From NCBI GenBank assembly GCA_900473805.1, contig UCMS01000006.1, positions 295,736-359,735 of the forward strand: 64,000 nucleotides of DNA, in the 5' to 3' direction. The notes under the pieces are model-generated. The model worked only from the letters and a program-made list of their open reading frames with translations, did not search any database and was not told where the DNA came from. Each line of letters begins with the position of its first letter. The first letter of the stretch is position 1. Positions 1 through 64,000 of this stretch are shown here, in pieces. Origin of the DNA: Hyphomicrobiales bacterium. Lineage in GTDB: Bacteria; Pseudomonadota; Alphaproteobacteria; Rhizobiales; Rhizobiaceae. Both the position numbers and the translations under genes were made by a program.

Positions 1-317
1 TCCTTCCGATCGGGGTATCCGGCTCCGGGGCATCCGACCCCATCACCTTCGTATCCAGCCCCACGTCCGGAGGGAGACCGTTGCAGCGGGCCGGGTCTTC
101 AGGTCTGCGACAACCCTCCACCCCGGCGCCGGCCCCGCCTCGCCTGACATCGCATCGTCAGGTGTATCCGAGGGCGGGACGGGGTTCAGTCTACGAGAGG
201 AAAAATGGGCGGGGATGAAAAAACATGTCGGGGTTTGATTTTGTTGGAAAATCTCTCGAAGTCATCCCCCTTTTTTTGCCGCTGTCGCCGCGTTTTTGGC
301 CTTTGCCTCTCACCCTA

Positions 318-392
318 CCCTCTCCCCGCAGGCGGGGAGAGGGCGCGCAAGCGGTGGCCGTCGTGGCCTTCTCCCCGCCTGCGGGGAGAAGG
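318..392. repeat. Paired 12-bp GC-rich palindromes
   Basis: Two perfect hairpins lie close together: CCCTCTCCCCGC with its complement at 318-343, and CCTTCTCCCCGC with its complement at 367-392. They are separated by 23 bases and followed by GTGCCCGAAGGGCGGATGAGG. This is the form of the short intergenic palindromes scattered through Rhizobiaceae genomes. It is not a CRISPR: there are only two units and the spacer is part of the element. Confidence 0.7.
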
Positions 393-454
393 TGCCCGAA
401 GGGCGGATGAGGGGCTGACGTGATCGGGATGAGGGGCGGCTGCGTCTTGCGCGA

Positions 455-660
455 CGCCCATCTCCCCCTTGGTGGGGGAGAAAGCGATTTCGATGAATTA
501 GGCGAGCGCAAGCCGCCTAAACATCAGAAATCGCAAGTGAGGGGGTCCGTTCGTCGTAGCAACTGAACCGATCCCCTCACCAACAAAATCTGAGGCTTAG
601 CCCTGATCGGGCTAAGCCCTCGATTTTGTAACCTCTCCCACAAGGGGGAGAGGCGGGAAC
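455..660. repeat. Intergenic palindromic element
   Basis: Clusters of CTCCCCCTTGGTGGGGGAG (about 462-481) and CTCTCCCACAAGGGGGAGAG (about 633-652) flank a region that repeats 'gctaagccctc/ggcttagccctgatcgggctaagccc' words. The same CTCCCCCTTGTGGGGGAG word recurs at 5.95-6.09 kb and a related one at 37.2-37.3 kb, so this belongs to a dispersed family. Confidence 0.55.
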
Positions 661-742
661 CGGGCTACCCGTCCTCCCCCTCTATCGGCAAGGTCGAAAG
701 CTTCAACTCCTGGTCCAAGCCCCGCCTCCTCCGCAACAGCGG

Positions 743-1606
743 TCATCCCGGGCGAAAACTACTGCGCCAGATATTGCCGTTAGTGAGACGATCGAGTGCG
801 ATTGGTACTAGATCCAAGATCGCTCGCGACTTAACGCAATAACCGAGGTTCGTCGGGATTTGTGACAACGCGACGGGAACTGCAGATGTAGGCACCGGTC
901 TAACCACAATTTCGCCCTGGGTGGTGTATTGCGGACCTCCCCAAAGCAATCCAAGCAAGTGAAACCGCGCGCCCATCTTAAAGGTACCGCCTGGTGCAAC
1001 ATAAGCTCCGTTACTGGCGATCAAGACTGGTGATCCAGAGGAACCGGGAAAACACGCACAGTCGATCATGAATTCAGCCCGACCGTTGTAGTCCCGACCA
1101 AACGGAGTGGCCGTGATGCCGCGTCTAACAATTGGCAGATTATTGCTTTGGTCCCAGATCCCTGTTGGGTAGCCGACCATTACAATGTCTTCGATTGCTG
1201 TAAAGTCTCGCTCTTGCTCGACAGTTGGAATGTGACTTTCGTCAAATTCTCTGTAGAAAGCTGGTGGACCGGTGTTGTCCATATGGTTGACAATGTGGCC
1301 GACAGAAAACGCGGTAAGGTCAATCGCAGCATCTGGATGATGTATGACGGACTCCTGAATCCCGTCGATCGCGTACTTTTCAAAACTTCCGAAAATCGGG
1401 ACGTCGCCTTTGCCACGGGAGATCGAGAGAATGACAGACCGTGCGTTCTTCAGGACATGTTTGTTCGTCACCATCAATGTCAGGCCAAAACCTTGGCCTG
1501 GCACCTTCACCTTGAAGAAGAAACCTGTCCCGAGCGAGGCCTCCCCACTCGCGCCTACCGCTTCTATACGGCTGGTAAGATGCGATACTTGATCCAGAAA
1601 CTGCAT
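743..1606 (-). CDS. Trypsin-like serine peptidase, accessory
   Basis: A chymotrypsin-fold (S1) peptidase. With the start used here (287 residues) a complete triad can be read: His50 in VTNKHV, Asp96 in the AAIDLTAF segment, and Ser190 in PGSSGSPV, which corresponds to GDSGGP of trypsin. The ATG at 1606 is chosen because GAGG lies 5 bases upstream. A GTG further upstream (1717) would add 37 residues with a hydrophobic stretch that could be a membrane anchor but has no ribosome site. There is no PDZ domain, unlike DegP/HtrA. Base composition is visibly more AT-rich than the neighbours and the gene lies beside repeats with no operon partner, which suggests acquired DNA. The substrate is unknown. 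Confidence 0.7.
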   Translation of the reverse strand: MQFLDQVSHLTSRIEAVGASGEASLGTGFFFKVKVPGQGFGLTLMVTNKHVLKNARSVILSISRGKGDVPIFGSFEKYAIDGIQESVIHHPDAAIDLTAFSVGHIVNHMDNTGPPAFYREFDESHIPTVEQERDFTAIEDIVMVGYPTGIWDQSNNLPIVRRGITATPFGRDYNGRAEFMIDCACFPGSSGSPVLIASNGAYVAPGGTFKMGARFHLLGLLWGGPQYTTQGEIVVRPVPTSAVPVALSQIPTNLGYCVKSRAILDLVPIALDRLTNGNIWRSSFRPG

Positions 1607-1793
1607 ATAGACCTCGTGATAACTAGCCGGCGCAGCAAGGTGATTGTACGAGTAAACCATAAGCCACATGGCATGTTTTACAAATGTGATCGCTAGCAGT
1701 GCTTTTAATGGTGCCACTATCGTATTGGACGCAAAAACCCGCCGGCCTCACGACCGACGGGTCCATTACTCTCTGACGAAACCGCCCTGCCCT

Positions 1794-4355
1794 TTAGCTA
1801 CGCGGCTTCAAATTCTCCGGATCATACAGCGGCTTATAGCCCACAGCGGCAACCTCGACCGGGAAGCTCTCGGCGAAATATTCCACGTTCAGCTTCCGCC
1901 CCACCTCGCAATAGTCCGCCGGCAGATAGGCGAGCGCGATGTTCTTGCCGATGGTCGGGCCGAAGGCGACGGACGTCGTGTAGGAGCGGCGGCCGAGGCT
2001 GTCGATCAGGACGTCGCCGGTGGCGGGGTCGACGACCGGCATGGAGCCGACGGGGTAGCGGGCAACTCCCGACTTGTCGACATTGTCGGTCATCACAAGC
2101 GTGCAGAGCATGGCCGGCTGCTTGTCGCGGGCCTTGTATTCGAGATGTTTGGCCTTGCCGCGGAAATCGGCTTCCTTGACCTTCGGACGCGCGAGATCGG
2201 CTTCGATCAGGTTGTACTGGGTCAAGAGATCGGCGTTCTGCAGGCGCAAGCTCTTTTCCATACGGCGGGAGTTGGCATAGGTCTCGACGCCGAAGGCCAT
2301 AACGCCGGTGGCTCGCAGCGCATCCCACACAGTGAGACCGTCTTCGTATTTCATGTGCAGTTCCCAGCCCTGCTCGCCGACATAGGAAATGCGGAAGGCC
2401 GTAACGGACTTGCCGGCGATTTCGATCTGCTTGATCGCGGCGAAGGGGAAGTTTTCCGGGTCGAGTCCATCAGGATCGGCCACGGCCTTTTTCAGCGTGG
2501 CGCGGGCATTCGGGCCCCAGATGCCGATGGTGATATACTTCTCCGAGGTGTCGGTAATGGTGACATTGAGGCCGCGATCTTCCGCCACGCGCTTCATGTA
2601 ATAGAGGTCGCGCGGGCCGGCGTCGGCGCCGTTGACCAGGCGGCAGCGGTCGGTCATGCGGAAGACGGTGAAGTCGGCGCGCACCATGCCCTCGTCGTCG
2701 AGGAAGTGGGTATAGATGCCCTTGCCGATATTGGCGTCCCCGCCGATCTTGGCGGCGCAGAGCCATTCGAGCAGTTCGACATGATCAGGACCTTCGATGT
2801 CGACCATGTGGAAGTGGGAAAGATTGACGATGCCGCAATCCTCGCTCATCGCCAGATGTTCGGCATTCGAAACGCGCCAGAAGTGCCTGTTATCCCATTC
2901 GTTTTCACGAACCGGCACGCGGTCGCCATACTTCTCCAGCAGGTGCTCGTTGGCGGCATAGCCATGCGCACGCTCCCAGCCGCCGAGTTCCATGAAATAG
3001 CCGCCGAGCTCGACTTCGCGCTCATACATCGGCGAGCGCTTGACATTGCGGCCCGAGGCGTAGGGCTCGCGGGTGTGCACGGCGGGGAAATAGATCTTCT
3101 GGGCGGCTTCGTAGCAGCGGCCCTCGATGAACTTCTCTTCCAGCTGATGCGGGTAGAAACGGGCGTAATCGATCGAGGAATGGTCGATTTCCGTGCGGCC
3201 GTCGGTCATCCAGTCGGCGATCAGCTTGCCGTAGCCGGGGCCGTCCTTGACCCAGATGGCGACGCAATACCAGAGGCCGCGCACCTTCTGGCTTTCGCCG
3301 CAGGACGGGCCGCCGGCAGCGGAGACCTGGAGGAGACCGTTGAAGCTATGGCTCTCGTTATAGCCGAGTTCGCCGAGGATCGGCGTCAGTTCCATGGCGC
3401 GCTCGAGCGGCTCGAGGATCTGCTCCATGTCGAGATCGCGCTGCGACGGCGAGAGGCGCGCCTCGTGCTTTTCGAGGAGCTCGCGCGGATGGCACATGCG
3501 CGGATTGTGCTGCTCGTAATAGCCCCATTCGATCTGGCCGCCTTCGGTGGTCTTCGGGTCGCCGGTGTCGCGCATATAGGCGGAATTGCCCTGGTCGCGC
3601 AGCAGCGGATAGCCGATTTCCTTGCCCGTGCCTTCGAACTCGTTATACGGACCGAAGAAGGTCAGCGGATGGTCGACAGGCATGACGGGCAGGTCTTCGC
3701 CGACCATTTCCGCAATCAGGCGGCCCCAGAGACCGGCGCAGACGATGACGTGATCGGCCATGATCGTGCCGCGATGGGTGACGACGCCCTTGATGCGGCC
3801 GCCCTCGACGATGAGGGATTTCGCCGGCGTGTTGCCGAACATCTGAAGCTTGCCGGACTTTTCAGCCGCATCGACGAGCTTGCCGGCAACGGTCTGGGAG
3901 CGCGGGATGACGAGGCCGGCATCCGGATCGAACATGCCGCCCATGACCTGATCTTCCTCAATCAGCGGGAAGAGTTTTTTGATTTCGGCGGGGGAGACGT
4001 AGTGGGCGCGGGTGCCGAAGGCGCGGGCAGAGGAGAGCTTGCGCTTGATCTCTTCCATCCAGGTGTCGTCGCCGGTGCGAGCGACTTCCAACCCGCCGAT
4101 GCGGGCGTAGTGGCCCATCTTCTCGTAGAAATCGATGGAATACTGAGTGGTCCAGACCGAGAGATAGTCGTGGGACGTGGTGTAACAGAAGTCCGACGCA
4201 TGCGCCGTCGAGCCGATATCGGTCGGGATGCCCGACTTGTCGATGCCGACGATGTCGTCCCAGCCGCGCTCGATCAAATGATGGGCGATGGAAGCGCCGA
4301 CGATGCCGCCGAGCCCGATGATGACGACTTTTGCCTTGGACGGAAACTCTGCCAT
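1794..4355 (-). CDS. FAD-dependent dimethylglycine/sarcosine dehydrogenase-type oxidoreductase
   Basis: 853 residues. The N-terminal FAD-binding DAO domain begins with VVIIGLGGIVGASIAHHL (residues about 9-26). A STAHAS motif near residue 50 sits where the flavin-linked His of dimethylglycine dehydrogenases lies (there STWHAAG). The C-terminal half is a GcvT-like aminomethyltransferase fold that transfers the one-carbon unit to tetrahydrofolate. The expected reaction is oxidative N-demethylation of dimethylglycine or sarcosine to 5,10-methylene-THF, in the cytoplasm. The ATG at 4355 gives the conserved N-terminus; the 105 extra upstream residues are basic and unconserved. The choline transporter choXWV at 50-53 kb feeds the same betaine pathway, but the exact substrate cannot be read from sequence. 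Confidence 0.85.
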   Translation of the reverse strand: MAEFPSKAKVVIIGLGGIVGASIAHHLIERGWDDIVGIDKSGIPTDIGSTAHASDFCYTTSHDYLSVWTTQYSIDFYEKMGHYARIGGLEVARTGDDTWMEEIKRKLSSARAFGTRAHYVSPAEIKKLFPLIEEDQVMGGMFDPDAGLVIPRSQTVAGKLVDAAEKSGKLQMFGNTPAKSLIVEGGRIKGVVTHRGTIMADHVIVCAGLWGRLIAEMVGEDLPVMPVDHPLTFFGPYNEFEGTGKEIGYPLLRDQGNSAYMRDTGDPKTTEGGQIEWGYYEQHNPRMCHPRELLEKHEARLSPSQRDLDMEQILEPLERAMELTPILGELGYNESHSFNGLLQVSAAGGPSCGESQKVRGLWYCVAIWVKDGPGYGKLIADWMTDGRTEIDHSSIDYARFYPHQLEEKFIEGRCYEAAQKIYFPAVHTREPYASGRNVKRSPMYEREVELGGYFMELGGWERAHGYAANEHLLEKYGDRVPVRENEWDNRHFWRVSNAEHLAMSEDCGIVNLSHFHMVDIEGPDHVELLEWLCAAKIGGDANIGKGIYTHFLDDEGMVRADFTVFRMTDRCRLVNGADAGPRDLYYMKRVAEDRGLNVTITDTSEKYITIGIWGPNARATLKKAVADPDGLDPENFPFAAIKQIEIAGKSVTAFRISYVGEQGWELHMKYEDGLTVWDALRATGVMAFGVETYANSRRMEKSLRLQNADLLTQYNLIEADLARPKVKEADFRGKAKHLEYKARDKQPAMLCTLVMTDNVDKSGVARYPVGSMPVVDPATGDVLIDSLGRRSYTTSVAFGPTIGKNIALAYLPADYCEVGRKLNVEYFAESFPVEVAAVGYKPLYDPENLKPRS

Positions 4356-4543
4356 GGTCTTTACGATGCCCTGATATCTGGGAGTGGATGTTCTGCCCGC
4401 GATCTTAAGAGCAGGCCCGAGACATTTGCAGCCTGTCTGCGACATTCTGCAAGATCCCCACGACCCCTGTCCACGCTCCGGTGACCTGCCGTCATAAGCC
4501 CGTTCGCGGCAGAAGCGCGGTCGCCCATGTCGCGCCCGGAACG

Positions 4544-4574
4544 AAAAAGGGCGCCGGCGATGACCGACGCCCCT
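4544..4574 (-). terminator. Intrinsic terminator after the stress-protein gene
   Basis: Read on the minus strand, a GGGCG...CGCCC stem with an inner GC-rich loop is followed by five T residues. It lies about 60 bases after the stop of the PNPOx-family gene and ends that transcript before the dehydrogenase gene. Confidence 0.6.
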
Positions 4575-4633
4575 CTCTGTTGGATGCACGCACCATATGC
4601 CGCTTTTGCAGCAAAGGCCCGCCCGACCGCCCG

Positions 4634-5065
4634 TCAGACGGAGACCGTGCCGTTGTCTTCGCCGTCCCAATAGGTGATGCTGTCGGCATGCACCTTGATC
4701 AGGATGATGCCGGGCGTGTCGATGCCATCAGGGAACCAGCGGTCGAGATCCTTGCTCCAATGCGCCTCAAACACCGCCTTGTCGGCGATCAGGCTGGCAC
4801 GGCCCTTCACGGCGACGAAGATACCGGGTTTGCCAAGCAGGCTCGGTGGGGCCGTAAAGGTCAGCGACACGGACGGATCTGCGGTAAGTTCGCGGACTTT
4901 CGCGGTGTCGGTGTAGGAAAAGAAGAAGCTGTCGCCGTCGTAATCGACCTCGCCATTGTTGCTCATCGGCCGCGCCGAAATCGTCTCGTCGGCGGATCGG
5001 GTCAGCATCATGCAGAAATCGATCTTCTTCATCTTGTGGGCGAGTTCGGGCAAAGTGAGCGTCAT
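4634..5065 (-). CDS. Pyridoxamine 5'-phosphate oxidase family protein (general stress protein 26 type)
   Basis: 143 residues with a split-barrel flavin-binding fold. Recognisable segments are CMMLTR and ISARPMSN near residues 18-35, FFFSYTDTAKVREL (about 47-60), VSLTFTAP (about 66-73), FVAVKGRASL (about 81-90) and the terminal YWDG. These match the COG3871 group rather than biosynthetic PdxH. Members bind FMN or F420-like cofactors, and some are induced by stress. The ATG at 5065 has GGAGG 6 bases upstream, which settles the start against a longer reading. It appears monocistronic and ends at a terminator. The enzyme activity is unknown. Confidence 0.82.
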   Translation of the reverse strand: MTLTLPELAHKMKKIDFCMMLTRSADETISARPMSNNGEVDYDGDSFFFSYTDTAKVRELTADPSVSLTFTAPPSLLGKPGIFVAVKGRASLIADKAVFEAHWSKDLDRWFPDGIDTPGIILIKVHADSITYWDGEDNGTVSV

Positions 5066-5349
5066 GGCAATCCTCCGGTTCGGGTGTCGGGAAGAAGCGC
5101 GGCGACGGCTTAAGGTTCCCGCAGGAGGACATCTGCTTTTGACGGAATGCGGCCACGGTGCGGACAAAGAGGCATGCCGCCCGTACAGGCAGGGCAAGAA
5201 ATCGCTCATTTGGCGTGGATCGCCACTTTGCTGCCCATCTCACGCCTCAGTTGGATCAATCTTCGCGCTTAGACGTTGTTCCACGCTGCCCGAGAAGCCG
5301 ATAACGGCCACCTCCCCGACGGGCAGCAGAACATGGAAGGAGATTTGCC

Positions 5350-5880
5350 ATGAAGACCCTGATCGCGGCCAGCCTTGCCGCCCTGCCTATGCTGGCTGTT
5401 GCCGGCGCCACCCATGCGGCCGACATGACCTATTCGGAACCGGCCCCGGTTGCCCAGGAAAGCGACCGCGTCGGCGGCGTGCGCATCGGTTATCTCGACT
5501 GCCAGATCGGTTCCGGCTTCGGCTACGTTCTCGGTTCGGCCAAGACGGCCGACTGCGCCTTTACCTCGGTGATCGACGGTGAACCGCTCGACACCTATTC
5601 CGGCTCCATCAAGAAGTTCGGCGTCGACCTCGGCTACACCGCCAAGGGCCGTATCATCTGGGCCGTCTTCGCCCCGACCGCCGGCTATCACAAGGGTTCG
5701 CTCGGCGGCCTTTATGGCGGCGCGACCGCTGAAGCCACCGTCGGCGCCGGCGTTGGCGCCAACGTTCTCTTCGGCGGCACCTCCGGCTCGATCCACCTGC
5801 AGCCGGTCAGCGTGACGGGCCAGCTCGGCCTCAACATCGCCGCCACCGGCACCTCGATGACGCTGCAGCCGTCGATCTGA
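5350..5880 (+). CDS. DUF992 family secreted protein
   Basis: 176 residues. A signal peptide is clear (MKTLIAASLAALPMLAVAGA, cleavage near ATHAAD), so the protein is periplasmic. The mature part has the DUF992 pattern: RIGYLDCQIGSGFGYVLGS with a Cys, a second Cys in TADCAF, then Gly-rich strands such as GLYGGATAEATVGAGVGANVLFGG. The two Cys could pair. DUF992 proteins are common in Rhizobiales and of unknown function. The start has a purine-rich AAGGAG site, and an intrinsic terminator follows 25 bases after the stop, so this is a single-gene unit. Confidence 0.85.
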   Translation: MKTLIAASLAALPMLAVAGATHAADMTYSEPAPVAQESDRVGGVRIGYLDCQIGSGFGYVLGSAKTADCAFTSVIDGEPLDTYSGSIKKFGVDLGYTAKGRIIWAVFAPTAGYHKGSLGGLYGGATAEATVGAGVGANVLFGGTSGSIHLQPVSVTGQLGLNIAATGTSMTLQPSI

Positions 5881-5904
5881 TCGGTTTACGTCGTCAGACA
5901 CGAG

Positions 5905-5934
5905 AAAGGCGCCTCGCGAGGGGCGCCTTTCTTT
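5905..5934 (+). terminator. Intrinsic terminator of the DUF992 gene
   Basis: A 9-bp stem AAAGGCGCC/GGCGCCTTT with an 8-base loop is followed by CTTT, directly after the stop codon. Confidence 0.8.
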
Positions 5935-5948
5935 GTGGTGGGTTGTGA

Positions 5949-6085
5949 CAAAGTCCCCTCCCAAACCCTCCCCACAAGGGGGAGGGCTTAACCTGGCGGC
6001 GCCGTTGGCACGAAGAGCCGAGCGCTTGCCGCACGGTCTCTCCCCCTTGTGGGGGAGATGGGCGGCAGCCCAGAGGGGGACTTTG
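5949..6085. repeat. 137-bp MITE-like element with terminal inverted repeats
   Basis: The element starts with CAAAGTCCCC and ends with its exact complement GGGGACTTTG. Two inner hairpin arms (CTCCCCACAAGGGGGAG and CTCCCCCTTGTGGGGGAG) lie inside. It contains no reading frame. It resembles the RIME-like intergenic elements of rhizobia, with the same inner word as the 455-660 repeat. Confidence 0.7.
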
Positions 6086-6106
6086 AGTCCTCCGACCAGG
6101 ATAAAT

Positions 6107-7939
<1,833 letters not shown>

Positions 7940-8090
7940 GAAAAGGGCTCTGTGAAAGGGGCGCCCTCGCAAGCGGAGGAGGCAAGGAGAATCGGGGGCA
8001 GTGAAGGCTTGCCATTCGGCGCCTGCATTCGGACAATTTCGCGACAGCGCGTGGCGAAAACTGACGGCGTCTCCCGCAGGGGCGCGAAGG

Positions 8091-8912
8091 CTAGGCCTCC
8101 TGCGCAAGACGGCGGATATGCTCGGCCACATCAGGATCAACAGGCGTGTAGACCATCAGGTTGAGATCGACGCGCCCGTCGACGGCGAACGCGGAGAATT
8201 CGAGGTCGATCGTGCCAAGGACCGGGTGGTTCAGGCGCTTCGCCCCCTCGCCCGGCACGCTGATCTGGTTCTCACCCCACAGGCGGCGGAAATCGGGGCT
8301 TGCCTGCGACAGTTCCTCGACCAGCTGTGTCGTCTGCGACATGGCACCCGCCCGCGCCGCATCGGCGCGAAAGGCGGCGACACAGAAGCGGGCAATCGTC
8401 TCCCAGTCGTGCTGCTTGGCCCGCACCTCCGGATTGGTGAATATGAAGCGCAGCATGTTGCGCTGTCCCGGCGGCAGCTTGCCGTAATCGGACAGGACGA
8501 CGGTCGCGGCCCTGTTCCAGGCCACCACATCCCAGGTGGCCGTCTTGACCACGGCGGGGCAGGTTTCCAGACGGTCGAGGAAACGCTGCAGGCGGGGACT
8601 AACGCCGTCGACCGAGGTGTACCGCGCCTCGGGCGGTCTCCCGAGACCGAGCATGAACATATGCTCGCGCTCCGCCTCGGTCATCAGCATGGCACGGGCA
8701 ATCCGGTTCAGCACGTCGGCCGACGGTGCCCCGCCGCGCCCCTGCTCAAGCCAGGTGTACCAGGTCGGGCTGATATTGGCCCGCTGAGCCACCTCCTCGC
8801 GGCGCAGCCCCGGTGTGCGGCGACGTCCGGAAAGGCCGAAAGTTGCCGGATCCAGCCGGATCCTGCGGTCGCGCAGGAAACTCGCCAATGTTGCTGCCGC
8901 CATGCCGGACAC
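8091..8912 (-). CDS. XRE-family regulator with MmyB-like ligand-binding domain
   Basis: 273 residues. An N-terminal helix-turn-helix (about 10-75) contains RTPGLRREEVAQRA and SPTWYTWLEQGRG, the diagnostic segment of MmyB-type regulators. The C-terminal domain (about 105-265) has the MmyB ligand-binding signature, including VVAWNRAA and HPVLGTIDLEF. These regulators bind a small, perhaps fatty-acid-like, ligand and commonly control an adjacent oxidoreductase. The gene is divergent to the SDR at 9010 with a 97-base intergenic region, so that gene is the likely target. A second Met at residue 4 could be the true start. Confidence 0.88.
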   Translation of the reverse strand: MSGMAAATLASFLRDRRIRLDPATFGLSGRRRTPGLRREEVAQRANISPTWYTWLEQGRGGAPSADVLNRIARAMLMTEAEREHMFMLGLGRPPEARYTSVDGVSPRLQRFLDRLETCPAVVKTATWDVVAWNRAATVVLSDYGKLPPGQRNMLRFIFTNPEVRAKQHDWETIARFCVAAFRADAARAGAMSQTTQLVEELSQASPDFRRLWGENQISVPGEGAKRLNHPVLGTIDLEFSAFAVDGRVDLNLMVYTPVDPDVAEHIRRLAQEA

Positions 8913-9009
8913 CGATCCTGAGAAGAATTATACCATGATAAAGTCACTACTTTAACAGGATACGCAATCTGTCATTGCTTGTCTGCATCAACAACGCAGG
9001 AAGATTGAC

Positions 9010-9897
9010 ATGCGCATTTTCGTCACCGGCGCCACCGGCTTCATCGGCTCCGCCGTCCTTCCCGACCTGCTCGCGGCCGGACATCAGGTCCTCGGCCTGA
9101 CACGCTCGGAAGAGGGTGCGGAAAAATTGCGGGCGGCAGGTGCAGAGGCCCATCTCGGCACGCTGGAAGAGCCCGAGAGCCTGACGCACGGCGCGGAACA
9201 GGCTGATGCCGTGATCCACCTCGCCTTCGACCACGACTTTTCCAGATTTGCCGCCAATTGCGAGAAGGACGCCGCAGCCATTGCCGCCCTCGGCGAAGCA
9301 TTCGCCGGCTCCGACCGTCCGATCCTGATCACCTCGGGGATCGGCATGGGCATCGCCGCCTCCGGCCAGTTGGCAAGAGAAGACGTCCTGGACGTCGAGC
9401 ATGGCAACCCGCGCATCGCCTCCGAACTGGCGGGCCGAAAGCTGCTGGATAAGGGCGTGAACCTGTCGACGATGCGCCTGTCGCAGATCCACGACACGAA
9501 GCGGCAGGGACTGGTGAGCTATCTGATCGACATTGCCCGTCAGAAAGGGTGCGCGGCCTATGTCGGAGACGGATCGACCCGCTGGTCGGCATGCCACCTG
9601 ACCGACACGGCGCGGCTGTTCCGCCTGGCCATCGAGAAGGCGGATCGAGGGGCGCGTTATCACGCCGTGGCCGAGGAAGAGATCAGCCTCTCCGAGATTG
9701 CTAAGGCGATTTCGCGCGGCCTCGGACTTCCGGCGAAATCCGTGTCACCGGAACAGGCCGGAGAGTTCCTCGGCCCAATGAGCGGCTTCGCCCGCCTCGA
9801 CATGCCTGCCTCCTCCGCCCGGACCCGCAAAGCGCTCGGCTGGGAGCCGACGGGACCCGGCCTGCTCGAAGATCTGGCAGCGATGTTCGCCGCGTAG
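9010..9897 (+). CDS. NAD-dependent epimerase/dehydratase-type SDR
   Basis: 295 residues of the extended/atypical SDR family. The N-terminal nucleotide-binding motif is VTGATGFIGSAV (residues about 5-16), followed by DAVIHLAF (about 62-69). The usual YxxxK active site is not obvious, so the protein may be an atypical member acting as reductase or NAD(P)-binding sensor. The ATG has GCAGGAAG 8 bases upstream. It is divergent to the MmyB-type regulator, the classic arrangement for regulator-controlled SDRs. The substrate is unknown. Confidence 0.85.
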   Translation: MRIFVTGATGFIGSAVLPDLLAAGHQVLGLTRSEEGAEKLRAAGAEAHLGTLEEPESLTHGAEQADAVIHLAFDHDFSRFAANCEKDAAAIAALGEAFAGSDRPILITSGIGMGIAASGQLAREDVLDVEHGNPRIASELAGRKLLDKGVNLSTMRLSQIHDTKRQGLVSYLIDIARQKGCAAYVGDGSTRWSACHLTDTARLFRLAIEKADRGARYHAVAEEEISLSEIAKAISRGLGLPAKSVSPEQAGEFLGPMSGFARLDMPASSARTRKALGWEPTGPGLLEDLAAMFAA

Positions 9898-9903
9898 GGA
9901 AAC

Positions 9904-11364
9904 TCAGGTCCCGCAGAAGGTCCGCGTGACGCGTTCCTCGGGGGTCGGAGGCAGCCGCAGGTCGGCTGTTGCCGTGTCCTCGACGTAAGGTGTGGCCAGC
10001 GCCTCGACCAGCCGATGGAAGAAGGAGAAGTCGCCATAAACGGCGGCGGCAATCGCTTCCTCGATGCGGTGGTTGCGAGGAATGAGCGCGGGATTGACCG
10101 CTTCCATCGCCGCCTGCCGTTCACCCGCCGTGCGACCGTCGTCGATGCGGGCGCGCCATCGCGTCAGCCAGTCGGAAAGCCCGAGTGCCGCATTGAAAAG
10201 ATCGGTGAGTGTCTCGACCGCAGCACCACCGGCGACCTTGGAAAGCGTGCGGAAAGTGAGCGTGAAATCCGCGCCGCCCTGATGCAGCAGTTCGAGGAAA
10301 TCGCTGACCAGCGCCCGGTCGTCCTCCGCCTCACCCGTCAGACCGAGCTTGGCGCGGAAGGCGTCGAGCCACGCGGCCTGGAAGACATCGCCGAAATCCT
10401 TGAGCACGCCGTTTGCCGCCTCGATTGCCTTGTCCTCCTCCGCGTCGAGGAGCGGCAAGAGGCATTCGGCGAGCCGTGCGATATTCCACTGGCCGATGCC
10501 CGGCTGGTTGGCATAGGCATAACGGCCGCGTTCGTCGATCGAGGAGAATACCTTGCGCGGGTCGTATTCGTCGAGGAAGGCGCAGGGGCCGAAATCGATG
10601 GTTTCGCCTGAAATCGCCATGTTGTCGGTGTTCATCACGCCGTGGATGAAACCGATCGACAGCCAGCGGGCAATCAGCCGCGCCTGGCGCTCCGCCACCA
10701 GCGTCAGCATGGCGAGGTAGGGATTTTCCGCCGACCGCGCTTCCGGATAATGCCGGTCGATCACGTAATCGGCGAGCGTCCGCACCGCGTCCTCGTCGCC
10801 TTGCGCGGCGAAGAACTGGAACGTGCCGACGCGGATATGGCTTGCGGCGACGCGGGTAAAGACGGCGCCCGGCAGCATCGTCTCACGCACCACCTGCTCG
10901 CCGGTCGCGACCGCCGCGAGCGCCCGTGTGGCGGGCACGCCGAGTGCTGCAAAGGCTTCGGACACGATGTATTCGCGCAGCACCGGCCCGAGTGCTGCCA
11001 TGCCGTCGCCACGACGCGAAAAGGCCGTGGGACCGGCCCCCTTGAGCTGGATGTCGAAACGCGCGCCCGTTGGCGATACCACTTCGCCGAGCAACAGCGC
11101 CCGCCCGTCGCCGAGCTGCGGATTGAAATGACCGAACTGATGGCCGGCATAGGCCTGCGCCAGCGGCGCGGCGCCGACCGGGATCACCTGGCCGGAAAAC
11201 ACCTGCGCCAGCCGTTCGTCATCGGCACCGGCGATGTCGAGACCCAGTTCTTCGGCAAGCGCATGATTGAACCGGATGAGTTTCGGCGCCCGCGCGGCCG
11301 CCGGCTTCGCGGGCCGGTGAAAGTGGTCGGGCAGGCCGGCATAGGTATTGTCGAAGGCAAACAA
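9904..11364 (-). CDS. selO: Protein adenylyltransferase SelO (YdiU family)
   Basis: 486 residues, the normal length for this pseudokinase-fold family, which transfers AMP from ATP to protein hydroxyl groups in redox regulation. Family segments are QAYAGHQFG and LGDGRALLLGE (about 69-95), KGAGPTAFSRRGDG (about 108-121) and the metal-binding NTDNMAISGETIDFGP (about 245-260). The start is a TTG codon, supported by GGGAG 7 bases upstream and by the family N-terminus FDNTYAGLPDHF. The C-terminal Cys typical of the family is present as TFCGT, where bacterial members carry Cys and some eukaryotic ones Sec. The gene ends 7 bases from the convergent SDR. Confidence 0.93.
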   Translation of the reverse strand: MFAFDNTYAGLPDHFHRPAKPAAARAPKLIRFNHALAEELGLDIAGADDERLAQVFSGQVIPVGAAPLAQAYAGHQFGHFNPQLGDGRALLLGEVVSPTGARFDIQLKGAGPTAFSRRGDGMAALGPVLREYIVSEAFAALGVPATRALAAVATGEQVVRETMLPGAVFTRVAASHIRVGTFQFFAAQGDEDAVRTLADYVIDRHYPEARSAENPYLAMLTLVAERQARLIARWLSIGFIHGVMNTDNMAISGETIDFGPCAFLDEYDPRKVFSSIDERGRYAYANQPGIGQWNIARLAECLLPLLDAEEDKAIEAANGVLKDFGDVFQAAWLDAFRAKLGLTGEAEDDRALVSDFLELLHQGGADFTLTFRTLSKVAGGAAVETLTDLFNAALGLSDWLTRWRARIDDGRTAGERQAAMEAVNPALIPRNHRIEEAIAAAVYGDFSFFHRLVEALATPYVEDTATADLRLPPTPEERVTRTFCGT

Positions 11365-11502
11365 GAACGTGCTCCCTGGCGACCGGATGCGTATCGGACG
11401 CAGCGTAATCTGTCGTGGTCTCGATATGGTGTCTAACGCGGCTGAGACAAGAAAAAGCGAAAGCCGAAGGCCCGAATGTCGTTCTTCTCCGCCCTCGTCG
11501 GC

Positions 11503-12855
11503 TCACATCGCAGAATCGGGCTCCGCCGGCTTGGCCCGGCGGGCGCGAATGGCAGCCGCGATGAAATTGCGCGACAGTCCGTGATAGAGCGGCTCGCGCG
11601 ACAGGATGCGCGAGGTGAGATAGCCGATCATCGACACCGCCATGATCGGGATGATCGCATCGTGGTTGCCGGTCATCTCCAGGATGATGACGAAAGCGGT
11701 CATCGGCGCCTGGACCACACCGGCGAAATAACCGGCCATGCCGAGGACGGCAGCGAGCGCAATGCTCGTGCCCATCAGCGCGCCGATCGTGCTCCCGAGA
11801 CCGGCGCCGATCGACAGCGAGGGCGCGAAGATGCCGCCGGGAATGCCGGAGATCATCGACAGGAAACTGGCGACGAGCTTTTCCACGAAGAACAGCAGCG
11901 GGGTCGCCTCGCCGTCGAGTGCGCCACGCGCCTGCTCGTAGCTGGTGCCGAAAGTGGTGCCGCCCGAGATGACGCCGATCGCGGCGACCCCGAGGCCACA
12001 AAGGGCGGCGAGCAGCACCATGCGCTTCAACGGCTGAGGCTGCGCCCAGCGGCGGATGCGCAGACCGAGATGGAGCGCCAGAGCGCTGAAGGCGGCACCG
12101 AGCGCACCACCGCCGATGCCGCAGACGGGCACCAGCGCCCACTCCCGCCAGAGAACGGGCGCGGCCGAGGTCGAGCCGAAATACTGGTAGCTGCCGGCGA
12201 GCGCCAGCGAGGCGAGGCCGGACAGGATGACGGCGGTGAGGACGATGCCGTTGGCGCGCGATTCATAGGCCCGCCCCATCTCTTCGATGGCAAAGACGAT
12301 GCCGGCGAGCGGCGTGTTGAAGGCGGCCGCGATGCCCGCCGCCGATCCGGCGAGGATCAACCCGCGCGCCTGCGCCATGCCGCCGAAGCGGGCGACCGCC
12401 AGCATGAAGGAGGCACCGACCTGCACGGTTGGACCCTCGCGCCCGATCGAGGCGCCCGACAACAAGCCGACCACGGTGAGCACGATCTTTCCGAAGGCGA
12501 GCCGCAGGGACAGAAGGCGATGGCGGTCCTCGTCGTGGTTGAGATGGCGCGCGGCGATGGCCTGCGGGATGCCGCTGCCCTGCGAATTGGGAAAGAGCGT
12601 GATCGACAGGAAGGCGCAGAACGCAAAACCGAGGGGTGTGACGACGATCGGCAGGAGAAAACCGAAGCTGCCGATCTCGGTCATCGACAGGAATGCGACC
12701 TGTGCCCTGTCGGCCATGCGCGCGAAGACGACCGAAACGACGCCGATGGCGAGCGCACCGGTCCAGAACACGAGGCGCGGCTTCCAAAGGCCGAGGGAGC
12801 CCCAGAGCACCCGGGATCGGCGGACGAGCTTGGACCTGCGGTAGAAATTTTGCAT
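11503..12855 (-). CDS. ClC-family chloride channel/antiporter
   Basis: About 450 residues with 10 or more membrane segments. Selectivity-filter motifs are present: GSGIP (about 91-95), GREGPTVQVGAS (about 130-141) and GGIFAPSLSIGAG (about 335-347). ClC proteins move chloride or other anions, often against protons, across the inner membrane. The ATG at 12855 is used because the conserved basic N-terminus MQNFYRRSKLVRRSR begins there; an in-frame ATG at 12912 would add 19 residues. No ribosome site clearly favours either. There is no CBS domain. The exact anion and whether this is channel or exchanger cannot be told. Confidence 0.88.
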   Translation of the reverse strand: MQNFYRRSKLVRRSRVLWGSLGLWKPRLVFWTGALAIGVVSVVFARMADRAQVAFLSMTEIGSFGFLLPIVVTPLGFAFCAFLSITLFPNSQGSGIPQAIAARHLNHDEDRHRLLSLRLAFGKIVLTVVGLLSGASIGREGPTVQVGASFMLAVARFGGMAQARGLILAGSAAGIAAAFNTPLAGIVFAIEEMGRAYESRANGIVLTAVILSGLASLALAGSYQYFGSTSAAPVLWREWALVPVCGIGGGALGAAFSALALHLGLRIRRWAQPQPLKRMVLLAALCGLGVAAIGVISGGTTFGTSYEQARGALDGEATPLLFFVEKLVASFLSMISGIPGGIFAPSLSIGAGLGSTIGALMGTSIALAAVLGMAGYFAGVVQAPMTAFVIILEMTGNHDAIIPIMAVSMIGYLTSRILSREPLYHGLSRNFIAAAIRARRAKPAEPDSAM

Positions 12856-12998
12856 GTCGTCTATCGGCTGTGTCGGATGGCCGCTTATCCGCCCCTCGTG
12901 ACGGAGATGCAAGGGTGACGAAACGCAATTCCGACGCCGACGGCGATGATTGCAGTCCAGAGCGCGGTGGCTAAGCGCGCGTTTTGCCGGCCTTGCGG

Positions 12999-13667
12999 CT
13001 ATTCCACCGGGTTTTGACGCTCGACCGCAAGCGGCGCTTTCGGCAAAGGCGGCGCGTCGAGGCCGGCGAAAGGATCGCGCCAGGCCGGCAGGTCGTCCAG
13101 ACGCCGGTACCAGGTTTCCAGCGCGGGGTAATCACCGAGCGGCAGTCCGGCGACATCGTTGAACGGAAGGAAGCTCGCCATGCGGAAGTCGGCATAGGAG
13201 AGGCCGCTGTCGAGGAGATGGCGCCGGCTTTGCAGGTGAGCGTCGAGGATTGCGGCGGAGCGATGGAAGAGCGCCATCCCCTCCTCCACCTTCACGGGAT
13301 CGACCGGCCCCAGCCCGTATCGCTGCTTCGTGCCGTATTCGAAATGCACCCTGTCGCAGGCCATGACGAAATTCGCCTTGCCCCAGCTCAGCCAGCGGAT
13401 CATGTCGGGTTCGTCCTCGTCATCCGTGCGCCATAACGTCGAACCCGAGAGGCGCGACAGCCGGCAGGCAATCGCATCCGCCTCCCACAGCGTGCCCCGC
13501 GCCTCCTCCAGGATCGGGATCGAAAGACTGGGATTGAGCGGCCGATAGGTCTCCGCCTGCCCCGGCGCAAACGGCGAGGCATAGTGGAAGGTGACGGGCG
13601 AGCCGAGATGGCGCGCGACCGCAACGGCGAGCCGGGGATTGGGATTGCGGCTGTAGTGAAGCTTCAT
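12999..13667 (-). CDS. Glutathione S-transferase family protein
   Basis: 222 residues. A thioredoxin-like N-terminal domain begins MKLHYSRNPNPRLAVAVA, with Ser/Asn residues where GSTs activate glutathione, and LSIPILEE at about 47-54 forms the cis-Pro glutathione site. An all-helical C-terminal domain follows (about 88-205). The start at 13667 has GGAGGGG 5 bases upstream. It is probably a detoxification or isomerase enzyme of the cytoplasm. The residues 'PNPR' resemble bacterial beta/theta-like classes but I cannot assign one. Confidence 0.85.
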   Translation of the reverse strand: MKLHYSRNPNPRLAVAVARHLGSPVTFHYASPFAPGQAETYRPLNPSLSIPILEEARGTLWEADAIACRLSRLSGSTLWRTDDEDEPDMIRWLSWGKANFVMACDRVHFEYGTKQRYGLGPVDPVKVEEGMALFHRSAAILDAHLQSRRHLLDSGLSYADFRMASFLPFNDVAGLPLGDYPALETWYRRLDDLPAWRDPFAGLDAPPLPKAPLAVERQNPVE

Positions 13668-13853
13668 GGCACCCCTCCGGAGCGATCACGCATCACAGGC
13701 AGTCTGATGCGGCAAAGACAGGATGTCGAGTGTCAGAGCACCCACCACCTCCGACCAGATTAGGACGCGCAGAAGCGGGAATCCAGCGGGCTCCACGCTT
13801 GCGGCACGGTGTTGCCGCACGCTAGGATGGCCCCGATCAAATCGGGGGAAATC

Positions 13854-14357
13854 ATGCGAATTCAAAGCGCTCTTGCGGTTGGCCTGGTGTTCGTCTCCAG
13901 CCTTGTGTTCTCATCCTGCACGACGACGGAAGACGCCAACAATGCGGCCCGCTCGCGCTGGCTCGGCCAGCCGGTCGACAGCTTCTTCGCCGCCTATGGC
14001 CCGCCCATCGACGAATATCCGCTGTCCTCGGGCAAGATTTACACCTGGCGCGGTGGAGACAAGACCCGCTACATCCCGCCCACCTATTCGAACCCGGAAC
14101 CGGCGAGCACCGTGGTGCGCACCCAGACCCGCACCGATGGCTCCGGCCAGACGGTGACGCAGACCCGCGTGATCACACGCGATCCGTTCTGGCAGCCGCA
14201 AATGATCAGCCCGCCGCAATATCAGCAGCTGTTCTGCGAATTGCAGATCAACACCGATAAGGCCGACGTGATCACCGCCATCCGGGCAAGCAACGACACC
14301 GATGGCGACGGCTTCAGCCTGTCGCGTTGCGCGGAAGTGCTGGGGGTCACGAAATAG
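13854..14357 (+). CDS. Putative lipoprotein, unknown function
   Basis: 167 residues. The N-terminus MRIQSALAVGLVFVSSLVFSSC is a lipoprotein signal with the lipid-bearing Cys at about residue 22, so the protein is likely anchored in a membrane facing the periplasm. The mature part has a motif WLGQPVDSFFAAYGPP (about 35-50) and a Tyr-Thr-Trp segment, followed by a Thr/Gln-rich linker and a Cys-containing C-terminal region. WLG...F...G is seen in many short SmpA/OmlA-like or 'lipoprotein' families of Rhizobiales. The ATG at 13854 is preceded by GGGGGAAAT. I do not recognise a defined family. Confidence 0.75.
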   Translation: MRIQSALAVGLVFVSSLVFSSCTTTEDANNAARSRWLGQPVDSFFAAYGPPIDEYPLSSGKIYTWRGGDKTRYIPPTYSNPEPASTVVRTQTRTDGSGQTVTQTRVITRDPFWQPQMISPPQYQQLFCELQINTDKADVITAIRASNDTDGDGFSLSRCAEVLGVTK

Positions 14358-14627
14358 GAAATGGCGGGCGGTGCAAATCGCACCAGCCCATCCCCCGGGT
14401 CGGCACAGCCGTAGGGCGCGCCAGGTGGCGGCCAGCGCGAGATGCGGGGGGAGGCAGACAACCCTGCCGCGCCCCGAGTAGACGTCACCACACAAGTCTC
14501 TAATTGCTGAAATTTCATCGCTTTAGGCTTTACGCCTGAAGTGCTGCCGCATAACCTGCCCGCGGCATCGGGGCGGGTGGAGTAGCCCCGGACAGACAAA
14601 CGGAACAGGCCGTCGGAGGGGCATATA

Positions 14628-14903
14628 ATGGTCGAAATCGTCACCACACAACTCACGGATCCGTTCCGGATCGGCCTGATCTTCTTCCTGCTGCTGACAG
14701 CCATTAGGACCCGCGCCAACATGGGCCTGTGGATGCCACTTGCCATGGGCGTGGTTTTCATCGCCATCCTGATCCCCCTGACCACCGCCGCAGCGTCGAC
14801 CGTCCCGCGCCTGACGGCAATTGGCATCGGCGTCATCTCCAATGCCGTCATCCTCGCCGTCTTCCTCGCTGGCTGGACGATCTGGGAAAAGACCCGCCGC
14901 TAA
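14628..14903 (+). CDS. Small integral membrane protein, unknown
   Basis: 91 residues with three hydrophobic segments (about 13-30, 35-52 and 62-82) ending in a basic WEKTRR. The start is an ATG with only a weak purine-rich site upstream (GGAGGGGCATATA). No family is recognised. The regular hydrophobic pattern and the positive C-terminus fit a real inner-membrane protein rather than a chance frame. Confidence 0.6.
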   Translation: MVEIVTTQLTDPFRIGLIFFLLLTAIRTRANMGLWMPLAMGVVFIAILIPLTTAAASTVPRLTAIGIGVISNAVILAVFLAGWTIWEKTRR

Positions 14904-14972
14904 GGTGTCACGGAGGCGGTTCGGGAAATACAGACCCGCCCGCCCATCATGTTTTACTTGCAGAGCCGAAAC

Positions 14973-15000
14973 GAAAACAGGCCGGCGAGATGCCGGCCTG
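14973..15000 (-). terminator. Intrinsic terminator of the MFS gene
   Basis: On the minus strand a 9-bp stem CAGGCCGGC/GCCGGCCTG with a 5-base loop is followed by TTTTCGTTTC, 30 bases after the stop of the transporter gene. Confidence 0.8.
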
Positions 15001-15030
15001 CTGTTGTGACATTCGCGGATCCGATCGAGA

Positions 15031-16815
15031 TCAGTCCTTGAAGATGTCCTTCTTGTGGGTGTTGCCCGGCACCAGCAGGGCGCCGATGATGACCGTCGCA
15101 CCGGCGATGATGATCGCGTACCACAGACCACCATAAACGTTGCCGGTCTGAGCCGAGATCGCGAATGCGGTCGCCGGCAGCAGGCCGCCGAACCAGCCGT
15201 TGCCGATGTGGTAGGGCAACGACAGGCCGGAATAACGGATACGGGTGGGATAGAGTTCGACCAGCATCGCGGCAATCGGACCGTAGACCATCGTCACCAG
15301 AAGGATCAGATAGGTCAGGATCAGCACCACGCCGATCTTCTGCGCCGTGAAGATGTCGAAGAAGTTCGACGCCTTGGCAACAGTCGGGTTGTTGTCGGCG
15401 ACCAGCGGATAACCGGCAGCGGTGAGCGCATCGTTGACCGACTTGGTGAAGGCAGCCGGAACAGCCTTGACGTCGTCGCCGGTCAGGGCGGAAGCGTCAT
15501 AGGATGCGATGACCGTGTCGCCGATCTTGATCTGGGCAGCTGTCGCGGCCGGATCTTCGACCGTTTCGTAGTTCACCGAAGTCTTGGCGAGCGTTGCCTT
15601 GGCAATGTCGCAGGACGAGGTGAACTTCGCCGTGCCCGTTGGGTTGAACTGGAACGAGCAGTCGTTCGGGGCAGCCGTCACCGTGACCGGAGTCTGATGC
15701 GCGGCATAAAGAGCCGGGTTGGCCGTCTTGGTCAGAAGCGGGAAGACGAAGTTGTAGGTGAGAGCCGCAATCAGGCAGCCGGCCAGAATGATCGGCTTGC
15801 GGCCGATGCGGTCGGACAGGGCGCCGAAGAACAGGAAGCCACCCGTGCCGAGGATCAGCGACCACGCGACAAGCACGTTGGCGGTGAAGCTGTCGACCTT
15901 GATGACGTTCTGCAGGAAGAACAGGGCATAGAACTGGCCGGAGTACCAGACGACAGCCTGGCCGGCGACGAGACCGAACAGCGCGATGAGCGCGATCTTG
16001 CCGTTCTTCCAGGTGCCGAAGGCTTCGCGCAGCGGTGCCTTGGAGGCTGCACCCTCTTCCTTCATTTTCTTGAAGGCAGGGGATTCGTTCATCTGCAGAC
16101 GGATGTAGAGCGAGATCGCGAGCAGGACGACCGAGCCGAGGAACGGGATGCGCCAGCCCCAGAGATCGAAGGCCTTGATCATCTTCGGCGTCCCGTCGGG
16201 GTTCATGACGGCGGCACCGGCCGCGTCGAGAACCGGCGTCGGGTCCCAGTTGCCGTTGACATAGCTCTGCACCGAAAGAATCACGACCAGCGAGAGCAGG
16301 AGCCCGAGCGTCGCCGTGGTCTGGATGAAGGCGGTGAAATAGCCGCGCTGGTTGGACGGTGCGTGTTCGGCAACATAGACGGCCGCGCCACCATATTCAC
16401 CGCCGAGCGCCAGACCCTGGGCCATGCGCAGAATGATCAGGATGATCGGCGCAGCCGCACCCCAGGAGGAGTAACCGGGCAACATGCCGACGAGGAAGGT
16501 CGAGAAACCCATGATCAGGATGGTCATGAGGAAGGTATATTTGCGGCCGATGAGGTCGCCGAGGGCGCCGAAGACCAGCGCGCCGAAGGGACGCACGATG
16601 AAGCCGGCGGCAAAGGCGAGAAGCGCGAAGACGTTACGCGTGGCTTCCGGGAAGGCGGTAAAGAACTGGGCGCCGATGATCGCCGCCAGCGAGCCGTAGA
16701 GATAGAAATCGTACCATTCGAAGACGGTACCGGCGGACGAGGCGAGAATGACCTTCTTCTCCTCCGCCGTCATGGGGCGCGAACGATCCCCGACGTTCAT
16801 TTCCGTAGTTGCCAT
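15031..16815 (-). CDS. MFS transporter, metabolite:proton symporter type, with a periplasmic insert
   Basis: 594 residues. The N-terminal half is of the MHS subfamily (ShiA, KgtP and ProP relatives): SAGTVFEWYDFYLYGSL (about 27-43), RPFGALVFGALGDLIGRKYT (about 75-94) and RMAQGLALGGEYGGA (about 130-144), then GALSDRIGRKP between helices 8 and 9. Residues about 363-490 form an unusual soluble insert with two Cys (about 386 and 402) before the last helices. The ATG at 16815 has GGAGG upstream. MHS proteins import organic acids, betaines or amino acids with protons; the substrate here is unknown. The gene stands alone and ends at a terminator. Confidence 0.88.
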   Translation of the reverse strand: MATTEMNVGDRSRPMTAEEKKVILASSAGTVFEWYDFYLYGSLAAIIGAQFFTAFPEATRNVFALLAFAAGFIVRPFGALVFGALGDLIGRKYTFLMTILIMGFSTFLVGMLPGYSSWGAAAPIILIILRMAQGLALGGEYGGAAVYVAEHAPSNQRGYFTAFIQTTATLGLLLSLVVILSVQSYVNGNWDPTPVLDAAGAAVMNPDGTPKMIKAFDLWGWRIPFLGSVVLLAISLYIRLQMNESPAFKKMKEEGAASKAPLREAFGTWKNGKIALIALFGLVAGQAVVWYSGQFYALFFLQNVIKVDSFTANVLVAWSLILGTGGFLFFGALSDRIGRKPIILAGCLIAALTYNFVFPLLTKTANPALYAAHQTPVTVTAAPNDCSFQFNPTGTAKFTSSCDIAKATLAKTSVNYETVEDPAATAAQIKIGDTVIASYDASALTGDDVKAVPAAFTKSVNDALTAAGYPLVADNNPTVAKASNFFDIFTAQKIGVVLILTYLILLVTMVYGPIAAMLVELYPTRIRYSGLSLPYHIGNGWFGGLLPATAFAISAQTGNVYGGLWYAIIIAGATVIIGALLVPGNTHKKDIFKD

Positions 16816-17348
16816 TATAACTCCTCCAAGTTTGCCGGTCTTTCCCCCGACACTTTTCTGGTCTGATTGACCAGCAGGCCCCGCCTCCGCGTCACCTGCC
16901 TCCTCTGATTCCGGTCCTCTACCGGTCGGCGCCTGGCGCGCGCTCACGCGCTTCGCCCCGTTGCCGAGCCCGCGTCCTGAGCCAGTGAAAGGCTGTCCCC
17001 TCTCCGGCAGGCACGTCGGGCATCGTCCAATTCTTAACACAATGCATATTTTCGGGTCAGACGACTTTGGTATCAGTCCCCGGCAGAACCCGCCCCAGGA
17101 CATGCGACTTTAGGCGAAGGCCGGCCTGCGGAGGCCCAACACAGACCTCGTCGGGGACCGGTGTCGTGGCTTCGTCATGCAATGGCGCGCATACCGCGCC
17201 TTGCCCCCGTCATTCGACGTAGTTTAGCCCCTGTCTTTGTCGTGGACAGGTCCGAAAGGGTTACGCTAGTCTCCGCTTTGACATAAGGAGACGATCGGCG
17301 GGACCGAAATCCGGCCGCCATGAGTCGACCAAGAAGAGGGACCAAATC
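16816..17348. other. 533-base divergent intergenic region
   Basis: This region lies between two divergent genes, the MFS transporter and the HupE-type protein. No gene is supported. The part nearest 17041 is AT-richer (ACACAATGCATATTTTC) and probably carries the MFS promoter. The HupE side has AGAGGG 8 bases before its ATG. No clear operator was found. Confidence 0.4.
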
Positions 17349-17921
17349 ATGTTCAAACGCATTTCACTCACCGCCGCAATGTTTGCAGCAGCTGCAGCCC
17401 CTGCCTTTGCCCATCTCGACCCGGCAGCACATGGCTCGCTGATGGCCGGCATCTCCCACCCGCTCTTCGGCGCCGACCACATCCTGGCCATGGTCGCCGT
17501 GGGTGTCTGGGCAAGCCAGATCGGTGGCCGCGCGCTCTGGGCCGTGCCTGCCGCTTTCGTCACGATGATGGCTGTCGGCTTCGGTCTCGCCGTCGCGGGC
17601 GTTTCGCTGCCCTTCGTTGAGCCGGCAATCCTTGCCTCGGTAATCGGTCTCGGCCTTCTGGTCGCCGCTGCGGTCCGTCTGCCGGTTGCAGCCTCTGCCG
17701 CCGTCGTCGGCCTGTTCGCCCTCTTCCATGGCCACGCCCATGGCGGTGAACTCGGCGCCGCCGGTGCCCTGCAGTTCGGCCTCGGCTTCCTGGTCGCAAC
17801 GGCGGCCCTGCATGCCGCAGGCGTCGCTCTCGGCCTCGGTGTGACCCGCTTCGGCCCGGTCGTTGCCCGCATTCTCGGCCTCGCCACCGTCGTCGGCGGT
17901 GCTGCGATCGCCTTCGGCTGA
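17349..17921 (+). CDS. HupE/UreJ family membrane protein
   Basis: 190 residues. A signal peptide (to about residue 21, AFAH) is followed by the family signature HPLFGADHILAMVAVG (residues about 37-52), which carries His and Asp residues implicated in metal binding. About six further membrane segments follow, with a second His-rich loop FHGHAHGGE. HupE and UreJ proteins transport nickel (some cobalt) to hydrogenase or urease. Neither enzyme nor a nickel regulator is in this window, so the partner must lie elsewhere or this member serves cobalt uptake. Its own RBS (AGAGGG) and isolated position suggest a single-gene unit. Confidence 0.88.
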   Translation: MFKRISLTAAMFAAAAAPAFAHLDPAAHGSLMAGISHPLFGADHILAMVAVGVWASQIGGRALWAVPAAFVTMMAVGFGLAVAGVSLPFVEPAILASVIGLGLLVAAAVRLPVAASAAVVGLFALFHGHAHGGELGAAGALQFGLGFLVATAALHAAGVALGLGVTRFGPVVARILGLATVVGGAAIAFG

Positions 17922-18200
17922 TCGCTCCCGACCGCGACAGCACGGGACGGCTTTGCCGTCCCTTCCTATGAGCCGCCGTGAGGCCCGGTCTTCAACCGGA
18001 ACCCTCGCGGCGGCTTCGTCGTTTCAGGGGCGACGACAGGCGTCGCGTGGGAAAACGCAGCGGCCACTTGAGTAATTTTTTCTCAATTGCCCAAATTTTT
18101 CGCTCTTTTCTCTCATCCCAACGATGCCGGGATCTGCGATGTAGACATCCTCCCAAGACGCGGACCCGACACCGGGTCCGACCGCATGAAAGGAATACCC

Positions 18201-18974
18201 ATGAGCTGGCTCAAGACATTCGCCGCCGCTGCTGCCCTCCAGACGCTCGTTTTCGCCCCTGCCCTGGCTGGCGAAAATCTCGACCAGATCAAAAAGGCAG
18301 GCGTCATCAAGATCGGCACCGAGGGCACCTACGCACCCTTCACCTTCCACGATGCCGCCAACAAGCTTGTCGGCTTTGACGTCGAGATCGGGGAAGCTGT
18401 TGCCGCGAAGCTCGGCGTCAAGGCCGAATTCGTCGAAGGCAAGTGGGACGGCCTGATCGCCGGCCTCGATGCCAACCGCTACGATGCCGTCATCAACCAG
18501 GTCGGCATCACCGAGGCCCGCAAGCAGAAGTATGATTTTTCCGACCCCTACATCGTTTCGAAGGCTGTCCTGATCGTCAAGGACGGCAATGACGAGATCA
18601 AGGGCTTCGAGGATCTGAAGGGCAAGAAGTCGGCCCAATCCCTGTCGAGCAACTTCGGCAAGATCGCCGAAGCGGCAGGCGCGGAACTCGTCGGCACTGA
18701 CGGCTTCGACCAGTCGATCCAGCTTGTCCTGACCGGCCGTGCAGACGCCACGATCAACGACAGCCTCTCCTTCCTCGACTTCAAGAAGCAGAAGCCCGAT
18801 GCACCGGTGAAGATCGCCGCCGAAAAGGCAGAAGCCGATGCCTCCGGCATCATCGTGCGCAAGGGCGATGCCGAACTGGTCGCCGAAATCAACAAGGCGC
18901 TGACCGACATCAAGGCCGACGGCACCTATCAGGCGATCGCCGACAAGTATTTCGGCCAGGACGTTTCGAAGTGA
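18201..18974 (+). CDS. Amino acid ABC transporter, periplasmic binding protein (cystine/polar type)
   Basis: 257 residues. A signal peptide ends near ALAGEN. The family 3 solute-binding signature GFDVEIGEAVAAKLG appears at about residues 59-73, after IKIGTEGTYAPFTFHD. The overall form resembles FliY/TcyJ cystine-binding proteins, but substrate assignment from sequence alone is uncertain. The ATG at 18201 has AAAGGAA 6 bases upstream. It is the first gene of a three-gene transporter set (binding protein, permease, ATPase), with a 226-base gap before the permease that may hold a differential-expression signal. Confidence 0.87.
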   Translation: MSWLKTFAAAAALQTLVFAPALAGENLDQIKKAGVIKIGTEGTYAPFTFHDAANKLVGFDVEIGEAVAAKLGVKAEFVEGKWDGLIAGLDANRYDAVINQVGITEARKQKYDFSDPYIVSKAVLIVKDGNDEIKGFEDLKGKKSAQSLSSNFGKIAEAAGAELVGTDGFDQSIQLVLTGRADATINDSLSFLDFKKQKPDAPVKIAAEKAEADASGIIVRKGDAELVAEINKALTDIKADGTYQAIADKYFGQDVSK

Positions 18975-19200
18975 GGCTCAACCCTCCGCTTTGAAGCGAG
19001 CGCCGCGCTGCGGTGGGTTCCCACCACCCCACCGCCTTGCGGTTCTCTCTTCAAAAATTGGTGCAAGAACGTCCCCATCGCCGACAGCTTCGGCCTTGCC
19101 ATGCGGTTGGTCCGCAATACATGCAGAATCAATAGAGCAGCAGAGGCGCCTCCCGCCTCTGCTGCATTCCGTTTCAGTCCGCAGTCTCAAGGACGCCCAA

Positions 19201-19881
19201 ATGCCGCACTGGCTCCAACTGATGCTCGATTCGCTGCCGACCCTGCTCTGGGCCGGGGTGAAATTCACCATTCCCCTGACGCTTCTCTCCTTCGCCTTCG
19301 GCCTGACGCTCGGGCTCGTCACGGCCGTGACCCGGCTCTTCGGTCCGAAACCTTTGGTGCTGATCGCCCGCTTCTATGTCTGGGTCATCCGCGGCACGCC
19401 ACTTCTGGTGCAGCTCTTCGTCATCTTCTATGGCCTGCCGAGCATCGGTATTCTGCTGGACGCCTTCCCGGCAGCACTCATCGGCTTCACCCTGAACATC
19501 GGGGCCTATAGCTCCGAGATCATCCGTGCGGCGATCTCGTCGGTGCCGAAAGGCCAGTGGGAAGCGGCCTATTCGACCGGCATGACCTGGAGCCAGGCCA
19601 TGCGCCGCACCATCCTGCCGCAAGCGGCCCGCGTCGCCGTGCCGCCGCTGTCGAATACCTTCATCTCACTGGTCAAGGACACGTCGCTGGCTGCGGCCAT
19701 CACCGTGCCGGAACTCTTCCAGTCGGCCCAGCGCATCGTGGCCACCACCTACGAACCGCTGATTCTGTATATCGAGGCCGCCCTGATCTATCTCGCTCTG
19801 AGCTCCGTCCTGTCGCATCTGCAATCGCGGCTGGAAGTCCGGTTCGGACGCTATGGCGGCATGCTGGAGGCAAATCGATGA
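19201..19881 (+). CDS. Amino acid ABC transporter, permease
   Basis: 226 residues. It is a His/Glu/Gln/Arg-type permease (TIGR01726) with about five helices. The EAA loop is read as EAAYSTGMTWSQAMRRTILPQA (about 121-142, shortened here), which contacts the ATPase. The stop overlaps the start of the ATPase gene by four bases (ATGA), a sign of translational coupling. Upstream, 226 bases separate it from the binding-protein gene, so abundant binding protein and scarce permease are expected. Confidence 0.9.
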   Translation: MPHWLQLMLDSLPTLLWAGVKFTIPLTLLSFAFGLTLGLVTAVTRLFGPKPLVLIARFYVWVIRGTPLLVQLFVIFYGLPSIGILLDAFPAALIGFTLNIGAYSSEIIRAAISSVPKGQWEAAYSTGMTWSQAMRRTILPQAARVAVPPLSNTFISLVKDTSLAAAITVPELFQSAQRIVATTYEPLILYIEAALIYLALSSVLSHLQSRLEVRFGRYGGMLEANR

Positions 19882-20633
19882 TCACGCTCACCGATATCGT
19901 CAAGCGCTTCGGCGAAGCGACAATCCTGAATGGCATATCGCTCTCCTTCCCGGAAGGCAGCGTGACGGCGCTGGTCGGCCCCTCAGGCGGCGGCAAAAGC
20001 ACGCTTCTGCGCTCGATCAACCTGCTCGAACAGCCGACATCGGGCGCCGTCCAGATCGGCGCCGACCGGGTAGATTTTGTCCCCGGACGCAAAGTCTCTT
20101 TCGCCGAGATCCAGAGTATCCGCGGCCAGACCGGCATGGTCTTCCAGAACTTCCAGCTTTTCCCGCATCGCACCGCGATCGAGAATGTGATGGAAGGCCT
20201 GATCACCGTGCAGAAGTGGTCGCGGGAGAAGGCGCGAGCCCGCGCCGTTGAGCTTCTGGAGAAAGTCGGCATGGGCCACAAGACGGATGCCTGGCCGGCG
20301 GAGCTCTCGGGAGGTCAGCAACAGCGCGTGGCAATCGCCCGAGCGCTTGCCCCTTCGCCCAGGGTGCTGCTCTGCGACGAGCCGACCTCTGCGCTCGACC
20401 CGGAACTGGCAGGAGAAGTGGTCGACGTGCTCGGAAAGCTCGCAGCCGAAGGCACGACGATGGTCATGGCCACCCACGATCTGCGGCTTGCCTCGAAGAT
20501 TGCCAATCAGGTCGTGTTCCTCGAAGCCGGACAGGTTGTGGAGACGGGGACGGCGGACGCGATCTTCGGCAATCCTCAGCGCGAACGCACCAAGCGTTTC
20601 GTCTCATCGATCAGCGCGGCGCAGACGCTCTGA
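19878..20633 (+). CDS. Amino acid ABC transporter, ATPase
   Basis: 251 residues with all ABC motifs: Walker A GPSGGGKST (about 34-42), signature LSGGQ (about 141-145), Walker B VLLCDEPTSALDP (about 161-173) and a switch His in ATHD. It belongs to the polar amino acid group (GlnQ/HisP/TcyN). It starts at an ATGA overlap with the permease and hydrolyses ATP at the inner face of the membrane to drive import. Confidence 0.93.
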   Translation: MITLTDIVKRFGEATILNGISLSFPEGSVTALVGPSGGGKSTLLRSINLLEQPTSGAVQIGADRVDFVPGRKVSFAEIQSIRGQTGMVFQNFQLFPHRTAIENVMEGLITVQKWSREKARARAVELLEKVGMGHKTDAWPAELSGGQQQRVAIARALAPSPRVLLCDEPTSALDPELAGEVVDVLGKLAAEGTTMVMATHDLRLASKIANQVVFLEAGQVVETGTADAIFGNPQRERTKRFVSSISAAQTL

Positions 20634-20664
20634 GAGACCGGCGGTCTGCGATGGGACCCCACAC

Positions 20665-20702
20665 GAAAAAGGCGGCGCGATGACCGCGCCGCCCGATTGT
20701 TT
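20665..20702. terminator. Bidirectional terminator between the ATPase and chemoreceptor genes
   Basis: A 9-bp stem GGCGGCGCG/CGCGCCGCC with loop ATGAC. AAAAA precedes it, so the minus-strand transcript ends in TTTTT after the stem. It lies between two convergent genes. Confidence 0.75.
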
Positions 20703-20725
20703 GAGGTCAGCGGCCTGTCAGCGGC

Positions 20726-22651
20726 TCAGAACTCTTCCCAGTCGCTGTTGACGGCGGCATTGCCCTGGAAAGCGGTTGCGAGCTTGCGGCCAAGCGCCTT
20801 CGCCGGAGACGGCTTTGGCGCCTCGCTGGCTGCCGCACTGCGCGGGCGGGAGACAGCCGCCATGGTCTGCTGGGCAAGTCGGAACTGCGCGAGCAGTCCG
20901 TTCAGCGCCATGACTTCCTGTGCCAGACCGTAGCTTGCAGCGGTCGTCTCTTCGACCATGGCTGCATTCTTCTGGGTGTCTTGGTCCATCTGGTTCACGG
21001 CCGTATTGATCTGCTGCAGGCCGGAGGATTGTTCCTGTGCGGATTCGACGATGGCGAGCACATGGCGGTTGATCTCCTGGACCTCGGCAACGATCGTTTC
21101 CAGCGCCTTGCCGGTGTGTCCGACCAGCTGCACGCCCTCCTGCACCTGTTCGTTGGAAGTCGTGATGAGCGACTTGATCTCCTTCGCGGCAGTCGCGGAG
21201 CGCTGGGCGAGTTCACGCACTTCCTGCGCGACGACGGCAAAGCCCTTGCCGGCTTCCCCGGCGCGCGCGGCTTCGACGCCGGCGTTGAGCGCCAGCAGGT
21301 TGGTCTGGAAGGCGATCTCGTCGATGACGCCGATGATGTTGGAGATCGACTGCGAGGACTGTTCGATCTTCTCCATCGCGATCACCGCACGACGGACGAT
21401 ATCGCCGGATTCCTCAGCGCCTGACTTGGCCTTCGAGACCAACTGGCCGGCCTCCTGGGCGCGTCGCGTCGAATCCTTGACAGTCGTGGTGATCTCTTCG
21501 AGGGCAGCCGCGGTCTGTTCAACGGCAGCGGCCTGCTGTTCGGTACGCTTCGACAGATCGTCGGCCGCGGACTTGATCTCGTTCGAACCGGCATCGATCC
21601 CGCGCGCATTGGCGGCGACCTGCGACAGCGTGTCCTCAAGCTTGGCGGCAGAGTTGTTGAAATCCGACCGGACACCATCGAGCGAAGCGACGAAGGGCTG
21701 CTGGATGCGGAAGGACAGATCGCCTTCGGCCAGCTTCGACAGGGCGAGCGCGAGGTTGTCGACCGCGAACTTCACATCCTGGGCTTCTTTCAGCGCCTGT
21801 TCCTGACGCGCCTGACGCTCCTGTTCGCTCATGCTGCGATTGGCCTCGGCCTCCTGCTCCAGGCGAACGCGATCCTTGGCATTGGCGCGGAAGATTTCTG
21901 CAGCCTGGGCGATCTGACCGATTTCGTCCGAACGCTTGAGGCCTGGGATCGCTTCTTCGACATTGCCGGCAGCCAGTGCGGCCAGGCGGGCACGCAGAAG
22001 AAGCATGGGGCGCGTGATCCCGACCTGGGAGATGTAGAGTGCGACGCCAAAGGCGATGACGAGGCCGATCGCAACGCCGGCAACGCTGGACCAGGTGGTC
22101 GACTGGACGGAGGCGCCAAGGGCGGCCGTGCCATCGTTGAGCAGGGCCTGCATGGCCTGATTGTGGTTGCCGCTGAGCGTCGAGAGTTGCGCGAACAGGG
22201 CTTCATGCTGGGACTGGAGCTCGGAGACCTTCTCTTTGTCGCCAGCGGCCGCGGCAGCCAGCATCGCGTCGAGATTGCCCTTCAACTGGCCGATGAAGCC
22301 TGTGAGTTCCGTCATCGCATCGGCGCGGGCGGGGAGCTCGCCGCTGACGCGGGCATAGCGCTCATATGCGGTTTTGAAGTTCTTTTCGTAGCGCTCGGCG
22401 AGAGACTTGTAGGCATCGGACTTGGGATCCATGTCCGCCATGCGCAGCGACATGGAGACCGATGTCCAGATGGCAGCAGACGCACGGGCACCAAGGATCG
22501 TCAGATCCGCTTCCCGGGTGAGCAGGCTCTGGTAGCTCTGGTTGGTGGAGTTGAGGGCAACAGCCAGCCAGGCGGATGTCGCCGTCGACATGACCGCCAG
22601 GACCAGCAGAGCGCAAAGCACCTTGCTTCTGATCGTGAGCTTTTCCAACAT
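20726..22651 (-). CDS. Methyl-accepting chemotaxis protein
   Basis: 641 residues. Membrane helix 1 is at about residues 8-30, a periplasmic four-helix-type sensor at 31-185, helix 2 at about 188-210, HAMP at about 212-265, and the cytoplasmic signalling domain with the highly conserved hairpin tip EIAFQTNLLALNAGVEAARAGE (about 480-501, shortened in use). The last five residues are DWEEF, a CheR/CheB-docking pentapeptide as found at the C-terminus of high-abundance receptors. The ATG at 22651 has AAGGAA 7 bases upstream. The ligand is unknown. No che genes are in the window, so it feeds a system encoded elsewhere. Confidence 0.92.
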   Translation of the reverse strand: MLEKLTIRSKVLCALLVLAVMSTATSAWLAVALNSTNQSYQSLLTREADLTILGARASAAIWTSVSMSLRMADMDPKSDAYKSLAERYEKNFKTAYERYARVSGELPARADAMTELTGFIGQLKGNLDAMLAAAAAGDKEKVSELQSQHEALFAQLSTLSGNHNQAMQALLNDGTAALGASVQSTTWSSVAGVAIGLVIAFGVALYISQVGITRPMLLLRARLAALAAGNVEEAIPGLKRSDEIGQIAQAAEIFRANAKDRVRLEQEAEANRSMSEQERQARQEQALKEAQDVKFAVDNLALALSKLAEGDLSFRIQQPFVASLDGVRSDFNNSAAKLEDTLSQVAANARGIDAGSNEIKSAADDLSKRTEQQAAAVEQTAAALEEITTTVKDSTRRAQEAGQLVSKAKSGAEESGDIVRRAVIAMEKIEQSSQSISNIIGVIDEIAFQTNLLALNAGVEAARAGEAGKGFAVVAQEVRELAQRSATAAKEIKSLITTSNEQVQEGVQLVGHTGKALETIVAEVQEINRHVLAIVESAQEQSSGLQQINTAVNQMDQDTQKNAAMVEETTAASYGLAQEVMALNGLLAQFRLAQQTMAAVSRPRSAAASEAPKPSPAKALGRKLATAFQGNAAVNSDWEEF

Positions 22652-23058
22652 GAAGTGTTCCTTTCGGGCGCGAAGAATACGCAAGTCAGGGCGCAGACCA
22701 TCGCTCCGCAGCCGCGTGGTTCAGCGGCCGAGGTCGATGCCGTTCGCAGGTAAGGCCACGTTTTCACGCGCCTGACTCACAAATCGAAATAAGTTGGGAA
22801 GCCCATTCATTGGGCTGAAAAACGAGACTTGCGGCGCTGGTTGGCTCACCGCGCGCGCCGGTCCGCAGGAAAGGATCGGGCTACGACGACGATGCTCCTC
22901 GCAGGTGGACCGCGGAGAACAAGGACTGTCCGGAAGACGTTGTCATCCGCGACCATTTGTCGAACAAACGAATATCGGCATATTGTCAACAAATGGTTAG
23001 ACGGCGCGCCGCCCCACCTCGACGGGCGAGGTCGTTGTGTCACTCCGACACAGTCAGA
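22652..23058. other. 407-base region upstream of the chemoreceptor gene
   Basis: No gene is supported. The region holds a small hairpin (AGCCCA/TGGGCT, 22800-22816) and an 8-bp inverted repeat CCATTTGT (22953-22960) / ACAAATGG (22989-22996) inside an AT-rich patch in otherwise GC-rich DNA, which may be an operator. Confidence 0.4.
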
Positions 23059-23409
23059 TCACACGGGCGGATCCGTGACGAAGGGCATGATGTCGACGCC
23101 ATCACCGGGAAAAACGGTGATGTGAGGATGATCGACGAACATCGCGGCCGCCGCTTCCGCCGTCTCGGCTTCGACGATCAGATATCCGCAGATCGGGTTC
23201 GACGCAGAGGCGATGCCATCGCGCGTCACGCGGGTCGTCTTCCCCACCATGCCGCCGCGACTGACGATCGCCTCGGCATTGCGCTCTTCCCATTCGATCC
23301 ATTTGGGGATGCCCTCGGCGTCGATGGCATCCTGTTCCGCTTTCGAGAGGCGGCGAAATCGGGCGAAGTCCTCGGGCTTCATCGTATAGACGGCAAGAAA
23401 TCGCGGCAT
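23059..23409 (-). CDS. YCII-related domain protein
   Basis: 116 residues. The YCII/dimeric alpha-beta-barrel fold is recognised from the N-terminal MPRFLAVYTM, the central GGMVGKTTRV and CGYLIVEAETAEAAAAMF followed by HPHITVFPG. Some YCII proteins act as peroxidases or decarboxylase-like enzymes; most have no defined reaction. The ATG at 23409 has AGAGG 9 bases upstream. No operon partner is close. Confidence 0.82.
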   Translation of the reverse strand: MPRFLAVYTMKPEDFARFRRLSKAEQDAIDAEGIPKWIEWEERNAEAIVSRGGMVGKTTRVTRDGIASASNPICGYLIVEAETAEAAAAMFVDHPHITVFPGDGVDIMPFVTDPPV

Positions 23410-23484
23410 GGCATGCCTCTTGTTGCAGACTGTCAGACGGAAACTAGCGCAGCTTCGGTCAAAGACCAGCGGCTTCTGTCTGCA

Positions 23485-23949
23485 TCAGCCGCGGCCGCGA
23501 TAGGTCGCCACCCCCTGCTCCGGCAGCCAGACACCCTTCGGCGGCTCGCCGGTCTGCCAGAAGACGTCGATCGGGATGCCGCCCCGCGGATACCAATAAG
23601 CACCGATCCTCAGCCATTTGGGATCGAGGAGCTCGACGATCCGCTTGGCGATATAGACCGAGCAATCCTCGTGGAAGGCGCCGTGATTGCGGAAGGCAAA
23701 GAGGAAGAGTTTCAGCGACTTCGATTCCACCAGCCAGTCGCCGGGAATGTAGTCGATGACGATATGGGCGAAATCCGGCTGGCCGGTCATCGGGCAGAGC
23801 GAGGTGAATTCGGGCGCGGTGAAGCGCACGACATAGTCCGTGCCGGCATTGCCGTTCGGCACGCGCTCCATCACGGCGGTTTCCGGGCTGGTGGGGGCTT
23901 CCACGCTCTGGCCGAGCTGGGTGAGCCCGGAGGTATCGGTCTTGCTCAT
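23485..23949 (-). CDS. queF: NADPH-dependent 7-cyano-7-deazaguanine reductase
   Basis: 154 residues, the short unimodular QueF type. It reduces preQ0 to preQ1 with NADPH in queuosine synthesis. The catalytic Cys is at about residue 52 in [15 protein letters not shown], followed by the catalytic Asp 7 residues later. The NADPH-binding motif is [16 protein letters not shown] (about 75-90), then HED. The ATG at 23949 has AAGGAAAAG 4-9 bases upstream; an in-frame codon 21 bases upstream is less likely. It begins 17 bases after the stop of the CDF exporter gene, so the two are probably cotranscribed. No preQ1 riboswitch was seen ahead of either gene. Confidence 0.95.
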
Positions 23950-23966
23950 GATCTTTTCCTTTGAGT

Positions 23967-24875
23967 TCAACGGCCAAGCTCGACGCCGGCGCCATGCGCC
24001 ATCTCGTCTTCAGGCTCGACATGGATGGTGACGCGGGTGCCGGGCACTGCCTTGTGCACGGCCATTTCCAGCCGGTCGCAGATGACATGGGCGTCCCTGA
24101 CGGTCATCTTGGAGGGAACCACCAGATCGAAAGCGACGAAGGTGGCGGCCCCGGCGCGCCGCGAGCGAAGATAATGCACACCGAGCGAGCCTTCGGAATT
24201 CGCCTTGATTGCTTCGCGAATGGCCTCCGCTTCGTCCGGCGAGACCGCGACATCCATCAAGCCGGCGACCGACTGGACGATCACCTTCCAGCCCTGCCAG
24301 ATGATGTTGAGCGCCACGAGGATCGCAAGGATCGGATCGAGGATCGCATAGCCGGTGGCGAGCACCAGGACGAGGCCGATGATCACGCCGACGGAAGTCA
24401 CGACGTCGGACATGATGTGCTGGCCATCGGCCGAAAGCGCCGGCGAGCGATGGCTGCGCCCGACGCGGACCAGGAGCGTCGCCCAGGCGGCATTGATCAC
24501 GGCGGCGGCGCCATTGATCGCAAGGCCGAGGAAGGGCGCATCCGGAAGCGTCGGGGTCTGCAGCGCCGGGATCGCCTCGCGGATGATCAGGAGCGCCGCC
24601 ACCACGATCAGCACGCCTTCGAGGACGGCAGAAAGATACTCCGCCTTATGGTGGCCGTAAGGATGATCGTCATCGGCCGGCTTCTGCGCATAGCGAATGA
24701 CGAAATAGGCAAGGAAGGCCGCGATCACGTTGACGGTCGATTCCAGACCGTCGGAGAGCAGCGCGACCGAGCCCGTCACCCACCAGGCCAGAAGCTTCAG
24801 GCCCATGACACCGAAGGCAAGCGGGATGCCCCAGAAGGCGAGCCTGCGCACCAGATTGTCTTCGTTCGCCACCAT
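23967..24875 (-). CDS. Cation diffusion facilitator (CDF) metal exporter
   Basis: 302 residues with six membrane helices in the first 210 and a cytoplasmic ferredoxin-like metal-binding domain after that. Metal-site residues are seen in LLSDGLEST (helix 2, about 39-47) and [14 protein letters not shown] (helix 5, about 150-163), plus the loop HPYGHHKAE (about 71-79). These proteins export Zn, Mn, Fe or Co in exchange for protons. The helix 2 site has Asp with Glu three residues on, unlike the canonical Asp-x3-Asp, so metal choice is open. It is probably cotranscribed with queF. Confidence 0.88.
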
Positions 24876-24925
24876 GGCCTTCTTCCCTGCAGATGCGAGT
24901 GAATTGCAGACGCAATTCCAAAAAC

Positions 24926-24955
24926 GACAAAACCGCCCGGCAAGAGCGGGCGGTT
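24926..24955 (-). terminator. Intrinsic terminator of the minus-strand SDR gene
   Basis: On the minus strand a 9-bp stem AACCGCCCG/CGGGCGGTT is followed by TTTTGTC, 150 bases beyond the SDR stop and ahead of the CDF gene. Confidence 0.7.
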
Positions 24956-25106
24956 CGGTTGGATGTCGGCAGTGTAATGGCGAAGGGTTAAGGCGAGGTC
25001 AAGGCGGGAAATGGGTGTGTGCACAGGGAGGGGTGGACATGCGAGCAGGCATCGATGCCGCGCCCGTCTAGAAGTCATCCCTCTATGCGCAACCCCGCGC
25101 CTCCCC

Positions 25107-26030
25107 TTATGCTCCACCCTCGATCAGACCCGACGCCAGATCCCAGAGCCGGGCTGCATTCGCGTGATCTATCGCATAGGCAGGAACCCCATCGGGAAAA
25201 GTCTCGGGCCGCGCCTGCCGGACTGGCGCTTCGTTGCAATTGTCGAAATATCGCCCGCTCATGCCCTCCATCAGGGGAGACGCGGCCAGCAGGACGGAGT
25301 TAGCGGCCCCTTGCGCGGGTGTCTTGCGAAGATGTTCCGGGGTCACGAGGCCGCCGGTGTGGCGCTGCAGGTTAGTCGCGATGGCGCCGGGATTGAGCGC
25401 ATTGGACAGGATGCCATCGTCCGCCCAGCGATCGGCGATCCCGACCGAAAGCAGGATGCAGGCCGTCTTGGACTGCGCATAGGCGAGCAGCGGATTGTAG
25501 GGAATGAACCGGAAATGCGGATCGTCCCAGAAGATCGGCCCGAAGAGGGTCCCTGATGACGCAACGCTGACGACCCTGGCACCCTTCGCCTGCGCCAGAT
25601 GCCGCCGAAGGCCGAGCGTCAGCGCGAAATGCCCGAGATAATTCGTCGCGAACTGCATCTCAAAACCTGCGGACGTCCGCTCGAGTATCGGCAAGGCCAT
25701 GATGCCCGCATTGTTGATCAGCGCATGAACGGGACCGCTCCAGCCCTCGACGAAGCGGCGCACGGATTGAAGATCACCCAGATCGAGCGAGCGAACGGTG
25801 ATAGCCGGATTGCCGGTCTCTTGACGCAGAGCGCGGGCCACCTCCTCGGCCGCATCGGGACGTCTGGCGGCGATGGTGACCTGAGCACCGGCTGCGGCCA
25901 GCGCGCGTGTCGTTTCCGTGCCGATCCCGCTCGCTCCGCCTGTGACGACGAATGTCTTGCCGTGAAGCTCGACACCGTCCAACACCTCGGCGGCAGTGGT
26001 CGAAAAACCGAATTCTGTTTTAAAGGGCAT
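25107..26030 (-). CDS. Short-chain dehydrogenase/reductase
   Basis: 307 residues of the retinol-dehydrogenase-like (WWOX/RDH) SDR group. The NAD(P) motif is TGGASGIGTETT (about 31-42), NNAGIM at about 103-108, and the catalytic Tyr and Lys in AYAQSKTA (about 181-188) with an upstream Ser in SVASSG. The ATG at 26030 is chosen because AGAGAGAAG lies 7 bases upstream and the family N-terminus starts there. It is divergent to the LysR regulator gene with 63 bases between, so the regulator very likely controls it. The substrate is unknown. Confidence 0.87.
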   Translation of the reverse strand: MPFKTEFGFSTTAAEVLDGVELHGKTFVVTGGASGIGTETTRALAAAGAQVTIAARRPDAAEEVARALRQETGNPAITVRSLDLGDLQSVRRFVEGWSGPVHALINNAGIMALPILERTSAGFEMQFATNYLGHFALTLGLRRHLAQAKGARVVSVASSGTLFGPIFWDDPHFRFIPYNPLLAYAQSKTACILLSVGIADRWADDGILSNALNPGAIATNLQRHTGGLVTPEHLRKTPAQGAANSVLLAASPLMEGMSGRYFDNCNEAPVRQARPETFPDGVPAYAIDHANAARLWDLASGLIEGGA

Positions 26031-26093
26031 TGGGGCTTCTCTCTTTGGATTTCGCTTGCCCCCTAAATAGAATGCGGCCACTGTTCTGATAAT

Positions 26094-27050
26094 ATGGACA
26101 CGAATTTACAGACCGATGAATCATTCAGGACAGTGTCAACGCTGCCACCGGCCGAGCTGGCGGCATTTCTCGCTGTCGCGCAATATGGCGGCTTCCGGAT
26201 TGCCGGCCGAAAGACCGGCCTGAGCCCCTCGGCCTTGAGCCATGCGGTGGCGAGCCTGGAGACGCGCCTCACCGTCCAGTTGTTCCGCCGGACGACGCGT
26301 AGCGTTTCGCTGACGGAGGCCGGACAGGTTTTCTTTGAACGCGTTGCACCTGCTGTTGGGGAGATCGCCAAAGCGGTCGCCGACCTCGGCGACTATGCAC
26401 TTCGACCGACCGGGCTATTGCGCATCAATGCAGATGCGACGGCGGCAGAACAGGTGCTTGAGCCGCTCATTCTAAACTTCATGAAGGCCTATCCGGACAT
26501 GCGGGTGGAGGTCGTCTCGGAAAGGCGCCTGGTCGACATCACCGAGGACGGTTTCGATTGCGGCATCCGCACCGAAGCTCTGGTGCCGAGCGACATGGTG
26601 GCCGTTCCGATCGGCCCCATGCAGCAGCACATCGTTGTCGCCTCTTCCGCCTATCTCGCAGGCAGCGCCCCATTGAAATCGCCGGCCGATCTGGCTCGAC
26701 ACCGCTGCATACAATTGCGCATGCCAAGCGGCCTTCCCTATCGCTGGGAGTTCCAGGCGAAGGGTGAAAGTGTGACCGTCGAGACCAATGGCGCGTTGGT
26801 TTTGGACAATTCACGCCTGATCATGGCGGCCGCCATCGCGGGCTTCGGGCTGGGCTACATCACCCGCTGGATGGCGGGCCCGGCGTTAGCCGCCGGCACG
26901 CTGAAGGCGGTGCTGAAGGACTGGACGCCGGCCTATCCCGGTCTATGTCTCTACTATCCAAAACACCGCCACATGAGCGTCGGCATGCGGGCCTTTCTGG
27001 CCTTCGCCCGGAGCCTGCCAGCGATCAGGCCGGAAACACCGGAGCATTGA
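26094..27050 (+). CDS. LysR-family transcriptional regulator
   Basis: 318 residues. The N-terminal winged helix-turn-helix is at about residues 17-78 (AELAAFLAVAQYGGFRIAGRKTGLSPSALSHAVASLE, read in parts), followed by an effector-binding domain of the LysR type. The divergent neighbour is the SDR at 25107-26030 with a 63-base intergenic region, the standard LysR regulator/target layout. The effector is unknown. Confidence 0.9.
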   Translation: MDTNLQTDESFRTVSTLPPAELAAFLAVAQYGGFRIAGRKTGLSPSALSHAVASLETRLTVQLFRRTTRSVSLTEAGQVFFERVAPAVGEIAKAVADLGDYALRPTGLLRINADATAAEQVLEPLILNFMKAYPDMRVEVVSERRLVDITEDGFDCGIRTEALVPSDMVAVPIGPMQQHIVVASSAYLAGSAPLKSPADLARHRCIQLRMPSGLPYRWEFQAKGESVTVETNGALVLDNSRLIMAAAIAGFGLGYITRWMAGPALAAGTLKAVLKDWTPAYPGLCLYYPKHRHMSVGMRAFLAFARSLPAIRPETPEH

Positions 27051-27092
27051 CGCCCCCAAAGGCTGGCTCAGCCTCTCGCCATGAGACGCCAC

Positions 27093-27110
27093 GGGGCGCC
27101 GAAGCGCCCC
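27093..27110. terminator. Hairpin between convergent genes
   Basis: A 7-bp perfect stem GGGGCGC/GCGCCCC with a CGAA tetraloop sits between the LysR gene and trpE. No T-run follows on either strand, so it may act only as a weak terminator. Confidence 0.45.
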
Positions 27111-27122
27111 CTATCCATTTCC

Positions 27123-29312
27123 TCAAGCCGCCTTCACCTTCGCGCGCTTCGCCAGATGCGCCACGACATTCTCGATCATCCGCATGCCGGCGTCGCCGCC
27201 GAGTGTCATGATCGATTCCGGATGGAACTGGACGGCGGCGACCGGTTCCTTGGCGTGTTCGATGCCCATGATCGTGCCGTCTTCGCTTTCGGCCGTGATC
27301 ATGAATTCGCGCGGCAGCGACGAGGGATCGGCGAAGATCGAGTGGTAGCGGCCGACGGTCACCTCCTTGCCGAGCCCCGAGAAGACAAGGCCCGGTTCGA
27401 GCACGCGGATGCGCGAAGGCTTTCCATGCATGGGAACGGCGAGCTGGCGCAGTTCCCCGCCATAGGCTTCGGCCAGCGCCTGCAGGCCGAGGCAGACGCC
27501 GAAGATCGGCAGTTCGCGGGCGCGCGCCTTCTTAATCGTCGCCTTGCAATCGAAATCGGTGGGCGAACCGGGGCCGGGCGAGAGCACCACGAGATCCGGA
27601 TTGAGGCTGTCAAAAATCTCTTCCGGCACCGGCGTGCGCACCGTGTTCACGGTGGCGCCCGTCTGGCGGAAGTAATTGGCGAGCGTGTGGACGAAACTGT
27701 CCTCATGGTCGACGAGCAGGATGTTGACCCCCTCGCCCACCCGGGCCACGCCGCGTTTGGAGGAGGCATCATTGCCACTCTTGGCGTCACGGATCGCTGC
27801 AATCATGGCGGAGGCCTTCAGTTCGGTTTCGGCTTCTTCTTCCTGCGGGTCGCTGTCGTTAAGGAGCGTCGCGCCGGCGCGTACCTCGGCAATGCCATCC
27901 TTGATACGGACTGTGCGCAGCGTCAGACCGGTGTTCATGTCGCCATTGAAGCCGACCATGCCGATGGCCCCGCCATACCAGGCGCGCGGGCTCTTCTCAT
28001 GCTTCTCGATGAAGCGCATCGCCCAGAGCTTCGGTGCGCCTGTCACGGTGACCGCCCAGGCGTGAGAGAGGAAGCCGTCGAAGGCGTCCATGCCGTCGCG
28101 CAGGCGGCCTTCAATGTGGTCCACGGTGTGGATGAGGCGCGAATACATCTCGATCTGGCGGCGGCCGATGACCTTGACGGAACCCGGCTCGCAGACGCGG
28201 CTCTTGTCGTTGCGGTCGACGTCGGAGCACATGGTGAGCTCGCTCTCGTCCTTCTTGGAGTTGAGGAGTTTTAGGATCTGGGCGGAATCCTCGATCGGGT
28301 CCGCACCGCGCTTGATGGTACCGGAGATCGGGCAGGTCTCGATACGCCGGCCATTGACCCGCACGAACATCTCCGGCGAGGCGCCGACGAGATATTCCTG
28401 GTTTCCGAGATTGATGAAGAAGGAATAGGGCGAGGGATTGATTTCCTTCAGCCGCTTGGAGATCTGCGACGGCTTGCTATCGCAGCGTTCCATGAACTTC
28501 TGCCCCGGCACGACCTCGAAGAGATCACCCTTACGGAAGCTCTCCTTGGCCTTGGTGACGAGTTCGGCATATTCGCCCGGGCGATGATCGCCGCGCGGCG
28601 GGATGGTGTCCGTATGCTGGAAGGGTTCGGGCGCAATCTCTTCCGCCTGACCGACGGTGGTGATGTCGCCCTTGGTGAAGTCGTAGCGGTCGATCCAGGC
28701 CTTGGCGGAATAGTGGTCGACGACGAGGATCTCGTCCGGCAGGAAGAGCACCATGTCGCGCTGGTCGTCGGGACGGGTAAGCTTCAGATCGATCGCGTCG
28801 AACTGGAAGGCGAGATCATAGCCGAAGGCGCCGAATAGGCCGATGGCGCTGTCTTCCTCGGAATAGAAGAGCTCGGTGACGGCGCGCAGAACGGTAAAGA
28901 CGGTCGGCATCTTCGAGCGTTCTTCCTCGGTGAAGACGCGTGACGGCGGCTTGACGTCGAGATCGAGCCGGGTAGCCGTGCGGGCACCGAGCGCCAGATC
29001 TTCGACGGTCGCAAGCTTGTTCGCGATCATCGACAGCAGCGCTTCGCCGCGGCCGTTATAGGCCTCGATCCACACCTTGCGGCCGAAGGAGGAGATGCCG
29101 AGCGGCGGATCGACGATGGCCGTGTCCCAGCGGGTATAGCGGCCCGGATATTCGTAGTTCGACGAGAAAACGGCTCCGCGGCGCTCGTCGAGCTTGTCGA
29201 CATAGGTGGAGATGGCATCGCCATAAGGCGTCGGCCGGCGCTTGCGCGTGACGGTCACACCGCCGCGCGTCTGATAGGCTTCCGAGCCGTCTTCCTGCAA
29301 AATCGTCGACAT
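27123..29312 (-). CDS. trpE: Anthranilate synthase, fused TrpE and TrpG components
   Basis: 729 residues. TrpE chorismate-binding domain at about residues 1-500 with the motifs [20 protein letters not shown] and [16 protein letters not shown]; then a class I glutamine amidotransferase domain (about 530-725) with the Cys nucleophile in GVCLGLQAL and His-Pro-Glu in QFHPESI. It makes anthranilate from chorismate and glutamine, the first step of tryptophan synthesis. The one-chain form trpE(G) is characteristic of rhizobia. The ATG at 29312 has GGAGAAGGACAG upstream. It is preceded by a leader peptide and attenuator. Expression is expected to fall when charged tRNA-Trp is plentiful. Confidence 0.97.
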
Positions 29313-29361
29313 ATCTGTCCTTCTCCACTCTTCAGGGCCCGTCTCCTGCAGGCCTTGAATA

Positions 29362-29398
29362 CGAAAAAGCCGCCTCAGGAGTGTTTCCGGGCGGCTTT
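29362..29398 (-). terminator. trp attenuator terminator
   Basis: Read on the minus strand, a 9-bp stem AAAGCCGCC/GGCGGCTTT with a 15-base loop is followed by TTTTTC. It stands between trpL and trpE(G), 50 bases before the trpE start, as expected for the attenuator. Ribosome stalling on the leader Trp codons would favour an alternative stem and read-through. Confidence 0.9.
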
Positions 29399-29437
29399 GG
29401 GGTCAATCGTCTGAAGACATGACTGGTCAAGGCCGCG

Positions 29438-29482
29438 TCAGCGTGCCCACCACCAAGCAATGTTCTTCGAAACGATCTTCAT
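29438..29482 (-). CDS. trpL: trp leader peptide
   Basis: A 14-residue leader peptide, MKIVSKNIAWWWAR, with three consecutive Trp codons near the end, directly upstream of the attenuator and trpE(G). The Sinorhizobium leader has the same WWWAR ending. No ribosome site lies ahead of the ATG; instead a promoter is positioned so that transcription can begin at or next to the A of the ATG, so the message is probably leaderless, as known for rhizobial trpL. In Sinorhizobium the released leader RNA also acts as a trans-acting sRNA (rnTrpL), which could hold here. Confidence 0.92.
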   Translation of the reverse strand: MKIVSKNIAWWWAR

Positions 29483-29490
29483 GGCGAAAT

Positions 29491-29518
29491 GCATAGCGTG
29501 AGGCCCGCGCCTTAGCAA
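29491..29518 (-). promoter_or_regulatory. trp promoter (-35 TTGCTA, -10 CTATGC)
   Basis: On the minus strand TTGCTA (29513-29518) and CTATGC (29491-29496) are spaced by 16 bases. The -10 ends 8 bases before the trpL ATG, so the start site falls at the ATG. Position fits a leaderless trpL message. Confidence 0.7.
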
Positions 29519-29600
29519 GGGCGTTTTGCCATGCTCGAATGGTGAACTTTTCGGCGGCTCGCGCCTTTTCGACCCGGGGACTGGGGAACAGGAAGACGAG

Positions 29601-30554
29601 ATGACGAAGACGATATCGAAGGTCATGGCCCTCCTCCTGCTGGTCTGGCCGACCCTGACCGGCCTGCAGCTGCCCACCCGCGGCCCCCTGCCCGACATGC
29701 GGCCGGAGAGCGCGCCCCCCGTGATGGAAAGCCAGGCGGAGGACCAAGCCGAAAAGCCGCAGGCTGTCCCGACCCCGCAGCAAAAGCCGGCGCCGCCAAC
29801 GGAAGACGAGGCGAAACCCGATCAGGAGGAGCCAAAGCCCGAGGAGGCGCCGGAGGAGGATGGCCCATCCAAACGCGACGAACCCGCTGGCAATCAGGAC
29901 GGCTCGAAGACGCGCGGGAGCCCGAAGGCCGATGATCCCGCGAAGGACGAGGCAGACCAGCAACCGCCTTCCGACCCACCGCCGCAGCAGGAAGATCCGA
30001 AAGCGCTGGCGGCTTGCCTCGCCGAACTGAAGGCGATCGGCGCCGCATTCGACCAAGAACCCGCGATCGATGACGAGACCGGTTGCGGCATTGCCGCGCC
30101 GATCACCCTCAGCAGGATCCTGCCGGATGTTGCGCTGGAGCCTGCGGCAACCATCCGCTGTGAAACCGCGCTGCAGCTTGCCCGCATGAGCCGCGACATG
30201 CTGAAACCGGCAGCAGACGCCGCCTTCCCCGACAAGCCGAAGCTCACCGCCATCCGCCAGGCATCCGGCTACATCTGCCGCAACCGCAACAGCGCCGAAA
30301 ACGGCAAGATTTCCGAACATGCCCATGGCAACGCAATCGATATCGCGGGCTTTCGTTTCGGGGATGCGGAGGAACCGGTGATGATCGCCAAGCAGGACGA
30401 CGGCTCCCCGCAGGCCGCCTTCCAGCGCGCCATCAACGCCATCGCCTGCCTCTACTTCACCACCGTGCTCTCGCCGGGCAGCGATGCGACGCATCAGGAT
30501 CACATGCATCTCGATGTGATTACGCGGAAAAGCGGGTTTCGGTATTGCCGGTAA
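29601..30554 (+). CDS. Extensin-like family protein
   Basis: 317 residues. A signal peptide or membrane anchor occupies residues 1-24. Residues about 28-135 form a Pro/Glu/Asp/Lys-rich low-complexity linker. The C-terminal extensin-like domain (about 135-317) contains CLAELKAIGAAF, CGIAAPITL, EHAHGNAIDIAGF (about 245-257) and a final HQDHMHLD. The domain carries conserved Cys and His residues resembling a metal-site D,D-peptidase fold (the VanY/MEPM-like HxxxxxxD...HxH pattern), so a role in the cell wall is plausible but unproven. The ATG at 29601 has GGAAGACGAG upstream. The trp promoter for the opposite gene overlaps its upstream region. Confidence 0.85.
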   Translation: MTKTISKVMALLLLVWPTLTGLQLPTRGPLPDMRPESAPPVMESQAEDQAEKPQAVPTPQQKPAPPTEDEAKPDQEEPKPEEAPEEDGPSKRDEPAGNQDGSKTRGSPKADDPAKDEADQQPPSDPPPQQEDPKALAACLAELKAIGAAFDQEPAIDDETGCGIAAPITLSRILPDVALEPAATIRCETALQLARMSRDMLKPAADAAFPDKPKLTAIRQASGYICRNRNSAENGKISEHAHGNAIDIAGFRFGDAEEPVMIAKQDDGSPQAAFQRAINAIACLYFTTVLSPGSDATHQDHMHLDVITRKSGFRYCR

Positions 30555-30555
30555 A

Positions 30556-30590
30556 CGCAAAACGGCGGCGCCCCAGAGGGGACGCCGCCG
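30556..30590 (-). terminator. Terminator of the TonB receptor gene
   Basis: On the minus strand a long stem (CGGCGGCG-T-CCCC against GGGG-CGCCGCCG with a single bulge) is followed by TTTTGCG, 25 bases after the receptor stop codon. The stem also faces the convergent extensin-like gene. Confidence 0.75.
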
Positions 30591-30614
30591 CAGGCGGTGG
30601 ACTATGCCGCTTGT

Positions 30615-32876
30615 TCAGAACGTCTTGGTGATCGAAATCTTGAAGTGCCGGCCGGGCTCCGAGTAGAAGGCCAGAGGCTGGTTGGTGTTGGAGTTCGACG
30701 GCGTGGCCGTGCTCAGATCCCGATAGGCGACGCCATCCCAGTACTGCTTGTCGAATATGTTGTAGATGCCGGCCTGGATGCGCAGGCCCTCCACCTGCTT
30801 CGGCTCCCACCAGGCCGTCAGGTTGGCAATACCGTAGCCGGGTGCGTTGAACACGTTCGCGCTGGACGATTCACGCATCGCGCTGCCGAAGATCCCCGTC
30901 AGATCCGCACCCCACTCCTCGGCACTGTAGCCGATGCCGGTGATCGCGCGGACCGGCACCACGGTGCGGACATACTCGTCCTCGTCCACATCCTTGGCGC
31001 TCGTATAGGTGAGCGAGCCGCTGACATGGAAGCCATTGGCGAACTGCTGCGAACCGCCGATCTCGACACCGGCGATCCGGACATGGCTGCGGTTGTAGTA
31101 TTCGGTATAGCTCGAATAGCTGCCGACCGGGCCGATATCACGGCTGTCGATGAAATTACGGTAGTCGTTGTAGAAACCCACCACGCGCAGTTTGCTGGCG
31201 CCGCTGTCGTAATTGGCGCCGAGTTCGAAGCCCGTGCCCGTCTCTTCCTTCAGGTTCGGATTGCCGGCGACGGCATACTGCACCGGCCCGCCCTGCCCCG
31301 TGTAGAGCAGGTAGAGTTCATCGACCGTTGGGGCGCGGTATGCCATCGAAACCTGACCGAACAGTTGCAGGTCTGGCGAGACGTCATAGCCGAGCAGGAG
31401 TTTGGGCGAGAAGCGATTGCCGCTGCGGGCGTCGGGCAATCCCGCGTAACCGGAATTGTCCTGATAGCCCGCCGTCTCCTGAGGATTATAGTCGAACCAG
31501 TCGAAGGAGAGACCCGGCGCGACGAAGAAGGCGGAATCGCGCAGGCGGATTTCGTCGTCCACCCGGACCGACAGGCGGCTGCCGGTGACGTCGGGCATGT
31601 CGGACTGGTCGGCATGCAGCGAGTTGCAGGCGGACCCGGCATAGGTGCCAGCGATGCAGCCATCCATGCCGTCGGTGAAGGACTGCGTCCAGAAATAGGA
31701 GTAGCTGCCGGCGATCGTCAGCTTGTGCGAGAGGTCGCCGGTGTCCAAGTCCTTGCCGAGCTTGCCGCTGATGCCGACGGACTGCTCTTCCAACGCGTTG
31801 TTGCGGTACCAGTAACCCGTGGGGTTGACGAGGCGCGTTCCTTCGTTGCCGGCTTCGCGCTGCACCTTCTGCCAGTAGAGTGTCGACTGGACGGTGTCGA
31901 AGAAGGCGTCGCCATTGGCGAATTCGTAGTCGAGAGACACGCGGTCACGGCGGCTGTCTTCGAAGCCGACGAGACCGTCATAGCCGCGCGACGACGTCGT
32001 GCCGCCGGCGATCGTCTGCAGATCGGTGTCGAGGTCGCGATCGTAGTGTTCGGCGGTGACGCCGATGCGATGGCCGCCTTCGAGATCCTGGCGCAGCTTG
32101 AAGAGCAGGTTTCGTTCGGTGAAGTCGGCGGGATTGGCTTCGTCGCGGGTATAGCCGATGCCGCCGGTTTCCCCCGTGCTTTCCGTTTCGTGACCCTTGG
32201 TATAGGACCCCTGCAGCAGGGCGCTCGTGTTTCCGGAGCGGCCGGCGACGGCAAGGCTGCCACCGAACGCGCGGTTCGAACTGTCATAGGTGGATTTGGC
32301 GACAGCGCCCCAGTTTCGGCCCTCGCCGATCAGGTCGTCCGGCTCCAACGTGCGCAGGACCACGGCACCGCCGAGCGCGCCCGAGCCAGCGCGGCTCGAA
32401 TCCGCTCCCTTGAGGATATCGACGGAGGACAGGGCGTTGAAGGAAAAGGTAGTCGCCCCACCATTGGCATTGGTGGTCGTCGACGGGCCACCGGCGCGGG
32501 CCGAGTTCGAAAGATAGGGAATGGGGATGCCGTCAACGAGCGTGGTGACCCGGTTGCCTTCCATGCCCCGGATCACGAAGCCTTTGTCCGTCGACGAGTA
32601 TTGAGCACCAGTGTCGATCTGCTTGAGATCTGAAACGGAATTCACCTCCTTCTGGCGCAACTGCTCAGCCGTGGTCTGCGTCGCCAATGGCGTATCCGCC
32701 ACCGACCCCGCCGGCACGCGTTTGCCCTTGACGACGATTGTCTGCAACTGTGTCTCGTCGCCATTGGCGGCCGGGGTCGTGGTTGTGGCGTCCTGGGCGT
32801 GTGCGGGAAGGATGGCCGAAACGGCGACGAGGGCGGTGCAGGCGAGCAGGAGGGGTCTGGCGGACCGGGAACCCAT
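30615..32876 (-). CDS. TonB-dependent receptor, haem/haemoglobin-transferrin type
   Basis: 753 residues. A signal peptide ends near HAQDAT. A TonB box-like QTIVVKG lies at about residues 45-51, the plug domain at about 60-190 (with VDGIPIPY and GSGALGGAVV), and a 22-strand barrel thereafter ending in the outer-membrane signature ISITKTF. The form is that of TIGR01785/TIGR01786 haem and haemoglobin receptors (HmuR/ShmR). The ATG at 32876 has AAAGGA 10 bases upstream. An iron-type operator lies just ahead. No TonB, ExbBD or haem ABC genes are next to it, so uptake must be completed by genes elsewhere. The HugZ-type protein at 53.2 kb could act on imported haem. Confidence 0.9.
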   Translation of the reverse strand: MGSRSARPLLLACTALVAVSAILPAHAQDATTTTPAANGDETQLQTIVVKGKRVPAGSVADTPLATQTTAEQLRQKEVNSVSDLKQIDTGAQYSSTDKGFVIRGMEGNRVTTLVDGIPIPYLSNSARAGGPSTTTNANGGATTFSFNALSSVDILKGADSSRAGSGALGGAVVLRTLEPDDLIGEGRNWGAVAKSTYDSSNRAFGGSLAVAGRSGNTSALLQGSYTKGHETESTGETGGIGYTRDEANPADFTERNLLFKLRQDLEGGHRIGVTAEHYDRDLDTDLQTIAGGTTSSRGYDGLVGFEDSRRDRVSLDYEFANGDAFFDTVQSTLYWQKVQREAGNEGTRLVNPTGYWYRNNALEEQSVGISGKLGKDLDTGDLSHKLTIAGSYSYFWTQSFTDGMDGCIAGTYAGSACNSLHADQSDMPDVTGSRLSVRVDDEIRLRDSAFFVAPGLSFDWFDYNPQETAGYQDNSGYAGLPDARSGNRFSPKLLLGYDVSPDLQLFGQVSMAYRAPTVDELYLLYTGQGGPVQYAVAGNPNLKEETGTGFELGANYDSGASKLRVVGFYNDYRNFIDSRDIGPVGSYSSYTEYYNRSHVRIAGVEIGGSQQFANGFHVSGSLTYTSAKDVDEDEYVRTVVPVRAITGIGYSAEEWGADLTGIFGSAMRESSSANVFNAPGYGIANLTAWWEPKQVEGLRIQAGIYNIFDKQYWDGVAYRDLSTATPSNSNTNQPLAFYSEPGRHFKISITKTF

Positions 32877-32997
32877 GCGAATGTCCTTTCGATGGCCAGA
32901 GGGGAGCGATCCCGCGCCCCAAAGGGGGAGCAGGCTGGCCGAATGTGTTTGCGTCAAATCCGGGGCGCGGCAGAAAACCTTCGCCTTAATCACGCCG

Positions 32998-33038
32998 TAT
33001 AAAACATGATTATCTGAGTCAACATATAAAACATGATT
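32998..33038. repeat. 14-bp direct repeat in the receptor promoter
   Basis: TATAAAACATGATT occurs exactly twice, at 32998-33011 and 33025-33038, 27 bases apart. On the minus strand a TTGACT -35 element (33017-33022) lies between the copies. The repeat is likely part of a regulator binding array for the TonB receptor gene. Confidence 0.7.
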
Positions 33039-33048
33039 CTTTTAATCA
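33034..33048. promoter_or_regulatory. Candidate iron-responsive operator (TGA-N9-TCA)
   Basis: TGATTCTTTTAATCA fits the TGA-N9-TCA iron-responsive operator of rhizobial RirA and is an imperfect palindrome (TGATT...AATCA). It lies immediately upstream of the -35 element TTGACT (minus strand) of the TonB receptor, the expected place for iron-dependent repression. Confidence 0.6.
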
Positions 33049-33123
33049 TGAATTGTGATCGCCGTCACCGTGGCTGAAATACCACAAAGTCCCGATGGGT
33101 TCAGAGGATCGGATGAGCCGGGG

Positions 33124-34797
33124 TCAGAAGAGCCCCTCGATGGCTCCGCCACCGTTCAGCCGGATCTTTTCCGACGAAGGCACGCGTGGCAGACCGGGCA
33201 TGGTCATGATTTCCCCGGTGATGGCGACGACAAAGCCGGCGCCGGCGGAAAGCCGCACCTCGCGCACATGCACCGTATGGCCTTCGGGTGCACCGCGGAG
33301 CGTCGGATCGGTCGAGAACGAATACTGCGTCTTGGCCATACAGACCGGCAGATGACCGTAGCCCTGGCGCTCCCACGCGCCGAGCTGGTCGCGTACCGCC
33401 TTGTCCGCCGTCACCTCACCGGCCCGGTAGATTTCGGTGGCAATCCGCTCGATCTTCGAGAAGAGCGGCAGCGTATCGGGATAGAGCGGCCGGAACTTTG
33501 AGGGAGTGTCCGCCATTTTGACGACGGCCTCTGCAAGCTCGGTGATCCCCGCCGAACCCTCGGCCCAGTGACGGCAGAGCACGGCCTCGGCCCCGAGCCC
33601 CCTCGCCACCGCCTTGACGGCGGCGATTTCCGCTTCGGTGTCAGTGGTGAAATGGTTGATCGCGACGACCGCCGGCACGCCGAACTTGGCGAGGTTTTCC
33701 AGATGCCGGGCGAGATTGACCGCGCCGCGCTCGACGGCGGCAACATCCTCGCGCCCCAGATCCTCCTTGGCAACGCCGCCATTCATCTTGAGCGCACGGA
33801 CCGTCGCCACGATGACCACGGCCGACGGGGTGAGGCCCGCCTTACGGCATTTGATGTCGAAGAACTTTTCCGCCCCGAGATCGGCGCCGAAGCCCGCCTC
33901 CGTCACCACGTAGTCACCGAGCTTCAGCGCCGTCTTCGTCGCCACGACCGAATTGCAGCCATGGGCGATGTTGGCGAAGGGACCGCCATGCACCAGCGCT
34001 GGATTGTTTTCGAGCGTCTGGACGAGGTTCGGCTGCAGCGCCTCTTTCAAAAGGACGGCCATCGCGCCATCGGCCCTCAGATCCCGCGCGAAAACCGGGC
34101 TCTTGTCGCGCCGGTAGCCGATGATGATCGCGCCGAGTCGGCGTTCCAGGTCTTCGAGATCGGTGGCAAGGCAGAGGATTGCCATGACCTCCGAGGCAAC
34201 GGTGATGTCAAAGCCCGCCTCGAGCGGGAAACCATTCGAGGCGCCACCGAGCGAGGTCACGATCTGGCGCAGCGCCCGGTCGTTCATGTCCATCACCCGC
34301 CGCCAGGTAATCCGGCGCGTGTCGATCCCGAGTTCGTTGCCCCAGTAGATGTGATTGTCGATCAGCGCCGAGAGCAGATTGTGGGCAGACGTGATCGCAT
34401 GGAAATCGCCGGTGAAATGGAGATTGATGTCCTCCATCGGCACGACCTGCGCATAACCGCCGCCGGCCGCCCCGCCCTTGACGCCGAAACAGGGACCAAG
34501 CGAGGGCTCGCGAATGCAGATGACAGCTTTCTTCCCGATGCGGTTGAGGCCATCGCCCAGACCGACGGTCGTCGTCGTCTTGCCCTCGCCCGCCGGTGTC
34601 GGATTGATCGCCGTCACCAGGATCAGCTTGCCATCCGGACGGTCGGCGAGCCCCTTGATAAACGAGGCCGCGATTTTCGCCTTGTCATGGCCGTAAGGGA
34701 TCAGGCTTTCCGAGGGAATGCCGAGCTTGCATCCGATCTCCTGAATGGGGCGCTTGGACGCGGCACGTGCGATATCGATATCCGATGGTACGGTCAT
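33124..34797 (-). CDS. fhs: Formate-tetrahydrofolate ligase
   Basis: 557 residues, the normal length. It makes 10-formyl-THF from formate, THF and ATP in one-carbon metabolism. The P-loop is [16 protein letters not shown] (about 66-81), and [39 protein letters not shown] (about 95-133, used in parts) is the family signature. The ATG at 34797 is chosen because the conserved N-terminus (SDIDIARAA) begins there. It ends 250 bases from the TonB receptor gene, which also runs on the minus strand. Confidence 0.96.
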
Positions 34798-34965
34798 GCT
34801 GCCCCCTGCCCTGGTGTTGAAAAGGAAGATCCTCCCAGTCGCACCGCTTGGCAAGGGGCGTGTCGCTGAAGATATTGGTGTATTTTAAAACAAAACACGA
34901 AAAGGTTGCAACCGCAGCGTGACATGCGATGATCAGGCTTTGACAGACGACAAGGGGGCCTGAGC

Positions 34966-36522
34966 ATGAATCTCGTCATCTGCGCCGATGGAACCTGGAA
35001 TACGCCGGACATGATTGAAAACGGCGTCCCGGCGCCAACCAATGTCTTCAAATTCTACAACTGCGTCTCACGAACCGACAGCAGAGGGGACAAGCAGGAG
35101 CGCTACTATCATCAGGGCGTCGGCACGGAAGGTTCGTGGCTATGGCGTCGCATCCAAGGTGCCACGGGTGTCGGCCTGGGCAAAAACATCAAGAGTGGCT
35201 ATCGCTGGCTGGCCGCGACGTACAAACCGGGAGACAAGATCTTCCTGATTGGTTTCAGTCGAGGAGCTTACACCGTGCGGAGCTTGGGTGGCATGATCTC
35301 ACGATGTGGGCTTGCCGATCTCCCTTGGACAAACACGCCGAAACAAGCGTGGGCGGCGGTCGACCTTATCTACGAGGAATATCGCAAGAGTGACGACAGC
35401 AGAATTCTGGCGTCAGCAGACCTTCCTTTCCACAATGCCAAGGCAGGAGAACTTCCTGTAAAGAAAACCCCCATCCACTTCATTGGAGTGTGGGACACGG
35501 TGGGCTCGCTCGGGCTTCCAGACGATCTGGCCTTGTTTCCCCGGCTCACCCGTCTGATGCGGCAGAGTTTTCACGACACTGAAATAAGCGACATTGTGCG
35601 GCACGCGCGTCATGCCGTTGCGATCGATGAACGCAGGCAATCCTTTATACCGACGCTCTGGCAGCCAAACTCCAAGGTCGATATGAAACAACTCTGGTTC
35701 CCGGGGGTTCACGCGGATGTCGGCGGAGGATATGGCCGAAGCGGTCTGTCCGACGGAGCACTGCTTTGGATGATCCGGGAGGCAGAGCAGTTCGGCCTCC
35801 GCTTCGAGGCATCGATGGTCTCGCAGATCCGCCCAAGTCATCGGGACGTGCTGCACCAATCCGTCCAGGGCATTTTTACGCGGATGAAGACGCGACCTCG
35901 TGGAGCCCCACTGATTGACCACAAGGCGCGCTCAAACAACCTGCACCATTCAGCATACGGGCGCCAGAAAGGCGGAGCGCTCACCCAGGGAGAATATTGG
36001 CGGCAGCAGCCGGTTCCGGCACAGGTCCGAATATCCGCCAAGGATCCCTGGAACCAGACGGGCATCTATCTGGAAAAAGGCAAAACTTACAGCTTTTCGG
36101 CCAGTGGCGAATGGTTGGACGCTTCAATAAAGTGCGGCCCTGACGGCCCGACACGCGGAAAAATCCAATTTAGGAAAGTGGCATATTTCCTTGCTGGGGC
36201 TGCTGGTTTGCTACAAGCGGCACTCCGAGCAATGAGGCAGAATGAACGTGTCAGCGTTCGTTTTGCCAAGCGTGTTCCCCACGCCCCCTGGTTCGCACTC
36301 ATTGGTGTCGTGGCCAATGATTTCCCACCTCCACCACCGAAACCGAAATGGGACCAGGTGGTAAAGCCGCTACCGCACGAAACCTTCGTAATCGGAACCG
36401 GAACCACCTTTGCGCCGAATGAGAGCGGTTACCTCTTCTGCTTTGCCAACGATGCCTGGAATAAATACGACAACAATCGCGGCACGATCGGACTGACGGT
36501 GGAAGAGGTGCGGCCCGCCTGA
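34966..36522 (+). CDS. DUF2235 alpha/beta hydrolase fused to a LecA-like lectin domain
   Basis: 518 residues. Residues 1-330 are a DUF2235 (Tle1-like) hydrolase: ADGTWNTP at 7-14, nucleophile elbow GFSRGAY (Ser98), the VWDTVGSLG segment (175-183), catalytic Asp251 in HADVGGGY, and His327/328 in LHHSAYG. Residues about 355-518 align with PA-IL/LecA of Pseudomonas: SFSASGEW...CGPDGP against the LecA WASYGP...WGPQG region, and a C-terminal NDAWNKYDNNRG against NDVPGTYGNNSG. Three LecA calcium/galactose ligands (Asp, two Asn) are kept at the same spacing (D496, N503, N504); the Thr is Lys500. A proline-rich linker sits between. Tle1-type enzymes are often phospholipase effectors. No T6SS or partner gene is adjacent. 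The gene is more AT-rich than its surroundings, which suggests transfer. Confidence 0.85.
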   Translation: MNLVICADGTWNTPDMIENGVPAPTNVFKFYNCVSRTDSRGDKQERYYHQGVGTEGSWLWRRIQGATGVGLGKNIKSGYRWLAATYKPGDKIFLIGFSRGAYTVRSLGGMISRCGLADLPWTNTPKQAWAAVDLIYEEYRKSDDSRILASADLPFHNAKAGELPVKKTPIHFIGVWDTVGSLGLPDDLALFPRLTRLMRQSFHDTEISDIVRHARHAVAIDERRQSFIPTLWQPNSKVDMKQLWFPGVHADVGGGYGRSGLSDGALLWMIREAEQFGLRFEASMVSQIRPSHRDVLHQSVQGIFTRMKTRPRGAPLIDHKARSNNLHHSAYGRQKGGALTQGEYWRQQPVPAQVRISAKDPWNQTGIYLEKGKTYSFSASGEWLDASIKCGPDGPTRGKIQFRKVAYFLAGAAGLLQAALRAMRQNERVSVRFAKRVPHAPWFALIGVVANDFPPPPPKPKWDQVVKPLPHETFVIGTGTTFAPNESGYLFCFANDAWNKYDNNRGTIGLTVEEVRPA

Positions 36523-36637
36523 CCAGCCCCCGACGCCTGACAACGGCCCTGTCGACCACCCCGGCGGAACACCCCTTGTTCCGCTGGCCTCCCTCGTAGT
36601 ATCTGCCAGCCAGTGTCGAAGCCTTGAGGGACCCCCG

Positions 36638-37159
36638 ATGAAATCGCTGGAACTGCTGATCGAGAAAATCATCCTGTCGAGCCGCTGGATCCTCGTCGCC
36701 TTCTATCTCGGCCTGGTCGCAGCCCTCGGCGTCTACGCCGTTGCCTTCGGCTACAAGTTCATCAAGGTCGCCCAGAACGTTTTCGTCTATGAAGACTTCC
36801 AGATGATCCTGGCCATGCTCGGTCTCATCGACGCGGCGCTGGTGGCGAGCCTGATCGTCATGGTGATGATCTCCGGTTATGAAAACTTCGTCAGCCGTTT
36901 CGACGAAGCCGACGACCAGGTGTCGTTCCTGGGTAAGCTCGACGCCGGCAGCCTCAAGATCAAGGTCGCCTCCTCGATCGTCGCGATCTCCTCGATCCAC
37001 CTCTTGCAGGTCTTCCTCAACGCCAACCAGTACACCTCCGACAAGCTGATGTGGCTCACCCTCATTCACCTCGCCTTCGTCGTCTCGGCGGTGATGCTCG
37101 GTTATCTGGAGGTGATGATGAACGGCAAGAAGAAGGGTGGAGACGCGGACAAGATTTGA
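36638..37159 (+). CDS. YqhA-type inner-membrane protein (TIGR00645 family)
   Basis: 173 residues. Four hydrophobic segments (about 13-38, 49-75, 105-125 and 133-155) fit the TIGR00645/UPF0114 family, recognised by SRWILVAFYLGL and the stretch SGYENFVSRFDE. The family's function is not established. It has AGGGACCCCCG before the ATG, a weak site. It lies downstream of the DUF2235 gene by 115 bases but on the same strand, and the two need not be cotranscribed because base composition differs. Confidence 0.85.
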   Translation: MKSLELLIEKIILSSRWILVAFYLGLVAALGVYAVAFGYKFIKVAQNVFVYEDFQMILAMLGLIDAALVASLIVMVMISGYENFVSRFDEADDQVSFLGKLDAGSLKIKVASSIVAISSIHLLQVFLNANQYTSDKLMWLTLIHLAFVVSAVMLGYLEVMMNGKKKGGDADKI

Positions 37160-37335
37160 GGGGACCGCCCTCCCCTTGAGGGGGAGGGTCGGAGCGCGGC
37201 TCCGGGATGGGGTGATGGCTGGGACGCCAGCCCAGGGACGCCAGCCCCGGGTCGCACGCCTCGCACTCGTGAAGGCTCACCCGCACCCGCCGCTTTGCGG
37301 CGACCTCCCCCCTCAAGGGGGAGGTGAAATATCTC
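37160..37335. repeat. Intergenic palindromic element, 176 bases
   Basis: Inverted-repeat hairpins CCTCCCCTTGAGGGGGAGG (about 37169-37187) and CCTCCCCCCTCAAGGGGGAGG (about 37303-37323) flank a middle with a direct repeat (GGGACGCCAGCCC twice). It contains no gene. It belongs to the same dispersed GC-rich repeat class as those at 0.3-0.7 and 5.95 kb. Confidence 0.6.
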
Positions 37336-40300
37336 ACCCCTCGCCGATCGCAATCAGGCTGGCATTGCCGCCGGCAGCAGCCGTGTTGACCGAGATCACC
37401 TGCTCGACCGCAAAGCGGCCGAGATAGGCCGGCCCGCCGGCCTTGAACCCGGTGCCGGACATGCCGGAGCCACCGAAGGGCTGGGTGCCGACGACGGCGC
37501 CGATCATGTTGCGGTTGACGTAGATATTGCCCGTGTCGAGCGCTTCGGTGATGGTGCGGATCGTCGCCTCGATGCGGCTGTGCACTCCGAGCGTCAGGCC
37601 GTAGCCCGTGGCGGCGATCGAGTTGATCACCTGATCGAGAGCCTTGGCCTTCCAGCGTACGACATGCAGGACCGGCCCGAAGATCTCCTTGGTCAGCGCC
37701 TCGGGACGGTCGAGTTCGACGATATGCGGGGCAAAGAAATTGCCGGTCGCCGGCACCTTCCCGGCATAACGCACCTTCTGGGAACGCTTCATCTCCGCGA
37801 CGTGGCCCTCCAGCATCGCCTTCTGCTTCTCGTCGATGACGGGGCCGATATCGGTGGTGATATCAAGCGGATTGCCGAGATTGAGTTCGCGGGCCGCCCC
37901 CTCGATCATCTCGAGCATACCGTCGGCGATGTCTTCCTGCAGATACAGGATCCTGAGCGCCGAGCAGCGCTGGCCGGCCGAGCGGAAGGCGGACATGACG
38001 ACATCGTCGGCCACCTGTTCGGCAAGCGCGGTGGCATCGACGATCATCGCGTTCATGCCGCCGGTTTCGGCAATCAGCGGCACGATCGGGCCGTTCTTGG
38101 CAGCGAGCGTCCGGTTGATCGCCTGCGCCGTCGCGGTGGAGCCGGTGAAGGCAATGCCGGCAAGCTTCGGATGGGCGGCGATAGCCGCACCGACATCGCC
38201 GGCACCGGGCAGCAGCATCAGCACATCTTCGGGCACGCCCGCCTTGTGGAAGAGCTTGACGGCCTCATAGGCGATCAGCGGCGTCTGCGGTGCCGGCTTG
38301 GCGATGACAGCATTGCCGGCAACGAGAGCGGCCGAGACCTGGCCGAGGAAGATCGCCAGCGGAAAATTCCACGGCGAGATGCAGGCGAAGACGCCGCGGC
38401 CGCGCCAGGAGAGACGGTTGAGCTCGCCTGTCGGGCCGGGCATGACTTCGGCTTCGCCGAACTGCTTGCGCGCCTGAACGGCATAATAACGGCAGAAATC
38501 GACGGCCTCGCGGATTTCGGCCACGCCGTCATCCAGCGTCTTGCCGGCTTCGAGCGCGAGCAGGCTCAGGAGACGGTCACGATCGGCTTCCAGAAAGTCG
38601 GCGAGCTTCTCTAGCGTTACCGCGCGCTCCTCAACGGAAAGGCGCGACCAGCGGGCAAAGCCCTTGCGGCCGGCGGCAAAGGCCCGGTCGACATCGGCGG
38701 GCGTGGCGTTGCGCACGGTTCCGACCTTCTTGCTGCGATCGGCGGGCGACAGAACCGCCTCGTCGCTCGTGGCACCGGTTGCACCCGGCACCAGCGGACG
38801 GGCCGCGATCTCTGAGAGAGAAACGGAGAGGCGCACCATCAGCCGCTCCAGATTGTCGCGATGGCCGAATTCGAAGCCGGCGCTGTTCATGCGGTCGCCA
38901 TAGAGGGAAAGCGGCATCGGGATCTGGCTGTGGCGGGCGCTCTGGCCATTCCCAAGGCCGAGCTTCTCGGTGGGCCGCTCCAGAAGTGCCGTGACCGGAA
39001 TATTCTTGTCGCCGGCAACTGCCACGAAGGAGGAGTTCGCGCCGTTTTCGAGCAGACGGCGAACGAGATAGGCGAGCAAATCGCGGTAGCCGCCGACGGG
39101 CGCATAGATGCGGCAAGCGATGCGATCATTGCCCGACAGCAGCGTGTCGTAGAGCGCCTCGCCCATGCCATGCAGGCGCTGGAATTCGAAGCCGGAGCGA
39201 TCGGCACCGGCAAGCTCGATGATCGTCGAGACGGTCAGCGCATTGTGGGTGGCAAACTGCGGGAAGATGCGCGCGCGCTTTTCCATCAGCTTTGCCGCGC
39301 AGTGCAGGTAGGAAAGGTCGGTTGCAGGCTTGCGGGTCCAGACCGGGTAATCGTCGAGGCCACGCTCCTGGGCGCGCTTCACTTCCGTGTCCCAATAGGC
39401 GCCCTTGACGAGGCGCACCATCATCCGGCGGCCATATTGCTGGCAGAGGCCGTCGATATAGTCGATCACCTGCGGCGCACGCTTCTGATAGGCCTGGATG
39501 GCAAGACCGAACCCGTCCCAGCCGGCCAGCGACGGATCGGCGAAGACAGCAGCGATCACGTCGAGCGAGAGCTCGAGACGATCCGCCTCTTCGGCATCGA
39601 CAGTGAAGTTGAGCTGATGCGCCTTGGCCATCTGCGCGAGCTTCAGGAGATCAGGCACCAGTTCGCGCATCACCCGGTCGCGATGGGTGGCGAGGTAGCG
39701 CGGATGCAGCGCCGAGAGCTTGACCGAAATGCCCATGCGGTTCGGCAGCTGCTGGCTCTTGCCATGTTTGGCCATATGCGCACCGATCGCCTCGATCGCC
39801 ATGGCATAAGACTGGAAATAGCGCTTTGCGTCTTCAGCCGTGCGGGCGCCCTCGCCCAGCATGTCGAAGGAATGGCGATAGCCGCGCTCCTCGCTCTTGG
39901 CAGCGCGCGACAGCGCGTCCTTGATGGTTTCACCGAGCACGAAATGATGCCCGAGGAAGCGCATCGCCTGCTTGGTGGCGGAGCGCACGGTGGGAAGGCC
40001 CAGGCGCTTGACGAGGCCGCGCATGACACCCTCGGGCGTCTCGCCGGGGCGGATGACGCGGGCGGAAAGTCCCAGCGCCCAGGCCGAGGCCGAGACGAAC
40101 CAGCTGTCGCCATGCGCCTCGTGTTCGCTCCAGCCGCCCTCCTTCAGCTTGTCTTCGATCAGGCGGTCCTGGGTGAGTGCATCCGGCACGCGCAAGAGCG
40201 CTTCGGCGAGCACCATCAGCGCCAGACCTTCGCGGGTCGACAGACCATATTCGCGCAAGAAGTCTTCGACACCGCCGACCGAGCCGGAATTGCTGCGGAT

Positions 40301-40453
40301 CGCCTCGATATAGGTCGTGGCGCGCCGGTCGATGGCGCCGTTCTGGCTGTCCGACAGCGACAGGCGCGAGGCGAAATGGCGGATGAGCTGGTCGTCGTCA
40401 CCGGCGTAAGGGGCTTCGAAGCGCGGAAAATCTGTCATGGCTGCCTTGATCAT
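37334..40453 (-). CDS. putA: Bifunctional proline dehydrogenase/P5C dehydrogenase
   Basis: 1039 residues. It oxidises proline to glutamate in two steps. The PRODH barrel occupies about residues 80-480 (for example LVKGAYWDTEVKRAQ and FATHNALT), and the aldehyde dehydrogenase domain about 560-1000 (ISPWNFPLAIFLGQ, AFTGSTATAQ, and the catalytic Cys in RSAGQRCSALR). There is no N-terminal ribbon-helix-helix domain, so PutA does not repress its own gene. The size and the lack of a long C-terminal extension suggest a type A PutA. The ATG at 40453 has GGAGG 5 bases upstream. The divergent neighbour is the Lrp-type gene putR. Confidence 0.95.
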   Translation of the reverse strand: MIKAAMTDFPRFEAPYAGDDDQLIRHFASRLSLSDSQNGAIDRRATTYIEAIRSNSGSVGGVEDFLREYGLSTREGLALMVLAEALLRVPDALTQDRLIEDKLKEGGWSEHEAHGDSWFVSASAWALGLSARVIRPGETPEGVMRGLVKRLGLPTVRSATKQAMRFLGHHFVLGETIKDALSRAAKSEERGYRHSFDMLGEGARTAEDAKRYFQSYAMAIEAIGAHMAKHGKSQQLPNRMGISVKLSALHPRYLATHRDRVMRELVPDLLKLAQMAKAHQLNFTVDAEEADRLELSLDVIAAVFADPSLAGWDGFGLAIQAYQKRAPQVIDYIDGLCQQYGRRMMVRLVKGAYWDTEVKRAQERGLDDYPVWTRKPATDLSYLHCAAKLMEKRARIFPQFATHNALTVSTIIELAGADRSGFEFQRLHGMGEALYDTLLSGNDRIACRIYAPVGGYRDLLAYLVRRLLENGANSSFVAVAGDKNIPVTALLERPTEKLGLGNGQSARHSQIPMPLSLYGDRMNSAGFEFGHRDNLERLMVRLSVSLSEIAARPLVPGATGATSDEAVLSPADRSKKVGTVRNATPADVDRAFAAGRKGFARWSRLSVEERAVTLEKLADFLEADRDRLLSLLALEAGKTLDDGVAEIREAVDFCRYYAVQARKQFGEAEVMPGPTGELNRLSWRGRGVFACISPWNFPLAIFLGQVSAALVAGNAVIAKPAPQTPLIAYEAVKLFHKAGVPEDVLMLLPGAGDVGAAIAAHPKLAGIAFTGSTATAQAINRTLAAKNGPIVPLIAETGGMNAMIVDATALAEQVADDVVMSAFRSAGQRCSALRILYLQEDIADGMLEMIEGAARELNLGNPLDITTDIGPVIDEKQKAMLEGHVAEMKRSQKVRYAGKVPATGNFFAPHIVELDRPEALTKEIFGPVLHVVRWKAKALDQVINSIAATGYGLTLGVHSRIEATIRTITEALDTGNIYVNRNMIGAVVGTQPFGGSGMSGTGFKAGGPAYLGRFAVEQVISVNTAAAGGNASLIAIGEG

Positions 40454-40560
40454 TGTCACCTCCGTGTTATCGGCAACATATCTTCGGATTTGCCGGATTT
40501 CCCACTATTCTTCAGTCATTTTTCTGGCATATTCTCTACCAAAATGGAGTTTTATAGCGA

Positions 40561-41025
40561 ATGAGCAAGGAACTTGATCGCCTCGACCGCAAGATCCTCC
40601 GCGCGCTGCAGGCAGAGGGCCGCCTGACCAATATCGAGCTTGCCGAACGCGTGAACCTGTCGCCGACAGCCACCGCCGAACGCGTGCGACGCCTCACGCG
40701 GGAGGGCTACATCACCGGCTATGCCGCCATCCTGTCGCCGCAGAAGCTCGGCCGCAATCTGTTGGTTTTCATCGAGGTAAAGCTGGACCGCACGACGGCT
40801 GATGTTTTCGACACCTTCGCGGCGGCCGTCAAACGCTCCGACGACGTGATGGAATGCCACATGGTGGCGGGCGGCTTCGATTATCTGGTCAAGGCCCGCG
40901 TGGCCGGCATGGAAGCGTACCGGCAGTTTCTGTCGGAAGTCATCCTACCTCTGCCGGGTGTGCGCGAGACCCACACCTATGCGGTGATGGAGGAAGTGAA
41001 GGCCGGATCCGCCCTGCCCGTATGA
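40561..41025 (+). CDS. putR: Lrp/AsnC-family regulator, likely activator of putA
   Basis: 154 residues. A helix-turn-helix occupies about residues 4-62 (LDRKILRALQAEGRLTNIELAE, NLSPTATAERVRRL), followed by an AsnC ligand-binding domain (about 70-145). It is divergent from putA with a 107-base intergenic region. In Agrobacterium, Rhodobacter and related species the Lrp-like PutR is required for proline-inducible putA expression, so the same role is inferred. Two convergent palindrome-like words lie in the intergenic AT-rich patch (TTTTTCTGGCATATTCTC). Confidence 0.88.
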   Translation: MSKELDRLDRKILRALQAEGRLTNIELAERVNLSPTATAERVRRLTREGYITGYAAILSPQKLGRNLLVFIEVKLDRTTADVFDTFAAAVKRSDDVMECHMVAGGFDYLVKARVAGMEAYRQFLSEVILPLPGVRETHTYAVMEEVKAGSALPV

Positions 41026-41178
41026 ATTTGGAGGTAATCAGCAGTTGCCATTTTGAACGGCATCGGTCAGAAATTAGTCATATTAATGCATCCAGGGGCC
41101 GAAAACCCCTAGCATTTCACCCGGAACCATATATTTGTTCAAACTTACAATTAGTTCTCAACTTTCGAAACTAGAAAA

Positions 41179-41895
41179 ATGCTGCCACAACGACAGACGC
41201 TCTTGAGTGAGGAAATCGGGAGCTGCCAAAACCGTGCGGAACTGTTGGAAAGCTGGAAGCAGGCCGCCCGGGAATACGACCTCGACCACGTGACGCTCGC
41301 GGTTGCTCCCACGGCGCAGGACAAGATCATCGGACCGCTGGTGCGTGAAACCACGCTTCCGGCAGACTATTGCCGTGAGTTCGATCGCCAAGGCTTCCTG
41401 CGCTATTGCCCGACGGTGCCGCACATTTCCCGCACGATCATGCACGGGACCTGGTGGCTTGGGCCAGACGGTCGCACGCCGGATTTCGAATGCCCGCCGG
41501 CGCTCATGGGGCTGATGCGCCAATACGACCTCCTGATGGGGATCCTCTTTTCGCTCACGGCGATCGACGGCACACGCTATGTCGTGCGCTACGATGGGAA
41601 GCGCACCCCGCTCGCCCAGTCCGAGATCAACGAATTGTCCATGCTGACGACCCAGGCTTTCGACGTATTCGATCGGCTGCGCCGCACGGCCAGCAACACG
41701 AATGTGCTTTCGGCCCGGGAACTGGAAGTCGTGCGCTGGACGGCCCAGGGCAAGACCTCGCTGGAAATCGGTCAGATCCTCTCGCTCTCCGATCACACCG
41801 TGAACGCTTACATGACGAATGCCATCCGCAAGCTCGACTGCGTCAACCGCACCCAGCTGGTCGCCAAGGCCATTCGGATGAAGATCATCAGCTGA
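41179..41895 (+). CDS. LuxR-family regulator with a divergent autoinducer-binding domain
   Basis: 238 residues. The C-terminal GerE-type helix-turn-helix is canonical (LSARELEVVRWTAQGKTSLEIGQILSLSDHTVNAYM). The N-terminal domain (about 15-165) aligns with autoinducer-binding domains, but the usual ligand residues (a Trp, a Tyr and an Asp-Pro pair) are replaced, for example YCREFDRQGFLRYCPTVP. It may therefore sense something other than an acyl-homoserine lactone, or be ligand-independent. No luxI-type synthase is in the window. The start has no good ribosome site (AACTAGAAAA). Confidence 0.87.
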   Translation: MLPQRQTLLSEEIGSCQNRAELLESWKQAAREYDLDHVTLAVAPTAQDKIIGPLVRETTLPADYCREFDRQGFLRYCPTVPHISRTIMHGTWWLGPDGRTPDFECPPALMGLMRQYDLLMGILFSLTAIDGTRYVVRYDGKRTPLAQSEINELSMLTTQAFDVFDRLRRTASNTNVLSARELEVVRWTAQGKTSLEIGQILSLSDHTVNAYMTNAIRKLDCVNRTQLVAKAIRMKIIS

Positions 41896-41920
41896 GGCGG
41901 ACGCGGCGATGACGACATAG

Positions 41921-41950
41921 AAAAGGCCCGGTTTCGCCACCGGGCCTTTT
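41921..41950. terminator. Bidirectional terminator between LuxR-type and DUF2333 genes
   Basis: A 12-bp stem AAAAGGCCCGGT/ACCGGGCCTTTT with a TTCGCC loop has T-runs on both outer sides. The flanking genes converge on it. Confidence 0.9.
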
Positions 41951-41972
41951 TCTGTTGAGGCGGATGGGACCG

Positions 41973-43082
41973 TTAGCGATCCAGGATCGCGCGGATCTCA
42001 ACCATGTTGGATCGAACGCGGAGGATATAGAAACCCATGGTCGCGAGATGCGTCGGCATGATCCAGCCGTCTTCGCTGCCGTTCGAGATGATGGCCGGCT
42101 GGATGCGCAACGCGCCCTGAAGCTGCCGCTCCATTTCGGTCCAGACGGCGGTCAGGTTGCGCTCGCGAATGACCTCGCCGAAATCGGCACGGGTTGCCTG
42201 CAGCAGCGCATACTGCGCATAAAGCTGGCCATAGGCGAACCAGAAGCGGTCATCCGCACGCGTGTCGAACCAGCCGGCATTGAACTCTTCCGAGCGACGG
42301 CGAAGGATGTCGGTGGTGTTACCGAGATCGCTCGCCATGCCGTCGAGCAACTGCAACAGATTGTCCGATCGGGTGTCGAACACGGATTCGCAGTTTGCGA
42401 GCGAGGTGTTGAAGCGGTTCCAGCTTTCAACGGCCGCACGATAATAGCTCGGCGTCGGCGTCTTGAAGCCGAAGGGGTCGGTGCCGAAATACCATGTGCC
42501 CTCATCGAACTGGATATTGCCGCGGGCATCCTGGAGATCATTGTTGATCCCGGACGTTCCGCGCACACGACCGAGATTGTCCGCGAGCTGGATCGCCGTG
42601 CGGCGCACGACCTGGTTCACCCCACGCTGGAACGAGGCCTTGTTGTCCATGAAGGGCGTATTGTCCCAGTCGAGCCCGAACAGGCCGAGCTTGTAGAGCA
42701 GTGTCGAGGAGATCCAGGCATTTTGGTTGACGTTCTGGTCGGTCAGTGCAGCCGACATCATGACGACCGCCGAATCCTGGCAGCGATTGGCCTGGTTCGG
42801 CAGCGGCGCCCCGGCAGGGACCGTGCGCTCCTGGAACTTGTAGGACTGAGCAAAGGCCGGATCGAAACCGTACCATACCTGGGTCCGGTAGATGAACTGA
42901 CCGTAGAAGACCAGAAGCAACACGAGCACTGCCAGGATCGGCCCCTTGATGATCCAGCTGCGGTCGCGATACCAGCCATGCGCTGCCAAAAACGGCCAGA
43001 GCAGCCAGGCGACCACCATGCCGATGCCGCGACCGATGGCGGCAAAGACGCGCTGGAAAAACGCGATGATCGGGTCAAGCAT
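41973..43082 (-). CDS. DUF2333 family inner-membrane protein
   Basis: 369 residues. One hydrophobic segment near residues 40-60 (GPILAVLVLLLVFYGQF) anchors a large domain, likely periplasmic. DUF2333 is recognised by VWYGFDP, NQANRCQDSAVVMMSA and the C-terminal helical repeats ending MVEIRAILDR. Its function is unknown. The ATG at 43082 has AGGAG 8 bases upstream and overlaps the preceding gene's stop by 8 bases. It is the last gene of the minus-strand AAA+ block. Confidence 0.85.
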   Translation of the reverse strand: MLDPIIAFFQRVFAAIGRGIGMVVAWLLWPFLAAHGWYRDRSWIIKGPILAVLVLLLVFYGQFIYRTQVWYGFDPAFAQSYKFQERTVPAGAPLPNQANRCQDSAVVMMSAALTDQNVNQNAWISSTLLYKLGLFGLDWDNTPFMDNKASFQRGVNQVVRRTAIQLADNLGRVRGTSGINNDLQDARGNIQFDEGTWYFGTDPFGFKTPTPSYYRAAVESWNRFNTSLANCESVFDTRSDNLLQLLDGMASDLGNTTDILRRRSEEFNAGWFDTRADDRFWFAYGQLYAQYALLQATRADFGEVIRERNLTAVWTEMERQLQGALRIQPAIISNGSEDGWIMPTHLATMGFYILRVRSNMVEIRAILDR

Positions 43083-44370
43083 GGTCATCTCCTAGTCCAT
43101 AGAGGCGTTTGCGGAAGGTGGCCTTGTCCTTGAGATAAGTGTCGGACAGGCGGGATACAACATAGTCGCGATAGGCTTCCGGGTACCGCTCATAGGCGCG
43201 GTAGAATCCCTGCTTGTCGAAGACGAAGCGCGAGACGAAATCTTCGGGCGTCAGGTGCGCGATCAGCCGGTTCGTCAGCCACTGATCGGGATGGCTGGGT
43301 TCGGCCCGCACCAGCCAGAGCCTGAGTTTCGGATCGATATCGGCCATGCGCAGATTGCCCGTGCGCGACAGCGTCCGCAGCGCCTCCTGCAGCAGCGGAT
43401 AGACGCCCCGCTCGTTGATCGCCTTGGCGTGCCGATGCAGGAAGGTCTGCATCCACACGGCGTCGATGCGGGTGAGATCGGGCACCGGATCAAGCGTCGC
43501 GGCAACCGAGAGCAGCGCCATTTCCAGCCGATGGGCGAAAAGGCCTGAGCTTTCCACCCAGCTCGCCCGCGGCAATTCCAGCCGGCCGGTGCGCGCGAGG
43601 AAATCGCCGACCTGTGCCGTGTCCTCGATCGAGATATAGCTGACCTGCCAGGGCCGCGACCGCCGGAAGCCGGGGGCCTCGGGATCGCAGATCACGGTGG
43701 TGATTTTCTCGTCGACGAAGACGAAGACGCCGCCGAAGTGATCGGCCCAGAAGGCATCATGGCGAAACACGAGTTTATCAGGCACCAGCGTATTCTGGCG
43801 GATATCGCCGGTCTCCTTGGCAAGCGCCACCATCTGCTCCAGCATGGCATTGTCGCGCCAGGCATCCGGGCTCGTCACCAGCGCGTCGCAGAGCTGGCGC
43901 AACTGCCCCGCCTTGCCGAGCAGGTCTTCCGCCGACAAGACCTTGAACTTCACCTCGTTGATGGAAAGCAGATCCTCGAGCGTCTTGACCTCGGAAACGC
44001 TATCCTCGATCTCGCCATAGAGCGTGTCCTTCAGCGTGATCGCATGGATAGCGCGTGCATTGGCGGCGAAGAACTCGTGCATGAGGCCGGCGGTGTTTGA
44101 GAAGCTCGTATGCACCACCGGCAGGCTGTCCTGCTCCGGCGTCAGGATGATGAAGCGCCGGTTGACCTTCAGCGGGTCGAGATAATCGGGGTCCCCCAGT
44201 TCCTCCGCCACCTGTGGCGAAAAACCGGTGATGTCGATGTCGAATTCGGCAAGCTTCGTCTCCGGCAGGCCGAAAGCGACGAGGGCCTTGTTGTAGCGGG
44301 CAATCAGATGCGGCTCACGGATGGGCAGCAGACGGCCATAGATGAGCTCGGCTTGGAGGAGGCGGTTCAT
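43075..44370 (-). CDS. Conserved protein of unknown function in the AAA+ block
   Basis: 431 residues, no membrane segment or signal peptide. I cannot place it in a family with certainty; it may be the group catalogued as DUF6638. Recognisable pieces are GRLLPIREPHLIARYNKAL at the N-terminus, KVNRRFIILTPEQ and VHTSFSNTAGLMHEF in the first third, and CDPEAPGFRRSRPWQVSYISIEDTAQ in the middle, the last looking like an enzyme-like or scaffold domain. The ATG at 44370 overlaps the antitoxin stop by four bases (ATGA), so translation is coupled to the toxin-antitoxin pair. It is 8 bases overlapped by the DUF2333 gene downstream. Confidence 0.8.
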   Translation of the reverse strand: MNRLLQAELIYGRLLPIREPHLIARYNKALVAFGLPETKLAEFDIDITGFSPQVAEELGDPDYLDPLKVNRRFIILTPEQDSLPVVHTSFSNTAGLMHEFFAANARAIHAITLKDTLYGEIEDSVSEVKTLEDLLSINEVKFKVLSAEDLLGKAGQLRQLCDALVTSPDAWRDNAMLEQMVALAKETGDIRQNTLVPDKLVFRHDAFWADHFGGVFVFVDEKITTVICDPEAPGFRRSRPWQVSYISIEDTAQVGDFLARTGRLELPRASWVESSGLFAHRLEMALLSVAATLDPVPDLTRIDAVWMQTFLHRHAKAINERGVYPLLQEALRTLSRTGNLRMADIDPKLRLWLVRAEPSHPDQWLTNRLIAHLTPEDFVSRFVFDKQGFYRAYERYPEAYRDYVVSRLSDTYLKDKATFRKRLYGLGDDHA

Positions 44371-44777
44371 GCGTTGTCTGCGACCTTCCTGTCCTCTTGG
44401 CGCCAATAGAGGTCGTCGAGGTCGATCTTGAGGGCGTCGGCAATGGCTTTCAGCGTGGCAATGCTGCCGTCCTTCTTGCCGGTCTCGATCTCTGACAAGA
44501 AGGCAGTGCTGATCCCGGCAGCGGCGGCAAGATCCTTGGCCGACATGCCCCGAAAATCGCGCCACACGCGGATCGGGCTTTCACCTTCGCTCATCCGGTT
44601 GACGTATACGGCAGGGACCAGTTCCTCCTCGCCGGCCGCAAGCTTGCGCTCGAAATCCGCAATCGAGAGGCTGTCTTCCAGATCCTCGATGCGCTGGATC
44701 AGCGCCTCATAGTCCTTGCGGCTCAGAACGATCATCTCTTCGCCGTTTGGCGTCGTGAATGATGATGCAATCGTCAT
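44367..44777 (-). CDS. Antitoxin, Phd-like N-terminus joined to a helix-turn-helix
   Basis: 136 residues. The N-terminal part (about 1-45) resembles Phd/YefM antitoxins (NGEEMIVLSRKDYEAL), and the C-terminal part (about 75-130) is an XRE-type helix-turn-helix (AKDLAAAAGISTAFLSEIETG). It is thus a hybrid antitoxin. It should neutralise the RelE/ParE toxin encoded just upstream and repress the pair's promoter. Its start overlaps the toxin stop by one base region (TGATG), and its stop overlaps the next gene (ATGA). Confidence 0.85.
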   Translation of the reverse strand: MTIASSFTTPNGEEMIVLSRKDYEALIQRIEDLEDSLSIADFERKLAAGEEELVPAVYVNRMSEGESPIRVWRDFRGMSAKDLAAAAGISTAFLSEIETGKKDGSIATLKAIADALKIDLDDLYWRQEDRKVADNA

Positions 44778-45037
44778 CAGAGCTCTCCCTCATAGGCTTC
44801 TCCGCGTGCTGCCACGCGTATCACATCAACGACGGTTCCATCTTCCCCGAAGATCACCCGCCAATCGCCAATCCTGAGACGATAGTAACGGCTGTCCTTC
44901 AACTTCTTGACATTGTTGGCCAAAGACGCCGGATCCTCGGCATATTGAAGGACCTTCGACCGAACGCGCCGAGCCTCGTTGGCCGGCATCCGGTTCAGTG
45001 TCCGGATCGCATGTTTGCTATACACAACCTCCCGCAC
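44777..45037 (-). CDS. RelE/ParE-family toxin
   Basis: 86 residues with the RelE/ParE fold: KHAIRTLNRMPANEARRVRSKV in the first helical hairpin, DPASLANNVKKLKDSRYYRLRIGDWRVIF in the strand core and VIRVAARGEAYE at the end. RelE-type toxins cleave mRNA on the ribosome; ParE-type toxins inhibit gyrase. The class cannot be told from sequence alone. It lies between the AAA+ ATPase gene and its antitoxin. Toxin-first order with the antitoxin downstream is found in HigBA/RelE-HTH modules. Confidence 0.87.
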   Translation of the reverse strand: MREVVYSKHAIRTLNRMPANEARRVRSKVLQYAEDPASLANNVKKLKDSRYYRLRIGDWRVIFGEDGTVVDVIRVAARGEAYEGEL

Positions 45038-45069
45038 ATCCTAGCCCTCGACACCTGAACAGACAAGGA

Positions 45070-45088
45070 AATTCGCTGATAGCGAATT
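45070..45088. terminator. AT-rich hairpin at the end of the AAA+ gene
   Basis: An 8-bp perfect stem AATTCGCT/AGCGAATT with a 3-base loop overlaps the stop codon of the AAA+ gene. It has no T-run, so it could be a weak terminator, a processing site or an operator for the toxin gene. Confidence 0.4.
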
Positions 45089-47001
45089 CACCACATCCCC
45101 TCCCCCTTCATTCGCTCGATCTCCCCGATCGCCCGCTCGCGCTGCCGCTCCCTTCGAATGATCTCGCTCACCGCCGCATCGTCCGACTTGTCGGCATAGC
45201 GGAATTCGCTGTCAGCGTAGCGGTTGATCTCTTGGCAGATCATGTCCATGGTCACCGGACCGCGCAGCTCAGATATCATCGCCTTCTTCTCGTCGTAGCT
45301 CTTGTGAACGAAAGCCTCGGGGCTTTCGAACCAGGCGTCGGGCAGTTCGACATCCATCGCCCGCATCTTGATCGCATCGGTGATGTTCTTGATGGCCCGG
45401 CCGGTGAAACGCGGTTCGGCGAGCTTGATCGCATGCAGATAGGCGCCGACATCGGCGAGCGTTTCGATCTTGCCCTCGCTCTTCTCGAAGCGTTCCCAGA
45501 CGGCCACGAGACCATCTTCCTTGGGACGGTCATGCTCGCCATAGGAGCGGCTGACGGCCTTCTGGATCTCCTGGCCGGCGAACAGCTGGTGGTCGCCGAG
45601 CGGGATCTGATGATTCTTGCCGACGAGCAGCGAGAAGATGTCGATATAGTCCTCGCGCGTCTGCGGCCCATCGACCAGCCAGCGGGCACCGGCGCGCTGG
45701 CGCAGCGCATCGTCGACATTCTCGGGATAGTTGGAGAACATGCCGAAGGTGGCATTGCCCCGAACTACGGTCGAGGCGCCGGCAAAGCTTTCCATCAAGA
45801 CGGCTGTCACCTCGTGCTGACCGGCCGAGGCCCGGTCGTCCGAACGCTTCGCAGTCACCTGGTCGACATCGTCGATCGTGCCGAAGCCGATGACGCGCGG
45901 ATTCAGCACGTTGTTGACGAAGCTTTTGCAATTCTGGCCCGACTTGCCCTGATAGGACGAGATCTGGTCGACGCCGAAATTCTCGTAGTGGAAGGCATAA
46001 CCTGCCATCTTGCAGTAGTCGTTGAGCAGCCCTGCCAGCATCTGGATCAGGATCGTCTTGCCCGTGCCCGGCATACCGTCGCCGATGAAGGTGAAGAGGA
46101 AGCCGCCGAGCTCGACGAAGGGGTTCATCTGCCGGTCGAAATCATAGGCCATCAGCATCTTGGCGAGCTTCAGCGCTTGATACTTGGCAATGTGGTTGCC
46201 GATGATCTCTTCCGGCTTCTTGAAGGTCATCGTGAGCGGCTTCGACTTCGCGCCCGGCACGCCATCGAAACCATCAAGCGTGAAATCGTCCTGATCGACG
46301 CGGATATGGGCGTTCTCGAAGACACCGAGGTGTTCGAAGCGCGCCTTGCGGGTCAGAAGCCCGTCAAGCGCGAGATCGGCCAGACCGCGGACCCGACCGA
46401 TCAGCGTCGCATCGTCGCCCGCGCCCTGCACGGCCGTGTCGATACCGGCGACCATGCTCTTCAGCGCATCCTGGGCGGTATCGAAGAGGAAGTCCGGTTC
46501 GCGGATCCCGTCGAGCTGCTCGCCCTCTCCCGCCACGGTGGACTTGAGGTAGGCAGCAAAGGCAAAGGCCGCGACATAGGCCTGGGAGGCAAGCAAGGCC
46601 TTGAAGCGGGCGGCCTCCTCGCCCTGCAGGGGTGCCGAGATATTGCGGGCCTGCAGGAGTTCAAGCTCGCTCTGCCGGGCAAAGACATCGGCGATCGCGA
46701 GCGCCACCTGGGCGCCGCGCCGAACGCGATAGAGCACGGTGTGCTGGGCCGGCGTCAGAAGCTGATCGGCCGTACCGGTCGACTGGATGGTCTTGGCAAG
46801 CTCGATCTCGCGCGTGCGGCGCACCGAGCCCGTCGAAACGGTGGAGACGAACCGCCGCCCGGTGCCGGCGATCGGGGCGCCAGAGGCGCCGTCGCCCTGA
46901 TCGAGAACGATCACTCGCGTTACCAGTCCCTGGGCGACAGCGAGATGTTTGGCGATATCGTCTTCGCGGAGCGTCGTCAGCCCTGCCGTCAGCTCGCTCA
47001 T
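45088..47001 (-). CDS. AAA+ ATPase, unknown role
   Basis: 637 residues. A long N-terminal region (1-290) has no recognised domain. The AAA+ module has Walker A GDGMPGTGKT (about 307-316), Walker B IGFGTIDDVD (about 371-380), a sensor-like MFSNYPENVDDAL segment (about 421-433) and an Arg-rich RQRAGAR that could supply the Arg finger. The C-terminal part is helical and ends in many charged residues. There is no signal peptide or membrane span, so it is cytoplasmic. It begins 2 bases after the stop of the gene before it (47004), so the two are cotranscribed and translated in step. The target is unknown; a remodelling role for a membrane complex is a guess from the neighbours. Confidence 0.85.
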   Translation of the reverse strand: MSELTAGLTTLREDDIAKHLAVAQGLVTRVIVLDQGDGASGAPIAGTGRRFVSTVSTGSVRRTREIELAKTIQSTGTADQLLTPAQHTVLYRVRRGAQVALAIADVFARQSELELLQARNISAPLQGEEAARFKALLASQAYVAAFAFAAYLKSTVAGEGEQLDGIREPDFLFDTAQDALKSMVAGIDTAVQGAGDDATLIGRVRGLADLALDGLLTRKARFEHLGVFENAHIRVDQDDFTLDGFDGVPGAKSKPLTMTFKKPEEIIGNHIAKYQALKLAKMLMAYDFDRQMNPFVELGGFLFTFIGDGMPGTGKTILIQMLAGLLNDYCKMAGYAFHYENFGVDQISSYQGKSGQNCKSFVNNVLNPRVIGFGTIDDVDQVTAKRSDDRASAGQHEVTAVLMESFAGASTVVRGNATFGMFSNYPENVDDALRQRAGARWLVDGPQTREDYIDIFSLLVGKNHQIPLGDHQLFAGQEIQKAVSRSYGEHDRPKEDGLVAVWERFEKSEGKIETLADVGAYLHAIKLAEPRFTGRAIKNITDAIKMRAMDVELPDAWFESPEAFVHKSYDEKKAMISELRGPVTMDMICQEINRYADSEFRYADKSDDAAVSEIIRRERQRERAIGEIERMKGEGMW

Positions 47002-47003
47002 GC

Positions 47004-48155
47004 TCAGACCTCGCTCACAATCTGGTTTCCTGAAATCACATGCACCTTGAAATTGCCGAAGATCGCCTTGACCTCGTTCGCCGCGTAAAGCGCCTGATAC
47101 GCATCATGCGGCACGAGCGCGTGTTTCTCATAGGTCGAGACACCCATGCGCGCGGCTTCCAGATCATGCGTCTCGATATGGAATTCCTGCGAGGCCGGGG
47201 TCGAGGAGAAGAAGCCTTTCACCGCCGGCTGCTCGCGCTTGGAGAAGACCTCCTGCACGGTCCAGGTCATCACCCAGGCATTCTCAGGCTTACGCACCCG
47301 ATCAAGGATTTCGGTGACCCGGCCGGAATTCTGCGTGAGACCCGTCGAGTAGAGCGGCCCGAGCACGATGCGTCGCACCGACTTCGGATGAAGGTTCGGG
47401 AAATCGCGGTCCATATTGGTCGCGATCGTTGCCGGCGTCAGGGAATAGGCAGAATTCTTCGCGCAGAAATCATCGAAGCTGCGGGCAAGCTCCGGATTGA
47501 GCAGGCCGCCGACCGGCAAAGGGATCTCTACTTCCTCGTTCAGCCCGCCGTCCTCGGTCACGAGGATCTTCGTGACGTTTTCAGAGGAATCCTCGACCGT
47601 CGCCAGATAGATCATCGGCAGCGTAGTCACGCCGTCGAAGGCGGCCCAGCTCACGAGATAGGACGGACGGCGCGACTGCGGGTTGACCGTCACGGCGACG
47701 GTGGTTGGCAGGACGAAGGGCGAGAAGATCTCGCCGGCGCCGACCTGTTCGAGATAGAGCCGTTCAGCGATCTGCTGCTGCAGGGCCGAGGGGAAATCCT
47801 TCTGCCGCAGGATGAAATCGACCATCTCCTCGCGCAGCTTGTCGACATCAGGAATGGTCGAGAGCCGCGTCTGCGCCCCCGCCCGGTCGTTTTCCAGTTC
47901 CAGAACGTTCTGGAAGATCGGAAAGCCGCTTTCCGCCTGGGCGATCTTGAACTGGCCCGTGAAGCCGATCCTGTTCTGCCAGGAGGTGAAGGAGTTCCGC
48001 AGCCGGTCTAGATAGGGCAGCATATGCAGCGTCGGCGGGCCCTTCTCGCCAAAGCGGCGATCGTTCTGCCCGAAGAACTGTTCGAGACCGGCCAGTGCCG
48101 CAGCCATGGTAGCAAAGTAGTGCGACACGGCACTGTTGCGATCGACGACGTTCAT
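47004..48155 (-). CDS. Conserved protein of unknown function in the AAA+ block
   Basis: 383 residues with no signal peptide or membrane segment. No family recognised. It has a mainly alpha/beta look with segments such as LHMLPYLDRLRNSFTSWQNR, KDFPSALQQQIAERL and RRIVLGPLYSTGLT. The ATG at 48155 has GGGAGGGG 6 bases upstream, which decides the start against an in-frame reading 30 bases longer. It lies 79 bases after the coiled-coil gene and 2 bases before the AAA+ gene, so an operon is very likely. A partner or adaptor of the ATPase is a fair guess. Confidence 0.8.
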   Translation of the reverse strand: MNVVDRNSAVSHYFATMAAALAGLEQFFGQNDRRFGEKGPPTLHMLPYLDRLRNSFTSWQNRIGFTGQFKIAQAESGFPIFQNVLELENDRAGAQTRLSTIPDVDKLREEMVDFILRQKDFPSALQQQIAERLYLEQVGAGEIFSPFVLPTTVAVTVNPQSRRPSYLVSWAAFDGVTTLPMIYLATVEDSSENVTKILVTEDGGLNEEVEIPLPVGGLLNPELARSFDDFCAKNSAYSLTPATIATNMDRDFPNLHPKSVRRIVLGPLYSTGLTQNSGRVTEILDRVRKPENAWVMTWTVQEVFSKREQPAVKGFFSSTPASQEFHIETHDLEAARMGVSTYEKHALVPHDAYQALYAANEVKAIFGNFKVHVISGNQIVSEV

Positions 48156-48234
48156 GCCCCTCCCCCGCTTAGACAATCTGCGCATCCGGGAAGCGGCACG
48201 CGGCTAAATCGCCGCGCCCACATTTCCCGCATGA

Positions 48235-49323
48235 TCAGGGCTTCACGTAGTTGGCAGCGTCATGCTTGTCGAGAACCGCCTGGAAGCGCCGGGCGAAAGC
48301 CTCGTCGGCGAGCTTCTTGCGGCGCTGGATGTCCTGCGTGGAGAGCATGTTCTTCTCGTGCAGCTCCAGCAGGTCTCCGATATGCCGCTGGGCAGCCGCA
48401 CCGATGCCGGCCATGGTTTCCTCCGCTGCCGTATCAACCTGGCTGCCGAGCGTGTTGATCCGATGCGCCACATCCTGCTGGGCGGCTGTCTTCAACGAGT
48501 CCTCGAGCGCCTTGTAAAGAACGATGCGCTGTTCGGTGTCGATCGTCAGCTTGTTGATCAGCGTGTTCTGCGCGGCGATCTGGTTGTTCAAGCTGTCCAC
48601 GAAGGTCTGGAACATCGAGGTGTAGCGTTCCAGCGTCTGGCTCTCGGCCAGCAGCTCCTGTTCGCGCGCCTGGGCCTGGTTGTAGTCGGTCGCAAGCTTC
48701 GAGCGCTCGGCTTCCAGCGCCGTGCGCTCCGAGGTGTCGGTCGAGGCTGCGATCTTGTTTTCGATGTCGAGCAGCGCCGGGTTCAGCGTCTCGATCTTCT
48801 TCTGAGTCTCTTCGAGATTGGCAATCGTCTGCTTGCGCCGCTCGATCACCTGCACGAGGCTCGCCTCGGAGGTCTTGTAGCGCTCTTCGAGAACAGTCTT
48901 CTGCTCCTTGAGGATGCCGACGATGCTGTCGGACTTCGCAAGCAGCTCCTGCAGATTGCCGGCGAGCGACATGTTGCGCACGCGCTCCGTACGCATGCGC
49001 TGCGCCTTCTGCTTGGAGAAGATGCCGACGAACTTTTCCATGCCGGAAAAGCTCTTCATGCTTTCGAACTCGGCGCCGAACACATTGGTTGCGTCTTCAA
49101 GCCCGATGATCAGGTCGGCGATATTCGCCTCCATCACCTTCTGCTGGTTGAGGACATCGGAGATCCTGGCATTCTCGATATCGAAATCCTGGCCGGTGAG
49201 CTTGCTGTCGCTCCTGGCCAGCGTGTCGAGCACCACGCCGGACTGCTCGATCTTGCCGCGCATCTCGGAGACGACCTTGCGTGTCTTCTCGATCTCGCTG
49301 TCGAAGGATTGCAAACTCGCCAT
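48235..49323 (-). CDS. Coiled-coil protein, first gene of the AAA+ block
   Basis: 362 residues. Most of the protein from about residue 60 to 320 has coiled-coil character, rich in Glu, Gln, Leu and Lys with long heptad-like runs (for example LEETQKKIETLNPALLDIENKI and ERSKLATDYNQAQAREQELLAE). There is no signal peptide or membrane segment. A loose resemblance to toxic-anion-resistance (TelA) proteins is possible, but not firm. The ATG at 49323 has AGGAGAG upstream. It heads the operon that runs to the DUF2333 gene. Confidence 0.78.
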   Translation of the reverse strand: MASLQSFDSEIEKTRKVVSEMRGKIEQSGVVLDTLARSDSKLTGQDFDIENARISDVLNQQKVMEANIADLIIGLEDATNVFGAEFESMKSFSGMEKFVGIFSKQKAQRMRTERVRNMSLAGNLQELLAKSDSIVGILKEQKTVLEERYKTSEASLVQVIERRKQTIANLEETQKKIETLNPALLDIENKIAASTDTSERTALEAERSKLATDYNQAQAREQELLAESQTLERYTSMFQTFVDSLNNQIAAQNTLINKLTIDTEQRIVLYKALEDSLKTAAQQDVAHRINTLGSQVDTAAEETMAGIGAAAQRHIGDLLELHEKNMLSTQDIQRRKKLADEAFARRFQAVLDKHDAANYVKP

Positions 49324-49469
49324 GTTCTCTCCTGTCCTCATACCGGCGACACGCCGGTCTTGTTGCCACCATAGCGGGTTTCGCCGTGTGGAAAAGCACC
49401 GCATCTCACAAAGCGGAGCACCACCTTTCGATATGGATGGCTCCGTGCTCTGCACAAGAGGCGCTATCA

Positions 49470-49502
49470 GAGAAATGCGACAGCCGCGAAACGGGCTGTC
49501 GC
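49470..49502 (-). terminator. Intrinsic terminator of the cytochrome c gene
   Basis: A 9-bp perfect stem GCGACAGCC/GGCTGTCGC (49477-49502) with an 8-base loop is followed by ATTTCTCT on the minus strand, 20 bases after the cytochrome stop codon. Confidence 0.75.
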
Positions 49503-49521
49503 AGCCGGGAGTCGCAGCCGC

Positions 49522-49908
49522 TTATTGTCCGCCGGCGGCCGGATCCTTCAGATAGGCGATGATGTTGACGAGATCCTCGTCCTTCTTGACGCCGGCAAAC
49601 GCCATCTTGGTGCCCTTGACCACCGCTTTCGGCGCCTTGAGATATTCCGTGAGCAGCGCTTCGTCCCAGACTTTGCCTGCACCGAATTCCGTCATGGCGG
49701 GAGAGTACTTGTAGTCGGCGATCGAGGCCACCGGGCGCCCGACAACGCCCTGCAGCGTCGGACCGACCTTATTCTTGGCTTCGGTCGCGATATGACAGGC
49801 CGAACAGACCTTGAAGACCTTGGCACCGGCGACGGGATCGCCATCGGCAAGGGCCGGCAACGGCAGGGCGAGCGCAGACAACAGCACGAGCATGGAAGAC
49901 GTTTTCAT
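49522..49908 (-). CDS. Class I c-type cytochrome
   Basis: 128 residues. A signal peptide ends near residue 21 (ALAD), so the protein is periplasmic. The single haem-binding site is CSACH (Cys35, Cys38, His39), and the axial Met lies in GTKMAF. It resembles cytochrome c2/c552-like electron carriers. The ATG at 49908 has AGAGGAG 6 bases upstream. It stands alone, with its own terminator. The partner (bc1 complex or an oxidase) cannot be told from the neighbours. Confidence 0.93.
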   Translation of the reverse strand: MKTSSMLVLLSALALPLPALADGDPVAGAKVFKVCSACHIATEAKNKVGPTLQGVVGRPVASIADYKYSPAMTEFGAGKVWDEALLTEYLKAPKAVVKGTKMAFAGVKKDEDLVNIIAYLKDPAAGGQ

Positions 49909-50175
49909 CGAATCTCCTCTTGATCCTTGGGACAGCGCCGGCAAGCGCTGCGCCATCCTGATACCCGTTCGCACGAGACGGCAAGTACGCGCATTGACGC
50001 GCATCAATTCCCACTAATTTTTGGCATTCGCGACATCGACGCCGGAATGCGACAGACAAAGGGATTTCAGGTCGCAAACAGAGGTCCTGCCGCGACGCAA
50101 ACGCGCGCTCATCCTTGCAATTATCCCGTATTGAATGTTGACTTGGGAACTTCAATAAAAAAACGGGAGCCTGAA

Positions 50176-51132
50176 ATGACCACCATCCTCGCTTGTCGCC
50201 GCACCCTCGTCGCCACCGTCTCGCTGCTGGCGCTCTCCGCCATGCCGCTCGCGGCGGCAGAAGCCGAGAGCTGCTCGACCGTCCGCTTCTCCGATGTCGG
50301 CTGGACCGACATCACCGCCACCACCGCGACCGCCTCGGTCATCCTGAAGGCGCTTGGCTACGAACCGACCACCACGGTTCTCTCGGTCCCGGTCACCTAT
50401 TCCTCGCTGAAGAACAAGGACATCGACGTCTTCCTCGGCAACTGGATGCCGACCATGGAAGGCGACATCGCGCCGTATCGCGACGACAAGTCCGTCGAAA
50501 TCTTCGGCCCCAACCTCGAAGGCGCGAAATACACGCTCGCCACCAATGCCAAGGGCGCCGAACTCGGCATCAAGGATTTTGCCGACATCGCCAAGAACGC
50601 CGATGCACTCGGCGGCAAGATCTACGGCATCGAGCCGGGCAATGACGGCAACCGCCTGATCCTCGACATGATCGACGGCAACAAGTTCGATCTCGGCAAG
50701 TTCGAAGTGGTCGAATCCTCCGAACAGGGCATGCTGGCCCAGGTGGCACGTGCCGAAAAGGATGGCGAGCCGGTTGTCTTCCTCGGCTGGGAACCGCATC
50801 CGATGAACGCCAACTTCAAGCTGACCTATCTTTCGGGCGGCGACGACGTCTTCGGACCGAACTTCGGCGGCGCGACGATCTACACCAACACCCGCGCCGG
50901 CTACACCACCGAGTGCCCGAATGTCGGCAAGTTCGTCACCAACCTCAAGTTCTCGCTCCAGATGGAGAACGAGATCATGGGCAAGATCCTGAATGACGGC
51001 GCCGACGCCGAAGCCGCAGCGACCGACTGGCTGAAGGCCAACCCGGCCGTGATCGAACCCTGGCTTGCCGGCGTGACCACGAAGGACGGCGGTGAAGGCC
51101 TGCCGGCGGTGAAGACGGCCCTCGGCCTCTGA
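50176..51132 (+). CDS. choX: Choline ABC transporter, periplasmic binding protein
   Basis: 318 residues. A signal peptide ends near LAAAEAES. The OpuAC/choline-binding form (DVGWTDITATTATASVILKALGYEP, IDVFLGNWMPTMEGDIAPY) is that of ChoX of Sinorhizobium, with Trp and Tyr residues forming the cation cage. The ATG at 50176 has CGGGAGCC upstream. The order X-W-V on one strand matches the rhizobial choline uptake operon. It supplies choline for conversion to glycine betaine. The dehydrogenase at 1.8-4.4 kb acts further down this path. Confidence 0.94.
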   Translation: MTTILACRRTLVATVSLLALSAMPLAAAEAESCSTVRFSDVGWTDITATTATASVILKALGYEPTTTVLSVPVTYSSLKNKDIDVFLGNWMPTMEGDIAPYRDDKSVEIFGPNLEGAKYTLATNAKGAELGIKDFADIAKNADALGGKIYGIEPGNDGNRLILDMIDGNKFDLGKFEVVESSEQGMLAQVARAEKDGEPVVFLGWEPHPMNANFKLTYLSGGDDVFGPNFGGATIYTNTRAGYTTECPNVGKFVTNLKFSLQMENEIMGKILNDGADAEAAATDWLKANPAVIEPWLAGVTTKDGGEGLPAVKTALGL

Positions 51133-51225
51133 GATCAGTCCATCGACACGGACACCGCGCGGACGGAAGGGGGAGCCGGCCGCGCGGTCTCCAGGCAATG
51201 CATCTGAGCCGGTTCGGGGACATCC

Positions 51226-52101
51226 ATGAATTTTCTGACTGACTACAAATTGCCCATCGGGGCATTCTCGAAGAGTTTCGTCGACTGGTTGACGACCAAT
51301 CTCGACGTGCTGTTCAACCTGATCGCGACCATCCTGAGCGCCTCTATCAACGCGATGCTGTTCGTCCTGCAGGGCCCATTCCTAAAGGGCACGGCGCTCG
51401 AACCCTTCTATCCGCTGCTGATGATCCTCCTCTTCTCGCTGTTCGCCTGGGTCATGCGCCGGTCGATGGGCGTCGTCGTCTTCACCTTTCTCGGCCTTCT
51501 CTTGATCTACAACCAGGGCTACTGGAAGGAGACGATGGAAACGCTGGCGCTCGTGCTCGCCGCAGCCGGCGTTTCGATGGTCATCGGCGTGCCGATCGGC
51601 ATCGCTTGCGCCCGCCGTCCCTGGCTCTACACGGCAGTCCGCCCCGTGCTCGACCTGATGCAGACCATCCCGACCTTCGTCTACCTGATTCCGGCCCTCA
51701 TCCTCTTCGGCCTCGGCATGGTACCGGGCCTGATCGCCACGGTCATCTTTGCCATTCCCGCTCCGATCCGTCTGACACGGCTCGGCATCATCTCGACCCC
51801 GCCTTCGCTGGTCGAAGCGGCGATCGCCTTCGGCGCGACCCCGTCCCAGGTGCTGCGCAAGGTGGAACTGCCGTTTGCCACGCCGCAGATCATGGCGGGC
51901 CTCACCCAGACCATCATGCTCTCGCTGTCCATGGTGGTCATTGCCGCGCTCGTCGGCGCCAGCGGCCTCGGCGTGCCCGTCGTGCGCGCGCTGAACACCG
52001 TCAACATCGCTCGTGGTTTCGAGGCAGGCCTCTGCATCGTCATCCTCGCCATCATTCTTGACCGGATCTTCCGGATCCCCGGCATGGGAGACGACGCATG
52101 A
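51226..52101 (+). CDS. choW: Choline ABC transporter, permease
   Basis: 291 residues. About six membrane helices carry the permease EAA-type segment (EAAIAFGATPSQVLRKVELPFATPQI, read in parts). It belongs to the ProW/ChoW group of glycine betaine/choline permeases. Its stop overlaps the choV start by four bases, coupling their translation. Separated from choX by 93 bases. Confidence 0.92.
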   Translation: MNFLTDYKLPIGAFSKSFVDWLTTNLDVLFNLIATILSASINAMLFVLQGPFLKGTALEPFYPLLMILLFSLFAWVMRRSMGVVVFTFLGLLLIYNQGYWKETMETLALVLAAAGVSMVIGVPIGIACARRPWLYTAVRPVLDLMQTIPTFVYLIPALILFGLGMVPGLIATVIFAIPAPIRLTRLGIISTPPSLVEAAIAFGATPSQVLRKVELPFATPQIMAGLTQTIMLSLSMVVIAALVGASGLGVPVVRALNTVNIARGFEAGLCIVILAIILDRIFRIPGMGDDA

Positions 52102-53141
52102 GCGACGCAGTAATCTTCGGCAATGTCGACATCGTCTTCGGCGACAATCCCCAGCGCGCCCTCGACCTCGTCGACAAGGGCAAGACCCGCGACGAGATCG
52201 GCGCTGAAACCGGTCTGGTGCTCGGCGTTGCCGGCGCTTCGCTTTCGGTGAAGGAAGGCGAAATCCTCGTCCTGATGGGTCTCTCCGGCTCCGGCAAATC
52301 GACGCTCCTGCGCGCGGTCAACGGGCTCGCCCCTGTCGTTCGCGGCAATGTCGGGGTCAAGACCGATGCCGGCTTCGTCGATCCCTACAAGGCCTCGGCA
52401 AACGTGCTGCGCGACCTGCGCATGCACACGGTCTCCATGGTCTTCCAGCAGTTCGGCCTTCTCCCTTGGCGCACAGTCGCGGAAAACGTCGGCTTCGGCC
52501 TCGAACTCGCCGGCGTGCCGGATGCCGAGCGCGAGAAGACGGTCGCGATCCAGTTGGAGCTGGTCAATCTGTCGAAATGGGCGGACCGCAAGGTCCAGGA
52601 ACTGTCCGGCGGCATGCAGCAGCGTGTCGGCCTCGCCCGTGCCTTTGCCACCGGCGCGCCGATCCTCCTCATGGACGAACCCTTCTCGGCGCTAGACCCG
52701 TTGATCCGCACCCGCCTGCAGGACGAACTTCTCGAATTCCAGGCACGCCTGAAGAAGACCATCCTCTTCGTCAGCCACGATCTCGACGAGGCCTTCCGCA
52801 TCGGCAACCGCATCGCCATCATGGAAGGTGGGCGCATTATCCAATGCGGTACGCCGCAGGAAATCGTCCAGAACCCGACCAACCAGTATGTCGCTGACTT
52901 TGTGCAGAACATGAACCCGATCAACATGTTGACCGCCGCCGACGTGATGCGCGACGGGGTGACGGGCGAGCAGGGTCAAGTCACAGGTACAACCGCCCCG
53001 CGCACGCCGCTGGTCGACGTGCTGGACGCGCTCGCGCGGCAACCCGGCACGATCGGGGTCGTTGACAACGGCGTCGTCATCGGCACGATCGACGCCCAGG
53101 ATGTCGTGAGCGGCCTGACCAGGCACCGACGCAAGGCCTGA
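52098..53141 (+). CDS. choV: Choline ABC transporter, ATPase
   Basis: 347 residues. ABC motifs are Walker A GLSGSGKST (about 58-66), signature LSGGM (about 166-170; a ProV-type form with Met) and Walker B ILLMDEPFSALDP (about 185-197). A C-terminal regulatory part follows. The start overlaps choW at ATGA. The ATPase drives choline import at the membrane. Confidence 0.92.
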   Translation: MSDAVIFGNVDIVFGDNPQRALDLVDKGKTRDEIGAETGLVLGVAGASLSVKEGEILVLMGLSGSGKSTLLRAVNGLAPVVRGNVGVKTDAGFVDPYKASANVLRDLRMHTVSMVFQQFGLLPWRTVAENVGFGLELAGVPDAEREKTVAIQLELVNLSKWADRKVQELSGGMQQRVGLARAFATGAPILLMDEPFSALDPLIRTRLQDELLEFQARLKKTILFVSHDLDEAFRIGNRIAIMEGGRIIQCGTPQEIVQNPTNQYVADFVQNMNPINMLTAADVMRDGVTGEQGQVTGTTAPRTPLVDVLDALARQPGTIGVVDNGVVIGTIDAQDVVSGLTRHRRKA

Positions 53142-53191
53142 GCCGGCCGGACATCCGTGAACTTCAAGGGGCGGATGCCGGAGACCAGGAC

Positions 53192-53926
53192 ATGACAGAC
53201 AAACCAAAGGTGATTCGCGACACCGACGACGATGCGCGCCGCCAGGCGCGCATTTTGCTGCGCGGCGCGCGGTTCGCGGCCATCGGCGTCATCGATCCCG
53301 AAACCGGCTTCCCCTTCGTCAGCCGTGTGTTGCTCGGCACCGACATCGACGGCGCCGCCGTCATCCTCGTTTCCAACCTGTCGGCGCATACCGGCGCCCT
53401 GCTCGCCGATCCGCGCGCATCGCTGCTGACCGGGGAACCCGCCAAGGGCGATCCGCTCGCCCACCCGCGTCTGACGGTGCAATGCCTAGCCGAAAGCGTC
53501 GAGCGCGACAGCCCCACCCACAAACGCCTGCGCGGTCGTTTCCTCGCCCGCCACCCGAAATCGCAGCTTTACATCGACTTTCCCGACTTCCGGTTTTTCC
53601 GCCTACTCCCCGAACGGGCGAGCCTCAACGGCGGCTTCGGTCGCGCCTATCATTTGGGCAGGGAGGATTTCCTCATACCGATTCCCATCGATAATTTTTG
53701 GGAGGATCAGGCGGCCCTTTTGCGAGATTTAGGGGGGCTGGAGCCCGGCTTGGCGTCGCGGATCGCCACCGAAATTTACCACGCGCCGGACGGAAACTGG
53801 ACGGTCTGCGGCGTCGATTCCCAGGGAATTGACTTGATTTTCAAAGACATGCTAATCCGGCACGAATTTGTGACATCCGTCACAGACAGGGACGAATTAG
53901 AATTAGTGTTACCTAAATCAGAATAA
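53192..53926 (+). CDS. HugZ-family haem-binding/oxygenase-like protein
   Basis: 244 residues. An N-terminal pyridoxamine-oxidase-like split barrel (about 20-150) is followed by a C-terminal DUF2470-type domain. The pattern, including FPFVSRVLLGTD, VSNLSAHTGALLADPRASLL and the C-terminal GIDLIFKDMLIR, fits HugZ/HutZ haem-utilisation proteins, which degrade haem to release iron. Exact activity here is inferred from family. It starts 50 bases after choV, with GGAG ahead of the ATG, but may be independently expressed. NolR-like boxes overlap its 3' end. Confidence 0.85.
   Translation: MTDKPKVIRDTDDDARRQARILLRGARFAAIGVIDPETGFPFVSRVLLGTDIDGAAVILVSNLSAHTGALLADPRASLLTGEPAKGDPLAHPRLTVQCLAESVERDSPTHKRLRGRFLARHPKSQLYIDFPDFRFFRLLPERASLNGGFGRAYHLGREDFLIPIPIDNFWEDQAALLRDLGGLEPGLASRIATEIYHAPDGNWTVCGVDSQGIDLIFKDMLIRHEFVTSVTDRDELELVLPKSE
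53902..53917 (+). promoter_or_regulatory. NolR-type box 1
   Basis: ATTAG-TGTTACCTA-AA fits the published NolR site (A/T)TTAG-N9-A(T/A). It lies at the end of the HugZ-type gene and about 135 bases ahead of the NolR-like gene. Confidence 0.5.
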
Positions 53927-53939
53927 GCGGTACCTTAAA

Positions 53940-53955
53940 TTTAGGCATATACAAT
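53940..53955 (+). promoter_or_regulatory. NolR-type box 2
   Basis: TTTAG-GCATATACA-AT fits (A/T)TTAG-N9-A(T/A), about 95 bases before the NolR-like start in an AT-rich stretch that looks like a promoter. With box 1 it suggests self-regulation, as known for nolR. Confidence 0.55.
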
Positions 53956-54050
53956 TTTATTCTCGTTGATAGACTTAATGTCATATCTAAGGCACCGATT
54001 TTTACCGATTGCCCCTCCCCCAAGGCGCTCGACCAAGGAAAGTTGAACCG

Positions 54051-54371
54051 ATGAAAACAAGAGCTTTGTCCGAACAATCGACCGTTGCTGCAGGCTTGCT
54101 GTCCGCCATGGCAAACCCCAAGCGTCTCATGATCCTCTGCAGTCTCGTCGAGGGTGAGGTTCCGGTCGGCGTTCTGGCGGCCCAGGTGGGCCTGAGCCAG
54201 TCGGCTCTGTCCCAGCACCTCTCCAAGCTGCGCGCGCAGAAGCTGGTGAAGACCCGCCGCGACGCCCAGACCATCTACTATTCTTCGACGTCGGAATCGG
54301 TCATCAAGATCCTGTCGACGCTGGAGAGCATCTACTGCGCACCAATGGCCGCGAGCAAAACCGCCGCCTGA
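54051..54371 (+). CDS. nolR: ArsR-family regulator, NolR-like
   Basis: 106 residues. A winged helix-turn-helix of the ArsR family spans about residues 15-95, with LSAMANPKRLMILCSLVEGEVPVG and GLSQSALSQHLSKLRAQKLVKTRRDAQTIYY, which closely fits rhizobial NolR. The Cys in ILCSLV is not an ArsR metal pair, so it is unlikely to be a metal sensor. NolR represses nodulation and other genes as a dimer at the (A/T)TTAG-N9-A(T/A) site. AAGGAAAG lies 9 bases before the ATG. Two candidate sites for it lie just upstream. Confidence 0.72.
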   Translation: MKTRALSEQSTVAAGLLSAMANPKRLMILCSLVEGEVPVGVLAAQVGLSQSALSQHLSKLRAQKLVKTRRDAQTIYYSSTSESVIKILSTLESIYCAPMAASKTAA

Positions 54372-54777
54372 TGACAGCGCTGCCAAAGCCTGTCGGCATT
54401 GGGAGGATTGCGCTCGGCTGGCCCGAAAAGCCGGGAGTGTGCTGACCTGCATTGGCAGTTACAGACGAAGACCTGAGAAGCCCCGGCAGCACCGCTCCGG
54501 GGCTTCTCGCATCATGGGCACTCGCCAGCGATAGCGAAGAGGCTGCGCCCCCTGCTCCGAGGCGGCAGCGCGATCTCTCGCCCCGATTTGTTGGCAACGG
54601 CTCCACCGCGGTCATCACGCGAATTTCCAGATCCATGACCTTTGTTGATGCCACCCCGGCGGTGGCTTGACCGCGCTTCGCGCCCTGCTAACGTGACGAC
54701 GCAACGACAGCCGCGGCAGATGCGCCGCTGGCCGGGAGAATGGCCGCCCGCGACCGAAAAGGGCCATGGAGAACACG
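54372..54777. other. 406-base intergenic region
   Basis: No gene is supported. It contains the hairpin at 54475-54508 that may terminate the NolR-like transcript. The remainder (54510-54777) presumably holds the promoter of the aminotransferase gene, but no element is clear. Confidence 0.5.
54475..54508 (+). terminator. Probable terminator of the NolR-like gene
   Basis: A perfect 12-bp stem GAGAAGCCCCGG/CCGGGGCTTCTC with a 10-base loop, about 100 bases after the stop codon. No U-tract follows, so termination efficiency is uncertain. Confidence 0.55.
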
Positions 54778-56106
54778 ATGTCGAACCGCCTCAATTCCAC
54801 GCCGAACGACCTGCGCGCCTTCTGGATGCCGTTCACCGCGAACCGCCAGTACAAGAAGGAGCCGCGCCTTTTCGTCGGCGCCAAGGACATGCACTACACC
54901 ACCCATGACGGCCGCCAGGTGCTCGACGGCACCGCAGGCCTCTGGTGTGTCAACGCCGGCCACTGCCGCCCGAAGATCACCGAAGCGATCCGCGAACAGG
55001 CCGGTGAGCTCGATTATGCGCCGGCCTTCCAGCTCGGCCACCCCAAAGCATTCGAACTCGCCAACCGTCTGATCGACCTCGCCCCTGACAACATGGCCCA
55101 TGTGCTCTACACCAATTCCGGCTCGGAATCGGTCGAGACGGCGCTGAAGGTGGCGCTCGCCTATCAGCGCGTGAAGGGGCAAGGGTCCCGCACCCGCCTG
55201 ATCGGCCGCGAGCGCGGCTATCACGGGGTCAATTTCGGCGGCATCTCGGTCGGCGGCATCGTCTCGAACCGCAAGATGTTCGGCACGCTCCTCACCGGCG
55301 TCGACCACATGCCGCATACCCACCAGCCGGGCAAGAACGCCTTCTCCAAGGGCATGCCCGAGCATGGCGGCGACCTCGCCGACGAGCTGGAACGCATCGT
55401 CACCCTGCACGACGCCTCGACCATTGCCGCCGTCATCGTCGAGCCGGTGGCTGGTTCCACCGGCGTCCTGATCCCGCCGAAGGGTTATCTGCAGCGCCTG
55501 CGCGAACTCTGCACTAAACACGGCATCCTGCTGATCTTCGACGAAGTCATCACCGGCTTCGGCCGCCTCGGCGCACCGTTTGCGGCCCAGTATTTCGACG
55601 TGAAGCCGGACATCATCACCACCGCCAAGGGCCTGACCAATGGCGTCATTCCGATGGGCGCGGTCTTCGTGACAGCCGAAATCCACGACGCCTTCATGAC
55701 CGGCCCGGAACACATGATCGAGTTCTTCCACGGTTACACCTATTCCGGTAACCCGATCGCCTCGGCCGCAGCCCTCGGCACGCTCGACACCTACAAGGAA
55801 GAGGGCCTGCTCACCCGGGCCGCCGAGATCGCACCCTACTGGGAAGAAAAACTGCATTCGCTCCGGGATTGCCCGAATGTCGTCGACATCCGCAATCTCG
55901 GCCTGATCGGCGCAATCGAGCTGAAGCCGATCGACGGTGAACCGACGAAGCGCGCCTTCAACGCCTTCCTCAACGCCTATAATGACGGGCTTCTGATCCG
56001 CACGACCGGCGACATCATCGCGCTTTCGCCGCCGCTGATCATCACCCACGCGCAGATCGACGAACTCTTCGACAAGCTGCGCAAGGTCTTGATGAACAAC
56101 ATCTGA
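54778..56106 (+). CDS. Class III omega-amino acid:pyruvate aminotransferase
   Basis: 442 residues, the usual length. The PLP lysine is in the TTAKGLTNG segment (about 280-288), and LIFDEVITGFGRLG (about 249-262) is the class III motif, followed by FFHGYTYSGNP. The N-terminal FWMPFTANRQYKK is characteristic of beta-alanine/omega-amino acid:pyruvate transaminases. It moves an amino group from beta-alanine or another omega-amine to pyruvate. The ATG at 54778 has GGAGA 5 bases upstream and gives the conserved start. A terminator follows 20 bases after the stop. Confidence 0.93.
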   Translation: MSNRLNSTPNDLRAFWMPFTANRQYKKEPRLFVGAKDMHYTTHDGRQVLDGTAGLWCVNAGHCRPKITEAIREQAGELDYAPAFQLGHPKAFELANRLIDLAPDNMAHVLYTNSGSESVETALKVALAYQRVKGQGSRTRLIGRERGYHGVNFGGISVGGIVSNRKMFGTLLTGVDHMPHTHQPGKNAFSKGMPEHGGDLADELERIVTLHDASTIAAVIVEPVAGSTGVLIPPKGYLQRLRELCTKHGILLIFDEVITGFGRLGAPFAAQYFDVKPDIITTAKGLTNGVIPMGAVFVTAEIHDAFMTGPEHMIEFFHGYTYSGNPIASAAALGTLDTYKEEGLLTRAAEIAPYWEEKLHSLRDCPNVVDIRNLGLIGAIELKPIDGEPTKRAFNAFLNAYNDGLLIRTTGDIIALSPPLIITHAQIDELFDKLRKVLMNNI

Positions 56107-56128
56107 GGCAGAGCCACCGACCATCTGG

Positions 56129-56154
56129 AAAGGCGGCCCTGCGGCCGCCTTTTT
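56129..56154 (+). terminator. Intrinsic terminator of the aminotransferase gene
   Basis: A 10-bp stem AAAGGCGGCC/GGCCGCCTTT with a CTGC loop and a T-run continuing after it, just after the stop. Confidence 0.85.
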
Positions 56155-56359
56155 CGTGGCTTGCGCGAGGCTGACCACGCAGCCAGAGCCCAGCTTGCCG
56201 CACACTCTGTCCTCCCGTAATCTCAAGGGAATCGCCCGCTCAATCCCGCGCGAATGAATGCGAATGGGACGATCGACGATCGCCAGCACACCCGGAAGTC
56301 TCGGCCGCGACATCACGTCGTCGACGACCTGACCGGGCCCAGGTCCCGGGAGGATTTCC

Positions 56360-56623
56360 GTGGTCGACCTTTTCAAGCGTTTGTTCGGTAAAGACGCGTC
56401 TCCTGACATCATACCCCAACCCACCGTGGAAGCCGCCTCATTGTCGGCTGCCCGCGCCGACGAGGCACGCCTCGCCGCGCGCCGTGCCCAGATCAGCAAC
56501 GACCTTTTCGAACTTCAACAAATTGCCATGGCAGAACTCGCCTTGCGCAAGGAACAGGACGCCGCCGCGGCCAAGGCGGGCTTTGAGTCCGAAGAGGGCG
56601 GCGGTCGCATTCTGACGGTCTGA
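56360..56623 (+). CDS. Small hypothetical protein
   Basis: 87 residues starting at GTG, with GGGAGGA 6 bases upstream that decides this start. It is rich in Ala, Arg and Glu and probably helical (ADEARLAARRAQISNDLFELQQI). No signal peptide, membrane segment or known family. It lies alone 253 bases after the aminotransferase. Confidence 0.6.
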   Translation: MVDLFKRLFGKDASPDIIPQPTVEAASLSAARADEARLAARRAQISNDLFELQQIAMAELALRKEQDAAAAKAGFESEEGGGRILTV

Positions 56624-56799
56624 CGCAGGGCAAACGGATCTCTGTCCGATCCGACAAAGCTGTGACGTGTCCGCACACCATCTCATCGGGTCTTTTGTCG
56701 CCATCCGTTTTTGTCTAAAGCAATCACGGGGAGCAACAAAAGAACCCTGATGGCGCGAAAACCGACAGAGATCGGTCGCGCAGACCCAAGGAGACGGAC

Positions 56800-57906
56800 A
56801 TGAAATTTCAATATCTTGCCAGCGCGGCCCTTGCCGCCCTGATCGCCACCGCGCCTGCGGCCCGCGCCGAGATCGTGCTCGGCCTGATGGCACCGCTCAC
56901 TGGTCCGCTCGCCGCTGTCGGCGCCCAGATCAAGAACGGCGCTGAAACCGCCGTCGAGGAGATCAACAAGAAGGGTGGAGTGAACGGCGAACAGCTGACG
57001 CTGAAGATCGCGGACGATGCGGCCGAGCCGAAGCAGGGCGTTTCCGCCGCAAACCAGCTCGTTGGTGAAGGCGTGCATTTCGTGGTCGGCCCGGTCACCT
57101 CGGGCGTGGCCGTCCCCGCCTCCAGCGTTCTCGCCGAAAACGGCGTACTGATGGTCACTCCGACCGCCACCGCACCGGACCTGACGGCCCGTGGCCTGAC
57201 GACCGTCCTGCGCACCTGCGGCCGTGACGACCAGCAGGCCGATGTCGCCGCCAAGTTCGTGCTCGCCGGCTACAAGGACAAGAAGATCGCGATCGTTGAC
57301 GACAAGGGCCAGTATGGCAAGGGTCTCGCCGATGCCTTCAAGGCAGCCCTCAATGCCGGTGGCGTGACGGAGGTCTTCAAGGATTCGCTGACCGCAGGGG
57401 ACAAGGATTTCGGCGCGCTCGTCACCCGTCTGAAGGCCGAAGGCGTCGAAGTCATCTATTTCGGCGGCTACCACCCGGAAGCCGGTCTTCTGGTGCGCCA
57501 GATGCAGGATGCCGGTCTGAAGGCCCAGCTGATCGCTGGTGACGGCCTGTCCAACAACGAATATGTGACGATCGGTGGCGACGCTGCCGAAGGCACCATC
57601 TTCACCAACGCCGCCGACGCGCTGAAGAACGAAGACAGCAAGGCCGCCGTGGCTGCCCTGCAGGCGAAGAACATTCCCGCCGAAGCCTTCACGCTCAACG
57701 CTTATGCGGCTGTTGAAGTCATCGCCGCCGGCATCACCAAGGCCGGAAGCGTGGACGACGCCGAAGCCGTAGCCGCAGCCCTGAAGGACGGCTCGGAAAT
57801 TCCGACCGCCATCGGCAAGCTGACCTATGGCGAAACCGGTGACCTCACCTCGCAGAGCTTCGCCGTCTACAAGTGGGAAGGCGGCAAGACGGTCGCTGCC
57901 GAATAA
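56800..57906 (+). CDS. Branched-chain amino acid-type ABC transporter binding protein
   Basis: 368 residues. A signal peptide ends near AARAEIV. A Leu/Ile/Val-binding (LivJ/K-type) fold follows, with [22 protein letters not shown] (about 27-48, shortened), [24 protein letters not shown] and YGKGLADAF. No permease or ATPase is beside it, so it probably works with a transporter encoded elsewhere. The ATG has AAGGAGACGG 3-4 bases upstream. A terminator follows 20 bases after the stop. The true ligand is unknown. Confidence 0.9.
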
Positions 57907-57927
57907 GGCATCAACCACCCAAATGAT

Positions 57928-57956
57928 AAAGGCGGCCGGCAACGGTCGCCTTTTTT
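57928..57956 (+). terminator. Intrinsic terminator of the LivK-type gene
   Basis: A 10-bp stem AAAGGCGGCC/GGTCGCCTTT, with one G-U pair, is followed by TTTTTT. Confidence 0.88.
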
Positions 57957-58035
57957 GTGCGCCATCCCCAGGGAATGCACAAAAACCGACAAATCCGGCC
58001 CGCCCGACGGGTTTCCTTTGTCGGTTCGCCCTTTT

Positions 58036-58053
58036 ATGACAGCCGCATGACAT
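58036..58053 (-). promoter_or_regulatory. Pho box
   Basis: Read on the minus strand, ATGTCAT-GCGG-CTGTCAT is an 11-base-period direct repeat matching the Pho box CTGTCAT-N4-CTGTCAT. It ends 25 bases before the DUF47 start. In Sinorhizobium PhoB represses the homologous orfA-pit pair, so phosphate-dependent repression is the likely effect. Confidence 0.75.
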
Positions 58054-58077
58054 TTCCGTGAAAAGGTCCGGAACCCC

Positions 58078-58722
58078 ATGCTCAGCCTGTTTCGTAAAAT
58101 GCTCCCGCGCGAAGATCGCTTCTTCGACATGTTTGCCGCCCACGCCAAGACGGTGGTCGGTGCGGCAGAGGCCCTCGGCGCCCTGCTCGAGGGCAAGGAC
58201 GTGGAGGGCAATTGCGCCCGCATCGTCACGCTTGAAGATCAGGCGGACAACATCACCCGCGATGTCCTGCAGGCCGTGCGCCGCAGCTTCATCACGCCCT
58301 TCGACCGGGGCGACATCAAGGATCTCATCCAGTCGATGGATGATGCGATCGACATGATGCATAAGACGGTGAAGACGGTTCGCCTGTATGAACAGACCGA
58401 ATTCGACCCGCGTATGCAGGAAATGGGTCGTGCCATCGTCGAAGCCGCGCACCTCATCGCCGAAGCCATCCCGCTGCTCGACAAAATCGGCCAGAACCAC
58501 CAGCGCCTGACCCAGATCGCCGAGGAAGTGACCCGCGTCGAAGGTCGCTCCGACGAACTGCACGATCAGGGCCTGAAGGCGCTCTACCGCACCCATCGCG
58601 ACAGCGGCAATGCCATGGCCTACCTGATCGGGACCGAAATCTATGGCGAACTGGAGAAGGTTCTCGACCGCTTCGAGGACGTCGCCAACGAGATCAGCGG
58701 CATCGTGATCGAGAACGTCTGA
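58078..58722 (+). CDS. DUF47 (PhoU-like) accessory protein of the Pit transporter
   Basis: 214 residues, all-helical PhoU-like fold (COG1392). Recognisable parts are PREDRFFDMF near the start, ITPFDRGDIKDLIQSMDDAID (about 77-97) with metal-binding-like acidic residues, and TEIYGELEKVLDRFEDVANEI at the end. It is orfA of the rhizobial orfA-pit pair and is thought to modulate Pit. Its TGA overlaps the pit ATG (TGATG). A Pho box lies just upstream. Confidence 0.9.
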   Translation: MLSLFRKMLPREDRFFDMFAAHAKTVVGAAEALGALLEGKDVEGNCARIVTLEDQADNITRDVLQAVRRSFITPFDRGDIKDLIQSMDDAIDMMHKTVKTVRLYEQTEFDPRMQEMGRAIVEAAHLIAEAIPLLDKIGQNHQRLTQIAEEVTRVEGRSDELHDQGLKALYRTHRDSGNAMAYLIGTEIYGELEKVLDRFEDVANEISGIVIENV

Positions 58723-59726
58723 TGGAAGCGACGCTGGCCTTCCCGCTGCTGGTCGCCCTGATCGGCGTTGCGCTGTTCTTCGATTTCCTCAACGGCCTGC
58801 ACGATGCGGCAAACTCGATCGCGACGATCGTTTCGACGCGCGTGCTCAAGCCGCAATTCGCTGTGGCCTGGGCGGCCTTTTTCAATTTCATCGCCTTCCT
58901 CTTCTTCGGCCTGCATGTCGCGGAAACGCTCGGCAAAGGCATCATCGATCCGGCGATCGTCTCTCCCGCCGTGATCTTCGCGGCCTTGATGGGCGCGATC
59001 ATCTGGAACATCATCACCTGGATCTTCGGCATCCCCTCGTCGTCGTCGCACGCCCTTGTCGGCGGCCTGGTCGGAGCGGGTCTGGCCAAGGTCGGCTTCA
59101 GCGCTATCGTCTTTTCCGGCCTGTCGAAGACGGTACTCGCGATCTTCCTGTCGCCCATGATCGGCTTCCTTCTGGCTCTCGTGCTGGTGCTGATCGTCTC
59201 CTGGGTCTTCGTCCGCCAGACACCCTTTGCTGTCGACAATACCTTCCGCATCCTGCAATTCATCTCCGCCTCGCTTTATTCCCTGGGCCATGGCGGCAAT
59301 GACGCGCAGAAAACCATGGGCATCATCGCCGTCCTGCTCTTCAGCCAGGGTTATCTCGGTCCGGAGTTCCACGTGCCTTTCTGGGTGGTGATTTCCTGCC
59401 AGTCGGCCATGGCGATCGGCACCCTCTTCGGTGGCTGGCGCATCGTCCATACGATGGGTTCGAAGATCACGCGGCTCAATCCGATGCAGGGCTTCTGCGC
59501 GGAGACGGGCGGAGCGATCACGCTCTTTGCCGCCACCTGGCTCGGCATTCCCGTATCGACCACCCACACGATCACGGGCGCCATTGTCGGCGTGGGCGCT
59601 GCCCGCCGCGCCACGGCCGTGCGCTGGGGCCTCGCCGGCAACATCGTCATCGCCTGGATCGTGACGCTGCCCGCCGCAGCGATGATTTCCGCAGCCTTTT
59701 ACCTGCTGACGGATCTCTTCGGCTGA
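58722..59726 (+). CDS. pit: Low-affinity inorganic phosphate transporter
   Basis: 334 residues with about ten membrane helices. Two phosphate transporter signatures are present: FDFLNGLHDAANSIATIV (about 15-32) and the repeat GGNDAQKTMGI (about 192-202), with VSTTHTITGAIVG near 284-296. It imports metal-phosphate with protons at ample phosphate. It is translationally coupled to the DUF47 gene. PhoB is expected to repress it through the upstream Pho box. Confidence 0.94.
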   Translation: MEATLAFPLLVALIGVALFFDFLNGLHDAANSIATIVSTRVLKPQFAVAWAAFFNFIAFLFFGLHVAETLGKGIIDPAIVSPAVIFAALMGAIIWNIITWIFGIPSSSSHALVGGLVGAGLAKVGFSAIVFSGLSKTVLAIFLSPMIGFLLALVLVLIVSWVFVRQTPFAVDNTFRILQFISASLYSLGHGGNDAQKTMGIIAVLLFSQGYLGPEFHVPFWVVISCQSAMAIGTLFGGWRIVHTMGSKITRLNPMQGFCAETGGAITLFAATWLGIPVSTTHTITGAIVGVGAARRATAVRWGLAGNIVIAWIVTLPAAAMISAAFYLLTDLFG

Positions 59727-59812
59727 ACCCTTTGCGTCCCCGCCCCTGATGTCTATGATCCTGATGGCGAGCTGCCGCATCGGCGTCTCGCAAGACAGCT
59801 TCGGAGGTTGGC

Positions 59813-60214
59813 ATGCGCAAGGGTTACAAGGACCTTCTGGCGGAGGCCGACGCGCTGGTCGAAGCAGTGGACCTCACGGAGGCTGCCCGGCTGCATGGTC
59901 GTGACAACGTCGTTTTCGTCGATCTCCGTGATCCGCGGGAACGCGAGCGCGAGGGCACGATCCCGGGCGCCTTTTCCTGCCCGCGCGGCATGCTGGAGTT
60001 CTGGATCGACCCCGAAAGTCCCTATCACAAGCCGGTCTTCGCTGAGGACAAGCTTTTCCTGTTTTTCTGTGCCAGCGGCTGGCGTTCAGCGCTTGCAACC
60101 AAGACCGCGCTCGAAATGGGCCTGGACACCGTCTGCCATCTCGAAGGCGGCTTCTCCGCCTGGCGCGATGAAGGCTTGCCGGTAGAACGGGTGGAGGCCA
60201 AGGCGAAGGGGTGA
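59813..60214 (+). CDS. Rhodanese-like domain protein
   Basis: 133 residues, a single rhodanese domain. VVFVDLRDPREREREG (about 33-48) and the active-site loop FFCASGWRSALA (Cys about 86) are clear; the loop CASGWR is a six-residue loop in the thiosulfate/persulfide transferase form. It transfers sulfane sulfur to a thiol acceptor. The ATG has GGAGG upstream. It lies alone 86 bases after pit. Confidence 0.9.
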   Translation: MRKGYKDLLAEADALVEAVDLTEAARLHGRDNVVFVDLRDPREREREGTIPGAFSCPRGMLEFWIDPESPYHKPVFAEDKLFLFFCASGWRSALATKTALEMGLDTVCHLEGGFSAWRDEGLPVERVEAKAKG

Positions 60215-60404
60215 GCTCCTGGCCGGTGGCAGGTTGAACGACGGAGGCAATAGCCCTATCTTCAAGGGTGAAAGCCGCACGACCGCAACCTTGGCGCATG
60301 ATGCGCATCAAGGTTTTTTCGATGGATCGCAACGGCCCGCCGCCTTGTCGATGACATCAGGTCATCGCCAGGTCGCCCGGGACCGGTCTTGTCAGGAGAC
60401 AGAC

Positions 60405-60770
60405 ATGGTCGACCGTATCAGCCGCATTTCCAGCAGTGAAGCTTCCGCCCGGACTGAAACCGGCCATACCCTGAACCTCGGCTCCGATTCCCAAAACGCC
60501 TGGGTCGCGGCACGCCAGTCGAAGATCAATCACGACATCGAGCAGCGGCATCGCGAGGCCGAGGAAGAGCATGCCCGCCATGGGGCACAGGACGAAAATG
60601 CCGAAGACAATGGCGCAAGGTCTCGCCATTCTTGGATCGAGCCAGAAGACGGTCCGGAGACCAGCGAAGACGAGGCAGGCGAGCCCCGCCTGTCCGGCGA
60701 GAGCGAACGCATCGGCACCCAGAATTTTGACGAGGATACCCCCTTCGGCGACCGCGAACTGATCGTCTGA
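60405..60770 (+). CDS. Hypothetical acidic protein
   Basis: 121 residues, rich in Glu, Asp, Ser, Arg and His, low-complexity and probably disordered (for example EQRHREAEEEHARHG). The ATG at 60405 has AGGAGACAG 3 bases upstream. No family or membrane segment is seen. A small histidine-rich run could bind metal, but this is speculation. Confidence 0.55.
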   Translation: MVDRISRISSSEASARTETGHTLNLGSDSQNAWVAARQSKINHDIEQRHREAEEEHARHGAQDENAEDNGARSRHSWIEPEDGPETSEDEAGEPRLSGESERIGTQNFDEDTPFGDRELIV

Positions 60771-60861
60771 CCGCAACGCCCAGCAGCACTGCCTCTGCCT
60801 TCCACTGTGGCACTCCCCCCGCGACCACCTTAAGATGTTCAAAAGACCGAAAGGAGCCCCC

Positions 60862-61731
60862 ATGTCCGAGACGATTCGCATCGCCAATGAAGAGCTTGCT
60901 GTGGAGGTCTCGACACTGGGTGCCGAGATGCAGTCACTGAAGACGGCGGATGGTCGGGACTGGCTCTGGAATGGCGATGCCGCCTGGTGGACGGGGCGCT
61001 CGCCGATCCTCTTTCCGATCGTCGGCAAGGCACCGGGTGACATGCTGGCGGTCAATGGCAAGGCCTACCCGATGGCGCAGCATGGCATTGCCCGCCGCCG
61101 CGAATTTGTGATCGTCGAGCAGACGGCGACGTCCTGCCGGCACGAACTCGTGTCATCCTCCGAGACCCGCGAGGTCTATCCGTTCGACTTCCGCCTGACA
61201 CTTGAGCACAGCGTGAACGGCCCCGCATTGACGGTGGCGGCCACCGTCGAGAACACCGGCGGCGGCCCACTGCCCTTCGGCATCGGCTTTCACCCGGCCT
61301 TCCTCTGGCCGCTCCCCGGCGCCGAAGGCAAGGCCCATGCGGTGGTCCTCGACAACGGCGCCGAACCCGGCGTTATCCAGCTCGAAGGCGGACTGATCGG
61401 CAAGACGCTGCCGACCTCGCCTTTCAAGGCGGGGCGGCTGGCACTCAGCCACGACCTCTTCGCAAACGATGCGCTCATCTTCCCGGAAGGTGCCGGGACC
61501 GGGCTGACATTTGCAGCCGAAGGCGGTCCGTCGCTTGGCTTTCGCTTCGAAAACCTGCCCAATATCGCGCTCTGGCAGAAGCCCGGTGCGCCCTTTCTCT
61601 GCATCGAACCGTGGCACGGCATGGCGGCGCACGCCGGCGGCACGGCGGAGCTCGTCGAACGCCCTTTCACGGTGGCGCTCGCCGCAAAGCAAACGATGCG
61701 GTTTGGGTTTACGGTGGAGATCAGGGGCTGA
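60862..61731 (+). CDS. Aldose 1-epimerase family protein (LacX type)
   Basis: 289 residues of the galactose mutarotase-like fold. Segments ILFPIVGKAP (about 46-55), YPMAQHGIARRREF (about 66-79; His as catalytic acid) and GIGFHPAFLWP (about 133-143; second His) fit the LacX/COG2017 subgroup. It interconverts the alpha and beta anomers of hexoses or their derivatives. The ATG at 60862 has AAAGGAG 7 bases upstream. The substrate is uncertain. Confidence 0.88.
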   Translation: MSETIRIANEELAVEVSTLGAEMQSLKTADGRDWLWNGDAAWWTGRSPILFPIVGKAPGDMLAVNGKAYPMAQHGIARRREFVIVEQTATSCRHELVSSSETREVYPFDFRLTLEHSVNGPALTVAATVENTGGGPLPFGIGFHPAFLWPLPGAEGKAHAVVLDNGAEPGVIQLEGGLIGKTLPTSPFKAGRLALSHDLFANDALIFPEGAGTGLTFAAEGGPSLGFRFENLPNIALWQKPGAPFLCIEPWHGMAAHAGGTAELVERPFTVALAAKQTMRFGFTVEIRG

Positions 61732-61827
61732 AGACGCCTGTCGCGCCGATGCGCAGTCATCACTTGCCCACGCCTCACCTTGGGCTACTCTGCCCCAGTG
61801 GACATTACTCGGAGAGGGCTTGGACCT

Positions 61828-62640
61828 ATGTGCAATCAATGCGTCATGGAAAATGTAAAGCAGAGCATGCTGTCGCGCCGTTCGCTGTTCAAGGGCATGG
61901 CCGTCGCCACGGCAGCGGTCGCCACAGGCGGGATCGCCAAGCCGGTGCTGGCGCAGCAGAGCCCCAGCAAGGTGGTCGACCTCACCCATGCCTATGACGG
62001 GTCCTTCCCCACCTTCGATGGCAAGCCGGGCATCGAATACGAATGGGCCGTGGAATTTGCCAAGAGCGGCTACCAACTGCACAAGCTGACCATCTTCGAA
62101 CACACCGGCACCCATATCGATGCCCCCTTCCACTTCAGCGCCGACGGCAAGAGCGTCGACCAGATCGAGCCGGAGCAGCTGGTCGCGCCGCTCGCCATCG
62201 TCGACATCACCGACCGGGCCAAGGCGGACGCCAATGCGACGGTGGAGGCCGCCGACGTCGAGGCCTGGATCAGCGCCAATGGCGAGATTCCCAAGGGCGC
62301 GGTCGTGGCATTGCGCTCCGGCTGGGCCAAGAAGGTGACCGATCCCGCCTTCCGCAATGACGGCGAAGGCAAGTTCGCCTTCCCGGGCTTTGCCAAGTCG
62401 GCAACAGACCTGCTCGCAACGCTTGATGTGGCGGCGATCGGCGTCGACACGCTGTCGCTCGATCCCGGCAATTCCGCCGATTTCGGCGTCCATACCAGCT
62501 GGCTGCCGGGTGGCCGCTACGGCATCGAATGCCTCAACAACCTGGAGGAACTGCCGGTCAAGGGCGCAACGATCGTCGTCGGCGCGCCGAAGCACAAGCG
62601 CGGCACCGGCGGCCCGGCCCGCGTTCTGGCCCTGGTCTGA
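61828..62640 (+). CDS. Tat-exported cyclase family protein
   Basis: 270 residues. The N-terminus has CxxC (MCNQC) and then a Tat signal SRRSLFKGMA followed by a hydrophobic stretch and an Ala-rich cleavage site near LAQQSP. The mature domain is of the cyclase/kynurenine formamidase family, with the metal-binding signature HTGTHIDAPFH (about 93-103). The family hydrolyses or cyclises amide or ester substrates with a Zn/Mn site. The ATG at 61828 has GGAGAGGG about 9 bases upstream. The CMD protein gene starts 13 bases after its stop, so they are likely cotranscribed. Confidence 0.87.
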   Translation: MCNQCVMENVKQSMLSRRSLFKGMAVATAAVATGGIAKPVLAQQSPSKVVDLTHAYDGSFPTFDGKPGIEYEWAVEFAKSGYQLHKLTIFEHTGTHIDAPFHFSADGKSVDQIEPEQLVAPLAIVDITDRAKADANATVEAADVEAWISANGEIPKGAVVALRSGWAKKVTDPAFRNDGEGKFAFPGFAKSATDLLATLDVAAIGVDTLSLDPGNSADFGVHTSWLPGGRYGIECLNNLEELPVKGATIVVGAPKHKRGTGGPARVLALV

Positions 62641-62653
62641 GAAGGCCTATCAG

Positions 62654-63070
62654 ATGGCGGTTCTCCCCCTGTTGAGCGATGAGGAGGCGAGCGCACAAGC
62701 GCTCGCCGTCTTCAACGATATCAGAGCAAAGCGCGGCACCGACTACGTCAACAACTTCTGGCGGGCGCTGGCCCACGACCCCGACGAGCTCCAATCCGTC
62801 TGGGACAGGCTGCAGACCGTGATGGCGCCAAGCGCCCTTGATCCTCTGGTCAAGGAACTGATCTACATCGCCGTTTCCGCGACCAATGGCTGCGCCTATT
62901 GCGTCCACTCCCACACCGCCTCGGCCAAGGCCAAGGGCCTGACACCCGAGATGCATGTGGAACTGCTGCAGGTGATTGCCATGGCGAGCCGCACCAATGC
63001 CCTGGCAGTGGCGCTTGGCGTCCCGGTGGACGAACGCTTTGAGGCAGAGGAGACAGCGAAGGGACGGTAG
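62654..63070 (+). CDS. Carboxymuconolactone decarboxylase-like (AhpD-type) protein
   Basis: 138 residues. The AhpD-type signature with Glu68 and CAYCVHSH (Cys80, Cys83, His87) is complete, which suggests a thiol-dependent peroxidase or disulfide reductase rather than a ring decarboxylase. It lies 13 bases after the Tat-exported cyclase gene. The protein is probably cytoplasmic. The partner reaction is unknown. Confidence 0.9.
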   Translation: MAVLPLLSDEEASAQALAVFNDIRAKRGTDYVNNFWRALAHDPDELQSVWDRLQTVMAPSALDPLVKELIYIAVSATNGCAYCVHSHTASAKAKGLTPEMHVELLQVIAMASRTNALAVALGVPVDERFEAEETAKGR

Positions 63071-63100
63071 CGTGGGCACAGTGTCGCCGGATGCGCCCCG

Positions 63101-63538
63101 CTATTCGCTTCGGGGCACGAAGCCTGCTTTGCCGGCCCGGGCCAATTGCACGAACCGGTCTCGCACCTCCAAGAAAAGTCTGCGCGGCAGCAGCCCGTAG
63201 ACAACACTGCTGCCCGCCTCAGTCTGGAACGGCCGCAGATCCGGGCCGGGCCAGAAAAATCGGTTGGCCTCGGTCAGGACGATGAAGGACGGCAGGCCAT
63301 CAAGACCCAGTCGCTGTTTGGTGGCGGCGGGGATCTCCACCGCATGCGCAGGATTGGAGGGCGGCGTGTGAGTGATCGGCAGCACCACCACCTGTGTTTC
63401 GCCGTCATCCCGCGCCATGGCCAAGATCACAGCGCAAGGCCGGTCCTTGTGCCCTTCCTCGAGCCCGCGGCGAAACTCGTCATGCCACAGATAGGAATAG
63501 CGGATCACCTGCCCCGGCTGCGGCGAGGGCCAAGACAC
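63101..63538 (-). CDS. PemK/MazF-like toxin
   Basis: 145 residues. The N-terminal GQVIRYSYLWHDEFRRG, KDRPCAVILA and VVVLPITHTPP, with a C-terminal FWPGPDLRPF, fit the PemK/MazF-like growth inhibitor group of rhizobia. Such proteins cleave RNA. The gene starts 3 bases after the stop of a Phd/YefM antitoxin gene, a typical antitoxin-first pair. Activity has not been shown for this divergent group. Confidence 0.78.
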   Translation of the reverse strand: MSWPSPQPGQVIRYSYLWHDEFRRGLEEGHKDRPCAVILAMARDDGETQVVVLPITHTPPSNPAHAVEIPAATKQRLGLDGLPSFIVLTEANRFFWPGPDLRPFQTEAGSSVVYGLLPRRLFLEVRDRFVQLARAGKAGFVPRSE

Positions 63539-63541
63539 GGG

Positions 63542-63808
63542 TCAGCGATCCAGCTCGTCGTCGAATGCATCCGACCCCGATGCCGGTGAGCTTCGGGCAA
63601 TTTCCTGCAACTCCGCCTCAGCGAAATCCGACACAGCCAAAACCTCCCGGTCGCGCCGTTTTAGGCGCTGATATTCCTCGGTCGAGATCATTACCGTGCG
63701 GTCGCGGCCATTGCGCGTGATCACGACGGGTTGCGTCAGTGCCAGATCGAAATAGCGGCCACTCTGCCGCTGAAACTCCGCAGCACTTACCTTCACCGGA
63801 TCCGCCAT
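63542..63808 (-). CDS. Phd/YefM-family antitoxin
   Basis: 88 residues. The N-terminal part KVSAAEFQRQSGRYFDLAL and VVITRNGRDRTVMISTEEYQRL is the Phd/YefM DNA-binding and dimerisation domain; the C-terminal acidic tail should bind the toxin. The ATG at 63808 is used; an in-frame TTG 6 bases upstream is less likely. It precedes the PemK-like toxin by 3 bases. The partner is not the usual Doc or YoeB. Confidence 0.88.
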   Translation of the reverse strand: MADPVKVSAAEFQRQSGRYFDLALTQPVVITRNGRDRTVMISTEEYQRLKRRDREVLAVSDFAEAELQEIARSSPASGSDAFDDELDR

Positions 63809-63825
63809 CACCAAACCCTCTCACC

Positions 63826-63851
63826 TATACATAAGATCAATATTATACATA
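63826..63851 (-). promoter_or_regulatory. Promoter/operator region of the toxin-antitoxin pair
   Basis: TATACATA occurs twice (63826-63833 and 63844-63851), 18 bases apart. On the minus strand a perfect -10 TATAAT (63842-63847) lies 34 bases before the antitoxin ATG. This is a likely operator for antitoxin autoregulation. Confidence 0.55.
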
Positions 63852-63930
63852 GACCATGGCATTTCAAGATCGTTGGCCCGCACCCCTGAAGAGGTTACAC
63901 TTGCGGGAACAACAGAATCGGAGAGCCCGC

Positions 63931-64000
63931 ATGACCGACCTCGCACGCCGCATCGATCAGGGCACCGGCCGCGAGCCGGCGGATATCGTGTTGAAGGGCG
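63931..64000 (+). CDS. N-terminal fragment, probable adenine deaminase
   Basis: The ATG at 63931 opens a frame that runs off the window: MTDLARRIDQGTGREPADIV continuing LKG. RRIDQGTGREPADIVLKG resembles the beginning of adenine deaminases (AdeC/Ade), where GR.PAD.V...G leads to the metal-dependent hydrolase domain. Only 23 residues are visible, so the assignment is tentative. CGGAGAGCCCGC lies ahead of the start. Confidence 0.5.
   Translation, partial: MTDLARRIDQGTGREPADIVLKG

Follow-up and report, generated by a model that had tools for sequence, protein, structure and literature searches.

A previously undescribed four-gene AAA+ core with an in-operon exchange slot and a lineage-specific envelope neighbour

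The window analysed here, a stretch of 64,000 nt, contains seven minus-strand open reading frames between positions 41973 and 49323 in the ORF listing (Table 1). Neighbouring genes are either separated by gaps of 79 (48235/48155), 2 (47004/47001) and 50 bases (45088/45037), or overlap by 1 base (toxin and antitoxin, at 44777), 4 bases (44367-44370) and 14 bases (43075-43088), and the tight run with this spacing that was described in the first-pass annotation was reproduced in full. The 431-residue protein that was listed there as unknown is a member of the DUF6638 family (Pfam PF20343), and no homology among the parts of the block was detected with hhalign (E 0.16 or worse).

Table 1. Genes and features of the minus-strand block, with positions in the window
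Feature	Position	Strand	Remarks
Coiled-coil protein, 362 aa	48235..49323	-	First core gene; no Pfam family over cut-off
383-aa core protein	47004..48155	-	No Pfam family; helical N-terminus and predicted tunnelling-fold-like domain, about 159-345
AAA+ ATPase, classic single-ring type, 637 aa	45088..47001	-	Pfam AAA, E 1.2e-9
Exchange slot between AAA+ and DUF6638	44371..45087	-	Holds the toxin-antitoxin pair here; based on junction lengths, occupants, orientation, tree and control DNA
ParE/RelE-superfamily toxin, GTG start, slot cargo	44777..45037	-	PF05016, E 2.2e-7
HTH antitoxin, slot cargo	44367..44777	-	HTH_3, E 4.2e-11; stop overlaps DUF6638 start
DUF6638 protein, 431 aa, fourth core gene	43075..44370	-	PF20343, E 1.4e-72
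DUF2333 envelope protein	41973..43088	-	PF10095, E 2.5e-20; one predicted transmembrane segment; lineage-specific partner

Comparison of gene order in other genomes identified a core of four genes, encoding the coiled-coil protein, the 383-aa protein, the AAA+ ATPase and the DUF6638 protein, a set which has not been described before. The order of the core is preserved in 79/80 rhizobial loci, in all 13 distant loci, in both Vibrio megaplasmid stretches inspected and in the one R. leguminosarum plasmid stretch. Scattering of these genes in relatives, which would have spoken against a unit, was thus not seen for the core. With the DUF2333 gene included, the five genes other than the toxin and antitoxin keep both order and strand in 79 of the 80 related loci, a conservation which exceeds chance; locus L078 lacks the first two genes because its stretch starts 111 bases before the AAA+ gene, at a contig end. 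In a census of 151 Rhizobiaceae genomes all 88 genomes with the AAA+ gene also carry the coiled-coil gene, and the Rhizobiaceae locus is chromosomal with flanks that are similar between genomes. A phage origin was rejected, as there was no match among 50,697 phage records. None of the core families has an assigned function in any library searched, and in a full-text search of one library of open-access papers no paper named DUF6638 and one named DUF2333.

The toxin (PF05016, 31.8 bits against a cut-off of 23) and antitoxin (HTH_3, 43.1 bits against 23) form a predicted type II toxin-antitoxin (TA) pair, judged by their families and adjacency. A homologous pair is present in only 15 of the 80 loci, always (15/15) between the AAA+ and DUF6638 genes, while close relatives carry a DUF559 gene, another TA pair or nothing at this position, and in the close relative L009 the toxin is frameshifted. 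The first-pass annotation had described the seven genes as one block, and a literal seven-gene machine with the TA pair as an integral part could draw on the tight packing and on the antitoxin stop codon overlapping the DUF6638 start, but comparison across relatives contradicts it: with the pair in so few loci and the DUF2333 gene outside the core beyond the Rhizobiaceae, a single seven-gene unit was ruled out, and we regard such a machine as extremely improbable. The TA pair is the current cargo of an exchange slot within the operon rather than a part of the machine.

This slot is recognisable from the junction lengths, as the AAA+/DUF6638 junction measures 400 bases or more, at which we counted it as filled, in 56/97 loci, versus 6/96, 3/96 and 0/94 for the other junctions. 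Most occupants are DUF559 restriction endonuclease-like genes and TA pairs, with two TA types overall, and the remaining ones include a PIN, an AbiJ_NTD4 and a PLD protein. All 63 scored DUF559 or TA matches in the slot are co-directional, at least 35 changes of occupant were counted on the AAA+ tree (93 rows), four occupant profiles gave zero matches in control DNA (60 stretches of 20 kb, 1.2 Mb), and both elements of the acidic motif are kept in 24 of the 27 DUF559 occupants. Each of these observations would fit a modular immune or abortive-infection system, in which the core and the envelope protein sense invasion or membrane damage and control the exchangeable toxin or nuclease in the slot. 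We nevertheless consider such a system unlikely, since the slot is empty next to an intact core in 35/93 loci, TA cargo brings its own antitoxin, and some cargo is broken (the L009 toxin and 3/27 DUF559 occupants). The chromosomal location with similar flanks in Rhizobiaceae is unlike that of a mobile defence island, and the absence from phage records likewise speaks against it. The core proteins also have no clear match to a defence model in PADLOC: the best matches were weak (AAA+ to TRIP13, E 0.00099; coiled-coil protein to LmuB, E 0.0015), there was none for the 383-aa, DUF6638 and DUF2333 proteins, and 8 of the 10 slot proteins scanned had no match at E <= 0.01. In its boldest form, which we likewise regard as unlikely, an assembly of the AAA+, T-fold-like and coiled-coil proteins would control the slot toxin or nuclease in an immune or stress-triggered system, with both the effector and a membrane sensor (DUF2333 or DUF1523) being swapped between lineages around the constant core.

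The fifth gene is predicted to encode a lineage-specific envelope protein, DUF2333 or DUF1523. The DUF2333 protein has a single transmembrane segment predicted from hydropathy (residues 45-63), and its C-terminal part is presumably periplasmic. A membrane-anchored partner had been proposed in the first-pass annotation, and in the Rhizobiaceae a neighbour of this kind is well supported, as DUF2333 lies next to the AAA+ gene in 80/82 testable genomes (those with both genes on one contig), but in another order its place is taken by DUF1523 (next to AAA+ in 59/59 AAA+ genomes), and neither was found beside the core in the DNA of the two Vibrio megaplasmid stretches and the R. leguminosarum plasmid stretch. 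DUF2333 was excluded as a core member by its absence from 13/13 distant loci. Both families are more widespread than the AAA+ gene (DUF2333 in 114 versus 88 of the 151 Rhizobiaceae genomes, including 27 without AAA+; DUF1523 in 98 versus 59 of the 101 genomes of the other order), and no relationship between the two was detected with hhalign (E 0.16). In locus L153 a DUF6638-DUF2333 pair lies about 6 kb away on the opposite strand, and in L154 the AAA+ gene is about 21 kb from DUF2333. Separately, DUF2333 was seen near PspA in L125, one of the 27 DUF2333 loci without the coiled-coil gene, and by coordinates also in G300, another genome from that family; a general DUF2333-PspA link was dismissed, as it would rest on this one locus in 27 and on G300.

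These distributions would also suit a cytosolic AAA+ module with a specific client unrelated to the envelope. DUF2333 and DUF1523 would then be no more than stable neighbours downstream that share its promoter, and the slot a site where insertions of small selfish genes are tolerated. Both envelope families predate the core and are more widespread, the core exists without either, and hhalign showed no relation between the two; furthermore, the slot coincides with the point at which the block is split in L153, and may therefore simply mark where one transcription unit ends and another starts. Against this reading stand the near-complete linkage with two different membrane proteins and the coiled-coil gene remaining by DUF2333 once AAA+ is gone, and we consider the cytosolic module rather unlikely, albeit worth keeping in mind.

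The AAA+ protein matches PF00004 with 39.1 bits (curated cut-off 21.2, E 1.2e-9), between a family-specific N-terminus (residues 1 to about 280) and C-terminus. Residues K315/T316, Y350, D377/D378, N424, R436 and R440 are identical in all 31 sequences, and we take these to include Walker A (K315/T316), the pore loop (Y350), sensor-1 (N424) and the arginine fingers (R436/R440), following general AAA anatomy. The catalytic Walker B position is occupied by Asp378 in 31/31 sequences, in place of the usual glutamate; this is a conservative change, so that ATPase activity is plausible, and the remaining features and the profile match keep the protein within the PF00004 family. Judging from these residues, including those for threading, the AAA+ protein appears to be catalytically equipped. 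Its top sequence matches in the PDB were AFG2, fidgetin-like 1, i-AAA protease and proteasomal ATPases, all of them weak (E about 1e-3 to 1e-4).

For the 383-aa protein no Pfam family was found at E <= 1. Its model contains strands at 164-173, 180-189, 255-270 and 294-309 and helices at 221-235 and 241-251, with an extra short helix at 192-198, and so has the beta-beta-alpha-alpha-beta-beta domain of the tunnelling (T-) fold; the same element order is seen in tunnelling-fold enzymes (urate oxidase, PTPS, DHNA, GTP cyclohydrolase I), which account for 39 of the 50 rows listed in the VIA second look. The modelled structure thus resembles a T-fold, although not conclusively. The AF2 model of the DUF6638 protein is of moderate quality (pLDDT 75.8, pTM 0.67), and the VIA second look gave no coherent fold match for it.

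The coiled-coil protein has only sub-cut-off Pfam matches. Its residues 271-300 (KALEDSLKTAAQQDVAHRINTLG) are conserved in 34 AAA+-linked copies but poorly kept in seven copies from loci without AAA+, which match the AAA+-linked consensus at 9-12% with 38-72% gaps in this segment, versus 44-49% at residues 241-270 and 331-345. The AAA-less copies are likewise poor matches at 16-30, 211-225, 301-315 and 346-360 (10-13%), and hence segment 271-300 is distinctive only by its high conservation in AAA+-linked copies. Alignment indicated that the copies from L110 and Vibrio, with about 40% identity, retain the segment. Where a coiled-coil gene can still be recognised in an AAA-less locus (seven loci), it adjoins DUF2333 in every case. 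Membership of the PspA or TelA families was not adopted, as neither similarity was significant against reversed controls (PspA_IM30: hhalign E 0.0095, probability 4%, control 0.027; TelA: E 0.079, control 0.068, with only seven TelA rows), and PspA is not among the Pfam families listed (25 of 69) for 38 coiled-coil members.

The suggestion in the first-pass annotation that an AAA+ ATPase, a coiled-coil protein and a membrane protein form an envelope remodelling machine gains from the synteny, the invariant AAA+ motifs, the AAA+-linked segment of the coiled-coil partner and the adjacent envelope genes, while the seven genes did not hold as a unit. Counting against it are the Vibrio and R. leguminosarum plasmid stretches with no envelope gene by the core, the separated genes in L153 and L154, the aspartate at Walker B, the further poorly matching segments of the AAA-less coiled-coil copies and the non-significant PspA and TelA similarities. 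Tentatively, and with somewhat less than even confidence, we read the block as a conserved four-protein AAA+ remodelling machine at the inner membrane, with the coiled-coil protein as putative client or recruiter. Residues 271-300 of the latter would contact the AAA+/T-fold/DUF6638 assembly, while other regions of it would cooperate with the envelope partner. A hexamer of the AAA+ protein would exert its pull on the assembled coiled-coil protein, or on whatever that assembly gathers, and so would disassemble or extract these targets at the membrane face.

The comparison separates a constant part of four genes from exchanged parts, the membrane partner and the toxin cargo. This raises the questions of whether the slot cargo serves the system or merely rides along, where on the coiled-coil protein the AAA+ ATPase makes contact, and whether the T-fold-like protein forms rings. 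Frequent trading of toxins in a slot within an operon would be informative in either case: for immunity, as an exchange of effectors, or for understanding TA and nuclease genes themselves, where the question is why they settle here.

Anti-phage systems with exchangeable effectors exist as a kind, and the block shares with them a constant core and a fixed position with varied toxins and nucleases, but differs in having no core protein known to PADLOC, many empty slots and a fixed chromosomal place in rhizobia. With the classic AAA+ remodelling ATPases (p97/CDC48, proteasomal ATPases, AFG2, fidgetin-like and i-AAA) it has Walker A, the pore-loop aromatic residue, the sensor asparagine and two arginine fingers in common, whereas it differs from them in N- and C-terminal regions specific to its family, in the aspartate at Walker B and in its unique operon partners. 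Finally, while the coiled-coil protein is not detectably a PspA, its encoding together with an AAA+ ATPase near an envelope protein is reminiscent of the PspA/ESCRT-III (Snf7)-AAA+ membrane-stress systems, as these are described in PMC11237479.

The composition of the block could be read directly from the window: all seven ORFs of the first-pass annotation, their common strand and their spacings were borne out on re-reading, and in a Pfam scan of the block the toxin came out as ParE-type and the antitoxin as HTH, alongside matches to DUF2333, AAA and DUF6638 (previously listed as a 431-residue unknown). No Pfam family was found for the 383-aa protein, nor any over the cut-off for the coiled-coil protein (362 aa), in scans of the window proteins and of 28 and 38 family members respectively, and NCBIfam and PADLOC searches added nothing for the core proteins. 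The AAA+ protein (637 aa in the window) has Asp where the catalytic Walker B residue is usually Glu, as do 31/31 members of its family.

Gene order was compared in 80 loci of the genome collection, the top-ranking ones among 581 confirmed relatives; the closest relative found was Rhizobium rosettiformans W3 (AAA+ 98% identical). The coiled-coil, 383-aa, AAA+, DUF6638 and DUF2333 genes are co-stranded and in the same order in 79/80 loci; the stretch of the sole exception (L078) begins 111 bases ahead of AAA+. The first four genes were also in order in 13/13 distant loci (L098-L110, from three Alphaproteobacteria families and one genome of another class, G329), as well as on a R. leguminosarum plasmid stretch and two Vibrio megaplasmid stretches, the Vibrio AAA+ being 39-40% identical. 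Because the order of these four is kept in rhizobial, distant and plasmid loci, we refer to them as the core. In L153 the block is broken at the AAA+/DUF6638 boundary, with coiled-coil-383aa-AAA+ and DUF6638-DUF2333 about 6 kb apart on opposite strands, and in L154 about 21 kb separate AAA+ from DUF2333, DUF6638 not being located there.

Coordinates of the features discussed, by sequence
Feature	Sequence	Coordinates	Strand
Seven-gene block	window	41973..49323	minus
AAA+ gene	window	45088-47001	minus
Slot between AAA+ and DUF6638	window	44371..45087	
Broken block	L153	3772-16845	
Core, then mfd-like gene (Vibrio megaplasmid)	L140	9641-18756	
DUF2333 near PspA gene	L125	8806-12055	same for both
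AbiJ_NTD4-domain slot occupant	L099	9462-10481	
PLD-family slot occupant, 566 aa	L063	12047-13744	opposite

The core is not universal in its class, phylum or family. AAA+ gave 5 full-length matches among 289 genomes of the class (seven at the E limit, of which two short generic AAA matches were left out), and was present in 88/151 Rhizobiaceae genomes, 59/101 genomes of the order of G022 (which we take to be Rhodobacterales) and 1/229 genomes of the class of G329, while DUF6638 was found in 26/398 genomes of the phylum. G754, of the same genus as the window, is without AAA+ and the coiled-coil gene, and a search of phage records gave no match.

The AAA+/DUF6638 junction, or slot, reaches at least 400 bases in 56/97 loci, compared with 6/96 for coiled-coil/383-aa, 3/96 for 383-aa/AAA+ and 0/94 for DUF6638/envelope gene (16 of these 94 reach 250-343 bases), and in empty-slot relatives the two genes almost abut. 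Among 93 slots, 35 were empty, 27 held DUF559, 15 the HTH/ParE pair of the window and 6 a different ParDE-like pair; the other 10 carried rarer or one-off cargo (PIN, AbiJ_NTD4, DUF3825, PLD, three small hydrophobic proteins, a weak match resembling DUF4145 and two proteins without assigned family). The PLD-family gene is the sole clear antisense occupant seen, and the slot of S. meliloti pSymB Ak57 contains an IS and a gene with an endonuclease domain. The DUF559, antitoxin and toxin matches that were scored (29, 15 and 19, 63 in all) are without exception on the AAA+ strand and, within 1.93 Mb of fetched flanks, confined to the slot, two DUF559 matches tallied elsewhere (L065, L082) starting within the AAA+ end and overlapping it; the same four occupant profiles had no match in 60 other 20-kb stretches (G000, G348, G752/G720). 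Occupancy changed at least 35 times on the AAA+ tree, and cargo differs between near-identical AAA+ genes (e.g. L016 vs L027, L067 vs L072). Both acidic motif elements are kept in 24/27 DUF559 copies and most copies look intact, while some cargo is broken (3/27 DUF559, and the toxin of L009). The most surprising of the rival readings, a modular immune system whose toxins can be exchanged, seems improbable. Since slot cargo varies, is swapped often and is sometimes broken, the toxin-antitoxin pair, which had been counted as a member of a seven-gene set, currently fills an exchange site as one of several cargoes and is not a component.

Which envelope gene is linked depends on the lineage. DUF2333 lies within 6 kb downstream of AAA+ on the same strand in 80 of the 82 Rhizobiaceae AAA+ genomes with both on one contig; in five of the remaining six they are on different contigs, and the last had no DUF2333 in the first search, yet has a cut DUF2333 at a contig end. 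In the order of G022, DUF1523 takes its place, within 3.2 kb downstream of AAA+ in 59/59 AAA+ genomes, and it follows DUF6638 in 13/13 distant loci. No similarity between DUF2333 and DUF1523 was detected by hhalign (E 0.16), and hydropathy gave one TM in DUF2333 vs two in the DUF1523 proteins checked. Both are commoner than the core: DUF2333 occurs in 114/151 Rhizobiaceae genomes (27 of them without AAA+) and DUF1523 in 98/101 genomes of the order of G022. Neither was found inside the fetched DNA of the plasmid-borne cores (L139-L141), including near the two Vibrio cores (L140, L141). The simplest alternative would be a cytosolic ATPase module that just happens to have a stable neighbour, with the slot as a tolerated insertion site; we consider it unlikely, though less so than an immune system.

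Several observations were made alongside. On both Vibrio megaplasmids two small hypothetical genes stand ahead of the core and an mfd-like gene comes after it; DUF2333 near a PspA gene in L125 recurs by coordinates in G300, of the same family; and a VGPWGA-like C-terminal motif is present in 11/13 DUF1523-linked DUF6638 proteins (L098-L105, L107-L109; twice in L107 and L109) and 0/16 others.

The coiled-coil gene is present in 88/88 AAA+ genomes among the 151 Rhizobiaceae, and a recognisable copy lies directly before DUF2333 in seven AAA-less loci (L111-L114, L151, L152, L155), while AAA-less L150 and L156 keep DUF2333 alone. In AAA+-linked copies residues 271-300 rank with the best-conserved positions (0.85 and 0.73) and are retained down to 39-40% identity (L110, Vibrio). 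In the seven AAA-less copies they match at 9-12% with many gaps, against 44-49% over residues 241-270 and 331-345. Because further segments also match poorly in AAA-less copies, this loss is a pointer, not proof, that the coiled-coil protein may act as a bridge. Our tentative preference, held at somewhat below even confidence, is for an AAA+ remodelling machine associated with the membrane, whose coiled-coil protein would link the envelope protein to a threading ATPase working with two dedicated partners. The comparisons show composition, synteny, motifs and linkage; the complex, its location, the threading and a client are what we infer.

In the open-access full texts searched DUF6638 is not named, and none of the titles listed for the tunnelling fold, which the model of the 383-aa protein may resemble, together with AAA+ or coiled-coil proteins describes this system. 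DUF1523 is named in four of the texts. DUF2333 appears in one, for a gene close to a T6SS hcp locus that is given no function. If choX is SMc02737 in S. meliloti 1021, as we assume, gene order relative to it would make SMc02733 the AAA+ gene. In that strain ChvI, a regulator of envelope stress, is reported to bind a fragment located inside SMc02733 (PMC3687685).
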